Part shown: piece after piece, positions 1 through 64,000 of the stretch
Layout: each line of letters begins with the position of its first letter
How positions within the stretch are numbered: the first letter of the stretch is position 1
NCBI GenBank assembly: GCA_034096865.1
Contig: JAWQFJ010017343.1
Coordinates: forward strand, 139,001 to 203,000
From: Theodoxus fluviatilis
Lineage: Eukaryota; Mollusca; Gastropoda; Cycloneritida; Neritidae
DNA length: 64,000 nt
Direction: 5' to 3'
Notes under the pieces: model-generated
Seen by the model: the letters and a program-made list of their open reading frames with translations, nothing else
Told to the model about the DNA's origin: nothing
Databases searched by the model: none
Program-made: the position numbers and the translations under genes

Positions 1-2
1 CG

Positions 3-870
3 ATTACAGAAGCCCTGTTTGCGGATGACTGTGCCTTGAAGGCTCACAAGGAGAACCACCTTCAGATGATAGTCGACAAGTTCTCTGAAGCGTCCAGAGT
101 GTTTGGTCTGGTGATCAGCATCAGCAAGACGGAGGCCCTCTTCCAGCCTGCTCCAATCAGCATTCCGCACTCGGCATGCATCACTATAGATGGCACGCAG
201 CTGAGGAATGTTGACAGTTTCAAGTACTTGGGCAGCACCATTTCTTCTGACAGATCCCTTGACAATGAGATTGCAGCAAGGATCCAGAAAGCAAGCCAGG
301 CACTAGGGAGACTCCAAACCAGAGTCTTGCAACACAGAGACATCTGCCTCTCAACCAAACTCAAGGAGTACAAGGCAGAGGTCCTCACTTCACTGCTCTA
401 TGGTTGCAAGACATGGACTGCCCGCCCTGCGGTCAATCATGTGGACAAGCAGGCAGGACCACGTCACCAACCAGGAGGTCCTTGACAGAGCCGGCTCCAC
501 AAGCATTGATGCCAAGATCCTCAATGCCCAGCTTCGATGGTCCAGGCATGTCATCCGCATGCAGGAATCCAGAATCCCGTGGTAGCTCTTCTATGGCGAG
601 TTGGCTCAGGGAAGTTGGAATCAAGGAGGCCCAAAGAAAAGGTACAAGGACAACCTCAAGGCGAATATCAAATGGGCAAACCTCCAACCACGGCACCTTG
701 AGGCCACTGCTGCCGACAGAACCCTCTGGCGTACCACTACCGAAATTCTGCAAGAGCTTTTGAAGATGGTCGCCGTTGTCGCCTTGAAGCTGCGCGAGCA
801 AGGCGACACTGAGCTGCTTCAACCACAGTCCAGATCGGTGTTCCTTGCCCCACCTGCAGCCGCCTGTGTG
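3..870 (+). mobile_element. Decayed LINE (non-LTR retrotransposon), 3' end of reverse transcriptase
   Basis: The + strand reads as the C-terminal part of a LINE reverse transcriptase. The catalytic FADD box is at about 18-29, followed by the KYLGSTISSD motif near 220-250 and YGCKTWT near 400-420. The frame then shifts, with apparent loss of roughly 20 residues, into LRSIMWTSRQDHVTNQEVLD. An in-frame TAG at 583-585 interrupts the usual LLYGEL-type segment, and reading continues to about 860 (GGPKKRYKDNLKANIKWANL, then ATAADRTLWR). The 5' part lies off the left edge. One frameshift and one stop make it a dead copy. The motif order is that of Jockey/RTE-like non-LTR elements common in invertebrates; the exact clade cannot be fixed without alignment. 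Confidence 0.85.
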
Positions 871-894
871 CAGCGAAGTGTGGATTTCAGAGAT

Positions 895-1100
895 TGGATT
901 GGATTGATGGTGTTTTATGCCCTATCAGCCCATGTAGGCTATGTAAGGCCAGTAAGCACAAAAATCACTAGAACAGTTTACAGTAAACGCAAATCAAGTC
1001 ACGGTGTCCCTAGTTATTCGCCTCTTACGAATCGGGTAGGGAGACGTGGTGGGTCAATTCTTACCCTGAACCCACAGGGGAATGGATTTTGGAGCCATAT
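895..1100 (+). repeat. Interspersed short repeat, family 1 (copy 1 of 4)
   Basis: About 190 bp shared with 15740-15925, 42675-42895 and, inverted, 18885-19040. Shared blocks include GGCTATGTAAGGCCA, AACGCAAATCAAGTCAC, TTATTCGCCTCTTA and GGGTCAATTCTTACC. No tRNA-like head or coding potential was seen. It is probably a SINE or a short non-autonomous element; four copies in 64 kb suggests high genomic copy number. Confidence 0.8.
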
Positions 1101-1258
1101 GCGCATCCACAGATGATGGCACAGTGCGTTGTCTTCCTCGACACCCGAGTGACAACCAAGAAGAAGACATGTATGTGTTCGCCTGTGTGCAAGCAGGTGT
1201 GTGTTTATGTGCGTATATAAGTTAGTGTGCATGCGCGCGTGCGTGTGTGTGTGTTTGT

Positions 1259-1535
1259 GAGAGAGAGAGAGAGAGAAGCGGGGGGGGGGGGGGGGGAGGG
1301 GGGATGAAGGGAAGGAAGGAAGAGAGAAAGAGAGCGTGCGTGCGTACATACTCTACAACGTACTATATGTATTTTTCTAAAGAGCAACGAAGAGAGAGAG
1401 GGGGGGGGGGGGAAGGAGAGGGGATGAAGGGAAGAAAGGAAAGAGAGAGAGATAGAGAGCGTGCGTGCCTGCGTACATACTCTACAACGTACTATATGTA
1501 TTTTTCTAAAGAGCAACGAAGAGAGAGGGAGTCAA
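1259..1535. repeat. GA/poly-G simple repeat with a tandem duplication of about 120 bp
   Basis: A (GA)n run leads into a poly-G tract at about 1280-1300, and the whole unit (G tract, GGGATGAAGGGAAG, then GCGTACATACTCTACAACG and TGTATTTTTCTAAAGAGC) occurs twice, with starts about 120 bp apart. It is non-coding; open frames across it are low-complexity artefacts. Confidence 0.85.
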
Positions 1536-1559
1536 ATGTTTCTAAGTCCAGTGAGTACA

Positions 1560-2100
1560 GTGTATTCGCTTTCCTGTGACAAATAAGACGTGTGCGAAAA
1601 AGGCTCTGTGCATTTCAGCTCGGACTGCGGTCTCATCTGCGCCAATGACGTCTGTCTCTCAAAAATGAATTCTTGTTGAAGCACAGCTCAAAGTTGTAAA
1701 CAGACATAAGTATCTGAACTTTTTTCAACCAAACTGCCCGATACTGTGACCCTAGGAAACCAAAATGTGAAAGCCAGATAAAGAATTGTATCTCTTGTGC
1801 AGTCAATGTATTGTATCCTAAACCATGGTATTTTTTTCGCCTATTAGACAATCAAATACTTCCTGTCTTAATCTATGGTGCAGAATTCCGATATATTAGT
1901 TGACATGAAGCGATTGAAAAAGCACGTTTGCTCGTAAGCGATTCATGAACCATGTTTGATCTATAGCATGAAATATAGCTTACTTGCTTAACCAAAAGCC
2001 TCAGGGTGGACGGTGTTGTGGGTAAATCCTCATAGCAGCGAGTAAATGAAGAGTGATCAGGCTTGTCCTACTCTGCTTTATCAGCTTTGAAGTGCAGAGA

Positions 2101-2141
<41 letters not shown>

Positions 2142-2410
2142 TGTGAGAGAGAGAGAGAGATCTTTACTGAGAGGGACTATAAGCATGCTCCTCATCCCTG
2201 CCATGGGTGACCACTTCTGGGGGCCGAACTCAAGCAAAGGGCCAACATGGCCTTGAGCCTAATGTTTAAAAAAACAAACTGTAAAAACATTGGCTCCTAA
2301 TGTTACCACAAAGGTTGATAGCCTATAAATTTATTTCTGGCACCTAGATGATGTGTCAAGTTTGAATCTAGCAGTGTAAGAGGTGTGGGACTGCATAGCA
2401 ACAAAAGCAT

Positions 2411-2445
<35 letters not shown>

Positions 2446-5400
2446 TTTCCCTTTTATATGTACAGAAGATTAAGAAGAAAACAAAACACTGGAGCATTTC
2501 CACATATCGTTTTTATGAATGCTTAACATTTCATGCCATGAAGATCAATATGACATCTATAGCAAGCAGCTGAATAACTCTATAATTATAGCAGGCAAAG
2601 TACCCATTCCATTAGAGTGAATGAATATAATGTATTTTCACAGACTCCATCTACCAATGTCTTTAAACATATTGAAGTTTGAAGTGTGTATCAAAATAAA
2701 CCAAACTCACAATCTTGCATATGGTGTAGGCCGACATGATATCCCACTACTGTCTGGATATCAAATGGAATAGCTCCAAATTCAATAAATAAGTTCTTGG
2801 AGTATCAAACAACACCAAACAGATTACATTGAGCCTTCAAAATATTCTTTTCTGACCCCAAAACTTTCATCACAGCAAAAACAAACAACTGAATTCAAAC
2901 AAATATAATATTTTTCAACATAGAAAAAAAACACATTCAAACCAAGCCTCCAAACAAACATTTTGCATATATTTTTGCATTTCTGCAAAAGCTGTACAAT
3001 TAAAAATATGGCACATCACAGCTTTACCAAATCTGTAATGATTTGTAAAACAAAATCTACATCATACACAGAGATAACTATACCATTCTTGAAAAATGTG
3101 GGAGATTGCAGCAATTAATTAATGCATGCTAAATTGATAAACATTTGCTTTGGAAACACCAGAAAATTTGTGTTCTAATATGTGGCTTCCTTATAAAACA
3201 AAAACAAAAACAAAAACAAAACACACACACACACACACACACACTTTTATATGTGGTCAACTGGTGATAGTCTGCACATCAAGATAATAAGAAAGCACTC
3301 ATTAACCGAAAAGAAGTTTCCTCTTGCATAAGGTCAACATAGCAAATAGCAATCATTATGCTATCAGGTTCATAACCATTTCATTTGTGAGATCATTTCT
3401 GCACAGGAAATGTACAAGGAATTTTGCTGCATTATTCTTCTGTTCAAATTTTTGCAAGCATTCTTGGAAAAATCCAGACCAGGACACAATGGTGGTTTAT
3501 CTGAGGAAATTTCATTGCGTCATCATCACACATGAAATCATTTGTCAGGATGTGCTTCAATGCAGGACATGACTGGCAGAATTATTTGAGGAAAATTTCA
3601 AAAACAGTATCTCCATATCCATTTGGGCCGTTTACCACAGAACTGTGCTGAATAGATACCGAAGAAAGACTACATATAAATGCAATAGGCTGTGGAATGC
3701 ATAAAGGAGAGTAACTTCTCTTTATATTCTTCCACATCTACCAGGCCTGCAATTGACAACACAACAACAGTGTCCCTCCACAACAGACCAGTTCTTTTCT
3801 GCACCATGTCAGGTTTCCTGCAATCAAAGATTGCTCAAAAGATTAATAAACCAACATCTGCAAGAAATTGGAAATACATGGACATGTAAGTTTGACAAGC
3901 ACATGACAAAACTCAACAAGATCTCAGCAGCTGAAGTGAAATTTTGAGCATCACTTCCAACTGTGCTGCTTCAAACAGTTGTCAGATAACAAACATTTAA
4001 CAATGAAACATAACAAAAACTTTTCCCTACAGATTGACAGAATATGAGTTGAAAATTTCTGTCACTCATGATACCAACACAGTAAATGTTCAAAATCTTA
4101 TTAATGCCAATAATATTTACATCCACCAATCCCCTGCAACGGGAAATAATAACAGTCTGGCCAATAAAGCCAAGTTTCAATTCTCCTGAGTGTAACAGAC
4201 TGAGCCTCTTTACAGCTTCCATTACTTCCTTGTGACATTTTTGTCAACACTTCTTGATCATTAATACCCTAAATTAAATTTTTAACAAAAAACAACAACA
4301 AAAACACATGCTCTCACACACAACACGTTTGGACAGAACTTAAGGAAAAGCAGCAAATTTTAAAAAAAGATATGAAGAAATTATGGGGTGTTACATGTGC
4401 CTACAACATTAGATCTCTTCACTTGTGGAGGCAAAAGTAGGATACAAATATAATAAGTTGTCATGAAAAACCAATAAAAGATCTGACAATGAAAATACTT
4501 TCAGTCTTCAGTTTCCTCATCCCACATAATGAAGAACAAATAATCTAGTCATATCAAATGGCCTTGCACAATAATTTTTCAAGGAATAATAAGAGGTTCA
4601 AAGTGTTACAACAATTTTCAACATCAACTATGATGAGCTCTTCCTGACAGCTGTGAAAGTCAACCAGTTGGAAACAGGATATTGATTCATCTTGACAGCA
4701 CGTGTATAAATAGATATAAAAACAGCACAACATTGATACATTACAGTGCACAAATGTTTTGCAAGAAACGAGTCACGCCAGTGAAACTTTGTGTCACTAT
4801 TTACTTCAGTGAAAAAAAGAATGAAATACACTGCTTCCTTCAATATCTAAATTGGAAACAGGAAAACAATTTACAAAAATGTTTCTGTATCTTACAATAA
4901 TTTTGCAAAAAACGACAAAACAGTCAAACTGTCACCATATCTTTCCAAAAGGTCAAAGACCATTTCTTGTCTCTTTCTTTCCCATGACACTGAAAGCCTG
5001 CCATCATCCCTACTCGATCCACATGCAACAAAAATGAGCTTGAAGGAGTCCTGTGGTGCGATAAGAATAACTTCCATGGTGAAACTCCACGTCAGCAGTT
5101 TGGCTGAGAGCACTGCAAACTTCCTACCAGGTCAGCCTGGGAATTATTTTCTGCTATTGCCACCATTCTCCACCATCCCTGTGCTGTACTGTGGCAACAG
5201 TAGTGAAGCTCCTCATCTTCTGAAGCTGATGATCACTGTTCTCATCCATCTCACTGTTCCATTAGTTCAAGTATTTATTTCCAGCAAGAAAGAGAGCTAC
5301 AACTACTAGTATGGCTTTGAAAACAAGATGAAACTCAAAAGTTTGGCAATATAACCATGGTGAGGCAGGGAGGAACATTTTTGAACATAAATTGTTTCCT

Positions 5401-6040
5401 AATAAGTTAGTTGTCAGTGTAAATTTGGCCAGATACGTCATATCATAGAATATGACTCCTCATGTCTTTCCCTGCAAGTCAATTTTACAAATCAGGATTT
5501 TGGGATTAATTCCCTGTATTAAGGAAAACGATTTGCATTGGCTTTCTCTACTTCCAATTACAAGGAAATGTGACCATTAGGATGGTTCTATGCTCATAAC
5601 GGTGTTTTTGTAATCAGTATATAATTAACTGACAAAAACCGATGCAGCAACTGACAGTTATAAGATTAATATAAACAGATAAACTTAAGTGAAATGCACA
5701 CATGTATTTTTGGCTAGAAATTCTGGTAAGTAAATGTAATTTTATCATGATGAATTCTGAATATCTGACAAGTTATTTCTTTTTCATGGCAAAAAACCAA
5801 ATAGGAATTAAAGCAAACATATATCTATGGATCTAAAATGGTCTCTTCCAAAAAGAGATGTCAGCAAAGTAAGGTTAACACTATGCTTTCAATACCACAA
5901 AACATGTAGTGATGATTCATAATCACACAGGCAATATTAACACACACACAAATGCTGAGGTAACAGGTACTCTACTTGGATCAAGAGGGAACCAATCCCA
6001 CTCCCCTCCACCAACAACTCTTTGGCTTCAAATTTCACCG
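1560..6040. other. Intergenic DNA downstream of DPP3 copy A
   Basis: AT-rich sequence with no recognisable gene. It holds (GT)n then (GA)n at 2103-2161, (CA)n at 2410-2440 and (CA)n at 3220-3243. Short open frames here have no recognisable domain and no splice-supported structure. The 3' part of the copy A untranslated region probably extends into about 5270-6040. Confidence 0.6.
5274..5279 (-). terminator. Candidate polyadenylation signal of DPP3 copy A
   Basis: AATAAA on the minus strand, about 890 nt beyond the copy A stop codon. It is the first clear AATAAA I noticed in that direction. Other hexamers further downstream could be used instead; no transcript evidence is available. Confidence 0.35.
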
Positions 6041-6042
6041 TC

Positions 6043-6135
6043 CTCTACAGCGCTGACATGAGAATCTTGCTCCCTTCACACCGGGTCTCTACAGCGCTGA
6101 CACGAGATGCTTGCTCCCTTCACACCGGGTCTCTG
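6043..6135. repeat. 44-bp tandem duplication in the presumed 3' UTR of copy A
   Basis: Two copies of a 44-bp unit (containing CAGCGCTGACA and TTGCTCCCTTCACACCGGGT) plus the start of a third, just past the copy A stop codon. Confidence 0.8.
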
Positions 6136-6167
6136 CAGTGATGGAGAGGTGGCTGGGAGAAGCTCCC

Positions 6168-6301
6168 CTAGAAGTGGTGTTTCTGTTGCTCCCAGAGCTC
6201 TTCAATGATATCATCGATGTCATGGGACACAAACCTTGCTCCGAAGGACTCCACCACGCCAGCAGCAGTGTCTTCAAAGCTCTTCAGTTTCACTTGGTCA
6301 T
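6168..6301 (-). CDS. DPP3: DPP3 copy A exon 19 (last coding exon)
   Basis: 134 nt after a CTTCAG acceptor, DDQVKLKSFEDTAAGVVESF, then [13 protein letters not shown] and TAG. Same length and phase as copy B 41536-41669. Confidence 0.95.
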
Positions 6302-8401
6302 CTGAAGCATGACATTGAGCAAATCCACCATAAATGTCACGGCTGAAATATGTACCCTACAAAACAGTTTTGGACTCAGGACAGAAGGTGAGACATGCAT
6401 GACGATTTTGAACATTCATGTACATTTGCTTACACACACACATACACATGCAAATGAACATACACACAGACACACACACAGACACACACACACAGACACA
6501 CACATACATACAAACACACACACATACATGCAAACACATGCACACATGCAAACACACACGCATACACCAAATACAAACACATACATGCAAACACACACAC
6601 ATACATGCAACACACATGCACAAATGCAAACACACACGCATACAACCAATACAATGCATACATGCAAACACACACACATACATGCAAACACACACACATA
6701 CATGCACACACACACACATGCACACACACGCACATGCACACACACACACACACATACATTTGTGTCCCATCCCTTTGCTGAGTTACCCCACATATTCATT
6801 TTTATTGTTTCTTTCAGCTGAAAAAAGCACAAAGATGGGACCATTTATTCAATGGGTGTGATGCTGTACAAACCTTCAATGTACCTGTGATACTGTACAA
6901 ACCTTCAATGTAGGTGTGATGCTGTACAAACCTTCAATGTATGTGTGATGCTGAACAAACCTTCAATGTAGGTGTGATGTTGTACAAACCTTCAATGTAG
7001 GTGTGACGCTGTACAAACCTTCCATGTAGGTGTGATGTTGTACAAACCTTCAATGTAGGTGTGATGCTGTACAAACCTTCAATGTAGGTGTGATGCTGTA
7101 CAAACCTTCAATGTAGGTGTGATGCTGTACAAACCTTCAATGTAGGTGTGATGCTGTACAAACCTTCAATGTAGGTGTGATGCTGTACAAACCTTCAATG
7201 TATGTGTGATGCTGAACAAACCTTCAATGTTGAAAACAGGAGGCCGGTGTTGGACTCGTAGGCGAGTAGAAAAGAAGTACTGGAGACCTTTGTCCAACTC
7301 CAAAATTTTTTTATTCCAGAGCTTTCGGGGCCAAGTAGGCTCCTTCGTCAGTGAATTAAAAGGCTATGTGCGGACGTGTCTGCCCTAGTATCCGTGCATT
7401 CCTTTCTTTTCCTAGGACAGACACGTTCGCACATAGCCTTTCAATTCACTGACGAAGGAGCCTACTTGGCCCCGAAAGCTCTGGAATAAAAAAATTTTGG
7501 AGTTGGACAAAGGTCTCCAGTACTTCTTTTCTATAAACCTTCAATGTAGGTGTGATGTTGTACAAACCTTCAATGTAGGTGTGATGCTGAACAAACCTTC
7601 AATGTAGGTGTGATGCTGTACAAACCTTCAATGTAGGTGTGATGCGGTACAAACCTTCAATGTAGGTGTGATGCGGTACAAACCTTCAATGTAGGTGTGA
7701 CGCTGTACAAACCTTCAATGTACGTGTGATGCTGTACAAACCTTCAATGTAGGTGTGATACTGTACAAACCTTCAATGTAGGTGTGATGTTGTACAAACC
7801 TTCAATGTAGGTGTGATGTTGTACAAACCTTCAATGTAGGTGTGATGCTGTACAAACCTTCAATGTACGTGTAATGCTGTACAAACCTTCAATGTAGGTG
7901 TGATGCTGTACAAACCTTCAATATAGGTGTGATGCTGTACAAACCTTCAATGTATGTGCGATGCTGTACAAACCTTCAATGTAGGTGTGATGCTGTACAA
8001 ACCTTCAATGTAGGTGTGATGTTGTACAAACCTTCAATGTAGGTGTGATGTTGTACAAACCTTCAATGTAGGTGTGATGCTGTACAAACCTTCCATGCAT
8101 GTGTGATGCTGTACAAACCTTCAATGTATGTGTGATGCTGTACAAACCTTCAATGTATGTGTGATGCTGTACAAACCTTTAATGTATGTGTGATGCAGTA
8201 CAAACCTTCAATGTAGGTGTGATGCTGAACAAACATCTTCCGAGGCAATCGTCGCATCAGCACAGTCTGGCGCAACCTCATGAAGTGAGGCTTCTCCTCC
8301 TCTGTGAAGGTGGTGTACTTCTCAAACAGCCTCTTCCCTGCAGCATAGTCCCCAGTGGACCTGTACACCTGCAATACAGAGAAGAAGAAGAAGAAGAAGA
8401 A

Positions 8402-8491
<90 letters not shown>

Positions 8492-11400
8492 GAAGAAGAA
8501 GAAGAAGAAGAAGAAGAAGAAGAAGAAGAAGAAGAAGAAGAAGAAGAAGAAGAAGAAGAAAGAAGAAAGGAGAAAGAAGAAGAAGAAGAAGAAGAAGAAG
8601 AAGAAGAAGAAGAAGAAGAAGAAGAAGAAGAAGAAGAAGAAGAAGAAGAAGAAGAAGAAGAAGAAGAAGAAGAAGAAGAAAGATGAAAGGAAAAAGAAGA
8701 AGAAAGAAGAAGAAAAAAATGGGAGAAGAAAGACGAAGGAGAAGAAAAAGAAAGGAGAAAGAGGAAAGAGGAAAAAAGAAAGAAAGAAAGAAGGAAGAGA
8801 GAAGAAAGACAAAAGAAGACAGAAGAAAGGAAGAAAGAAAAGAAAGAAGAATTAAAAGAAGAAAGAAGAAGAAAGATGGATAAAGAAGGAGAAAGAATAA
8901 GAGAGCAGAAGAAAGAAGAAAGGAGAAAGAAGATGAAAGGAAAAAAAGATGGGAGAAGAAAGAAAAAAGAAAGAATACGAAAGGAGAAGAAAGAAAAAAG
9001 AAAGAATACGAAAGGAGAAAGGAGAAAAAAGAAGAAAAAGTAAGAAGAAAGAAGAAAGAAAAAAGAAAAAGAAAAAGAGAGAAGAAGAAGAGAGAAGGAG
9101 AGAGAAGAAGAGAGAAGAAGAATGGCAAGGTAGAGCAAATTCCTGCAATTTGTTGTTCAATGAATCCAACTATGCCTCTTGGGCAATCTTTCCATCCTAA
9201 ATTTCCTAGAAGGCATCAACACTGCTTTGAAGACATTTGATGCATGAGGGCATGAACTCAATATCTATTCCCCAGCCAATGTATGAGACCTCCAACAACC
9301 AATACCTGAAGCAGACTTACCTGGAGCTTTCTGAGGAAGTTGCCGATGGCTGGCTTGCCCACAGACACAATCTTGTTTCTGTCCATGGTCAGTAGGATGT
9401 CGGGTTCTCCATCATCCCCCTCAGTTTCCTCCAGTGTCACAAAGTCCTCGCCAGCCTCGATCAGCACCCGCAGAATGGCAAACAGGCCTGGAGCATGGAC
9501 CTAAGGTAAGACAAAAGGTTCAAGCTCATACAAGGGAGTCATTGGGAACACTACAAATGTTTGCTGAATTTGTGTGTGCATGCAGGGGGTGGGGATGGAT
9601 GGGGGTGGGGGTGGATGGGGGTGGGGGTGGATGGGGGTAGGGATGAGGGGTGGAATAATCACTCTCAAAGCATTTAGAACAAAGATGGGACCTGCAACAA
9701 AGGCATGCTAAGAGAAATAGTTTGGATTTTTTTAAACACTTTAGATGAGAAACCATGGTATAACATTAACAAGGTAAGTGGATGCATCTGGAAAAATGCC
9801 TATTGACGGTGCATTTCATGCATTGCGATATATGCACGGTCCACAACATCCCACCTCAATAGGGCAAAACCTGGAGGACCACACTTATGAATCACACCTT
9901 GCTGAGGGGTTTCAAAAGCCACATGTAAATTCTTCAAAAGCCAATATGGCAGTCGAGGTGTGTTCTTCCTCCTTTTGTTATCCTTGTCATGTAAAATTCC
10001 CTGTGAAAAAACAAAATAGTAGCCCCTAAAAAAGAAGTTAAGCTCTTAAAGCCGGGCACAAATTCATCAACGCCACAAAAAACAGAATAAAAGAATTAAA
10101 CAATTCTATCCTCCAAAATGAGAGTGCATGTTTTCATGTGTGTGTTCATAAAAAGCTTACAGATACGTAGATCTTAATCATCATAATATTTCCTATGAAA
10201 AACAAACAACTTTTCCTGAGATAACATCCATTCCTGATAGGTATTAAGTCCTGAGTACTGATGACTGGGTTCAGAAAAAAAAATCAAGAGGCCCAAGTCC
10301 ACAGGGCAAAATATTTGGCCCCTTGGGCAGACTGCAGTGCATGTAAAACTGAAGGTAGAGAAGCAGAGATTCAAAACAGGAGTGGCCACAGTGCACCCAT
10401 AATTACCTGGCCCCACAGCCCACTCTGGGGGGAGTAGTGCTGCAGGTTGACCATTCCGTATCTGGCCACACTCAACCAGAGAGCATACACGATGTCATCT
10501 GCATCCTGGCCCTTGTACCCAAACACTCTGAAACATGCATTGGGCCAATAGCAACTTCTCCATGAATACATGCATCTTCGACCAGTGATCAGTAAAAAGT
10601 ATCATCAATGTAACGTGACCACCATTCACAATGGGACAAACATTGGGTAACATCTTTCTTACTACACTTTGAGCCATTGTACTTCTCTTCGGACACTCTC
10701 CAATCTGCAATAAGTATACTTCTATTGCTCCACTAATGAGCTCTACTTTGCAGGTCTTCATATTTTAAGCAAGATCATGGAAGGGAATGGAAGTTCCTGT
10801 AAACACTATTACTTGTGTTTTGCTTTGGCATGTCACATACATTGAACCAATGCTAACACAGTGACACGGGGGGTTGGTGCATTGTAAAGGTTTGTCAAGT
10901 ATACAGGGGGTATATAGGGGGTAAATGTGTGTGGTTTGAGCATCCATCAATGGGTGAAAATGTTGCAATATAAAAAAGAGCACCTTTACCATTACTCATT
11001 CACACATAGAAAGAATTACGCACATGGACAATCATGATATAAGGTCGCAGCAGGTAAGGAATTAACAGGATGCTTAAAAAAACAACTAATTTCTTCTGTC
11101 CCAGAGATGGAACAATGGCACTGCGCCTTGCACATCTTCAAACCCCAAAGCATGCTCGCCCATCTCTGCCTGTCAAAAGACAGGGTTTCAAAGAGAGTAG
11201 AGATTGTGGGGCTAACCATGCAAGACACAAGGGGAGAGCACCAGGGGGTGGGCTGCCAGGAACTGGTGATCTCTATGTTTAGACAGGATGGAAGGGATGG
11301 GATAAATCATGGTTTATATATAGACTCTGCAGGTATTTTTTAACACCTGAAAACCTGTGAATTGAAATACAGCACTTCCCATCTTGATTTGCCAAGTCAT

Positions 11401-14400
11401 CAATGACCTGTTTCCATTGTTATCAAACTAACAACAACAATAATGATGCATGACACATACAGAATCTGAAAGATCAGAAACACAAATCTTGAAAGACACA
11501 AACAGAATTAAGTAAGTGTCACGCTAATGGAAAGGACTGGGTGCAACACTATCATAAAACATTGAAAGCTCTAAAAAAAACCAGAGGTGAAGTACAAGGT
11601 CTGGCTCAATATGTTTGCTTACCCGTGAACGATGGGGGAGAAGGAGAGGTAGAGGGAGACACTGTTGGCCCGACACTCCTCGTATGCGGCAGCCAGAACA
11701 GAAAACCTGCTCTCATAGGTTTCAGCACTTTCATACCAGGACGTGATCTGCAAGTGAAGTACATAAGGAATGTAACATAGAAAGATCAGTACATAAGTGG
11801 AAGGACCGCAAGTAGACAACGCATTGAAAAGCATAAGAAAAAGAAAGAAAGAATGACTGAAAGAAAATAGATTGAAAGAAAGAAATGGTAGAAAAAAGAG
11901 AGAAAAAATTAAGAAGGCAGGATATACAAAACAAGACAAAAGGACTTGGCAGCTACTGTTTTCAACTGCATTTATGAAGAGAGAGGTCGTTGGTTGGAGA
12001 GAGAGGTCGATGGCTGAAGAGAGAGGTCGATGGCTGAAGAGAGTGGTCGATGGCTGAAGAGACACTGGCGGGAGAGAAGTAGGCATTGATTAGGGAGCAT
12101 TCCCTCATTACAATTTCAAGAAAATTCATATGACCTTTTTGCACACACACCTAATAATGCAAACTTTACAATTCAGTCCCAACATTATCATTTTGAAATT
12201 TAATTTGAGCTGATGCATACAATCAAAGAGACTGACCACAGCACTGCAGTTCAAGAACATTATTTAAGTTTTGGGCTACAGCGGCGTACAGACATACCAT
12301 GCACAAGAGAAACATCATGGCTGGAGCTGCTAGGTGCTCCCTTCATCAGCTGGCACTCCTGGCTGCTAGACTTTCAGATCATGCTACATATGTGTGGTAG
12401 AGTGCTTGGTGGGGGTACACCGAGCATTAAAGGCATGAGAGGAACAGTTGGAAGTGGACAGACAACCCGTGTCCAGTCTTCAGGGCTCACACCTCTTTAA
12501 TGAATTGTTCCTCACTCTCCAGCTGCTCAGAGCCAACTCTCTCGAACTCAACAAGCGCCAAGCAGTTATTCTGTTTCCTGTGGCCTCTGCGTGGGCCTCA
12601 AGTTACAGAGTGGACCACGTGGATGGCACCCAGGGTCTCAAGTTACAGAGTGGACCACGTGGATGGCACCCAGGGTCTCAAGTTACAGAGTGGACCACGT
12701 GGATGGCACCCAGGGTCTCAAGTTACAGAGTGGACCACGTGGATGGCACCCAGGGTCTCAAGTTACAGAGTCGACCACGTGGATGGCACCCAGGGTCTCA
12801 AGTTACAGAGTCGACCACGTGGATGGCACCCAGGGTCTCAAGTCAGAGACAGGGACTTCAGCCTGCTGTGTCAGAGTAGAAACATTAGCCCTAAATAATC
12901 AAACGACACATGTCGCATGCTTCCTAGTTCTAATCAATGAATTCTAAACATTACTCCTGATGCCATGGGGGGACAAGGAGGACAGCTGCAACACTCCACA
13001 CCACCACATATAATTCTTTCTTACACATCTGCTGTTGCATTTAAACTACCTGACAGCTACATGATTTTTTTTCTTCAGGCAGACTGTTCACATAATCATT
13101 TTGCTATATGTGCAATGCAGAGTACTTGGTCATTTTTAACTGATTCATGCTGTGACTTGGTACAAAAGAATTTTAACAATAACAAATCTACATCAGAATG
13201 GAAAACAAAACTCTAGACACACGCACCTTTTCCTTGGTCACCGGGTGGATGGTGTTTTCAATGTCAAAATTGAACTCTCCATTTTCATCCTGGCAGAAAA
13301 ATAAAGCAACAACTGTAAAAAAACATCTCTGAATAAGGAAGAAATTTGTCTGGAAAAAAGCAAGTTTTTCATACACAAGATAGTAACTTTCACAGTTTGA
13401 CAGCAGAGATCAAGTCAGGGCCTGGGCTACTTTCCCGGCAGCTGGCCACCCATCTTCACTCCAGGCAGTGTCAGATGCTGTGCACTGGAGATCGGTAGAT
13501 CCTTTTATAGCATACTATCTCAGAGATACAGCTAGATGGAGAGAGGAAGGTACCTTGGCATGTTAACCCTTACTGCGGTAGTTGCGGCATAAGCTGTGTG
13601 GTCAGGTCTGGGCCAAGCCCACTAGTCGCTGTGTATGTCCCGTGTGATGGGGGGTAAAGGTTGTCTCCTTTTCTCTCTGCTGTGATAGGTTTTGAAACAG
13701 ATTGTTTGCTTTTACTCTATGGAGGAAGGGTTTGTGCATACCCATACAAGTAGCTGGAGTGGAGATTATGAACTTTTCCCTCAAAGTGGGTCATGGAACA
13801 CGTCCTAATTATGACACCATGGTTAGGGTTAACAGCTGTTGTCACCCAAGTTGTGATGATTGGAGTGGAGTGACAGGCAGCATGACCCACCTCCTTGCAG
13901 AAGACTTTCAGCACGTTTGAAGTGCTGTAAGATGTATAATTAAAATTATAATTTTTACTCTAAATTTGTGTCAAACAAGCATTTATAGCACCCCAACAAT
14001 ACTCCCACCTTCCTACTTACCTGTGGGCTGTAAGGTAAGATGATCGTTCCACTCTTCCACTCTTGCGGAGTGGAGTTGAGGGGGTAAGGGAGGCAACTTT
14101 GGGCAGATTTGTTGTGGTTGTTTCTTAGTAGGATTGTCCAGCATCAATCGGCCTAAATGCTAAGGAAATAGCACATGTTTGAGGTGCGGTAAGTAGGCTT
14201 ATCAAACACAAATTTAGGGTAAAAAATTTTATTCTATGTGGATGAGATAAACTCCATCACAGTTTTGTGTTGTAAGATGATTAAAACCCTACCCTGATGA
14301 AGAACTTTCCTGTGCCATGTCCCAGCAACTCGTGGAGGCCAACTCGAATGATGTTTGCTGCACGAGCCCACTTCATGTAGAATGCCTGCAAGCACAAATC

Positions 14401-17400
14401 AGCGCTATTGAACTGGCAAAATAATGCAAAAATCACTGCTAGTGCTTATCAATAAAAGGCAACATCCAGCTGGAGCCGCTGGACGCTTCCCTCGTCAGCG
14501 TATCCCTGGCGGCAGGGCCAGGAGCAGCCGAAGAGGCTATACCTGTATTGTTCTAATTGGAACGGAAAAGCACTCAGAGTGCAAACCTCCGTCAAGGCAG
14601 CCATAGCAGTGGAGGTAATCAACATACAGTGACCTAGAAAGATCTGTGATGGTGTCTATGATTTCATAATACTGACTCGATGAAAACACAGCAATGTAGC
14701 GAGTTAAATCGACGAAATTAATCAAATTCAAGGTGATAACCATGGGGTGGGCAAGGCAGCACTGTGCATGTAGCAGGTGAGATGGGCTGCTGCTGGAGTG
14801 GTGGTCTATATAATTTAAGACGTTGTTCTGATAACAAGTGAAGGGTATATCATTGTAACACTTATATTTATAACGGTCCACGAGGGTAGGCAGCCATAGA
14901 TAACAAAGGTTATTTCATTTTGATGCTTGTAGTAGTTCATGAGGGTGGGAACGTACGCACTAGATGTGATGTATACAATTTCTCTGTATTGTTCCAAGTC
15001 CAAAACTAGATAAAAGATAACCTCCAAAATGTTGTGGATTGTTCCTTTGGTGAAACCTTTACCTTCCATCAAATTTAGTCAAAATCAGTTTGGAATTTTT
15101 TAAAGTTATTTTGCACACAGAATGACGAAGAAACAAACCAACCAACCATAACAAAAAGCTAATCTCCTTGGTGGAGGTAGTAAAAGGCTGAAGCATCAAG
15201 ATGCTACTCATGTCTTTTCATAAAGGAGAATGCCATGCATAACAAACCTCATTCAATGTATATCATTATCTATACAGAAATGACATGTCAACCACTGCCT
15301 TATCAAGAGTGATCTCCATCTCCATGCTGTGGCAGCATGTCTGCACCACTCACCTTGTCTCTCTTGGAGACCAGAGTTTTGGCTCTGCTGCGAGTCAAGG
15401 GGTAGGTGTTCTCGAAGTAGAGATTCTTGAAGCCTTCATTCTGGCGCAGGGCATCATCTGCAGGAATATTAATGACAAACATGTTTTACAGAAATGACTT
15501 CTGCATGCTGTGGCATCTGTTTCTAGACCCAAATACTGCTAATCAAAGCTGTTCAAATGAAGTCTGTCTTGTCCCATTTAGGGATATCTATGTACAACTT
15601 GAGCCAGTTTTTAATATTCTTATCAAAATCTCATCACACTACACAGTTATTCTGAGCAAAGGCAAAATGATACATGACCACTGAACCATTACTTTCGAGA
15701 GAAGACTAATTTGGTGTTTATGCAGTTTCTCTTCCTCACTTGGATGGCAATGGATGGATGGAGTTTTACAGCCTATCAGCCTTTGTAGGCTATGTAAGGC
15801 CATTACCACACGAAAATTGCTAGAACAGTTTAGAGTAAACGCAAATCAAGTCACAATGTATTAGTTATTCGCCTCTTACAAATCACATAGGGAGATGCGG
15901 CGGTGGGTCACTTGCATGACAAGCAGAAGACATAAGTGTTTCATACCAACAGCCTGAGGACTCTAGTATCATAGGAGAAACTCTGCCAGGCTTTTGTATG
16001 ATCTGTTGTAGTTTTTTTCCTTGGTTGGATGGCAAGCAGAAGGCTAGCATAGATCCAACAGCCCGTGTACTCCAGTGCCACAGGATAAATTTTGCCAGCT
16101 TTTATATGTTCTGTTGTTCTTCTTTCTATGTTGCACAGCAACCAGGACACAAGCTTACATCCCAACAGCCTGAGCAGTTTAGCTGAACCATGAAAACTTT
16201 TACAGTATCACAAAGAAGAGTTCATCTAACAACTTTTCATCCAAAATGGACGTTAGAAATGAGTTCACAGGCTGAAAACAAAAAACTCACAGTTGGGGAT
16301 ATTGATGGCACCGTAGACATTGCTTCCAGCATAGCTGAGGACATGGAGGGAGGAGAAGTCCGGGGCCAGGAAGCGGTCCTTTTCAAAGTCATCCCCCCAG
16401 GGCAGTAGGGGTATCAGCTCCTTGGACGCCTCCACCAGCTTGGCAAACTTGGCAGTGGTGATGTCGTCCTTCACCCCCACAATGGCTGCAGGCACAATGC
16501 ACATGGAACAACTTGCACTCATGTCTTCATGGAGTCGGCAAACACACACAGTAAAATGATGTATATGACTCTTTTTTATCATTAATTTAATCAGATATTC
16601 AACTGATCCACTGAAATATTTTATCATGTTCTTTTGATAAAAAAGAAGTTTTTACCTAACCATGGTAAATCTGAAAGAATTGCATGTTTATAGGAATGTT
16701 CATAATCTTGTCAAATGTAGAAGAGCCACTGGTCTCACCTTCCCATTCGCCACGGGTGCCGTACGGATCTCTGTACGATTCCAGAAATGCCATGTACCTG
16801 AAACATGGCATCCAAAGGGTTAGTTTGCAAGCACTCATGTGAACTTTGTTTGAAAACATCTCTGGACATATCATACACACATACATTCTTATTAAAATGC
16901 ACCAAAGACTGATTATGCCTATTTTCCCACAACTACCCATCTCTCCCTTCCTCTGTCCCGACTTTACTTCTTCCGACAGAGACAATTAAGTCCAAGTGAA
17001 CAAGAGCAGACAGAAACTCACGTTTCCACTGTGGGCGACTTGTTGTGGATCCAGTGCCTGGAGGCGTTGATGTGGGCAGGGAGGGACCCCGTCTCAAAGC
17101 TCTGGATGTACTCTTCTATCATGGCATCCTCCTTCATGTTGGAAGCGTATTTCTGGTGCAGGGAAAACCAACATTACAAAGGCCGATTTTCAAAATGCAG
17201 GTCTCTCCATGATAATGAATTAAAAATGAGCATTCAACAGTCATATATTTTTCCTCTGAACCTCTATTCTTCTTCTTGAAAGGATTTCATTGCAATTCAA
17301 TTGTGACACTGACAACAAATTAGTAATCGGGGTTAACACAGTGCAAAACACATGTTGCTTCACATGAAAGTATAGAAGACCACCATAGATATGTCGATTT

Positions 17401-20400
17401 ATGTAAATGAAACACCATACATGAAACACAATTCCCCTTACAGATACAAACCTTTGCCTGCTTCAGGTTTTCCACAACACATGCCATCAGCTTCGAGTGA
17501 TCTCCCCTTCTCACCCGAAACCGAACTGACTTTGTTCCATTGCTGCTCTCAAAGTCGTGGTAGCCCAGTATGTTTTCTAGCCCTGGTATGTCTTCTTCAT
17601 CTGGAATTAGGGCAGTGCTCAGAGCTACTACTCAACACTGCAATCTTATCAGGGATATACAAAAATCTGTGTTGATTAAAGAACAAGCAAAAATGACTAT
17701 GAAAAGATGTGACTCGGTTATATTTTAAAAAGGTGAAGAGCATGATGTTCAAATACAGTTCTCAAGACTTTATGTTAAATTCAAAATCAAACCTAACTTT
17801 GACTCTACACAACATAAATGAAAGATTTTATTAATAGTAATTATCTGAACATTTTGGGAGGAAAGGAAAGTCAACTCTGGAACAGCTTTTGGGGTCAGTT
17901 TCTCAACTTGAAACATGAAAGTTCTGGCTACTAGAACCAGTCCAAGATGTTCTCCAAGAGTTAGTCAGAGCTCACCATCAGTCCTGGAGGAGGCCAGCCA
18001 CACTTCATAGACCACCTTGCCTGTGTCAGGGTCCACAATCTTGACCAGACGAGTGTTGTAGGGGCTGATGTTCTGTGAAAGGCAGGGCACTTGCTGAGGT
18101 GGAATCACTCTACCAAGTTGCGTTATAATGTCACAGGAAAGGTGGAAAAGGCATGATTTAAACTTTGGATGAAGAGAGTATAACAATGGTCAAATTATAA
18201 AGATAATCAAAGAATAAAAATACAGCTAAGTATTCTCTTACAGTCTACATTTGACAAAGAAGTTTACAATAATGTCAAAGGTGTGATTCATTAATTTGCC
18301 ATAGATTGTAAAAATAATCAGGTTGTAAAGAGAGGTGGAGGATGACAAGAAGAGGGTGGGGGTGGGGGTGGGGGTGGGGGTGGGGTGGGAGTGGAGGGAG
18401 GAGGAGGAGGAATGAGGAGGAATGAGGAGAAAGAGAAAGGAGTGAGGAAGAACAGCAGGAGCAGAGGAAGAAATTGAAGGAGAAGAAGAAAAAGGAGAAG
18501 TCAGAGGAAAAGAAGGAGAAAGAGGAGAAGGAGAAGAAGAAGAAGAGTCCATAGAGGTTGTAGCAAAATGTTCCATGGATATTTCTTGTGAAAGGTAGAA
18601 AGTAAATGGCATCTTCATATACAGCAAATAAGACATATTATTGTCCATGTGCTGTACAGACTTTCAAATGTTCTTGCCTAAGTCTGACCTCTTCCTTACG
18701 ACAGACAAAGCTGTAAGTGCTAGGCACTTCATATCACACGTTCTGTTCAGCAAAGATAGAAAATAAACTCAGGGCTGGTAAATCATGAGAAAAATGAGCA
18801 GGCTGTGCTGTGTGCATGCAAGTGTAAGACCACACAGATGTTTGCCTGTGAGCATTCACATGTACTTTGCCAATGTAAACACCCTGTGGGTTTGGGATAA
18901 GAATTGACCCACTGTGTCTCCCTACTCAATTCTTAAGACGAATAACTAGGGATATAATGCCTGTACTTGCTCTTGCTCATCCTAGCTCCAGTGATTTCAT
19001 GTCAATGGCCTTACATAGCCTACAAAGGCTGATACATATCATCAATGCATTAATACGAATGCCAATGCAAGTGCCCATCAAATGATATTACATACAACAT
19101 ACTGTGACACATGCCTCTGCAAATTAAATGCAAATGCATAACAATGGATGCAGTCAGATAGTGATTTATATTTTAGTTCAACATAGACATGTCTGCAAGG
19201 CAAACCCATCACTTGGTCTATTATTAACACATCTGAAACACACCAGTAATGTTTATACAGAAGTAAGTGGGTGTGAGTTTCTACCTGTCAACCTAAGTTT
19301 AGCTACAGGCACAGTTCAGCCTACATGGAAAATTGCCAAGCAACTTTATGCACTGTGGATTGGTCAACTCTATACTTCAGCAAAATCCTAAGCAGGGCAC
19401 CTTCCCAACTTTGGAGAAAGAACAGCCCTTGAAAGCCTTAGAGAGAGGTGCCTACCAGAGAGCGCAGGGACTACTCACTAGCAACCCAGGGGCCAAGTCA
19501 GATTGCCAGCACTGCACACAGGTTGCCTCCCACCAGAAATGGCCGCCACTTCCCAGATCTCTGGACATCCTTCACTCCCTCCTTCACACCATCCCAGCTC
19601 TGTACGTCCTCTTAGAGGCCACTAGTCTTTGCTTCTGCACTGGTGGACAGCCCCAGCTCGGCAGAACTTAGCACAGGTCCACCCCATACAGCCCTGGATC
19701 TGCACGCTTGAAAGAAGGTAAAAACCTAGACTGTAACATGGTTTGTCATGCAGTGTTCATGCAAACGGATCCTCGTCTTGGTTGCGAAAATAATAGCCAT
19801 GCTATGATGAAAAAAATAGCCGCGAGAGGAAAATACGTGCTTCAGGAACCGTAGCCAAAACATTAAAGTCATTACACTCATTACCAGACACACACACACA
19901 CACACTGCCAACAGCAGAGTACATCCCACTGTATCCACATGATAGAAGATAACGCATCATTCACTGAAAACGGCTTGAGAGTCTTTTTCTTTTTTTCACT
20001 ACATGGCACCATGGTGCTAGTCTCCGATGATTTCCTCTTGGAATCGGAATTCTTCATCAATGACTTGTCATCAACACTTAGCATCCTTCAGAGCTCGCAC
20101 GTACAGACATTGTTCAAATTTTCTATACTGATCGGCTTCATTTCTGCATCATTTTATAAGAGCATACTGAAGTAGCATTCACTTTTCCATGATTCTACAC
20201 TTTATATTTTTCTACAATCTATGCCTCTGGGAGTACCATGATTGAATTCCACTAAATGTACTAATTCCTTGCCATCTATTACAAAGAGAGGAAGTGTTGA
20301 TAAGATTGTTGACTCAGTTGTCTAGAGGGCTTGAGCTGCTGAAAAAAGACAACATAAAGTGGTAAAATCAAGCAGATTATATACAAATAAGGATATCCAA

Positions 20401-23400
20401 AAAAGAATATATGTGTGTGTGTGTGAGTGTGTCTGTATGTGCACACCTCTTCATGTGTGTGCATGCATGTGTGCGTGTGCAGGCTTGTAATTTTGGATGT
20501 GGGCACGCAAACAAAGATTATAGGTTACACAAAGATAGTTCATGCCGAGCTTTTGCTCTTTGAAGTTACAAGCAGCTCAAATTGCAGCGCCCCAAGCGGC
20601 TAGCACCAAAGGGTTAGCTTCTGCGCATGTGCGTGATATTGTAGTCCGTTTCAACATTGCACATTTAAAATGGTGGACATAGTCTCGCTTCGCGCAGTAA
20701 AAGCTGAATTTGGGGACACTAGAAACCCCATCCAAAGAAAATGTAAACCATGAACAGCATTAATTTATCAAAGCTGTATGTTGAATGCATCAAAAGGTAT
20801 TGAAAGCTCCTACTTTTTAACAATCGAAATGCAGGTCACTGCAGAACCACGTGTGCACGGTCGGTCGATGTGATGCAACATTTGGTGACCCTGTTCTCTC
20901 TGTGTGAAAAATTATTATTCTTCAAATGGTCAAATAGTGACGTCACTCGTTCTTCAACCTTGGTAGTTGATGACATTATGGAAATTTTAGAATTAGGTCC
21001 ATGCACATCTGTTGCTAGGCCAAAATTCTAGTGACAATTTACTTGAACGAAATTCTTTCTGTTTACTTCTGAAAAGTTAGTGTGAATGTGTTTTGTGGTT
21101 CTGTGTTCACTATGAGCCGTCTCCAGTTATACGGCTATACCTCCTGTATAGTTCTGAGTTGCTAAGGGACTAGCTTTAATCTTCTTCCATCAGGAGATAA
21201 CTTTGCTGTGTTTAGGGTCTATTCTTTGGAAAAATCTTTGCCCTTGTTTAAATAGGTTAGCATAGGTTTCAGCCCCAGCTTAAAAATAGTTACCCGTTCT
21301 TTCCTAAAAAGGTGTTATAGGAAAAAGTAACCTTACATTACCCACCTTGCTTTGTCTCTTGGAAACCTGAAGTACGAAAGCTCTGGGCGTTTCTTTCTGT
21401 TGTTGCTACAGTTAATAGCGCTGCAGTGGTCACTCGCAAACCTGTGTTTTTCCGCCATGTTTGTGCGAAGTCTCCACTAAATCCTATAATCATGTGACTA
21501 AATACAGTGCAATGTTGAAACGGACTATAGGCATCTCCCACAGTGCTAGCCGCTTGGGGCGCAACGTGTCTCGATCCTCACGAGAATGAGCTAATGAACT
21601 ATCTTTGTGTAACCTATAATCTTTGATGCAAAGGAGACGGAAACGGGAATCCCTTCCCCTGATGGGTCACACTAGTGGACTTGTTGGAGGAAAGGGGTGC
21701 AATGTTGGTTGTTTAACTCTTAACGTCCTGCACCGCTCCTAACCGCTCCCGAGTCTAAATCCTATACCACTTGTAACCACTCATGATTCACCACTTAATA
21801 TCAAGGGAGATAACTCTGGTGAGCTTTCTAGGCACTACTGACTCGGGTTTACAGAATGCTGAATGAGGGTGAAAATGGTCAGAATCTGTTGGTAGGTTCC
21901 GTAGCCATAGTTTTTATCAATAACGGGTGAAGCTTTATATTCTAACTCCATCCCAGGTTTGACTCTCAAAGGGTGGTCCCTACGCCCTAACTCCAGGGCC
22001 CGACGCTGATGTTGGACACAAACGTGACAAAAAGTAACGCATCCGGGTTTAGGTGAAACTCCCAGGACAGGCCAAGTCAGTCAGGCGGGGTGGTGGGTGC
22101 GGCCTAGGCTGAGCGCTATCGGTAAAACCCGATCAGCATTACCAGAATACCAGATTTCTAAACCAGTCCCATATTTTCCTATATTTTACTATATATATAC
22201 TTTAACTTCTGTAGCTAGAGCACCGAAGTAGCTTGGTACTTGCAGGGCATCTTTTTGTAAGCTCTCTTTTCATTGGTCAGTTGCGCCAACAGATTCTGAC
22301 CGTTGTCATGCTGGAATGAGGGTGAAAGTGGTCAGAATCTTTTGGTAGGTTCTGTAGCCGTAGTTTTTATCAATAACGAGTGAAGCTTTATATTCTAACT
22401 CCACCCCACGTTTGACTCTCAACGGGTGGTCCCTATGCCCTAACTGCAGGGCTCGACGCTGATGTTGGACACAAACGTGACAAAAAGGAATGCTTCCGGA
22501 TTTAGGTGAAACTCCCAGGACAGGCTAAGTCAGTCAGGCGGGGTGGTGAGTGCGGCCTAGGTTGAGTGCTATCGGTAAAAAAGAACCAACAAGGAACAAA
22601 ACTCCTACTTGCAAAAAATTGTTATCTCCCATTGCAAACCTTTGTTTTTGGCGATTTAGATGGGTCCAAATACGCGCGAAAGCTTTGTTCTTATTGTTTG
22701 GATGATTTAAAATGCAACCAATGCTGATAGAAGAGACATAGCCCGAGGGGTGCACCAAAATGAGGAGAATTCCGAATTTTACCAACGGCCATTTTTATTG
22801 ACGTTCTAAACTGCGTGACATTGGAGCGAAGTCCCCTGCAAAGCTCGGAAAGCTATTTCTCTCTTTGATAGTGTTGATCTGCTAAAGAGATACAAATTGC
22901 AATGGCAGTTCATATATTGCTGATCAGGTGTTAGGAAGCGATGTTGAATCGTCTCGAGTGAGTTCGGAGTGACCTAATTCGTTCGGCCACACCTACAGCT
23001 ACAGGCTAATGCTGTATGCAGCAGAATGCCTAGTTTTGCCCGCTCAGCAGTGTCAGCAGTCAGCTATCATTAGGTAGAACTATTTAGTGAAACATTTCAA
23101 ATATGTAAATACTTCAGATTTAACACATTTTATGGTTGGAAAAGAGGTTTCCATTATGGATTTGAACGTCACGTGCAGAAACTGCAATGTCAAGAGGATT
23201 ACTGATGCCATCAGTTTATGACCAACTGTAAGCTTTGTAAACATGGGCAGATCATGCCCTGTTATTGAATATGAATGAGTGTTTTTGAAGTTGTTGAAAT
23301 TTTAAAAAAGGTAAAAGCACTGATGTTTTATTTTATTAATGACATTAATGTACTTGGGTAACTTCTAGTCTGTATTATTTTCTTCTCTGGATTGCATGGG

Positions 23401-26400
23401 TCACAGCAATTTCCTCAATCTTTGATTCATGATCATGGTAATGGAATGTTAAAAAATGATCAGTCAGTGATTGTCTACACCACCAGACATGCAGGGGGCA
23501 TGTGTGTGTCACTGTGTACACATGTGATATTTCAAAGCCCTGTATAACGTGAAGTTAAGAATCACCAATTCTCATAGCATTAAGCTAAGGCATTTATAGA
23601 AAGATTGTACAAAGAACTAATTGTCTTCTTTTATGTATGGAGCAACTGTATTATGTAAGCCATTTACTTGCCAGATATGAAGATGCTGACTTGATTTGCC
23701 TTGCTTTCATGATAAGAAAATCATTAACTTAAGTATTCCTGTGTAATATAATATTGATTGGAAGATTTTGTACATAAGTATTCCTTTCAAGTCTGTTTGT
23801 GGATTATTCTTGGCCATAAAATTTATTTTGGATGTTTTATAAACCAGAATAAATCAGCAAAAGTGTATTTGTTGAACAGTTTACTGGAATTTAGCTTCTG
23901 TTTGGTTCCATCGCATGTTGGACATTTGTAAATTTGTGTTCCTAAAACACTCTTAAAATGCAACTCAACAGCAAATTTATCATTGTGCCTGTTCAAAACA
24001 ACAATGTGGACATATCCCTTAGGTGAGGGAGAGAAATGGCAATTTACTGAATTCTATTTGTTGATCTACATCATGTAGGCTGCCGGTTTTTCTTGAAAAA
24101 CCCATTACGGATATCACACAAAAATTAATTACTCACCCCACATCATGGATATCTTCATGAAACTTATTTCCTAGATTTGGGGGTACAAGATCAAATTTAG
24201 TGCAAGTTTTGAAGCTCTAGGGCAAACACAATTTTTTTTAATGGACTTGGTACACTTTTTAGGACCTACAATTTTGACTGTCATTTGACCCATATTTTTG
24301 AAAATTCATAAAAATCAATAATTGCTTTTAAGTGTTAAACCAAAGTGATTTGGTGTCATTTTGGTGACGTAGTATCTGACTGATAAGAAAAAAGTGCTTG
24401 ATTTTTTTTTAATGGTTGGTTCATGCTACACTGAAGGAAATGACTGCGATACTCCCGCTTGGTTAGTGCATCTCTGTGAATTTTCAAAAAGAGATTTCAA
24501 TCAATTTCTACCGAGTTATTAGGCTTTTTCGCTCATTTTTTGTGGGCATTTACCATTGTGAAAATGGCAGACAGTAATGCCGACTATGGTTCAGGCAGCA
24601 ATTAGTTTTATATCAAAATGGTTAGATCTAGACATGTTAGACTTGAAGAGTCGGCTCAGGATGATACAACGGTTTCCCGTATCCACACACATGAAATATC
24701 GGAGTTCCATGAGCAAATTATTTTGACTCTGTCATCGGATGATGATATCAGCTGGTCAGACACTGTCGAGGAGTTTGCTAACGATCCTTTCGTTGAAGCA
24801 GTGGTTCACAAAAACCACTCGGACTTGATGCAGAACCAGGAAAGTATTTTCTGCAACTTTTTCCAGAGGAAATGTTCATCATGATCCATGACTAGACTTT
24901 AGGTGAGGCAGTATGGCAACGGAAAATTCAAAACCTCCATGGAGGAAATGAAAAACAATCTGGGCATTCTGTTTCTGAAGGGCGTCATTCAGCTGCCAGC
25001 GATTGCCGACGTAATGCCGAGGAATCGTTACGAAACCATCACAAATTACAAGCGTTTATATTTATAGAAAAATATTTTTGGATCTATTTCCACTTATTTA
25101 CCTGAAATTATGTTAATTGCATGCAAATAAAGCAGAGAAAAATATCAAAAACACTCTGCACTTGATCTTAGAATGACCAACATTCATATTCGATGACACA
25201 CAAACATTTTCTTACAGATCCATACATTATACACTACGCACAAAAAGTTAAGGAGCGGTACAAAAATTTGCTATAAAAGCTGAATGAATAAATATTGAGT
25301 AACCATATACATATGCTCGGAAAGAACATTCATTCTTCTTTATGATCCCGTTTACAGATCACGATTATCTTAACTCAGCACTGCGCAGCTAGGAGTCAAA
25401 GTGAGTACTACCTGAAAATGAACTTGCAAAACGACTTTTTTCCAATTCTTAAATTCATAAAATAATCAGATGCAACAGTATTTTGTAAAACTAAATGTCA
25501 AACGATAGCCCAACCATTTATCTTTAAGACAATATGCGTTTTGAAGAGAAAACAAAAAGGGTGTGTCTTCTACGGGCTTTGAAAGACAGGAGCATTAACA
25601 CATTTTGCAGGCAAAAATGCTGGTTTTAAGGCCTTTTTTCTCAGGTGATAGTGGGGTAGTGTCCATATCTCAGCGTGTTTACAAGATACAGCAATGGAAC
25701 TTGGCAGTCATACAAACAAGTCTTTTGGCTAGACGCACACCAAAAATTATGTCAATACCTTAAAAGTACAAGTGTCTACAAGCATCTTAAGGTGGTAATT
25801 TAAGGTCGGCGCTAAAACAAAAGTTATAAATGGGGAAAAATTGGGCTTCTGCATGCACATAAAAAACGTTTCAAGGTACCTACGTCTTAAATTTTATTAA
25901 CTTCGAACCACAGGCTGAGTGCATGGACAAGTTTGAAATTGGGGTAATGTTTTTTTTCGTTTCATGATAGAGACTCATTCTTTATGCTTTGTTAAAGTCA
26001 GACAACTCTTCCTCTAAACATTGTCAGATGTAAACATTGAGTTTAACTCTGTCCATGCGCTCAGCCCGTGGTTGGAATTTTCTTAACAAATCAACCATAT
26101 CATGTGTCATTTTCTCTAAAACCTTACAACTGGGGCTTGTAGTTGTGAAATTCCCTATAGGACGTTAAGAGTTAATCTGCAGTGACTCACACACAGAATG
26201 ACAACCAAATTACTACTTGCTTGCTAGCTCACATGCGCAATCTTGGATGGTAATTCCACCCACAGAATGACAATAAAGTGTTAATAATTGACAAACTGGT
26301 GTATACAATGCACTTTCAGCTGAACTGCGTTACGATGAATATCATATCTGCAGCAGTCGTCAAGGTGATTCAGCTCTGTTTTGAGTAAAAATGCCTATGT

Positions 26401-29400
26401 AAAAACACAGCCCATCAGATGCCGTGGCCCGCCAGCAGAGCGGGGTCCGCACCCCTTTCCTAAGATGAGTCCTAGTGTGGCCCATCGATGGAAGGGATTC
26501 CTGGAAAAGCTTATGGATGAGTACTCCCAGCAATGGCCTGCACAGCCGTTAGTGCCCGCTCTAGGAATGCAAGTGATAAAGCGTCACGGACACTACGTAG
26601 TGCTGCAACCTTTACATGCAGGGCTGGGAAACAGGGTTGACAAATCTGAACAGCATCAATAAAAGGTCAAATCACAGTTTTAATCAGTTATAATTCCAGA
26701 CATTACGCATTACGTACAGAGAGTGTAACTGTTCAGATGTATTTGAGAGCCAGTGGATACTGGCAAGAATTACCTCCCATGCCTAGTGGTGAGGTAAGGT
26801 CGGCTAAGACATGATAAGACGCAGAGACCGTTTGATTCAAGATAGTGACTCACATTAATCTTTTGAAGTAAAATAAGCAAAAGAGAAAGTGTAGATGAGA
26901 AAGTTATCCAGCCACGCATCATCACTGGCAGTTTGTGTGACCTCAGTTTTCAAAGCTTGTGAATGTCTACATTGAATTCCAAATTAACCAAATAGTCCAC
27001 TTTAATGCAAAAGCAAACACAAACACACACACACAGACCCACAAACACAAACACATACAGACACACACTCACACACTGACACACAAACACATACAGACAC
27101 ACATGAACACACTCACACACAGACACACAAACACAAACACATACAGACACACACGTACACACTCACACACAGACACACACACACAAACAAACAGACACAG
27201 ACACACAAACACAAACACATACACACACACACACACACATGCACGTGCGCACACACACACACACACACACATATGCACCCAGACACACATACACACACAT
27301 GCAAAGTATTACATCAAAGAACTATTCAGTGACCTGGACTGTAAATTTTTCTTGTGGACAGAAGTTTATTTGAAACATCACACTTTGGAAAATGTGATTG
27401 CTGTTTCAAATTTTCATCCCTTTTTCAGCCCAAGTTCAGCAGAGGTAAAAGTTGCAGCACCAAAGCATGAGTGTGTGTGCGTGTGTGTGCATTTTGCAGT
27501 TCACTGCTTCACTATACTCTGCTCACCATGGCAACAAGGAACTCTTGAGCCAAGTGGGCGTCGGCAATGGTGCAGTTTTTGGAGAAGTAAGTCGTGGTGC
27601 CCTGAAAGGAAATGGCAACATTTCACGAATATTTAACACACCACCAAGCACATTGTGCTTTTTTCTGACAATCAACGTGAAGAACACATTATTTTGAATA
27701 CAATGATCAACTTTACTCAAAGTAGACTTGATGGCAAAAATGGTTTTCTGGACACTGCATGGCTTTACCCAGGAACCAAATCATGCAGTGGAAAACATTC
27801 ACAAGAGAAGTTGGCATGATGGCACAATCAACCCCTCACAGCTACAGCACTCAACTCTCTCACTTTCAGCTCCCCTAAATCGAAATCACTTGCATACGCT
27901 TGAAAAAGAGATCCAGAAGTCTCGACCTGTACGGGTCAAACAGATGAAAAGATCCTCGTGATCTTACCTCACTGCAGTTTACATGACATGGCACAGGCAT
28001 GAAGGACAGAATCACTCAAACTTGCAACTGACTCCACATATGAGTATCTGGGTTTGTTCCGCTCACCTTGGGTGGGAAAGCAAGCTCCTTCTTGTGCTCC
28101 TCCAGGGAGTACATGACATCCAGGACAGACTCCAGCAGAGATTTCATTTCCCCGGGCTCAGCAGCAGCAGCAGCACTCTTCATCACCAGGTCTGCAAATT
28201 TTTTCTGAAGACAAAAAGATTCACGTTCAAGGTAATAGCACGACACTGACTCATTTGACGTCTTTCTTCTTCTTTGCTTATTAATACTTCCTTCACTGTC
28301 TGGTTCCGCAGAAAGATATCTTCCACCACCACAACATATTTTCAAACACAACGTCACGTCAGCAAGCAAATAAACAAGCAAATAGAAATGTGAAAATCCG
28401 TTAGTCAAACAATGTACGTCATGTCTACAAGCTGAGGTAAAAATAATAGAAGTAAATCCCACATACCTTTGGAAGATCAGGTATAAATTTAGTTCCACCA
28501 AATGATTTGTAATTGCCCATGTTGGTGTAGAAGCCCGCAGCATACATGACAAAAGCCTGAAAAAACAAATCGTTTTTCAGATCGGCTTGAGCCATGTGTT
28601 GGGTCAATCAATATCATGACAATTCAGCACAACGGCAGCAACTACTACAGCAAGTCTCCATCCCCAGTCAGCTGAGAATTACAGGTAAAACTACAGGTAC
28701 TGGTTTTATGTAGGGACTTGTCACTCATGCCAGGCTCAAAATGGTTTCCAGATTCCACTATTCCCCCTAATCACTGGGCCGCTAGATCAAAGCTGTTCTA
28801 AAGCTGTTCTGTCACCTCTTGGCTAACAGTGAGGGGTAGATAGATGTGATGCAGTCAGATGGCAGCTGCATCTCCACTCCCTGAGAGAATTCCAACCCGA
28901 TGCTTCCTCATGGTCACATAGACAGGTTCAAACCCTCTTCGCCCCAGAAGTCCCGCCGTGTCCCAAAAAAAGGCCCTGCACATGTGAGAGGGATTTGGGA
29001 GGGAAACTGGAGTCTAGGGCCAGTATATTTTAATAGATTCTTAGCAATTCGTGTCTGATTTTCTTTTCATGTCCATCATCTGAACCTCACAGGAAAGGTG
29101 ATTATTTTCTGTGGGGGAGAAATATGTTGTCATTAAGAAGAAAATAAAAGTTAAAACTTGCACCAAAAATAAATTGTCCATTATGCCCCTCCTGAATGAG
29201 GTACTGTGTCCTAGACCATATGGATTAACATACATTGTGGTCAAGGGTGAGACTTTTTCCCCCCTCTCCCACTTGCATGAGATTTGAGTGTAGCTGTGCT
29301 GTAGATAAGATGTCAGAGGGATTTGGAATGAGATTTGGCATTGAAGGCCTGCTTGCTTTCATTGATTCTGAACTAGTCTAGTATTTCAAAAAAATGTAAT

Positions 29401-29484
29401 GCCCATTATCTGAGCCTCACAGGAAAGATGATTATTTTTATGTAAGAGAAACATGTTATCAAGAGGAAGAAAAAAAGTGTCTGA

Positions 29485-29520
<36 letters not shown>

Positions 29521-30946
29521 ATTTTAAAAAAAGAATGAAAGAAAGAAAGAATTTAAGGTACCTGTTAAATTTTACAAGGTTGCCTTTCTTAAAGTGGGGT
29601 GAAGACAGTTAATTACACTACAGTGTGCCAACAATGCTCTTGCAGATACCCATTTCATTTCTAGGTAGAGAGAGTAAAGCACCATGACCCAAGGATGCAA
29701 CCTGAGGATCTGTGAAGCTTAGAATGTTGCTACAGCTAGCCACAGCAGCAAGTGCTCGAATCTCTGGACTTGAGCCCAGCCACAGCAGCAAGTGCTCGAA
29801 TCTCTGGACTTGAGCCCAGCCACAGCAGCAAGTGCTCGAATCTCTGGACTTGAGCCCAGCCACAGCAGCAAGTGCTCGAATCTCTGGACTTGAGCCCAGC
29901 CACAGCAGCAAGGGCTCGAATCTCTGGACTTGAGCCCAGCCACAGCAGCAAGTGCTCGAATCTCTGGACTTGAGCCCAGCCACAGCAGCAAGGGCTCGAA
30001 TCTCTGGACTTGAGCCCAGCCACAGCAGCAAGTGCTTGAATCTCTGGACTTGAGCCCAGCCACAGCAGCAAGGGCTTGAATCTCTGGACTTGAGCCCAGA
30101 TTTTTATCATGCAGAGCTGCCTCCACTGTTCATGGACAGGTACCCCTAAGCACCCTAAGATGCCATTAGAGAATGAGGAAAGAGATATGACCGTGTGCAA
30201 GCCGGAGGGGAGTGTTGGTGAAGGAGGAAGGAAGGAGATGAATGGCGATGGAGAGGAAGGAAGGGCTGAGAGAGGGAATGGAAGTTGGCTGAACACTGAT
30301 GAATGCATCCATAGTGTGCCAGCACTAGGGTCATCCCTACTTGCATCAAATCATAATCAGTCCTTTTACACTTGAATGATTGTCTCCATTTTTCGTGTGC
30401 TGAAGTCAATTTTATATCATCTGTTTTAAAAGTTTTTTTAATATCATCATCCCTCTTGGAAAATATTCTCAGAGAGCAAAACACTTTTCCTTTTGCTTAT
30501 GTAAGAAAATTCAGATTTGCTAATTACTGGATGCACCAGTTTAACATCAAAATCAGGGATTCAGATTGATTAATTACTAAAATAGCATGTAGATACAAAG
30601 ACAAACTTGCACATAAAGATTATGGCAACATCATTGATGCATATATATTAATGGTTTGTTTTCATCCTAATGTCTACACAACCACCCCAGCAACTTATTT
30701 GAAATTTATCATCAGAAAATCCTAGTTTGTCTTAAGTCTAAACAACTTACTTGAAATTCATCATCAGAAAATCCTAGTTTGTCAATTGCTAATTTCTCCA
30801 GTTCCTTGGTAGTCTGAGCACGGAAGAGTTTCTGCAGCAGCAGGTAGATTGGAGGAGATGCTGCAGAAACCTGAAAATTGATAATTCCACATCAGACAGA
30901 GATTCATCTGCATCAACAGAGTACAAGAAAGTAAAGTAAACATGTG

Positions 30947-31007
<61 letters not shown>

Positions 31008-32473
31008 ACATCTTTCATTCTCTGACCAGCTGTCTACCCACCTCTTCCATCAATCCTTGTCAGTCTGCCTGCAATCTGGACAATTTTCTGATCTACTTCC
31101 TTCCACTCATCTGAATGACTACCAGCTTATCTGTCTGTCCTTCTATCCATATACCTGTCCATTCATCCACTCATCAGTCACTTCTTTAGACTAAGGAACA
31201 CTACACATCTCTGTATCTCACAAGACTGCATAACTCCCCTCACCTGAAAGAGGCAGGCCAGGCCCCCATGGAACGCAGCCTGGGAGAGATAGTGGATGTA
31301 TTTCTGCTCCCTGTCTGTCAGACTGCCAAAAGCCTCAGTGCAGTCCAGCATATAGATGTCGGTGTTGTTTGGCACTATGTGCCGCAGGCGGTCAGCCTTA
31401 TCCATTGGCTGTAAGGTAACGGACAAGAAAAAGGATGTTACCTCAACTACTCTCTTGGAACTGGTGGATTCTAAACTGAACAGAACTGATCAACATTACT
31501 GATATTAGAATGCAAACAAAGTGTTCAGTTGATGGTAGTGGCAGTGATATGACAGGTGATGGTGCTGGTGATAATGACAAAGACAACGACAATGATACAG
31601 ATTATATGGTGACAATAACATGGTGCACTGACCATGGCAGCAGTGGTGGTGAGGTTGCAATTAAGGCAAGGCAAGCCAAAAATAGTTGTGGTTAAGTAAA
31701 CCTGCAAACCCAAACTTTTTTTAATCAAGCAAAAAAAAAAGAAAACAAAGAGACAATTTACAATGAACTGCGTGCTATTCCATCTTCCCTGCCCTATGAG
31801 CACTTAGGGAAATCCACTATTGCCATTTTTTAAAAGCATTATCAGCGAAAAAAAAAGTGTGGGTGAAGCTCAATTTGGCTTCTTTATTAAAATATTTTTT
31901 ATAGTTCAGGCAGACCTAAAGACACCCACCCACCCCATCCATTGTTTTTTTTTTTTTTTTTTTTTTTTTTTGGGGGGGGGTGTGTATGTTTGGGGTTTTC
32001 CCCATGTTTCCTTAACCACAACTTTTTTTCTTTTTTGTCTAATGTAAAATTAATGACAAACATAGTCACACGGAAAGACTTTTGAATCCAAGCTGTGGGT
32101 TCCTCATGGGAATTTGTCAACATTTGCACATTAATAAATTCAAAGGCAAAATATGCTTTCATCGTGAAAGTTTGAGATATATGATTTCATCAGAATGTAA
32201 GTTTCCACTTGATTTAATTAACTGAACTAGAAGTAGAATGAAAAATGAGAGATGTAGCAAATCAACCATTCTGACACTTCTATTCTTACTTCGTTACTAA
32301 ACTGCATAGGCAAGAATGCCTGGATTGGATTCGAAAGTCCTACAGAATCTGCTTGTATTCACGACCATTGGAATTGTGGCAAATGCAGTGGTACCATCAC
32401 TCACCAACTTAGTGGCGAATTGCCTCAGAGGAGCTCTTCGAGCAACACAGAGCGACAAAGTGAGGAATTTCAT
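6168..32473 (-). CDS. DPP3: Dipeptidyl peptidase 3 (DPP III, M49 zinc exopeptidase), copy A, complete; 19 coding exons
   Basis: DPP III removes dipeptides from the N-terminus of oligopeptides and is normally cytosolic. Nineteen exons with GT-AG borders join without a stop into 756 residues (732 if counted from the conserved second methionine; the mammalian protein is about 737). The M49 signature HELLGH is at residues 482-487, giving two zinc histidines and the catalytic Glu. EECRAN at 539-544 supplies the third zinc ligand; the 57-residue spacing between the two motifs equals the mammalian spacing. A histidine at 600 matches the mammalian active-site His568. Other conserved blocks: [37 protein letters not shown] and [10 protein letters not shown]. 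Oddities are Asn at the last position of EECRAN, a presequence-like exon 1, and a minisatellite growing from the end of exon 18. It lies head-to-tail with copy B. Family assignment is very secure; exon 1 is less so. Confidence 0.95.
6427..6757. repeat. Degenerate CA/CATG-rich repeat in the last intron of copy A
   Basis: (CA)n runs interrupted by periodic ACATACATGCAAAC-like blocks. Frames across it encode only Thr-His or Cys-Val repeats and are not genes. Confidence 0.9.
6855..7230. repeat. 29-bp minisatellite seeded by the exon 18 end (left part of array)
   Basis: About 13 units of 29 bp with core TACAAACCTTCAATGTAGG. On the sense strand each reads as the end of exon 18 plus GTTTGT. A few units keep the exonic GAACAAAC form rather than GTACAAAC, which identifies the exon as the source. 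Confidence 0.97.
7231..7532. mobile_element. Foldback (hairpin) element inserted into the minisatellite
   Basis: Two arms of about 121 bp (7268-7388 and 7412-7532) are near-perfect inverted repeats around a loop of about 23 bp. Both arms carry CTTTCGGGGCCAAGTAGG or its complement. It interrupts the 29-bp array, so it arrived after the array formed. A further 37 bp on the left (7231-7267) have no mirror on the right. Confidence 0.9.
7533..8235. repeat. 29-bp minisatellite, right part, fusing into exon 18
   Basis: About 23 further units. The last one (8207-8235) is exon 18 coding sequence, so the array is continuous with the gene. Units vary at a few positions (GTAGG/GTATG/GTACG, CTG/TTG). Confidence 0.97.
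8206..8368 (-). CDS. DPP3: DPP3 copy A exon 18 (penultimate)
   Basis: 163 nt, [18 protein letters not shown], then [10 protein letters not shown], to VQHHTYIE; ends GAAG|GTTTGT. Its acceptor follows a roughly 740-nt pyrimidine tract on the sense strand. Its last 28 nt are the seed of the 29-bp minisatellite in the next intron. Copy B uses GAAG|GTAAGA at this junction. Confidence 0.94.
8382..9125. repeat. Polypurine microsatellite block (GAA/GAT)n
   Basis: (GAA)n, (GAT)n, then long (GAA)n decays into irregular GAAAGAAGA sequence over about 740 bp. It starts 14 bp beyond the exon 18 acceptor, so the transcript carries it as a pure pyrimidine-type tract in front of the 3' splice site. Poly-Lys, poly-Glu and poly-Phe frames here are artefacts. 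Confidence 0.97.
9321..9500 (-). CDS. DPP3: DPP3 copy A exon 17
   Basis: 60 codons, VHAPGLFAILRVLIEAGEDF to NFLRKLQ. Its His aligns with mammalian His568. The neighbouring HMQARF of mammals is HAPGLF here. Confidence 0.95.
9586..9652. repeat. G-rich repeat (GGGGGTGGATG type)
   Basis: Repeated runs of three to five G with short T/A spacers on the + strand, in the intron before exon 17 of copy A; could form G-quadruplexes. Confidence 0.8.
10407..10527 (-). CDS. DPP3: DPP3 copy A exon 16
   Basis: 121 nt, VFGYKGQDADDIVYALWLSV to PQSGLWGQ. Same length and phase as copy B 44378-44498. Confidence 0.95.
11623..11747 (-). CDS. DPP3: DPP3 copy A exon 15: EECRA zinc-ligand site
   Basis: 125 nt, ITSWYESAETYESRF, then [15 protein letters not shown]. 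The second Glu of EECRA is the third zinc ligand. The family normally has Glu or Asp where this copy has Asn. Confidence 0.96.
11980..12064. repeat. 18-bp tandem repeat
   Basis: About four copies of GAGAGGTCGATGGCTGAA-like units in the intron between exons 14 and 15 of copy A. Confidence 0.8.
12594..12842. repeat. 40-bp minisatellite, six units
   Basis: Six near-identical 40-bp units (AGTTACAGAGTGGACCACGT start) in the intron between exons 14 and 15 of copy A. The only variation seen is GTGGACC to GTCGACC. All three + frames are open across it, which is a by-product of the repeat. Confidence 0.97.
13227..13289 (-). CDS. DPP3: DPP3 copy A exon 14
   Basis: 63-nt microexon, DENGEFNFDIENTIHPVTKE ending in Lys, between the two metal-binding exons. 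Same length as copy B 46222-46284. Confidence 0.94.
14293..14385 (-). CDS. DPP3: DPP3 copy A exon 13: HELLGH zinc site
   Basis: 31 codons, AFYMKWARAANIIRV, then [16 protein letters not shown]. Both zinc histidines and the catalytic Glu of family M49 are intact. Confidence 0.97.
14584..15178 (+). mobile_element. MITE-like element, family 2 (copy 1)
   Basis: Begins with CCTCCGTCAAGG and ends with CTCCTTGGTGGAGGT, a short terminal inverted repeat shared with 59606-59966. Internally it shares CAAATTTAGTCAAAA-like and ACCAACCAACC blocks with that copy. It lies in the intron between exons 12 and 13 of copy A. Confidence 0.65.
15354..15457 (-). CDS. DPP3: DPP3 copy A exon 12
   Basis: 104 nt, [20 protein letters not shown] to LVSKRDK. 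Same length and phase as copy B 47335-47438. Confidence 0.95.
15740..15925 (+). repeat. Interspersed short repeat, family 1 (copy 2)
   Basis: Shares TAGGCTATGTAAGGCCA, TAAACGCAAATCAAGTCAC and TTATTCGCCTCTTA with 895-1100. In the intron between exons 11 and 12 of copy A. Confidence 0.8.
16291..16485 (-). CDS. DPP3: DPP3 copy A exon 11
   Basis: 195 nt, AIVGVKDDITTAKFAKLVEA, then [14 protein letters not shown], to GAINIPN; ends in phase 1 at a donor inside AACT|GTGAGT. Joining to exon 12 restores the family's NY-D motif. Confidence 0.95.
16739..16797 (-). CDS. DPP3: DPP3 copy A exon 10
   Basis: 59-nt microexon coding [19 protein letters not shown], a strongly conserved DPP3 substrate-cleft block. 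Same length as copy B 50901-50959. Confidence 0.95.
17022..17152 (-). CDS. DPP3: DPP3 copy A exon 9
   Basis: 131 nt, [20 protein letters not shown] to SPTVET, ending in phase 2. Corresponds to copy B 51529-51659. Confidence 0.95.
17452..17600 (-). CDS. DPP3: DPP3 copy A exon 8
   Basis: 149 nt, DEEDIPGLENILGYHDFE to VVENLKQAK, including RRGDHSKLM. It is one codon longer than copy B 54224-54369, the only length difference among the shared exons. The donor is GTTTGT, the same weak form as at exon 18. Confidence 0.94.
17976..18072 (-). CDS. DPP3: DPP3 copy A exon 7
   Basis: 97 nt, NISPYNTRLVKIVDPDTGKV to SSRTD, ending in phase 1. Corresponds to copy B 54940-55036. Confidence 0.95.
18343..18560. 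repeat. G-rich and GGA/GAA polypurine tract
   Basis: (GGGGGT)n followed by GGAGGAGGAATGAGGAG-type purines, 270 bp upstream (sense direction) of exon 7 of copy A; pyrimidine-rich in the transcript. Confidence 0.9.
18885..19040 (-). repeat. Interspersed short repeat, family 1 (copy 3, inverted)
   Basis: Reverse complement matches 895-1100 through GGTCAATTCTTA, TTATTCGTCTTA and TAGGCTATGTAAGGCCATT. Confidence 0.8.
20512..21625. mobile_element. 1.1-kb inverted-repeat DNA element
   Basis: The first 32 bp (20512-20543, starting CAAAGATTATAGG) are the exact reverse complement of the last 32 bp (21594-21625). Further inward mirror blocks exist: GCCCCAAGCGGCTAGCA against TGCTAGCCGCTTGGGGC, and TAGTCCGTTTCAACATTGCA against its complement near 21510. 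No transposase frame is present, so it is non-autonomous. Superfamily and target duplication are not clear. Confidence 0.85.
21857..22581. repeat. Direct repeat of about 270 bp, two copies, inside the piggyBac-like element
   Basis: Units at 21857-22127 and 22312-22581, about 455 bp apart. Both run from GAATGAGGGTGAAA to CTATCGGTAAAA and share TTTTTATCAATAACG and GATGTTGGACACAAACGTGA, with scattered point differences. Confidence 0.9.
24618..25080 (+). pseudogene. piggyBac transposase fragment
   Basis: An open segment at 24618-24884 has an acidic N-terminal stretch (SSDDDISWSDTVEEFAND) like piggyBac-derived proteins. After a stop, 24907-25065 reads FKTSMEEMKNNLGILFLKGV, then IQLPAIADVMPRNRYE, matching the start of the piggyBac DDE domain (family pattern: LGILxxMGxxxLP...YW). 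The DDE core is missing. Assignment rests on this motif plus the TTAA flanks of the surrounding element. Confidence 0.65.
26381..26662 (+). CDS. Unrecognised 93-codon open frame, probable relic
   Basis: Reads PIRCRGPPAERGPHPFPKMS, then VAHRWKGFLEKLMDEYSQQW and ends GNRVDKSEQHQ. It is not low-complexity and not a shadow of a DPP3 exon. It lies just outside the right end of the piggyBac-like element, in the large copy A intron and antisense to DPP3. No start context, splice partner or known domain was recognised. It may be an exon of another gene or a fragment of an older transposon. Confidence 0.2.
   Translation: MSKNAYVKTQPIRCRGPPAERGPHPFPKMSPSVAHRWKGFLEKLMDEYSQQWPAQPLVPALGMQVIKRHGHYVVLQPLHAGLGNRVDKSEQHQ
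27015..27302. repeat. CA-rich repeat
   Basis: ACACACAAACACATACAGAC-type repeat of about 290 bp in the intron between exons 6 and 7 of copy A, about 225 bp from exon 6. Confidence 0.95.
27527..27601 (-). CDS. DPP3: DPP3 copy A exon 6
   Basis: 25 codons, GTTTYFSKNCTIADAHLAQE to FLVAM; the TTYFSxNCT block is typical of DPP3. Same length as copy B 55897-55971. The following intron is the largest in the window, about 9.45 kb. Confidence 0.95.
28067..28204 (-). CDS. DPP3: DPP3 copy A exon 5
   Basis: 46 codons, [20 protein letters not shown] to LAFPPK. An alanine run lies in a helical region. Same length and phase as copy B 59419-59556. Confidence 0.94.
28467..28556 (-). CDS. DPP3: DPP3 copy A exon 4
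   Basis: 30 codons, AFVMYAAGFYTNMGNYKSFG to PDLPK. This is the MGNYKSFGDTKF signature block of DPP3. Same length and phase as copy B 63658-63747. Confidence 0.95.
29478..29560. repeat. (GAAA)n repeat
   Basis: GAAA tetranucleotide run, interrupted once, in the intron between exons 3 and 4 of copy A. Confidence 0.95.
29740..30099. repeat. 40-bp minisatellite, nine units
   Basis: Nine units of 40 bp with core CACAGCAGCAAGTGCTCGAA and TCTCTGGACTTGAGCCCAGC in the intron between exons 3 and 4 of copy A. Variants are GTGCT/GGGCT and CTCG/CTTG. All minus frames are open through it, a repeat effect and not a gene. Confidence 0.97.
30691..30731 (-). repeat. Duplicated end of exon 3 with a dead donor
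   Basis: 41 nt repeat the last coding bases of exon 3 and its donor, 52 bp downstream in the sense direction. Two changes are visible: GAATTT to AAATTT, and the donor GTAAGT to ATAAGT. Confidence 0.9.
30751..30870 (-). CDS. DPP3: DPP3 copy A exon 3
   Basis: 40 codons, VSAASPPIYLLLQKLFRAQ to GFSDDEFQ, both ends phase 0, donor GTAAGT. The last 41 nt including the donor recur, mutated, 52 bp further into the intron (30691-30731). Confidence 0.93.
30951..31003. repeat. (TC)n microsatellite
   Basis: Pure dinucleotide run of about 53 bp in the intron between exons 2 and 3 of copy A. Confidence 0.98.
31244..31408 (-). CDS. DPP3: DPP3 copy A exon 2
   Basis: 55 codons after a TTACAG acceptor; begins PMDKADRLRHIVPN and ends GGLACLFQ before GTGAGG. 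It contains the conserved N-terminal DPP3 segment (DCTEAFGSLTDREQKY, then HYLSQAAFHGG). Met25 here is the start that gives the canonical cytosolic length. Confidence 0.93.
31945..31981. repeat. Poly-T/poly-G homopolymer junction
   Basis: A run of about 28 T directly followed by about 9 G, in the intron between exons 1 and 2 of copy A. Length may be unreliable in the assembly. Confidence 0.9.
32405..32473 (-). CDS. DPP3: DPP3 copy A exon 1: presequence-like N-terminus
   Basis: ATG at 32473-32471 opens 23 codons ending at a strong donor (TTG|GTGAGT). The frame joins exon 2 in phase 0 without a stop. The peptide has arginines and a lysine but no acidic residue, and ends RRAPLRQFATKL, which resembles a mitochondrial targeting sequence. 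It is the first ATG after a TATA-like box about 40 bp upstream. An alternative is that this is 5' UTR and translation starts at Met25 in exon 2. Confidence 0.6.
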
Positions 32474-32510
32474 CTCCCAACTGTAGTTCACTGATTCCTG
32501 TGACACAAAG

Positions 32511-32520
32511 ACCTATATAT
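32511..32520 (-). promoter_or_regulatory. TATA-like box upstream of copy A exon 1
   Basis: ATATATAGGT on the minus strand, ending about 40 bp before the ATG at 32473. It would give a very short 5' UTR. A competing reading is that exon 1 is internal, with a TCACAG acceptor at about 32498 and the real start in the CpG-rich region. Confidence 0.3.
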
Positions 32521-32699
32521 TCACAACCCCGTGAAAAAAGGATAGTCTTGACCAGATTCAGGACACAGATCAGAGTGAGAACAGGCAGAGCTAAAAGTAC
32601 ACTACAGGCACTCGGTGTATGGGCACGCACCAATGAGATTCTAAAGACATTCGATGTGAACATAAAAAACACACCATTCACAGTACACATAAATCATGA

Positions 32700-33900
32700 A
32701 CAGGTTTCACTGTAAACAGTTTTTTTACCATCTCCGGCCTCCACCTTTGTCTGCGACCTCAGACAAGAGCAAAAGGGCACAGGATCACTTCCGCCAAACC
32801 TACTGTTAATTAATTGATTCGCAGAAAGGATGCATCTTCAAGTTCTTGTGAAGCATCAGCAGATATCCTGAAACGCAGTGATGTGGAGGCACATCGAAGG
32901 AGACGTGAAGCGCAGTTATTGTCTTAGTGCGCGGTCATTGCCTTCGCTGTACTGATTCATGCTGAACGTGTGCTGAACACCTATTGACCTACTACTACTA
33001 CTACGCTTCTTAGCTACACGGGTTCAATCCTGTGCAAAGTCAATAACTAACGCGGTAAACAAGTGCGACCCTATTCTTCTGGGAAACCTACTCGGCAACT
33101 ATAGATCCTGAATACGGGTGTAAACATTTAAAGTCTTTGATTCAGCTATAGCCGTATAGGGCTACGTACGCGGGATACACGATCTTTGTTTTCTATCCTC
33201 ACAAATGCATGCAGTGCACCTCCAGTCCAACGTCGGCAACGTAGAAAGAACGGAGCGCGATTACGTCACGACAGATCTCAACAACTAACAAGCACTGCGA
33301 TTAGATCTCACGCGTACGATTAGCAGCGAAATGATTAAATACCGTGTGCATAATGTTATTGTGAAGAAAGAGGACAGTACTGAGTACTAATCAATTCTAA
33401 GGTAAAGTGCCGAGAGGACAATTAATAAAGTTAATCAGACTTACAGATGAAGACAAACGCTTTCTCAAGTCTATATATATGGTAACGGTTCGAGTTTCGA
33501 TTCCAGTGGGTGATCGAACGCATAATTTCGTTCATTTCAATTTTTAATAAATAATGGGCCTATTAATACTATTTCTTTTCCAAATGCGTTGAATGACAGA
33601 TTCGATGTCGTGCTCGAGAATCCCTGCATAATCCCCTTAGAGATCAGTTAAAACAGGCCGCAGACGATTAATCAGAACTCACCCGACAGCCGGCTAAGCG
33701 TTCAGCAGCCGTATACGTCCGAGAGAAGTCGCGCTGTTGTGCGACTGCTACAGTTGTATACAAACAAGTGTGTGACTGTGTGAGTGGTAACCGGTCGAAA
33801 GCGCTTCAGAGTAGCTCGTCATTGCGCATGCGCCCAGGTACTCTCTGACCACATGTAGTGAATCGTCTGCTTGACCTCCGCGCCTCGTACACACTAACAC
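32700..33900 (-). promoter_or_regulatory. CpG-rich probable promoter region of copy A
   Basis: CG dinucleotides are dense here (GTACGCGGGATACACG, GAGCGCGATTACGTCACG, CGCGTACG, GTCGCGCTG) against sparse CG in most of the flanking introns and intergenic DNA. Motifs seen: CGGAAGTG (ETS/GABP type) at 32786-32793 on the minus strand, ATTACGTCA (CRE-like) near 33260, and TGCGCATGCGC (NRF1 type) at 33823-33833. No coding exon was recognised. A non-coding first exon could lie here. Confidence 0.5.
33823..33833. promoter_or_regulatory. NRF1-type palindrome
   Basis: TGCGCATGCGC matches the YGCGCAYGCGCR consensus apart from the last base. It lies about 1.35 kb upstream of the copy A start codon. Confidence 0.45.
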
Positions 33901-34204
33901 AAGGAAAAAAAAATCGATAGCCCAGCCGGTAATAATTTGTGTTAACTAAATTAATTTTTTTCCTGCTTGAAGTTCTAAAGCATAGGTGGTTCAGTCAACA
34001 TTACACAACCCTGTACTTAGCAAGGGGTCAAGCATTTTGAACACAGAGATAGTATTGACTAGTCTCAGCCACGTTGAATGGGGATCAAGTGCACCTCTTC
34101 ACCCCAATCCTAAGTTGAAAACTTCGAATCGTTTGCATGCTGGAGGTGTAGGAATGCTCTCTGGCAACTTATGTCTGAAAGAATATGGAAGTACATGAAC
34201 ACAA

Positions 34205-35067
34205 CAAGAAGGGCAAAGCCCATACGACTCACATGCTTGACCTTGACCTTTATGTGACCTTGACCTTCAGGTGACCTTCAAGGTCAAGGTCAAACAACTA
34301 AACCTACCAATGACATCATACACTAAGAAATGCTTTACACATTTTTCCTACCAAAATACATGTGACCTTGACCCAAGGTCAAGGTCATCCAAGGTCATGC
34401 AACACAAAGCTGTTAATTCAAGACATAGGAAGCACAATGGTGCTTATTGGCACTTTCTACCATGAGATATAGTCACTTTTAGTGGTTCACTATCCCATTT
34501 TGGTCACATTTCATAAGGGTCAAAGTGACCTTGACCTTGATGATATGTGACCAAATGTGTCTCATGATGAAAGTATAACATGTGCCCCACATAATTATTA
34601 AGTTTGAAACAGTTATCTTCCATAGTTCAGGGTCAAGGTCACTTCAAAATATGTATACAATCCAACTTTGAAGAGCTCCTGTAACCTTGACCTTGAAGCA
34701 AGGTCAACCAAACTGGTATCAAAAGATAGGGCTTGCTTTGACCTATATACCACTTGTAGCTAAGGTCGCCATTCTCAATAACGTGGGAGAAAATTGGGAA
34801 AATGTGAAAAATGACTGTTTTTGAGACCACATTTATGGCTTCTGTGACCTTGACCTTGAAGCAAGGTCAAGTCACTATGTATGTTTTTTGAGGCCTTGTC
34901 ATCATACACCATCATGCCACATTTGGTGTTGATAGACTTAATAGTCTCCGAGAAAAATCCAACGTTTAAGTTTTTTACGCCCGGACGCCCGGACGGACGG
35001 ACGGACGGACGGACGGACGGACGACACGGCTCAGTACATAGACTCACTTTTGCTTCGCATGTGAGTC
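34205..35067. mobile_element. AGGTCA-rich non-autonomous element (full copy 1)
   Basis: 863 bp. It starts CAAGAAGGGCAAAGCCC with GACTCACATGC 19 bp inside, and ends GCATGTGAGTC, so the inverted repeat is internal at one end and terminal at the other. The 3' end also folds as GACTCAC...GTGAGTC. It contains about 20 AGGTCA/TGACCT half-sites and a (GGAC)n run at 34990-35022. Flanked by A-runs. Same family as 53209-54050 and 58067-58891. Confidence 0.85.
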
Positions 35068-36555
35068 AAAAATGACGTTGGTGAATGTTGACTTGTTTTT
35101 GTCATGCCATCAACCAAGATATGCAAAATGCACTTCTTAAAGACCTATGTGTCCCTTATCCTGAAAGCACATGAACTAGATAGCTTCTTACACAGCACAA
35201 AAAAGGTTTTTTGTTAATAATCGCTTGTTTGCATGGCTAAAAACTAATACAAATCGACAGTGCAAAATTTGGATAATAGTCTTCAATGGGCCCTTTAAAA
35301 ACTGTTTCTACCTATCATTGCCAGCAGCAGTTTTTGCTATAGAATCCCATTATCCAAAAGTTTATTTCGGATTGTGGGGTTAAGTCAAGAGGAAAGAAAC
35401 TGAAATGAAATTCATTTCACTTCTTTGGGCAACGTATATTTACATTCATCAAATGTGTCTTCAATAACTATAGCACTGAACACCACCACTACCAAAATTT
35501 ATTGCTTAGTGTTACTGGCATTAGCCTGTTCCACATTTGCTTTCCAGACCATGTGGTTTTGTTTATGAAGTTTGGTGTAGGCCAACTTCCATTTTGGATT
35601 AAAAGGATTTCATTGCATTGTAAATGTAATTATGTGATCTTGATAAGTTGATTTGCATTGAATTGTCAGCATGTGTTAGCATTACCCATTGTCATTAAGG
35701 ATGCAACACCAATCACTTGGTTTTAATAATTACCATACAGTTGAGGTCTGCAGTTTTGCTACTTTCTCTGCCCAATGAAAACCATTTGCTGCACAAATTG
35801 TACGGATTATGACAGAAAGCTTAAAGCAGCAGCCTTTCATTTTTATGTAGCACGAACTGAGGCAGTTCATCAAAAGATTTAAGGTCTTAGAGGCTAACTT
35901 CTACATATTTATCAAAATATTATAAATATTGACACGTGGTCTTTGCTTCAACCAGATCTTGACAGCAGTCAAGAGCTTCACTTTTGATGCTTACTGGATG
36001 CATAGGAAAGCATTTTGTATTTGACACAACACACGGACATATGGTTCTTCTATGGGGGTCTTTGTGCCAACAACTTCCCTTATTTCTAAGCCATACACGG
36101 ATTTGTGCATTTGTTGTTTCATGTAATCAGGCTATTGCAGCTGTTAGGGTGCACAATGAATGTCACTCACAGCATGGCAATGTTCATTTCAGAGAGTGAC
36201 ATCATGCCTGACCAGACAGGTTCAATAGTAAATGCTGACTGCCGACATGTAGAGAAGATAGCTGGATATTGATGGAGATTTTTGTTCGGTGCTGCACCAG
36301 TCCCACCAAGTCAAAATGGCATTCCGATGTTGGTAGCAAGAGGTAATGTTGTCATTTCTGTTCAGCACATTATTTTTAGAATGATGTGACATTTAATATC
36401 CAGCATCAAAATGTCAGCATTACTGGCTAGAAATGGCTTCTGAATGATTTCATTAAAGGCATCGTCATCAAGGCTGTAGAGCCACTGCCACGTGAAAAAC
36501 AGGTCACTCCCCCTTCAGAACAAAAAATTGGGAATTCCATCTTTGATGAGGCAAC
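35068..36555. other. Intergenic, nothing recognised
   Basis: No gene, RNA or repeat that I can support. A weak 71-codon frame at 35984-36199 vaguely recalls a transposase tail but was not accepted. Confidence 0.5.
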
Positions 36556-38324
36556 TTGCCATCAACACTTTCTGTATTATTGTTGTCCCTGAAATTTGGA
36601 TCAAATAGTTTTTAAAATATACCATATATAAAAACTACCTTGCCATCAACACTTTCTGTATTATTGTTGTCCCTGAAATTTGGATCAAATAGTTTTTAAA
36701 ATATACCATATATAAAAACTACCTTGCCATCAACACTTTCTGTATTATTGGTGTCCCTGAAATTTGGATCAAATAGTTTTTAAAATATACCATATATAAA
36801 AACTACCTTGCCATCAACACTTTCTGTATTATTGTTGTCCCTGAAATTTGGATCAAATAGTTTTTAAAATATACCATATATAAAAACTACCTTGCCATCA
36901 ACACTTTCTGTATTATTGTTGTCCCTGAAATTTGGATCAAATAGTTTTTAAAATATACCATATATAAAAACTACCTTGCCATCAACACTTTCTGTATTAT
37001 TGTTGTCCCTGAAATTTGGATCAAATAGTTTTTAAAATATACCATATATAAAAACTACCTTGCCATCAACACTTTCTGTATTATTGTTGTCCCTGAAATT
37101 TGGATCAAATAGTTTTTAAAATATACCATATATAAAAACTACCTTGCCATCAACACTTTCTGTATTATTGTTGTCCCTGAAATTTGGATCAAATAGTTTT
37201 TAAAATATACCATATATAAAAACTACCTTGCCATCAACACTTTCTGTATTATTGTTGTCCCTGAAATTTGGATCAAATAGTTTTTAAAATATACCATATA
37301 TAAAAACTACCTTGCCATCAACACTTTCTGTATTATTGTTGTCCCTGAAATTTGGATCAAGTAGTTTTTAAAATATACCATATATAAAAACTACCTTGCC
37401 ATCAACACTTTCTGTATTATTGTTGTCCCTGAAATTTGGATCAAATAGTTTTTAAAATATACCATATATAAAAACTACCTTGCCATCAACACTTTCTGTA
37501 TTATTGTTGTCCCTGACATTTGGATCAAATAGTTTTTAAATATACCATATATAAAAACTACCTTGCCATCAACACTTTCTGTATTATTGTTGTCCCTGAA
37601 ATTTGGATCAAATAGTTTTTAAAATATACCATATATAAAAACTACCTTGCCATCAACACTTTCTGTATTATTGTTGTCCCTGAAATTTGGATCAAGTAGT
37701 TTTTAAAATATACCATATATAAAAACTACCTTGCCATCAACACTTTCTGTATTATTGTTGTCCCTGAAATTTGGATCAAATAGTTTTTAAAATATACCAT
37801 ATATAAAAACTACCTTGCCATCAACACTTTCTGTATTATTGTTGTCCCTGAAATTTGGATCAAGTAGTTTTTAAAATATACCATATATAAAAACTACCTT
37901 GCCATCAACACTTTCTGTATTATTGTTGTCCCTGAAATTTGGATCAAGTAGTTTTTAAAATATACCATATATAAAAACTACCTTGCCATCAACACTTTCT
38001 GTATTATTGTTGTCCCTGAAATTTGGATCAAATAGTTTTTAAAATATACCATATATAAAAACTACCTTGCCATCAACACTTTCTGTATTATTGTTGTCCC
38101 TGAAATTTGGATCAAGTAGTTTTTAAAATATACCATATATAAAAACTACCTTGCCATCAACACTTTCTGTATTATTGTTGTCCCTGAAATTTGGATCAAA
38201 TAGTTTTTAAAATATACCATATATAAAAACTACCTTGCCATCAACACTTTCTGTATTATTGTTGTCCCTGAAATTTGGATCAAGTAGTTTTTAAAATATA
38301 CCATATATAAAAACTACCTTGCCA
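36556..38324. repeat. 84-bp satellite array, 21 units
   Basis: Twenty-one head-to-tail units of 84 bp (one of 83), nearly identical, with a recurring A/G variant (CAAATAG or CAAGTAG). Each unit holds the dyad TAGTTTTTA...TAAAAACTA around ATATACCATATA. The first 51 bp (TTGCCATCAACACTTTCTGT onward) are not palindromic. It lies between copies A and B and is AT-rich. Confidence 0.98.
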
Positions 38325-39786
38325 CCAACACACATGCCTACATAATAATAATTTTTGCGCATCCACTCTTTCATACAGCATCTGATCTGTAAGTAAGAAC
38401 TGTGGAAATGGCGGGATTCAGATTTCCCTGCAGGTCCTTCAGCAAACACAGCACTGAGAAGAAAGCCAGTGTGCATTCTAGTTCACTAGAGACTTTGCCT
38501 GCTGGCAAAAGTCTCTAGAACAGTTCATATCACATGATGGAATTAAACCGTCCAGAATATTCATGAGGAATATCGATAAGGTTTCACGAGAGGCTTGTGG
38601 GATAGCACTCTGCTCCCTGACATACACTGTTAAAGTAGTTCTAAGACTATTTCACACTAAACTCTTAAATTACACTTGTTGAGGCAATAAACAAGCACTT
38701 ATTCAATAAAATAAAATGTTTGTGTTGAAATGGAAACAAGTTTTGACATCTGAATGATTTCTGTAAAAAGTGGAAAAAATAGTATCCAGGACAAGCTATT
38801 TTTGGCACAATGCTGTAATGCGAATTGTCAAGTCTATTATGTATTCATCTCAAACTGCGCCAGAGTCACTAATTGATTCTGGTTCACAGAATGAGTGTGT
38901 AGCTCTTGAAAGGAATTGTCAACTTTTTTTCAGGTTCTCCGTGATCAGTCCCACGGCTTTCTATGCTTCATACACTACAGCCTGTGAAAAAATAAAACAA
39001 AGATGACATACAGTATGTGAGATTCATCAATACTTTTATTTCAACAAATATAATATTCCATCACTTGTGGACAGCAGTGTGACATAGAGGAATGAAGAGT
39101 GAAATCAATTTCCTGCAAGTCAAAATCTCAGGAGTAATTCACACCTATGAGTATATCTCAGTACTGAATACGTTCCTACAACACGATCAATAAATCATTC
39201 CATGCACATGTATGTGCTGGGGAAAAACTCATTTGATATGAAATAATCATAACACGATTGACAAAATTATTTTATCTTCAAAATATCTTTTAAGTAATAT
39301 ACTAGAAATCCCAAATAAAAATGTTTGATATTCAAGATTTAGAAAGCCGATTATTTTGAATGAATACTTTTAGGGAGATGTTTGTCCATATATGGAGGAC
39401 CAGTTTTTACTAGATAACAGCCTGACACTACCACCAATGAGGGAAGGACAGATCTATGGTGACTCACTTTGCCCATACATCCAGTAGGACAGTAGAGGCC
39501 AACCTTTACAGCCTGATCCTCTGTATAAGCATCAATGATATTGCACTCTTACACAGGTACAAGCCATCATTTGGTCTCATAAGTAACCAACCCACTCTCA
39601 ATTTAGAGAATGCCTCCTTCAGAGTCAGAACACACACATGACAACCAAGCATATATATATATATATATGATGCAAGACAGAGCTTTTCTTCAACTATGCC
39701 TAGTGTATACTTGAATGAGGAAGAGAAGGAAAGAAATTAGCAGCATCTGGGCTTCTTAATGACAGATCTGTATCCATCATCACATC
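38325..39786. other. Intergenic, nothing recognised
   Basis: AT-rich sequence with a short (TA)n at 39650-39668. Short frames (38291-38476, 38770-39006) show no domain or splice support. Confidence 0.5.
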
Positions 39787-40131
39787 TGCCAAAAAGGTTA
39801 ATTTTTTCAGTCAGTTAGTTAGTGCATTTCTTCATTAGTTATTCTGCATAATAACTTTTAAAAGTTCAGAACACATTCTGATGAAATTTGGTGCAAGATC
39901 AGGGTTTCACCCATGGAACAATTGATCAAATTTTTTAGGTTATCTGTTATCCATGAACTGAAATTTATCCCCCTAGGCTGCGGCCCCCACACATTCCATA
40001 GCCTATTTTTAGCCTCACATGAGATCCTGACCACAGTGCGAGAGGACGAGCGAGCACGCCTGAATATCATCTGCTATGCTTGCGATGTTCAGCTGTGGTA
40101 CCTCCACCACTGTGGCTGCCTTGGCGGAGGT
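39787..40131 (-). mobile_element. MITE-like element, family 2 (copy 2, inverted)
   Basis: Right end CCTTGGCGGAGGT and an interior CATTCTGATGAAATTTGGTG and ACAATTGATCAAATTTTTTA parallel the copy at 55220-55480. Confidence 0.6.
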
Positions 40132-41160
40132 GTGCACTGTCAGAGCGCCCTCTAGTCTTCCCATGAGACGACAACAAATAAAGACCACGCTCGTCCCGTT
40201 TAGACACCACTATTATAGATCTAAGTCCATCGTAATGTGAGTAGTTCTTGCCTCCACCATGAGAAATAGATTTATCAATCCACTTTACAAAGTAAACAGA
40301 CTTCATCCAAAACCATAAATGCAACAGTTGTTCTATTCCTTGTTCATGACTTGCTTAATCAAGACATGTCGACTAAATACTCTTCATGAGTATCTTTGCA
40401 AGCCAGAAAATCACAGACTGAGAAGTACTGCATGCTCACATGCAGATGGCACACTTGTTTCATTCCCATCAAGGAAACAATGTAAATGCCGCAATGGCAA
40501 ATGTAACATGTGCATGAGGTGATCATAGCTAAATCAAATATCCTTCTCTATGTTCTACCACATATTCAGGTTGAGTGTAAGTCTTCAGTATACTGTAGTC
40601 GTGACAAAAGAAAGCAAGAGGATTACAAATTCTGTTCGCCGAGAGGCATCAATGCTTAATTGGTAATATGGCTGAATCTATATATACAATCAAACAAGCA
40701 ATTTTTATTTTATTTTTTAAGGGGAGGAAAATCTTGGGAGTCAGTGTAATTTCCATTTCCGGCACACAGCTGATTATGCTGGTTTAGCATACTGGAAGTC
40801 AGAACAAGTTCAATTTGCATTGATTTTCATCAACTTTACAGCACTAATGTTCGCTGCATCTTGCATTGTGCTGCTTCATGGTTAGAACTAAAATGTTGGA
40901 GAAACAAATATGGGACTGGAATAAATAATTCCCTGAGTTACAGGCATAGCCACTGGACACCGGAATTTAAATCATCGGGACAGTATTCTGTAAAATGCAT
41001 TTAAAGGGGCCTGACAGAGCAGAGCCACAAATGCATCAGCACCAAATGTAGCACTGCATTCAATAACTGGGCAAGGAGTTGCAATGATAAGCAGTTGTCA
41101 ACCTTCCATGCCGCTCACTGGCCCGGACCCCGACTGATCCTCTTCATCACCTCCATCAAA
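40132..41160. other. Intergenic, nothing recognised
   Basis: No gene or known repeat seen between the MITE-like element and the AT-rich tandem block that precedes the 3' end of copy B. Confidence 0.5.
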
Positions 41161-41164
41161 TGTT

Positions 41165-41465
41165 CACTGAATTTCATGGCATATTCATTAAACTTCATTT
41201 TTCACCAAACTTCATTTATTTTTCACTGAACTTCATGGAATATTTATTAAACTTCATTTTTCACTGAACTTTATGGACTTTTCATTGAACTTTATTTTTT
41301 ATCGAACTTCATTTATTTTTCATAAATTTCTAGGAATTTTCATTAAACTTTATTTTTCACTAAACTTTATTTATTTTTCATTGAACTTCATTACATTTTC
41401 ATCAAACTTCATTAAATTTTTTATGGAACCTCACAGAACTTTCATTGAACTTAAAATGTGTTTTT
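41165..41465. repeat. Degenerate tandem repeat of the TTTTCACTGAACTTCAT type
   Basis: About 300 bp of imperfect units of about 20 bp (CATTAAACTT, CACTGAACTTCAT, TTCATTGAACTT), just beyond the stop codon of copy B, probably in its 3' UTR or immediate flank. Several AATAAA-like hexamers on the minus strand could serve as polyadenylation signals. Confidence 0.75.
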
Positions 41466-41535
41466 GTTAAGCTTCATTGAAAGTTTATCAACTCTCTAGA
41501 GAGTTAGAGGCAGTTGTCCAGGGGGAGACAACCTC

Positions 41536-41669
41536 CTAGAAGTAATGTTTCTGCTGCTCCCACAGCTCCTGGATGATGTTGTCGATGTCAGGGGAGAAAA
41601 ACCTGGCTCCGTAAGACTGCACAAGACCTGAGGAGCTGGGCTCGAAGGTCTTCATCTTCACCTTGTCCT
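41536..41669 (-). CDS. DPP3: DPP3 copy B exon 19 (last coding exon)
   Basis: 134 nt after a TTCCAG acceptor, [20 protein letters not shown], then [13 protein letters not shown] and TAG. Confidence 0.95.
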
Positions 41670-44600
41670 CTGGAACAAGAGGAAAACTTTCCGAGTCAGG
41701 TTCAGGTGACCCCAGTAAGGGATTGATAAAGCTCATGAATATTCAGGGGTACAGCATAAAGCTGTTTGAGCCCCAGCTCTGAGTGATGGGTTGCAATGTA
41801 AACCTTGACTCTGAATCAAGGAGCATAGCCACTTTAACACATAAGTATCAATGACTATGCAATGTAAACCTTGACTCTGAATCAAGGAGCACAGCCACTT
41901 TAACACATAAGTATCAATGACTATGCAATGTAAACCTTGACTCTGAATCAAGGAGCACAGCCACTTTAACACATAAGTATCAATGACTATGCAATGTAAA
42001 CCTTGACTCTGAATCAAGGAGCACAGCCACTTTAACACATAAGTATCAATGACTATGCAATGTAAACCTTGACTCTGAATCAAGGAGCACAGCCACTTTA
42101 ACACATAAGTATCAATGACTATGCAATGTAAACCTTGACTCTGAATCAAGGAGCATAGCCACTTTAACACACAAGTATCAATAACTATGTTGCAGAACTT
42201 GATGGTAGAAAAAGTTGTGTCTTCAAATGTGACACACTAGAAGTGATGATGGCTATGAGTGGATGAGTTAATTTTTCAGTGTAAACTTAAGAACTTGTGA
42301 GGAAAAATTAAATATGGACCATGAATCCTCAAGACTGTGGTGAGACTGCCCCTCTTACCTTCGATGTATGTGTGGTGCTGCACGAACATCTTGCGTGGCA
42401 CCAGTCGACTCAGCACAATCTGGCGCATCCTGAGGAAGTGAGGCTTCTCCTCCTCTGTGAAGGTGATGTACTTCTCAAACAGCCTCTTCCCTCCCTCACC
42501 ATCACCGGTTGATCTGTATGCCTGAAGCAATAAAAAGGCTCCGCATGAATTCTTCCAATGAATTAATGACTGAAAACAAACCTCTAACGCTATAAAATCA
42601 TCAATTTACTTTCCTTCCTGTGCATATTGTTACAGAGAATGTGGAAATACAGAAGACAATGAATTCATCATAAGGATGGTTGGATGGAGTTTTAAGACCC
42701 ATCAACCTTCATAGACTCTTTAAGGCAACTGATCACGAAGAACCATGAGAGTTGATTAGAATAAAAGCAAATCAAGTCACAGGAGAATTGGTTAGAACAA
42801 AAGCAGGTAGTACTGATTTTCCTATTTGCCTCTTAGGAAACAAGTAGGAAGACACGGTGGGTCAATTCTTACCCCCAACCCACAGGGGGTTTAATGGTGA
42901 GGAAATCAGTCACCAATACAACAGATCATTATGACTAACCTGCTTTCAAAATGCATTAGCATGTAAAAGATCTGTGCAATATATGCTGATGTATAGGTAG
43001 TCTCAGAACTTCAGCATAAGAAATCATTTTTTTAATGTTTGCTGCACTACAAAAGTATGTGCACTGATCCAGGGTCTGACAAGCGTTGCCCAGGGTAACC
43101 AAATGTTCTCTTCAGGCAAGGAAAAGTCAATCTAGACCTGCCCCAACTGGCAACCAAATTTTCCTCCAATTTTATTTTGAGTCAAAGCTCACAATGGCTT
43201 GAAAACTGTCATCTCTTGCATTACCAGCAAACTTAGTGATACTGTATACATGTCCAAGACACAACTCATGAACATTTTTAGAGATACTGTTACTTATTTG
43301 ACTGGTGTGATTACTATGGTGGGGCAAAACTTTTTTCAAGCCAGTGGATTCAGTTTTCCTGTAGGTGAATTTTTTCAATCTATTTGACCAAACAGGCAAC
43401 TGAATTTGAGAAGTTGTGTTGGACCCTGTGATCATGAATGCATTTTAAAATTGAGAAAAGTACGAGTAAAAAGAAAGCTATTTGTATGCAGTGATGACAG
43501 ATGAAATAGACATTTCATCTGTGGGTGACATACATGTAACTACAGAAGTGTAGGGCAGCATTACCTGAATCCCGCACACAAACTTGCCAATCGCTGGCCT
43601 GCCCACTGACTCCATCTTGGTCCTGTCCATGGTCAGCAGGAAGTCTGGCTTTCCATCCTCCCCCGTGACTTCCTTCACTGTCACAAAGTCCTCGCCAGTC
43701 TCCATCAGCACTCGCAGAATGGCAAAAAAGCCTGGAGCGTGCGCCTGTCCAAGACATAACTGTCAGTTTCTGCTCTCCATAGCTATGAAAACATAACTCC
43801 CTGTACTGGTCAACTTGTTTGACTTTTGTCTTGAGCACTACTTGAAGACTTTACAGCAAAAAAAAAGAGATACATATTCAGATCCTAAACTGACTCATGA
43901 ACTTTTCCCAGTTTCAATTATGCATATTCTGTAAGAACATGAAAATTCCTATATTTTTCTCTTTAAGATCATGATGACAGCAACACACTGATAGTGATAG
44001 CATTGATAGTGAAAAGGCTTCATATCTTTAGAATTATGAAGTTATAGTACAAGAGCTCATTTACTGGAAAGGACGGGAGGAACCAATGAGGTGAAGTAGA
44101 AGCAGCAGAAAAGAAGGATTAGGAGGAAGAGGAGAAGGAACAGATGGACAAAAGGGGTGGGAATTGGGGGTGGGGGGAGGGGGAGAGGGGGAGGGGGGGG
44201 GAGGGGGAGGGGGGAGGGGGGAGGGGGGAGGGGGGAGGGGGAGGGGGAGGGGGGAGGGGGGAGGAGGATAAGAGGAAACTGGCAACAGGTGGTCAGTAAG
44301 AATGAACTAGACACTAAGCTGAAAGTGCAGCAAAAGAGGATGGTAAAGAGAAAGGCATGACATTTTGACAGACATACTTGTCCCCACTTTCCGGTCTGTG
44401 GCGAGTAGTGCTGCAGAGCCAGCACGCCAAAGCGAACGGCTGCCAGCCACAATGCATAGATCGCATCATCTGCATCCTGCCCCTTGTGTCCGAACACACT
44501 GCACAATACAGTGATCCAGCGTTAGTCACCATTACAATTTGATCATAAGCTTTCTCTCCAGTATATTGAAGGAATCAATGTCTTAATCTTTCAGAGCAAA

Positions 44601-47600
44601 TATTCTGCTTCAGGCAGCCAGTCATCCACCCAACAAGCCAGTCAGCTAGTCATCATCTGACACCAGGAAAACATAAAGACTGACTTCATATCTGTGTGAT
44701 GTGGTATACATGCAGCATAAACACATCAGCACTTGCATGCTCATGTGGACTTGGATTCAATCGCAAACGCGAAAGGGAGTCATATCATTTGTACTTGTGA
44801 CTTGTTGAAACAGTGTATATATATCATTTATCATTATGTATTTTAGAGATTATGAGCTGTAATTGTACCAATGAATTTCCACATCTGGAGAGTAAAGATT
44901 GTCTGACTGTCTGTCTGTCTGTCTGTCTGTCAAACATTTTCAACATCATTCATCACAGTCAGTACCACATAGTAGTAGTAGTAGTAGTAGTAGTAGTTGA
45001 GAGGCTAGATATAGGCCGTGAAGCCTTTTGAACGCCCCATCGCAATGTGTTCTTCTTCTTCTTCTTAGGTAGCCAACACCAACATACTGGTGAAACTGCT
45101 ACACTTTTTTGCATGCTGGGTATTTTATCTGTGGCCGGCACTCACCCGTCGAGGACATGAGTGTCAGGATCTTTATAGTGCGCGATTTTTGATGTTTTTG
45201 TGAATGCGTATCACACACTAGGCCTCGGTTTATGAAGGTCTCAAACTACTTTGCCTCCAGAACAGAACCCAAGTTTCTGTGTACCTAAAGGTGGTTTTCC
45301 CAGGCATAGAGTCTTGTCAGGAAGTTTGCGCAATGAAGCTTTCCACTCTCCTCCTAGATGGCAGTGTGTCACTCAGTCACACAATAACAATACACAATTC
45401 AGGAATATTTCACGTCAGAAATTCAAACAACCATGATCAAATTCTCCAATCTTGCATCCTCAATCATCATTACATTACTACAAATTACACATGTTGGCAA
45501 CTGTCATTTGAAAATGACCCTCCATGCAAGGATGAGGTTCACATCTTGGTTATCACAGTATGAATTAACATTATGATATAAACAGTGGTTTGCTTCAATT
45601 TAATAATCAATGGGAAAGTGGGTTTCCCCCCCACCCACCCACCCTACTCCTCAGAAGAGTGCATTTGAAGTGCTTCACTGCTAAACATGCTTACTTCAGA
45701 ACAATTGGTGAGAAACAGAGGTAGAGGGCCACACTGTTGGCACGACATTCTTCAAGTCCTGCTGCAAGAGCTCCAAACTTGTTCTCGTACGTTTCACCAT
45801 TCTCATACCAGCTGGTGATCTGTACACACAAAGCAGTCAACTGACAGTGAACACATTTACACATATCTTCACAAGACTGTCAAATTTTCAAGCAGACATT
45901 TATTCATTTGCTGCTGAATAGGGTTATGAAGCCCTGGCAGATTCTTGCACTGGTAAAGAGAATACAGGAAGAGAACTTCAGCACTGCCCCCCAGATACAG
46001 GATGCACTGGTGGTAGCATTCTTGTCAACTTTACTTTTAGACAAAGCTTTCATCATAAATCACATTCATAGTAGTTTACGGAGATGATGCGATACTTATC
46101 AAAATAGTGCACAGAACTTTGAGAAAAACGACAAGCTGTTTACATCTTTCTCAAAAACTGATATTTCAAAATATTATTAGACACAATATATATATATATA
46201 CAGCTCCTCTAATCTACTCACCTTTTCACCCGACACTGGGTGGATGACTTTGTCTATGTTAAAATTGAAATCACCTTTGTCATCCTAAAGGAAAGAAAAT
46301 TCATCAGTCAGGTAATGAGGATTAGCAGTGGGCACAGGGTGAAAACATCCACAATTCACAAGAAATTCTAATTACTACCTCTCAACCTTTTAAACAAATA
46401 TGTAAAATGCTGATGTGAGGAACAAATGCTATCTAGTACAAAATATTAGGAACTGTCTTGCAGAGTATCTTAAATGTATGTGAATCTGATTAATTATTCT
46501 ACCTTTTCCTGATAAATGTTGTATTTGTGTCCCTTAGCTTGCATCAAACTTTTCCTGATAAATGTTGAATTTGTGTCCCTTTGTTTGCATCATACCCTAC
46601 GTACAGCTGTCAAAAGGGAATCTGCACAGTTCGAATATTTAACAAGATAAAGAAATAAAACAAAACACAATTCAAACTGACACTAGAGAAATGTGGGTGC
46701 AAGAGGCACTCATTCCACGCACCCTGATGAAGAACTTTCCGCTGCCATGGCCAAGCAGTTCATGAAGGCCTACCAGGAGGTGGCTGGTCTCCCTCTCCCA
46801 CTTCACCAGATGTCCCTGAAACCACACAAACAGAACCTTCTCAACATCCAGGAGTTTGAAGTGTGTTGCTGTCAAAACAGGCTGTGTGTGTGCTTGACCT
46901 TTGGATTTGCTACTTTACCACTGGATCATGACAGTGCACCAGAGCAGTACATCACCTGCCTACTACTGTGCAACTTACAGTGAATGAAAGAACAAAAAAA
47001 GAACAACAACAAACAAATGAGCAAAACCACAAACCAATGTTTCCAACATCCACAATTATTGCCAACATGCACATTCAAGCACTAGCAGATCTCAACTCAG
47101 ATGGTATTATCAAAGTCATGTGACCAGAAATGCTAAGGAGCCTCCTTCACTTTCATGTCAGTGACCTGATTGCGCATGGTGCTCCACTCAAACCTTGAGC
47201 TACCATGACTGCATTTGGCACTGGCACATCACAGGCATTTTGTATTTCCTGACAAAATGTACTGCTTACAAAGTGTCTTTATTAACAGGTCTGTTCTTCC
47301 AACCATCAAACCAAGAATAGGCTTACATACTTACCCTGTCTCCTGGAGCCAAGAAGGTCATAGCCCTCCTTCGAGTTGGAATGAAGTAGTTCTCAAAATA
47401 GAGGTTCTTGAATCCCTCATTCTGGCGGATATCATCATCTGAAAATATTACACAAGATAATGATTTACGCCTCAAGCCATATATAGGTGAGGTATCCAAT
47501 CTTAAAAACTTATGAGAAAATTCAGAAAATGTGAAAAATTTCAGTTTTTATACAACATTTATGGCCCCTGTGACCTTGACCTTGAAGCAAGGTCAAATCA

Positions 47601-49371
47601 CTATGTATGTTTTTTGAGGCCTTGTCATCATACACCATCATGCCACATTTGGTATTGATAGACTTAATAGTCTCTGAGAAAAATCCAACGTTAAAGTTTT
47701 TGGACGCCCGGACGGACGAAACAGGTGAGTACATAGACTCACTTTTGCTTCGCATGTGAGTCAAAAAGTGTATAGTTTGTGTACCTTGTGCAAGGGTGTC
47801 CCGAGTGTATTCAACATCAGTACCTGCATCCTACATTAGAATGTTTTGTACAAATAAGTGCCATGAGATCAACATCATTATGTTCAACCAGAATTCTGAC
47901 TGAATCAAAAAGCATTAGCAAAAAACATTAGCAAAAAGCATTAGCAAAGAGCTCATGATTGAAACTAGTAACAGAAGATGAGAAAGGGAACAGTAAATAT
48001 TGATTTTCTATTTCTTTGTTCTACAAGAATTCCTGGCAGAAGAAATATGCCACCGGACAAAAGGTCAGACAGAGACAGCAGCTCACAGTTGGGGACGTTG
48101 ATGGCACCGTAGACGCTGCTGCCGGCATAGGCCAGGACCTGCAGGGAGGTGAAGTCCGGGGCCAGGAAGCGGTCCTTCTCAAACTCCCCAGGCCACGGCA
48201 TCTGCTTCAGCAGCTCCTCTGAGGCCTGCACCAGCCTGGCAAACTTGTCGCTCGTCTCCTTCTTCTTCACCCCTACAAATGCTGAAATGGAGGGCATGGG
48301 CTGTGACAGACTCATTCGCTGGACAGAGACTATGTGCATGTACAAGTAAGCTACATCATCCCACAGGAGCTATCAATCCATTCCAAAGGATGAAGACGTG
48401 TGGTTGAGAATTAACCTCATCCCTTTACAGGTTTGGTGTCATGGTTAGTAATCTCCAGGTTATTTGATTCGAAGGTAATCTTGAACACGATCACTTGAAT
48501 ACATGATTCACTTGATAAAAACCACAATAGCACTCAGGAAAGAGTTTTGAGTGATATCAGATATAAAGTTCACCTTTTGAAATTGGGTCAAGTAATGTCT
48601 GTCAATGGTATTCCTGTACTATTTGAAATGACATCATTGATCTCAAATTTTGGAGACAAAGAGCCCAAACAAGGCAGCTTGAGGTTTCATTGACTGCAGA
48701 AGAAAACTGGCAACTTTACATAATTCAAATGCAGAACAGATGTGCATGCTCACACTTTATTTTAAAAAAGAAACAGGAGTGGTATCTTAGTGTCCTTAAA
48801 TTATGGTGAACCATGACACTAAACCTTTAAAATAAAACTTTAAAGATGAAGTTGTTAATCATTTAACCTTCCAGCTGCATTTCTTACTAATCAAAATCAT
48901 TGGTGATTAAACAAATGTATAGGCGAGTTGAATAATCTACCACTTGGACATTTTTTTTTAAAGAACGTTAAAATTCAACAACTGTAAATGTCAGAGAAGG
49001 CCATCATGGATAGTTTGGCATTCTTGGGACAGGCGTTTGCAAGCAGGGAATTTTTTTTAAATTTTTTTTTTAAACTTTTATTTACAGAAAGAAAGAAACA
49101 GAGGGGTGGGTGGGGGATGGAGGCATACACAGTGGTTCTCATCAACATCAATCATCAGCATCAATATTCAGCATCACTCATCAGCATCAATCAACAATCA
49201 TCTAAATAAAAAGAACAGCAAAGGATGAAGTCTACTGAGTAGTCAAGGGTGTTTGGGAATGGGTGGGTTTATATATATATATATATATTTTTAAATAGAG
49301 GGGGTTTATCTCCTTCTAGCCGAAAAAAGAACGAAAGAGAAGGAGATGTATTATAAGTTGTTAAGAGAGAA

Positions 49372-49436
<65 letters not shown>

Positions 49437-52400
49437 AGGGGCGTATATGAAGGGTATGCAAAATAAGAAAAGTAAGGGCATCTGATGGTGAAGAAGGAAT
49501 GTTAGGAATGCTGATCGAGTTGGAATGATGGGGATTTCACAGCGACGAATTGTGTCGAGTGGCATTTCCAGTACAAGTCAATGTACTGTAATGTACAGTA
49601 TATTAATTCATTATATAAAATTGTTCCATTTGGTCTTAAAATGTTCAAGGGTCTGGCCGATTTTTGCGCTATATTTTTCTATTTGAATCACCTCTATTAT
49701 GTATCTGCTCAAATCTTGGATATTTGGTTTTTCCTCCTTCTGCTTACAATAATAAATATGTTTTCTAGTTAGGGTCAATATGTGATTTACTGCTTTACTT
49801 CCCTGCAAAGCTCGAAATAATTTTTCGGAAGTGGTGAATTTGACAACATGATCTAGTTTCTGAGATATAAACAATTCAATATTATCCTAGAGAATATTGG
49901 TAAATGGACAATGGAGAAAAACATGTTCTAATGTCTCTCGTACGTTTCTACACATGCTGCACCTGTCGTCGTTTGACAGTCGTCTTGCTTTTAGAAATAC
50001 ATTAGTAGGCAGGATTCTGTGTAAAGCTTGAACTGAAATGATCTTGTCCGTGTGTCTGGGTTGGCCCATTTATTTATTGTGTGATACTTCTTCCATGGAA
50101 GGTTGTAGTCGGTCAGGTTTCTTTACCATTTTTCATGTCCTGCAGGTAAAGAGTTATGTTTTGTGAGATTGTCATATAAAAAAGTAATGCCTCTCTTTGC
50201 TTTGGTTTCCAATATTTCCTTAATTGGAGGAGATCTGGGAATATCTAGCATAGATTGATTACAGTTACGTGTTAGGATATCTTTCAATCTCCCCGGGATA
50301 TTATGCACTATTCTGTTGTATAATAAAAATTGTCATTAATCTGGTATTGTGACCTCATTTCAGAAAATAATTTTGGTTGACCTTTCACATTGACGATATC
50401 TCTGACTGAATTTATGCCAGCGTTGTACCACTCAAGGTTGAACAAGTACTTATCCTTCAGGAAAGGATTGTTCCACAAAGATTAAGAGAGGACCTGTTCT
50501 ACCGTTGATGGTTGATCCAATTTGGTTAATATCTCATTCCAATGGCTGAAAACTTCTTTCCAAAATGCAAGCAGGGAAATGCCACGTCCAAACCCAATGA
50601 AGGCAAAGTACAGTCCCACATTCTCACAAGTTAAAATTTAAATGGTGGATCTTCTTGAAGGTTGTACAAATGACTAAAACTAAAAGTAACTTCTTAACTC
50701 TGTAGGATGTCATCAAGATTCAAATTTGACATCAGGAAAAAGGGCTTCAAAACTTATAAACCTCAAGCCCATATCTAACATTGAAAATATTTACTTATGT
50801 CCTGACTGGCTCTAGACAGCTGATAAATTTCAATTTAAAAGTATTATTTAATTCTTAAAATGTCTATTTTTCAATTTCAACAGAAGATAATTTGCCTCAC
50901 CTTCCCATTCACCCCGAATCCCAGAAGGATCCCGGTACGATTCCAAAAATGCCATGTACCTGTAACGATACAAAATGTCTGACATGATTTCAGAAAAGAA
51001 GGAGAAGGAGAAGAAGAAGAGAAGAAGAAAAGAGAGAAGGAGGAGGAGGAGGAGGAGGAGGAGGAGGAGGAGGAGGAGGAGGAGGAGGAGGAGGAGGAGG
51101 AGGAGGAGGAGGAGGAGGAGGAGGAGGAGGAGGAGGAGGAGGAGGAGGAGGAGGAGGAGGAGGAGGAGGAGGCAGAGACGACTGATGGATGGATGGATGA
51201 ATGGATTGATTGATGGATGGATGATGATGATGAAAAATAAGCACCAAAGTACTATTAAACCATGGAATCATAATTCCTGGATGTTTTGTTTGTGTATGTG
51301 TGATTACTCAGTTCAGTTTGCCAATGTCTCACAAAGACAACAACATGGAGGTTGCAACGCATTAACGCATTTAGTTACAACAACAACTTTTCATCAGAGG
51401 AGTTTCCTTACGTCTGGACACATGAAATCAGACTTTACAGATCCCCTCTTTCTTATCCCATAGTTTTCCATTTATTAACAGCTAGGGAGATGATGCGGAC
51501 GTGACATAAATTTTATGTATGAGCTCACGTTTCCACTGTGGGCGACTTGTTGTGGATCCAGTGCCTGCAGGCATTGATGTGGGCAGGGAGGGACCCCGTC
51601 TCAAAGCTCTGGATGTACTCCTCTATCATGGCATCCTCCTTCTCATTGGAGGTGTATTTCTGATGGAGGAAAAGCAGTTTCATCAACCAAACTTTTGACA
51701 ATGAGACTATTATGGAGAGAGAAAAGAGGGGAGGGGGGTTTAGAGAACAGTAAGACAGAGGAGAGGAGAGGCAAAGGAGAGGCAAAGGAGAGGCAAAGGA
51801 GAGGCAAAGGAGAGGCAAAGGAGAGGCAAAGGAGAGGCAAAGGAGAGGCAAAGGAGAGGCAAAGGAGAGGCAAAGGAGAGGCAAAGGAGAGGCAAAGGAG
51901 AGGCAAAGGAGAGGCAAAGGGAGAGGCAAAGGAGAGGCAAAGAGGAGGGGAGGGGAGTGGAGGGGAGTGGAGTGGAGAGTGGAGGGGAGGGGAGGGGAGG
52001 GGAGGGGAGTGGAGGGGAGGGGAGGGGAGGGGAGGGGGGTTTAGAGAACAGTAAGACAGAGAGAGCAAAGGAGAGGCAAAGGAGAGGCAAAGGAGAGGCA
52101 AAGGAGAGGCAAAGGAGAGGCAAAGGAGAGGCAAAGGAGAGGCAAAGGAGAGGCAAAGAGGAGGGGAGGGGAGTGGAGTGGAGGGGAGGGGAGGGGAGGG
52201 GAGGGGAGGGGAGGGGAGGGGAGTGGAGGGGAGGGGAGGGGAGGGGAGGGGAGGGGAGGGGAGGGGAGGGGAGGGGAGGGGAGGGGAGGGGAGGGGAGGG
52301 GAGGGGAGAGCTAGGAGGGGAGGGGAGAGCTAAGAGGGGAGGGGAGAGCTAGAGGGGAGGGGAGAGCTAGGAGGGGAGGGGAGGGGAGAGCTAGGAGGGG

Positions 52401-55400
52401 AGGGGAGAGCTAGGAGGGGAGGGGAGAGCTAGGAGGGGAGGGGAGGGAGAGCTGGAGGGAGGGGAGAGCTAGGAGGGAGGGAGGAGAGCTAGGAGGGGAG
52501 GGAGGGAAGAGCTAGGAGGGGAGTGGAGGGAGAGGGAGTGGAGGGGAGGGGAGGGAGGGGAGGGGAGGGGAGGGGAGGGAGGGAGGAGGAGGGGAGGGGA
52601 GGAGGAGGGGAGGGGAGGGAGGAGGGAGGGGAGGGGAGGGAGGGGAGGGGAGGGGAGGGGAGGGGAGGGGAGGGAGGGGAGAGCTAGGAGGGGAGGGAGG
52701 AGCTAGGAGGGAGGAGGGAGAGCTAGGAGGGAGGGGAGAGAGGAGGGAGGGAGAGCTAGAGGGAGGGGAGAGCTAGGAGGGAGGAGGAGGAGGAGGGGAG
52801 GAGGAGGAGGAGAGCTAGGAGGGAGGGGAGGAGGAGGAGGAGGGAGAGCTAGGAGGGAAGGGAGGGGAGGAGAGTAGGAGGGAGGGGGAGAGCTAGGAGG
52901 GGAGGGGAGAGCTAGGAGGGGAGGGGAGAGCTAGGAGGGGAGGGGAGAGCTAGGAGGGGAGGGGAGAGCTAAGAGGGGAGGGGAGAGCTAGGAGGGGAGG
53001 GGAGATAGGAGAGGAGGGCTAGGAGAAGATGGCTAGGAGAGGAGGGCTAGGAGGGGAGGGCTAGGAGGAGAGGGCTAGAGAGGAGAGGAGAGGAGAGGAG
53101 AGGAGAGGAGAGGAGAGGAGAGAGGAGAGGAGAGGAGAGGAGAGGAGAGGAGAGGAGAGGAGAAAAACAAGAGAAAGCAAGAAAGAATGAGATGTTAAAA
53201 TGAAGAAACAAGAAGGGCAAAGCCCATACGACTCACATGCTTGACCTGGACCTTTATATGACCTTGACCTTCAGGTGACCTTCAAGGTCAAGGTCAAACA
53301 ACTAAACCTACCAATGACATCATACACTAAGAAATGCTTTACACATTTTTCCTACCAAAATACATGTGACCTTGACCCAAGGTCAAGGTCATCCAAGGTC
53401 ATGCAACACAAAGCTGTTAATTCAAGACATAGGAAGCACAATGGTGCTTATTGGCACTTTCTACCATGAGATATGGTCACTTTTAGTGGTTCACTACCCC
53501 ATTTTGGTCACATTTCATAAGGGTCAAAGTGACCTTGACCTTGATGATATGTGACCAAATGTGTCTCATGATGAAAGTATAACATGTGCCCCACATAATT
53601 ATTAAGTTTGAAACAGTTATCTTCCATAGTTCAGGGTCAGGGTCACTTCAAAATATGTATACAATCCAACTTTGAAGAGCTCCTGTGACCTTGACCTTGA
53701 AGCAAGGTCAACCAAACTGGTATCAAAAGATATATAGGTCAGGTATTCAATCTCAAAAACTTCAGAGAAAATTGAGAAAATGTGAAAAATGACTGTTTTT
53801 AGACAACATTTATGGCCCCTGCGACCTTGACCTTGAAGCAAGGTTAAGTCACTATGTATGTTTTTTGAGGCCTTGTCATCATACACCATCATACCACATT
53901 TCGTATTGATAGACTTCATAGTCTCCGAGAAAAATCCAACGTTAAAGTTTTCGGACGCCCGGACGCCTGGACCGGACGCCCGGACGCCTGGACGCCCGGA
54001 CGGACGAAAAGGGTGAGTACATAGACTCACTTTTGCTTCGCATGTGAGTAAAAAAGCACATGACAGTAAGGAATGAGCATTATGAATAGAGGAACCTGAC
54101 AGTAAGGAATGAGCATTATGAATAGAGAAACCTGACAGTAAGGAATGAGCATTATGAAACATAGAGGATAAGATTAACCTCTGTTTTCATTTGTTCACTG
54201 TCACCAAAGCTGGCAAAACACACCTGAGCTTCCCGCAAGTACTCCACAACAAGCGCCATCAGCTTGGAGTGGTCCCCTCTCCTGATGCAGAACATCGCTG
54301 GTGGATTTCCATTGGAGCGTTTGAATTCATTGAGGCCCAGGATCTTCCCATATCCTGGGATTTCATCATCTGAAATACAATTCACAAGTACAGTAGACCT
54401 CGTTGCTCTTTCATGTCTAATGTCCACCACCACCACCACCACTCTACTCCTCAAAGCTGTCTCTTCCAGCTGCCCAGCAAAGGTGTAGCTAGCTCTCCAG
54501 ATGTCCTGCTCGAGCTCATGCTTTGAAATTTAGCAACTGCATGGGGGACATCAAGCTACACTTCTCCAAAGTCCATCTGACTGCCAAATTTAGAACAATG
54601 AGTCAGTGGGTGGAACTATAAAAGGGAGCACCTGCAACTGACAGACAGCTGGGTCAGAGTTGGAATGGCGGCAAGGGGCAGTGAAAGATGGTATGGGACA
54701 TTGCATCTCAATTCTTAGTACCGCAAATGAGCAAATGGTTTCATACATATATTGCACCTGCAAATCTCCTTAGTTTAGGTCACAATCAGACCAGAAAAAC
54801 AACCTACTCTAGGCAGAGTGCAGATACGAAAAATAGTTGAAGAGTACATGTTTGCTAAAGACCCACTAATGCAATACCAAGTTAAGTTTACATAGCGGGA
54901 TGATATCAATAAAAGGGAGAACAGCCTGAGACTGCCTACCATCGGTTCTTGCAGAGGCCAGCCACACTTCATATACCACTTTCTTTGTCTCAGGGTCCAC
55001 CGTCTTGAACAGCCTGGTGTTGTAGGGGTTGATGCCCTGTAAGAAGATGATGAGTTCATCCCTCAGACAAAGAACCAGAAAGGCTGCTGGGCTTCACAGT
55101 ACAGAGTTTCATGCCCAAAGCAAAGGACTCTAACTTGGACAATACTGGAACATTAAGGGACCTGCATAGCTGTCAACAGTGTTCATGCTGTCAAACAGGA
55201 ATATCTATCCCCTTCATTACCTTTGCCATAGAGGTCTTGTTTTTCCGTCAGTTTGTTAGTTCATTAGTTATTCAGCAAAATGACTCCAAAAATTCACAAC
55301 AGATTCTAATAAAATTTGGTGCAAAGTCCGAGTTTCCCGCAAGGAACAATCCATCAAACTTTTTACGTTATCTGTCATCTCGCTTTGGAATTACAACCCA

Positions 55401-58400
55401 AGAGAGAAATGTTATCACCTAGACCGTGGACCAGCACAGCACTGCAGCCACAAGCTGGTGTATGTGTTCTACACTCCGAGACTGCTAGCAGGTGTGGCGC
55501 TAAATTTAACTAGACTTGCTGCATCAGGCCTGGCTAGCAGAAAATGCTGCCTGAATTGTACAGGCCCTGGAAGGCCATCCATCTATTCAACCACTGTTAG
55601 GCATTATAAAGTAACATTCGTGAGTTGAGCAGAACAAAGTCTTAAATTATACAGGCCGCATCACAGCACACTTCCATGAACCACTAGCAGTGCTAAAATT
55701 GTCAGGGGACATGTGTAGCTGTCAACAATGTTCATACTGTCAAATAGTAATCTCCAGCCCCTTAATTGAAAAAATGTCAACTTCCAATGGTGGGATATGT
55801 TGAAGAATTTCGTACATTGAGCTTGCTAATATGTGATGACATAAATTGCATATGTGCTCTGAAATGTGGAAGCAAGCATGTAATAAAGTCACTCACTTTG
55901 GCAACCAGGAATTCTTGGGCCAAGTCAGCATCTGCAGCTGTGCAGTTCTTGGAGAAGTAGGATGTTTTACCCTGGAAAATGAAGCAGTGCTACAATTGGT
56001 AATCACTCAAAAATGAACGGGGAAAGGTAGCTTGAACATCAGAGGTCGTTTTGAAATATTTTCAGATCAGACAATCCCCAAAGAATTCTAAATTCAAACC
56101 TTCTTCATTATGTGCATTGCCCTGACCACACACTTGTTCATTTCAACAGCAAACCATGCGGTTAATATAATCTCAATAGCTTTAGCACTAAAGCATAGTT
56201 TAGGTCAAAATTAACTAAGAAGATGCAAATCCTTCACTTTCTTTTATTTACAACAATAATTTTTTTAAACAAACCTTTCCCTTCAAAGCAGGCTTCTACA
56301 GGCCTAACAGCAAGCACCAGGATAATTCAGTGATTTCATAATAGGTTAATGGCTAAATCATGACACACAAATCTAGACCATCTGCTCTGAACATTTTTGT
56401 TTCCCAATCAACACATTTACCATATCATGTGCACTGCAAACAGACACCAGCTAAATTTATACCTTGATATGAACTGGTTTGGAAGACATCTTCACTGTCT
56501 CCAAGCTTATCTTGGGTGATGACATTCATTTACAAAGTATAATGTATCTTTTTCAAGATTTCCAGTGATTCGTTAAGAACCAGACTGCAGATCTCTCCTC
56601 TTGGAAGGAATACTGCACCAGTTTCCCTGAAGGTGAGAGAAGTAGACATGCCCAGAACATCTCCACTTAATTAAGTACAAGGATTCTTTCACCTCTGGGA
56701 GACTTCTTTTTACTTTCCTGTGGTTAAATATGTGCGGCAGTCTGGGAAAAGCCAGCAGAATTTGCTGCAGACTTTCCGAGATACAGCTAACAATAGGTGT
56801 ACAGGTGACCTCTGATCAAAAATGAATTCTTCTCAGAAATGTGTCCAGTGGTATCTCATCTTCCATATATATTCCAATATATTGAAGTCAAGTTTGAATA
56901 CAAATTTTACTCTTTGCAGTGTTTTAAAATGCTATCCTGTTGTGAAATCTCAGAAATAATTTACTACATTTTCCATGAAGTTCTGACAATTTAATTTTTC
57001 TAATGAATCTGTATGCGCATGACAACTCATGTCAGGAAATACTGTATTTTGTGTTTCTGCATGTTTTAAATACTGCTAGAGGCTGTTAAAATGTCGGGGA
57101 AACAATAGTTTTCATTTCTGTAAGATATCCTCCATGGTAATTCTTGTGACAACAAACACAATATTTAAATTTATTTGTCTAAAAATGCCAATTTTGCAAA
57201 TTCACTTCTCTAAGTTCAGTGCAGAATGGGTTCTACTTAGAATATCTTCATGAAAAAAAATGTTTTGAGCTCAGTATAATGTGTAGTATTTGATTCAATT
57301 CAAATCTCAATTTTGAAATTCACTACTTCTATTACTACTTAGTTCTATTGCTTTTTCCCAAACTCCCTCACTTGTGTTATAAACAATCACACCATTATGA
57401 AATTGACTGTTTTGATTGCAAGTATACACAAGTAAGAGAAAGTTTATTACTGAAGTTATCTTCACTGGGTGAAGCTACCTGGTAGTATTCTGCAAAAACA
57501 CACAAAAGGGGAAAGGTACAGTAAAACAATTCAAAGTGTTGGCAGCAAAACATAACACCAGTGGGATGTACCAAAAGCAAGAACAGATTCCGACATTGCA
57601 TAACTCACTCAGCAGCAAATTTGCCAGTGATAATTAACCTCAGTCCACCAGTCCAAACAAGGCAGTGAGAAGAGTACAAGTTGACAGCATCAAGTCAGAT
57701 AAACAGACTCCCTGGCTACAAAATAGAGGTGACGAGCCGGTGTCAGATTGTCGTAGGCTAAGCTAGGGGAAAAGAAAACAGAAAAAAAGTGACAGGAGTC
57801 TGACCAATTGTATTCTCTCTCGAGAAATGACCGGTGTCAGACTGTCGTAGGCTAAGCTAGGGAAAAAGAAAACAGAAAAAAAGTGACCGGAGTCTGACCA
57901 ATTGTATTCTCTCTCGAGAAATGACCGCTGTCAGACTGTCGTAGGCTACGCTAGGGAAAAAGAAAACAGAAAAAAAGTGACAGGAGTCTGACCAATTGTA
58001 TTCTCTCTCGAGAAATGACCGCTGTCAGACTGTCGTAGGCTACGCTAGGGAAAAAGAAAACAGAAACAAGAAGGGCAAAGCCCATACGACTCACATGCTT
58101 GACCTTGACCTTGACATTCAGTGACCTTCAAGGTCAAGGTCAAACAACTAAACCTAGCAATGACATCATACACTAAGAAATGATTTACACATTTTTTCCT
58201 ACCAAAAATACACGTGACCTTGACCCAAGGTCAAGATCATCCAATGTCATGCAACACAAAGCTCTTAATTCAAGACATAGGAAGCACAATGGTGCTTATT
58301 GGCACTTTCTACCATGAGATATGGTCACTTTTAGTGGTTCACTACCACATTTTGGTCACATTTCATAAGGGTCAAAGTGACCTTGACCTTGATGATATGT

Positions 58401-61400
58401 GACCAAATGTGTCTCATGATGAAAGTATAACATGTGCCCCACATAATTATTAAGTTTGAAACAGTTATCTGCCATAGTTCAGGGTCAAGGTCACTTCAAA
58501 ATATGTATACAATCCAACTTTGAAGAGCTCCTGTGACCTTGACCTTGAAGCAAGGTCAACCAAACTGGTATCAATAGATAGGGCTTGCTTTGACCTATAT
58601 ACTACTTGTAGCTAAGGTCGCCATTCTCAATAACGTGGGAGGAAATTGGGAAAATGTGAAAAATGACTGTTTTTGAGACCACATTTATGGCTCCTGTGAC
58701 CTTGACCTTGAAGCAAGGTCAAGTCACTATGTATGTTTTTTGAGGCCTTGTCATCATACACCATCATGCCACATTTGGTGTTGATAGACTTAATAGTCTC
58801 CGAGAAAAATCCAACGTTTAAGTTTTTTACGCCCGGACGGACGGACGAAAAGGCTGAGTACATAGACTCACTTTTGCTTCGCATGTGAGTCAAAAAAGTG
58901 ACCAGAGTCTGACCAATTGTATTCTCTCTCGAGAAATGACCGCTGTCAGACTGTCGTAGGCTACGCTAGGGAAAAAGAAAACAGAAAAAAAGTGACAGGA
59001 GTCTGACCAATTGTATTCTCTCTCGAGAAATGACCGGTGTCAGACTGTCGTAGGCTAAGCTAGGGAAAAAGAAAACAGAAAAAAGTGACCGGAGTCTGAC
59101 CAATTGTCTTGAGAGAGAATACAATTGGTCAGACTTTGGTCACTTTTTTCTGTTTTCTTTATCCTTGGCTACAAAATGGTTGCAAGGAACAAAATTTTCA
59201 CCAACGCCACTAAAGCAATATTGGGGTATTGATATGCACATATACTAGCAACCAATTTTTGTAGGGATGAACTGGTAATATACCATGTGGTGCATCATTC
59301 AAACCTATACAAATCCCTATATGAATTTTTTTAACCCACATGAAGATCTCTGTGGAGGAATGCATTTCATTTATTCTGCTTTCATTTTCACATGGTTAAG
59401 TTAGGACCAAAGCCTCACATTCGGGGGAAGACCTAGTTCTTTCTCATGTCCATCCAGGGAGAACATTTCATCCAGCACTGACTTCAGTAGGCCCTCCATC
59501 ACCTCAGGTTCTGCTGCTGCTGCAGCACTTTTCTTCACCAGCTCTGCAAACTTCTCCTGCAGACAAACCAAAATCAGTCAACTAGTGAGCGCTCTGAGAG
59601 TGCAAACCTCCACCAAGGCCTGTATAATTCAGGCAGGATGTTCTCCTAGCCAGGCTTGATGCTATGAAGTTTACATCATTTTAGCACCTGCTAACAGTCT
59701 CTTGAGTGTGGGATGCATACATCAGCATAATCAATGGTTTGATGTCATCAACTTCATGATGTGCAAGATAAAATATCTATTAATGGTTCCAAATCTAAAA
59801 TTAGATAACATGTAATGACCAAAAGTTAATGGACTGTTCCTTGGGTGAAACCCTTATCTTCCACCAAATTTAATCATAAACTGTTTTGAACTTTTCAAAT
59901 TATATTGGCGAATAAAGCAAGCACCAACCAACCAACTAAATGAAAAACAGTCTCCTTGGTAGAGGTGATTATTACCTTTCACTGCAAAATGGTAGTAGTG
60001 TCATTCTGAATGATGCCAATGTAATTTCTTTTACTAACATTACTTCATGGATCTCCTATCAATTTCTAATCAGGATACAGCAAATAATGGTGATGAGACA
60101 GGCAGGTAGGATTGTCCAATCCAAATAGCTGTCATCATCATCATCACACCTGTAGACATTTTCTCTAGAATGAGCTTTCATACATGTACATAGGGTGCCC
60201 CTCTTTGAATGCTAGGCTGCAAGTATTAATTAAGCTTGCAGCACCATTCCCAAAATTAATTTAAAAAATTCTGACCAGTTGTTCCCATAATGCTCCCATG
60301 GAGAGAATTGATGCACTTCAGACAATGCATCTCAAACATCACAATACTTGCATAATTAATATAAAGCTGTCAAACAAACTAAAATATTTTGTAAATCCAT
60401 CCCTTCCAACATAACTTGGGCATGACTTGGAAATCTGCACATGCTGTCAGAGAGCATGTATTGCAAGATTTCAGCTGCTTTTGCCACTGTTAATGAGACT
60501 CACAGGCCTCTTAACAAGGACGAGCTGTTTGCCAAATTCTGCATCGAGTGAAAATACAGGAATTGTGTATATATATATATATACTAGCCGCTTCGCGCCT
60601 AGGCACTGTGCAAAGCGCCAAAGCCACATACAAAGCCAAATTCTTCAGCCGCCATTTAGTTTTTCTCATCACGTAACCATGATAACCAAAAAAAATCGTT
60701 CACAGATCTTCATCATTTGACTTTACCTACCCGCACACCAAATTTCGGTCAAATCTTTGAGTTTTCGGCGGCCATCTTGTTTGTGCCCACTTCCGGTTAC
60801 CATGGCAACACCATTTTTTAATCCCACCATGACCTGACCCCGGCCCACACCTAACCCCATACCAAGTTTTAAGTCGATGGGAACTCCTGTGTCTCACGCG
60901 GCTTCGCCGCCTTCGACACAGTCGTCCAAATTCTTCAGGCGCCATCTTGTTTTTCTCGTCACGTAACCATGGTAACCAAAAAATTTGTTCACAGATCTTC
61001 ATCATCTGACTTTACCTACCCACACACCAAATTTCAGTCAAATCGGAGCACTTTGAGTTTTCGGTGGCCATCTTGTTTGTGCCCACTTCCGGTTACCATG
61101 GTGACACCATTTTTTTAACCCCACCATGACCTGACCCCGGCCCACACCTAACCCGATACCAAGTTTTAAGTCGATGGGAATAAAACTGTGTACTCCTGTG
61201 TCGAAGGTGGCGCCGCCTTCGACACAGTCGGCCAAATTCTTCAGCCGCCATTTTGTTTTTCTCGTGACGTAACCATGGTAACCGAAATATTTGTTCACAG
61301 ATCTTCATCATTTGACTTTACCAACCCACACACCAAATTTCGGTCAAATTGGAGCACTTTGAGTTTTCGGCGGCCATATTGTTTGTGCTCACTTCCGGTT

Positions 61401-62988
61401 ACCATGGCAACGCCATTTTTTAAAACCCCACCATGACCTGACCCTGGCTCACATCTAACCCCATTCCAAGTTTTAAGTCGATGGGAACTCCTGCGTCTCA
61501 GGCGGCTTTGCCGCCTTCGACACAGTCATCCATTGTTTCCTCAGCCGCCATTTTGTTTTTCTCGTGACGTAACCATGGTAACCGAAAAATTTGTTCACAG
61601 ATCTTCATCATCTGACTTTACCTACCCACACACCAAATTTCGGTCAAATCGGAGCACTTTGAGTTTTCAGCGGCCATCTTGTTTGTGCCCACTTCCGGTT
61701 ACCATGGCAACACCTTTTTTTAACCCCACGTTGACCTGACCCCGGTCCACACCTAACCCAATACCAAGTTTCAAGTCGATCGGAATAAAACTGTGGAAAC
61801 GTATGAGTGTCACACAGACACACAGACAGACAGACACACAGACAGCGAAAATATATATACAGACTAGCCGCTTCGCGGCCAGGCAATGCGCAAAGCGTCA
61901 AAGCCACATACAAAGCCAAATTCTTCAGCGAACATTTTGTTTATCTCATTACATAACCATAACCAAAAATGTGTTCACAGATCTTAATCATTTGACTTTA
62001 CATACCCATACACCAAATTTCGGTCAAATCGAAGCACTTTGAGTTTTCGGCGGCCATCTTGTTTGTGCCCACTTCCGGTTACCATGGCGACACCTTTTTT
62101 TAACCCCACCATGACCTGACCCCAGCCCACATCTAACCCCATACCAAGTTTTAAGTCGATGGGAACTCCTGTGTCTCAGGCGGCTTCGCCGCCTTCGACA
62201 CAGTCGTCCATTGTTTACTCTGCCGCCATTTTGTTTTTCTCGTGACATAACCATGGTAACCGAAAAATTTGTTCACAGATCTTCATCATTTGACTTGACC
62301 AACCCACACACCAAACTTTGGTCAAATCGGAGCACTTTGAGTTTTCGGTGGCCATCTTGTTTGTGCCCACTTCCGGTTACCATGGCAACTCCATTTCTTT
62401 TAACCCCACCCTGACCTGACCCCGGCCAACACCTAACCCCACACCAAGTTTCACCTACCCACACACCAAATTTAGGTCAAATCGGAGCACTTTGAGTTTT
62501 TGGCGGCCATCTTGTTTGTGCCCACTTCCGGTTACCAAGGCGACACCATTTTTTTTACCCCACCATGACCTGACCCCGGCCCACACCTAACCCCATACCA
62601 AGTTTTAAGTCGATGGGAACTCCTGTGTCTCAGGCGGCTTCGCCGCCTTCGACACAGTCGTCCAAATTCTTCAGCCGCCATCTTGTTTTTCTCGTGACGT
62701 AACCATGGTAACCAAATTTTTTTTCACAGATGTTCATCATTCGACTTTACCAACCCACACACCAAATTTAGGTCAAATCGGAGCACTTTGAGTTTTCGGC
62801 GGCCATCTTGTTTGTGCCCACTTCCGGTTACCATGGCAACACCATTTTTTAAACCCCACGTTGACCTGACCCCGGTCCACACCTAACCCCATACCAAGTT
62901 TCAAGTCGATCGGAATAAAACTGTTGAAACGTATAAGTGTCACACAGACAGACAGACAGACACACACACAGCTCACTTATATATACAG

Positions 62989-63054
<66 letters not shown>

Positions 63055-63441
63055 AACGTCCTACAAGTTATTTTTTGGAGAAAGAACAAGCTGTGAAAAA
63101 GCTACTAACAAAACACCTGCATATTTCCATTGTGTATGGGATGCTACAACCTTTCCCTGAGATCCGCTGGGAAGCCAGCTTACAATCAATGGCAGGACTG
63201 CATTGTTTCACATCTGAAAATGCTCTGTACATTGTATACTTTACAGGATTTGAGGCTTGTAGAGTAGTAGTATCAAATTCCTCAGTTCCTATTCAGGAGC
63301 TGAAATAAATTTGTAATGATTTTGGACAAATTTGCATAAAGTTTGCATATGCAGCCAAAATGAATGTAAAACAAAACTTTCAAAGTGCATAAGTTTCACC
63401 TATTGATCAGTCATTCCACTGCATCATGGGTGAATGTGCAT

Positions 63442-63513
<72 letters not shown>

Positions 63514-63747
63514 TCACACGCACGCACACAAAGCTCCTTTTTGCTAATTCTAGACCTAATTCTAGACCTGTCTTGAATTATATACACAGATTACAAAATT
63601 ACACTTGTTGATATAAAAGTGTAATGCATTACTTTTCAAAGGCAAGAAGACACCAACCTTTGGAAGATCAGGCACAAACTTGGTGTCACCGTAGGCTTTG
63701 TAGTTGCCCATGTTGCTGTAGATGCCAGCAGAATACATCATCACGGC
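41536..63747 (-). CDS. DPP3: Dipeptidyl peptidase 3 (DPP III, M49), copy B, 5'-incomplete; 16 exons in window
   Basis: Exons 4-19 (numbered as in copy A) give 637 residues and a stop; exons 2-3, and exon 1 if present, lie beyond the right edge. Motifs: [54 protein letters not shown] (zinc and catalytic residues), EECRAN (zinc ligand Glu) and QAHAPGFF with the active-site His. No stop or frameshift was found, so it looks functional. All 15 introns match copy A in position and phase, and all exon lengths agree except exon 8 (146 against 149). Coding sequence differs substantially from A, so this is an old tandem duplicate. As in copy A, the last EECRA-motif residue is Asn. Confidence 0.95.
41791..42182. 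repeat. 66-bp minisatellite, six units, in the last intron of copy B
   Basis: Six 66-bp units (GCAATGTAAACCTTGACTCT start). As 66 is a multiple of three, one minus frame stays open through all six as a 22-residue peptide repeat. It lies in an intron and shows no relation to exon 18 or 19 sequence. Confidence 0.97.
42359..42521 (-). CDS. DPP3: DPP3 copy B exon 18
   Basis: 163 nt, [18 protein letters not shown] to VQHHTYIE, ending GAAG|GTAAGA: the normal donor that copy A appears to have lost. Confidence 0.95.
42675..42895 (+). repeat. Interspersed short repeat, family 1 (copy 4)
   Basis: Diverged copy keeping AAAGCAAATCAAGTCAC, ACACGGTGGGTCAATTCTTA and AACCCACAGGGG, in the intron between exons 17 and 18 of copy B. 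Confidence 0.75.
43565..43744 (-). CDS. DPP3: DPP3 copy B exon 17
   Basis: 60 codons, [20 protein letters not shown] to FVCGIQ; contains the active-site His equivalent. Confidence 0.95.
44157..44272. repeat. Poly-(GGGGGAG) tract
   Basis: About 115 bp of G-runs separated by single A or GA on the + strand, in the intron between exons 16 and 17 of copy B. Strong G-quadruplex potential on the + strand, C-rich in the transcript. Confidence 0.95.
44378..44498 (-). CDS. DPP3: DPP3 copy B exon 16
   Basis: 121 nt, [20 protein letters not shown] to PQTGKWGQ, donor GTATGT. Confidence 0.95.
44905..45000. repeat. (CTGT)n and (TAG)n microsatellites
   Basis: CTGT run at about 44905-44932 and TAG run at about 44971-44998, in the intron between exons 15 and 16 of copy B. 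Confidence 0.9.
45695..45819 (-). CDS. DPP3: DPP3 copy B exon 15: EECRA zinc-ligand site
   Basis: 125 nt, [15 protein letters not shown], then [14 protein letters not shown], ending in phase 2. Confidence 0.96.
46222..46284 (-). CDS. DPP3: DPP3 copy B exon 14
   Basis: 63 nt, [20 protein letters not shown] ending in Lys. Confidence 0.94.
46723..46815 (-). CDS. DPP3: DPP3 copy B exon 13: HELLGH zinc site
   Basis: 31 codons, [15 protein letters not shown], then [16 protein letters not shown]. Zinc and catalytic residues intact. Confidence 0.97.
47335..47438 (-). CDS. DPP3: DPP3 copy B exon 12
   Basis: 104 nt, [20 protein letters not shown] to LAPGDR; a truncated AGGTCA-rich element lies about 40 bp upstream of the acceptor. 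Confidence 0.95.
47477..47762. mobile_element. AGGTCA-rich element, truncated copy 4
   Basis: Matches only the right-hand third of the family and ends with the same ACTTTTGCTTCGCATGTGAG terminus. The left end is missing. It lies about 40 bp upstream of the acceptor of copy B exon 12. Confidence 0.85.
48087..48281 (-). CDS. DPP3: DPP3 copy B exon 11
   Basis: 195 nt, [20 protein letters not shown], then [14 protein letters not shown], to GAINVPN; same AACT|GTGAGC junction as copy A. Confidence 0.95.
48360..49260. other. Intron sequence of copy B, nothing recognised
   Basis: AT-rich intronic DNA with a few short T runs and imperfect ATCATCAGCATCAAT repeats near 49150-49200. Confidence 0.5.
49269..49438. 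repeat. (TA)n and (GA)n microsatellites
   Basis: TA run at 49269-49287; GA run at 49374-49427 followed by poly-G. Confidence 0.95.
49580..50570 (-). mobile_element. LINE remnant (L1/Tx1-like C-terminus) with a zinc-binding motif
   Basis: The minus strand reads in several frames as the tail of a non-LTR retrotransposon protein: [20 protein letters not shown], then [20 protein letters not shown], then the zf-RVT block [20 protein letters not shown] near 49,900-49,980, and a final KWNNF. Frames are broken by stops and shifts, so it is dead. It lies in the intron between exons 10 and 11 of copy B in the same orientation. The clade is inferred from the Cys/His motif and tail. Confidence 0.75.
50901..50959 (-). 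CDS. DPP3: DPP3 copy B exon 10
   Basis: 59-nt microexon, [19 protein letters not shown], 25 bp from a (GGA)n tract. Confidence 0.95.
50985..51175. repeat. (GGA)n polypurine tract
   Basis: GAAGAA then a pure GGA run of about 130 bp, starting 25 bp beyond the acceptor of copy B exon 10; pyrimidine in the transcript. Confidence 0.97.
51529..51659 (-). CDS. DPP3: DPP3 copy B exon 9
   Basis: 131 nt, [20 protein letters not shown] to SPTVET. The 1.4-kb polypurine block (pyrimidine in the transcript) begins about 60 bp before its acceptor. Confidence 0.95.
51720..53165. repeat. 1.4-kb polypurine satellite block
   Basis: Layers of short tandem units: GGAGAGGCAAA, AGGGG, GGGGAGAGCTAGGA and AGGAG, with a duplicated GGTTTAGAGAACAGTAAGAC marker at about 51737 and 52037. 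Almost no pyrimidines appear on the + strand except in the TAG/GCT spacers. It is entirely within the copy B intron between exons 8 and 9; open frames here are artefacts. Confidence 0.97.
53209..54050. mobile_element. AGGTCA-rich non-autonomous element (full copy 2)
   Basis: 842 bp, same ends as 34205-35067 (one base change at the 3' terminus, GTGAGTA). The GGACGCC-type repeat near the right end is expanded and rearranged. In the intron between exons 8 and 9 of copy B. Confidence 0.9.
54051..54160. repeat. Short tandem repeat of about 38 bp, three units
   Basis: Three units of CTGACAGTAAGGAATGAGCA plus TTATGAATAGAG, directly after the AGGTCA-rich element. Confidence 0.85.
54224..54369 (-). 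CDS. DPP3: DPP3 copy B exon 8
   Basis: 146 nt, [20 protein letters not shown], then [20 protein letters not shown]. One codon shorter than in copy A. Confidence 0.94.
54940..55036 (-). CDS. DPP3: DPP3 copy B exon 7
   Basis: 97 nt, [20 protein letters not shown] to SARTD, donor GTAGGC. Confidence 0.95.
55220..55480 (-). mobile_element. MITE-like element, family 2 (copy 3, inverted)
   Basis: Starts CCATAGAGGT and carries TTCATTAGTTATTC and AAATTTGGTGCAA blocks shared with 39787-40131. The right boundary is uncertain. Confidence 0.55.
55897..55971 (-). CDS. DPP3: DPP3 copy B exon 6
   Basis: 25 codons, [20 protein letters not shown] to FLVAK. Confidence 0.95.
56000..57720. other. Intron sequence of copy B, nothing recognised
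   Basis: AT-rich intronic DNA between exons 5 and 6 with no gene or repeat that I can support. Confidence 0.5.
57730..59110. repeat. 94-bp tandem repeat split by a transposon
   Basis: Units of 94 bp (GTCAGACTGTCGTAGGCTA, GAAAACAGAAAAAAAGTGAC, CAATTGTATTCTCTCTCGAG) occupy 57730-58066 and 58892-59110, with about six units in total. An 825-bp AGGTCA-rich element sits between. At the right end an inverted fragment (59105-59160) faces the array. Confidence 0.95.
58067..58891. mobile_element. AGGTCA-rich non-autonomous element (full copy 3)
   Basis: 825 bp from CAAGAAGGGC to GCATGTGAGTC. Its insertion into a 94-bp tandem unit fixes both ends: the uninterrupted unit has CAG, seven A and GTGAC; here three A lie on the left and six on the right, so little or no host sequence was lost and about two A were gained. 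Confidence 0.93.
59419..59556 (-). CDS. DPP3: DPP3 copy B exon 5
   Basis: 46 codons, [20 protein letters not shown] to GLPPN, donor AAT|GTGAGG. Confidence 0.94.
59606..59966 (+). mobile_element. MITE-like element, family 2 (copy 4)
   Basis: Bounded by ACCTCCACCAAGG and CTCCTTGGTAGAGGT (inverted with one mismatch). In the intron between exons 4 and 5 of copy B, about 50 bp upstream of exon 5. Confidence 0.7.
60585..62985. repeat. Promoter-motif-rich tandem repeat block, two elements
   Basis: Two blocks (60590-61862 and 61863-62985) each start ACTAGCCGCTTCGCG or a near match and end in GTGTCACACAGACAGACAG. Inside are units of about 300 bp separated by GGCGGCTTCGCCGCC palindromes. Units carry GCCGCCATCTTG, TAACCATGGTAACC, GGCGGCCATCTTG and CACTTCCGGTTACCATGG. 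Eight copies of the last block are visible (near 60788, 61085, 61391, 61690, 62069, 62368, 62522, 62820). Intronic in copy B. Confidence 0.9.
62990..63052. repeat. (GT)n microsatellite
   Basis: Pure dinucleotide run of about 30 units in the intron between exons 4 and 5 of copy B. Confidence 0.98.
63441..63510. repeat. (CA)n microsatellite
   Basis: Pure dinucleotide run of about 34 units, about 150 bp downstream (sense) of copy B exon 4. Confidence 0.98.
63658..63747 (-). CDS. DPP3: DPP3 copy B exon 4 (first in window)
   Basis: 30 codons, [20 protein letters not shown] to PDLPK, donor GTTGGT. No homologue of copy A exons 1-3 is visible upstream before the window ends. Confidence 0.95.
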
Positions 63748-63879
63748 CTGTAAAATAGGAAAAAATGGATTCTGTCATCAGAGAAACACAGACCAAAACT
63801 TAAAACTTTGATAACATTTTTAACCTAATAGCGTGGCTCTCAATTGGTAGTGTCTGTGTTTGAGTGTACAGATATCAAA

Positions 63880-64000
63880 GAACATGAATGGATGAATCGA
63901 TGCATGGATGGAAGGATGAATTGATGGACAGATGTGGACAGACATGGATTGACAAGCTGACAGACAGACAGAGAAATGGATGGACTGGTGTATGGATGTA
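63880..64000. repeat. GATG/ACAG-rich simple sequence
   Basis: Irregular GGATGGATGAAT and GACAGACAGAG repeats running to the window end, upstream of copy B exon 4. Confidence 0.75.

Follow-up and report, generated by a model that had tools for sequence, protein, structure and literature searches.

Locus and gene models

The window, meaning the whole stretch of DNA analysed, comprises 64 kb of the 965-Mb Theodoxus fluviatilis assembly (contig JAWQFJ010017343.1, positions 139001–203000). On its minus strand lies DPP3 copy A, for which the gene model gives 18 coding exons that encode 732 amino acids without internal stops. The translation matches Pfam PF03571 (Peptidase_M49; E 7.4e-189, residues 148–711) and contains HELLGHG; HELLGH is the motif of DPP3 and of peptidase family M49, and the protein is assigned to this family by both the Pfam match and the motif. 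The best protein matches of the window are molluscan DPP3 sequences at about 53% identity (among the 120 best of 1564 matches). Junctions in the gene models were chosen using a general donor matrix, and exons 1 and 12 of copy A and one acceptor of copy B were set by hand. The features of copy A referred to below are as follows (a slash marks a splice junction).

8206–8368, minus strand: coding exon 17, 163 nt, ending TAC ATT GAA G
6168–6301, minus strand: last coding exon, exon 18, 134 nt including the stop codon; acceptor ATGCTTCAG/ATGACC; codes for the 44 C-terminal residues
17452–17600, minus strand: exon 7, with an inferred ordinary donor AAG/GTTTGT, the 9-mer being identical to the array donors

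The initial annotation had placed the same junction between exons 18 and 19; the junction stands, and in the 18-exon model these are exons 17 and 18. When exon 17 is joined to exon 18 at the first donor, the C-terminal protein sequence matches that of mollusc DPP3 (for example that of Aplysia). An alternative acceptor, TTTTGTAG/GGTACA, worked through by hand, would lead to a stop at codon 7 after GAA, and ATGCTTCAG/ATGACC was preferred.

Across the whole assembly, a protein search gave 50 matches at E ≤ 0.001, all on this contig (61 of the 66 candidates were scored). The exon matches are ordered as expected of four DPP3 genes in tandem, all on the same strand, between about 90.9 and 235 kb of the contig: Z at about 91–125 kb, followed by A, then B, then C at about 213–235 kb. 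Z and C were read over 9 kb each, covering their 3′ parts. In a tree of 23 sequences copy A has copy B as its sister, and the grouping of the pair with gastropods is weakly supported (0.48). The two form a diverged pair, with 446 of 636 aligned residues identical, dN 0.19 and dS 0.98 by NG86, and dN 0.17 and dS 1.63 by YN00 (dN/dS about 0.2 and about 0.1, respectively). Copy A looks functional, as judged from its intact modelled frame, the PF03571 match and the low dN/dS relative to copy B.

Structure of the array

Exon 17 ends in a 29-nt stretch (GTTTGTTCAGCATCACACCTACATTGAAG) that runs without a gap into 35 intronic units of 29 nt each (8205–6874), the exon unit at 8234–8206 directly adjoining unit 1. 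The array was parsed as follows.

8206–8234, minus strand: unit 0, the source of the array; last 29 nt of exon 17, encoding F-V-Q-H-H-T-Y-I-E
7539–8205, minus strand: units 1–23, 29 nt each; donor 1 at 8205
7222–7538, minus strand: insert-bearing segment of 317 bp that interrupts the array between units 23 and 24
6874–7221, minus strand: units 24–35 (12 units); 13 further AAG/GTTTGT donors at 7221–6873
6845–6873, minus strand: degenerate unit 36, the putative site of the lost original donor, CATTGAATAAATGG

Tandem Repeats Finder reported 29-bp arrays at 6848–7230 and 7535–8234 with 93–94% matches. The minisatellite grown from the exon end that the initial annotation described is thus present; the unit itself corresponds to the final 29 nt of the exon and not, as had been proposed, to the last 28 nt plus one base. 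The exon end agrees with the array consensus at 28 of 29 positions and with unit 22 at all 29. Eleven of the 35 intronic units are exact copies of the consensus, and across the 965-Mb assembly the 29-mer of the consensus has 11 exact copies, every one in the copy A array. Elsewhere in the window, on both strands, the best match to the consensus is 24/29, where the homologous exon ends in copy B. The window holds 51 merged tandem arrays, 20 of them at 150 bp or less from modelled exons of A or B, and the copy A array is the sole one that crosses an exon end. An 18-bp double repeat sits entirely within exon 7 of copy A.

The segment that interrupts the array (7538–7222) carries a foldback element with arms at 7267–7388 and 7412–7533 (122 nt, 98% complementary), for which a hairpin of −237 kcal/mol was predicted (z −30.8). 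The element is dispersed, with at least 80 matches (40 of 678 candidates scored). The segment is bordered on both sides by ACATTGAAGGTTT (13 bp), which is compatible with a target-site duplication, the same sequence also belonging to the 29-nt unit. An Rfam search of the window returned no family at gathering score. At a lax threshold, matches in the insert (mir-1972, 39.3/90 bits; mir-2004, 34/100 bits; three weaker) fell far under the cut-offs and may be an effect of the long hairpin. A suspected hammerhead-like motif in the insert was unsupported by Rfam.

Paralogues and origin of the present donor

The intron that follows GAA G is in phase 1 and is common to Z, A, B and C, and the preceding exon ends at GAAG in all four. 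The donors at this intron are GTATGG in Z, GTTTGT in A, GTAAGA in B and GTGAGC in C, and the intron measures 503, 1904, 689 and 384 nt, respectively.

42359–42521, minus strand: homologous exon of copy B; donor GAAG/GTAAGA, array of this unit absent

The copy B junction is therefore as originally annotated. Tandem Repeats Finder reported no repeat in this intron of Z and C. The last intron of copy B has an unrelated 66-bp minisatellite of six copies (41792–42189), 123 bp from the last exon. The 29-nt exon end agrees with the array consensus at 28 positions in A, 26 in C, 25 in Z and 24 in B, and FVQHHT[YF][IM]E is encoded there in all four paralogues, with similar sequences in molluscs; judged by these alignments, the coding sequence of the exon end is ancestral. 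An outgroup check, which had been proposed at the outset, was made with the paralogues of the same genome, and 3/3 (Z, B and C) have the intron but no such array. Because Z, B and C retain both the intron and the ancestral exon end in an array-free state, the array is, on this comparison, private to copy A within the cluster and derived from the exon, rather than the exon from the array.

Two known modes of intron evolution do not describe the junction. Intron gain by tandem duplication is not seen, Z, B and C all having the phase-1 intron at this position; nor is intron sliding (a near intron pair with a shift of <32 nt), all four exons ending GAAG. A, Z and C all carry the hexamer GTTTGT within the exon, where B has GTTCGT. 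The 29-nt unit starts with GTTTGT, and a unit placed behind GAAG reads AAG/GTTTGT. U1 pairing energies were computed against the 5′ end of U1. For the exonic GTTTGT of A, which follows GAT, predicted pairing is negligible (−0.3 kcal/mol); after GAAG, at the present A donor, it is −5.5 kcal/mol, and the values for the donors of Z, B and C are −6.2, −9.5 and −9.6 kcal/mol.

As GTTTGT is already exonic in A, Z and C, the first tandem duplication would have created the present donor at its own junction. This first step would have been a tandem duplication of the 29 nt at the end of exon 17, reaching just to the splice junction. Its breakpoints would have shared GT (the exonic GT and the GT of the donor), a possible microhomology that would leave GT at the new junction. 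With the first junction in use, the exon length and the protein would have remained unaltered because the duplication itself placed GT there. The old donor would have been displaced downstream as a redundant copy and later lost, the array would have grown to 35 intronic units by unequal exchange or slippage, and the dispersed foldback element would then have inserted into it. The sequence CATTGAATAAATGG at the end of the array could have arisen from GAAGGTAA if GG was deleted, a derivation that is suggestive, with the TAA as its sole support. The suggestion in the initial annotation that the donor was apparently made by the repeat and the original lost is borne out by the ordinary donors of the paralogues, the exonic GTTTGT and the far end of the array, which reads CATTGAATAAATGG with no GT. 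As an account of the origin of the array the mechanism is well supported by these sequence comparisons. It suggests a route by which a donor may be replaced without a change in the protein, namely a tandem duplication that ends at a splice junction: a GT of the exon takes over as donor, the old donor decays and the repeat array stays as a trace.

Candidate donors and predicted products

From the end of exon 17 to the acceptor there are exactly 36 identical AAG/GTTTGT sites, 23 before the insert and 13 after it; the site at the insert boundary (7538) reads GTTTAT. Outside the array the motif occurs three times on the same strand and once on the opposite strand of the 64 kb. Each of the 36 array sites is a plausible 5′ splice site, the same 9-mer ending exon 7 by the gene model; at the same place copy B has CAG/GTGTGT (gene model). 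Scored with a leave-one-out matrix, AAG/GTTTGT ranks 14th–15th from weakest among 32 donors, a rank that is slightly flattered because the matrix used for each of its two occurrences still included the other.

Donor 1 gives a predicted product of 732 amino acids. Donor 2 gives 701 amino acids with the tail GLYCITHTLKMTK, and donors 3–36 (34/34) as well as intron retention give one and the same protein of 706 amino acids with the tail GLYCITHTLKVCTASHIH. The frame is thus kept by the first donor only, the other 35 giving truncated products, as had been noted from the first. The TGA within the repeat that had been described for donor 3 is likewise met from all of donors 3–36. For donor 2 the early stop holds, but it follows three codons of the last exon (M-T-K) rather than the four stated initially. 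The possibility that the array itself is coding was dismissed, as 29 is not divisible by 3 and donors 3–36 reach the same TGA. The splicing noise or length-dependent control suggested initially stands as a hypothesis, the sequence giving only the product that each donor would yield.

The distance from the stop codon to the splice junction increases from 60 nt for donor 5 to 1276 nt for donor 36, and exceeds 55 nt for 32 of the 36 donors. Nonsense-mediated decay follows a 50–55-nt rule, which may not apply in this animal; if it does, donors 5–36 would be decay targets. Exon definition would favour donor 1, with which the exon measures 163 nt compared with up to 1495 nt with later donors. Donor 1 is also the most intron-distal of the 36. 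Where donors compete, SRSF1 promotes intron-proximal and hnRNP A1 intron-distal sites, according to an extract of PMC5585400.

The locus presents a natural 36-way competition of identical candidate 5′ splice sites, spaced in 29-nt steps except at one insert. With 36 identical sites and three array-free paralogues as controls, the position rules of 5′ splice-site choice would be readable from RNA-seq data, and since each of the 35 later donors truncates the protein, a wrong choice would be visible in the transcript.

Variation among the units

Variants were analysed in the intronic units 1–35 only, excluding both unit 0 in the exon and the degenerate unit 36. The 35 differences from the consensus found in these units correspond to 15 distinct variants. 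None of the 15 falls in the donor 9-mer, which accounts for 9 of the 29 positions (binomial p 0.0038; with base-specific rates about 5.7 expected, p 0.0033), and each of the four variants that recur in at least three units is synonymous when read in the frame of the exon, compared with one of the remaining 11 (permutation p 0.0077; one-sided Mann–Whitney p 0.014; of 87 possible changes, 14 would be synonymous), these p values being post hoc and the variants, which spread by duplication, not being independent. FVQHHTYIE is still encoded by 24 of the 35 units.

Turnover of the array was simulated both in growth and at equilibrium, and only runs with 11–19 distinct variants were kept. The growth models (no filter, exon filter, exon as template and donor selection) covered twelve settings. 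In the nine settings without donor selection, the probability of a variant-free donor 9-mer was 0 to 0.013, and the combination of at least three synonymous multi-copy variants, no other multi-copy variants and a variant-free 9-mer did not occur. With donor selection the share of kept runs with this combination was at most 0.0025. Four or more synonymous multi-copy variants and no others, as observed, arose in no kept growth run in any of the twelve settings, even when the 9-mer was ignored. The equilibrium runs kept per setting, of 120, numbered 48, 78, 71, 50, 7 and 0, and the edge model was uninformative. No model tried, at equilibrium or in growth, gave both an invariant 9-mer and a synonymous bias. 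Together, the donor 9-mer, free of variants, and the multi-copy variants, all synonymous, suggest constraint, on post hoc evidence and small numbers; the pattern reads as a real oddity with few events behind it.

Interpretation of the additional donors

We consider it probable, from the sequence evidence above, that the duplicated exon end made the donor, that donor 1 is now used in most transcripts and that the other 35 sites are tolerated decoys. Donor 1 most likely serves most transcripts because it alone yields the 732-residue protein; the case for it is one of frame and protein conservation only, the 36 identical 9-mers giving it no advantage as a site. Use of a decoy today would give the truncated 706-residue product (701 residues from donor 2), and such products would be largely exposed to nonsense-mediated decay if the 50–55-nt rule applies. 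Tolerated decoys leave unexplained why none of the 15 variants lies in the donor 9-mer when 5.7 would be expected, and the new A donor, which pairs with U1 more weakly than the B and C donors, also counts against this reading.

The absence of variants from the donor 9-mer, which was rare in growth simulations without donor selection, speaks instead for a functional array. Repeated U1 sites could recruit U1 to a weak donor, or the length of the array could set the share of product with the C-terminal 44 residues as a splicing rheostat, and with donors 3–36 sharing one product the outcome would be graded in amount only. We regard such a function as unlikely, however: the argument is post hoc and draws on few events in units that are related by duplication, so that the events are not independent, and donor selection alone failed to give the synonymous bias in simulations. 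Quite unlikely is the fuller proposal, drawn from the variant-free donor 9-mer and the four synonymous multi-copy variants, that the array is a maintained platform of 36 equal donors under coding and donor constraint, whose length tunes retention of the C-terminal 44 residues in DPP3-A.

Were the array damaging, the decoys would capture many transcripts and copy A would be heading towards a pseudogene in the four-gene cluster. Only one of the 36 donors yields the full protein, the 50–55-nt rule would send donors 5–36 to decay, and the three paralogues could provide backup. This outcome is nevertheless distinctly improbable, given a modelled frame that is intact over 18 exons and the dN/dS of about 0.2 (NG86) or 0.1 (YN00) against copy B; that none of the 36 sites is eroded also argues against harmful decoys, although the insert-boundary site at 7538 does read GTTTAT. 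Long arrays are prone to mis-sizing, but an assembly artefact in unit number or exon contiguity is very improbable in view of the position-specific variants borne by the units, the single insert with its flanking repeat and the gapless passage of the exon into unit 1.

Comparison with known systems

Unlike the 12-bp repeat unit of human IFI6, extra copies of which add whole codons, the unit of copy A is 29 bp long, breaks the frame and was copied from the end of a coding exon, and in copy A the original donor has been lost. A minisatellite supplying multiple splice donors was reportedly described in human IFI6/6-16 by Turri et al. in 1995. In the portion of PMC4526556 consulted, two downstream repeat units of IFI6 serve as donors and three mRNA species result; the likeness lies in the use of minisatellite units as alternative splice donors, which in copy A are candidate donors recognized in the DNA. 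It was fair to call the copy A arrangement unusual, yet this gene provides a published precedent. A minisatellite as a source of donors is thus already known from IFI6; what is new is a frame-breaking unit that derives from coding sequence, the loss of the old donor and the presence of 36 equal candidate donors.

Tandem duplication of coding sequence has been linked to intron gain or sliding in Drosophila near intron pairs (PMC2891723, in part) and in potato RdRp (PMC4974935, in part). In these accounts, so far as the excerpts go, tandem-duplicated exon sequence provides a new splice site, as in copy A; unlike them, copy A gains no intron, the intron keeps its position relative to the protein, and an old intron has received a new donor at the same place. 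The VNTR in intron 6 of hTERT, with 38-bp units, is likened to the copy A array as an intronic minisatellite whose repeat number affects splicing (PMC3948165, from a partial text).

Neighbouring repeats and a Patella isoform

The next-closest array to that of copy A is a 743-bp TCT/TCA microsatellite (8380–9122) that starts 12 positions upstream of exon 17 and forms a pyrimidine-rich stretch at its acceptor, so that the 163-nt exon lies between two tandem arrays. A 44-bp repeat of 2.2 copies (6043–6138) begins 30 bp 3′ of the copy A stop codon, probably in the 3′ untranslated region. The predicted isoform X2 of Patella vulgata DPP3 diverges from the family just after MFVQHNTT, near the same exon junction, and has another C-terminus, which may reflect an alternative splice choice or an annotation artefact.
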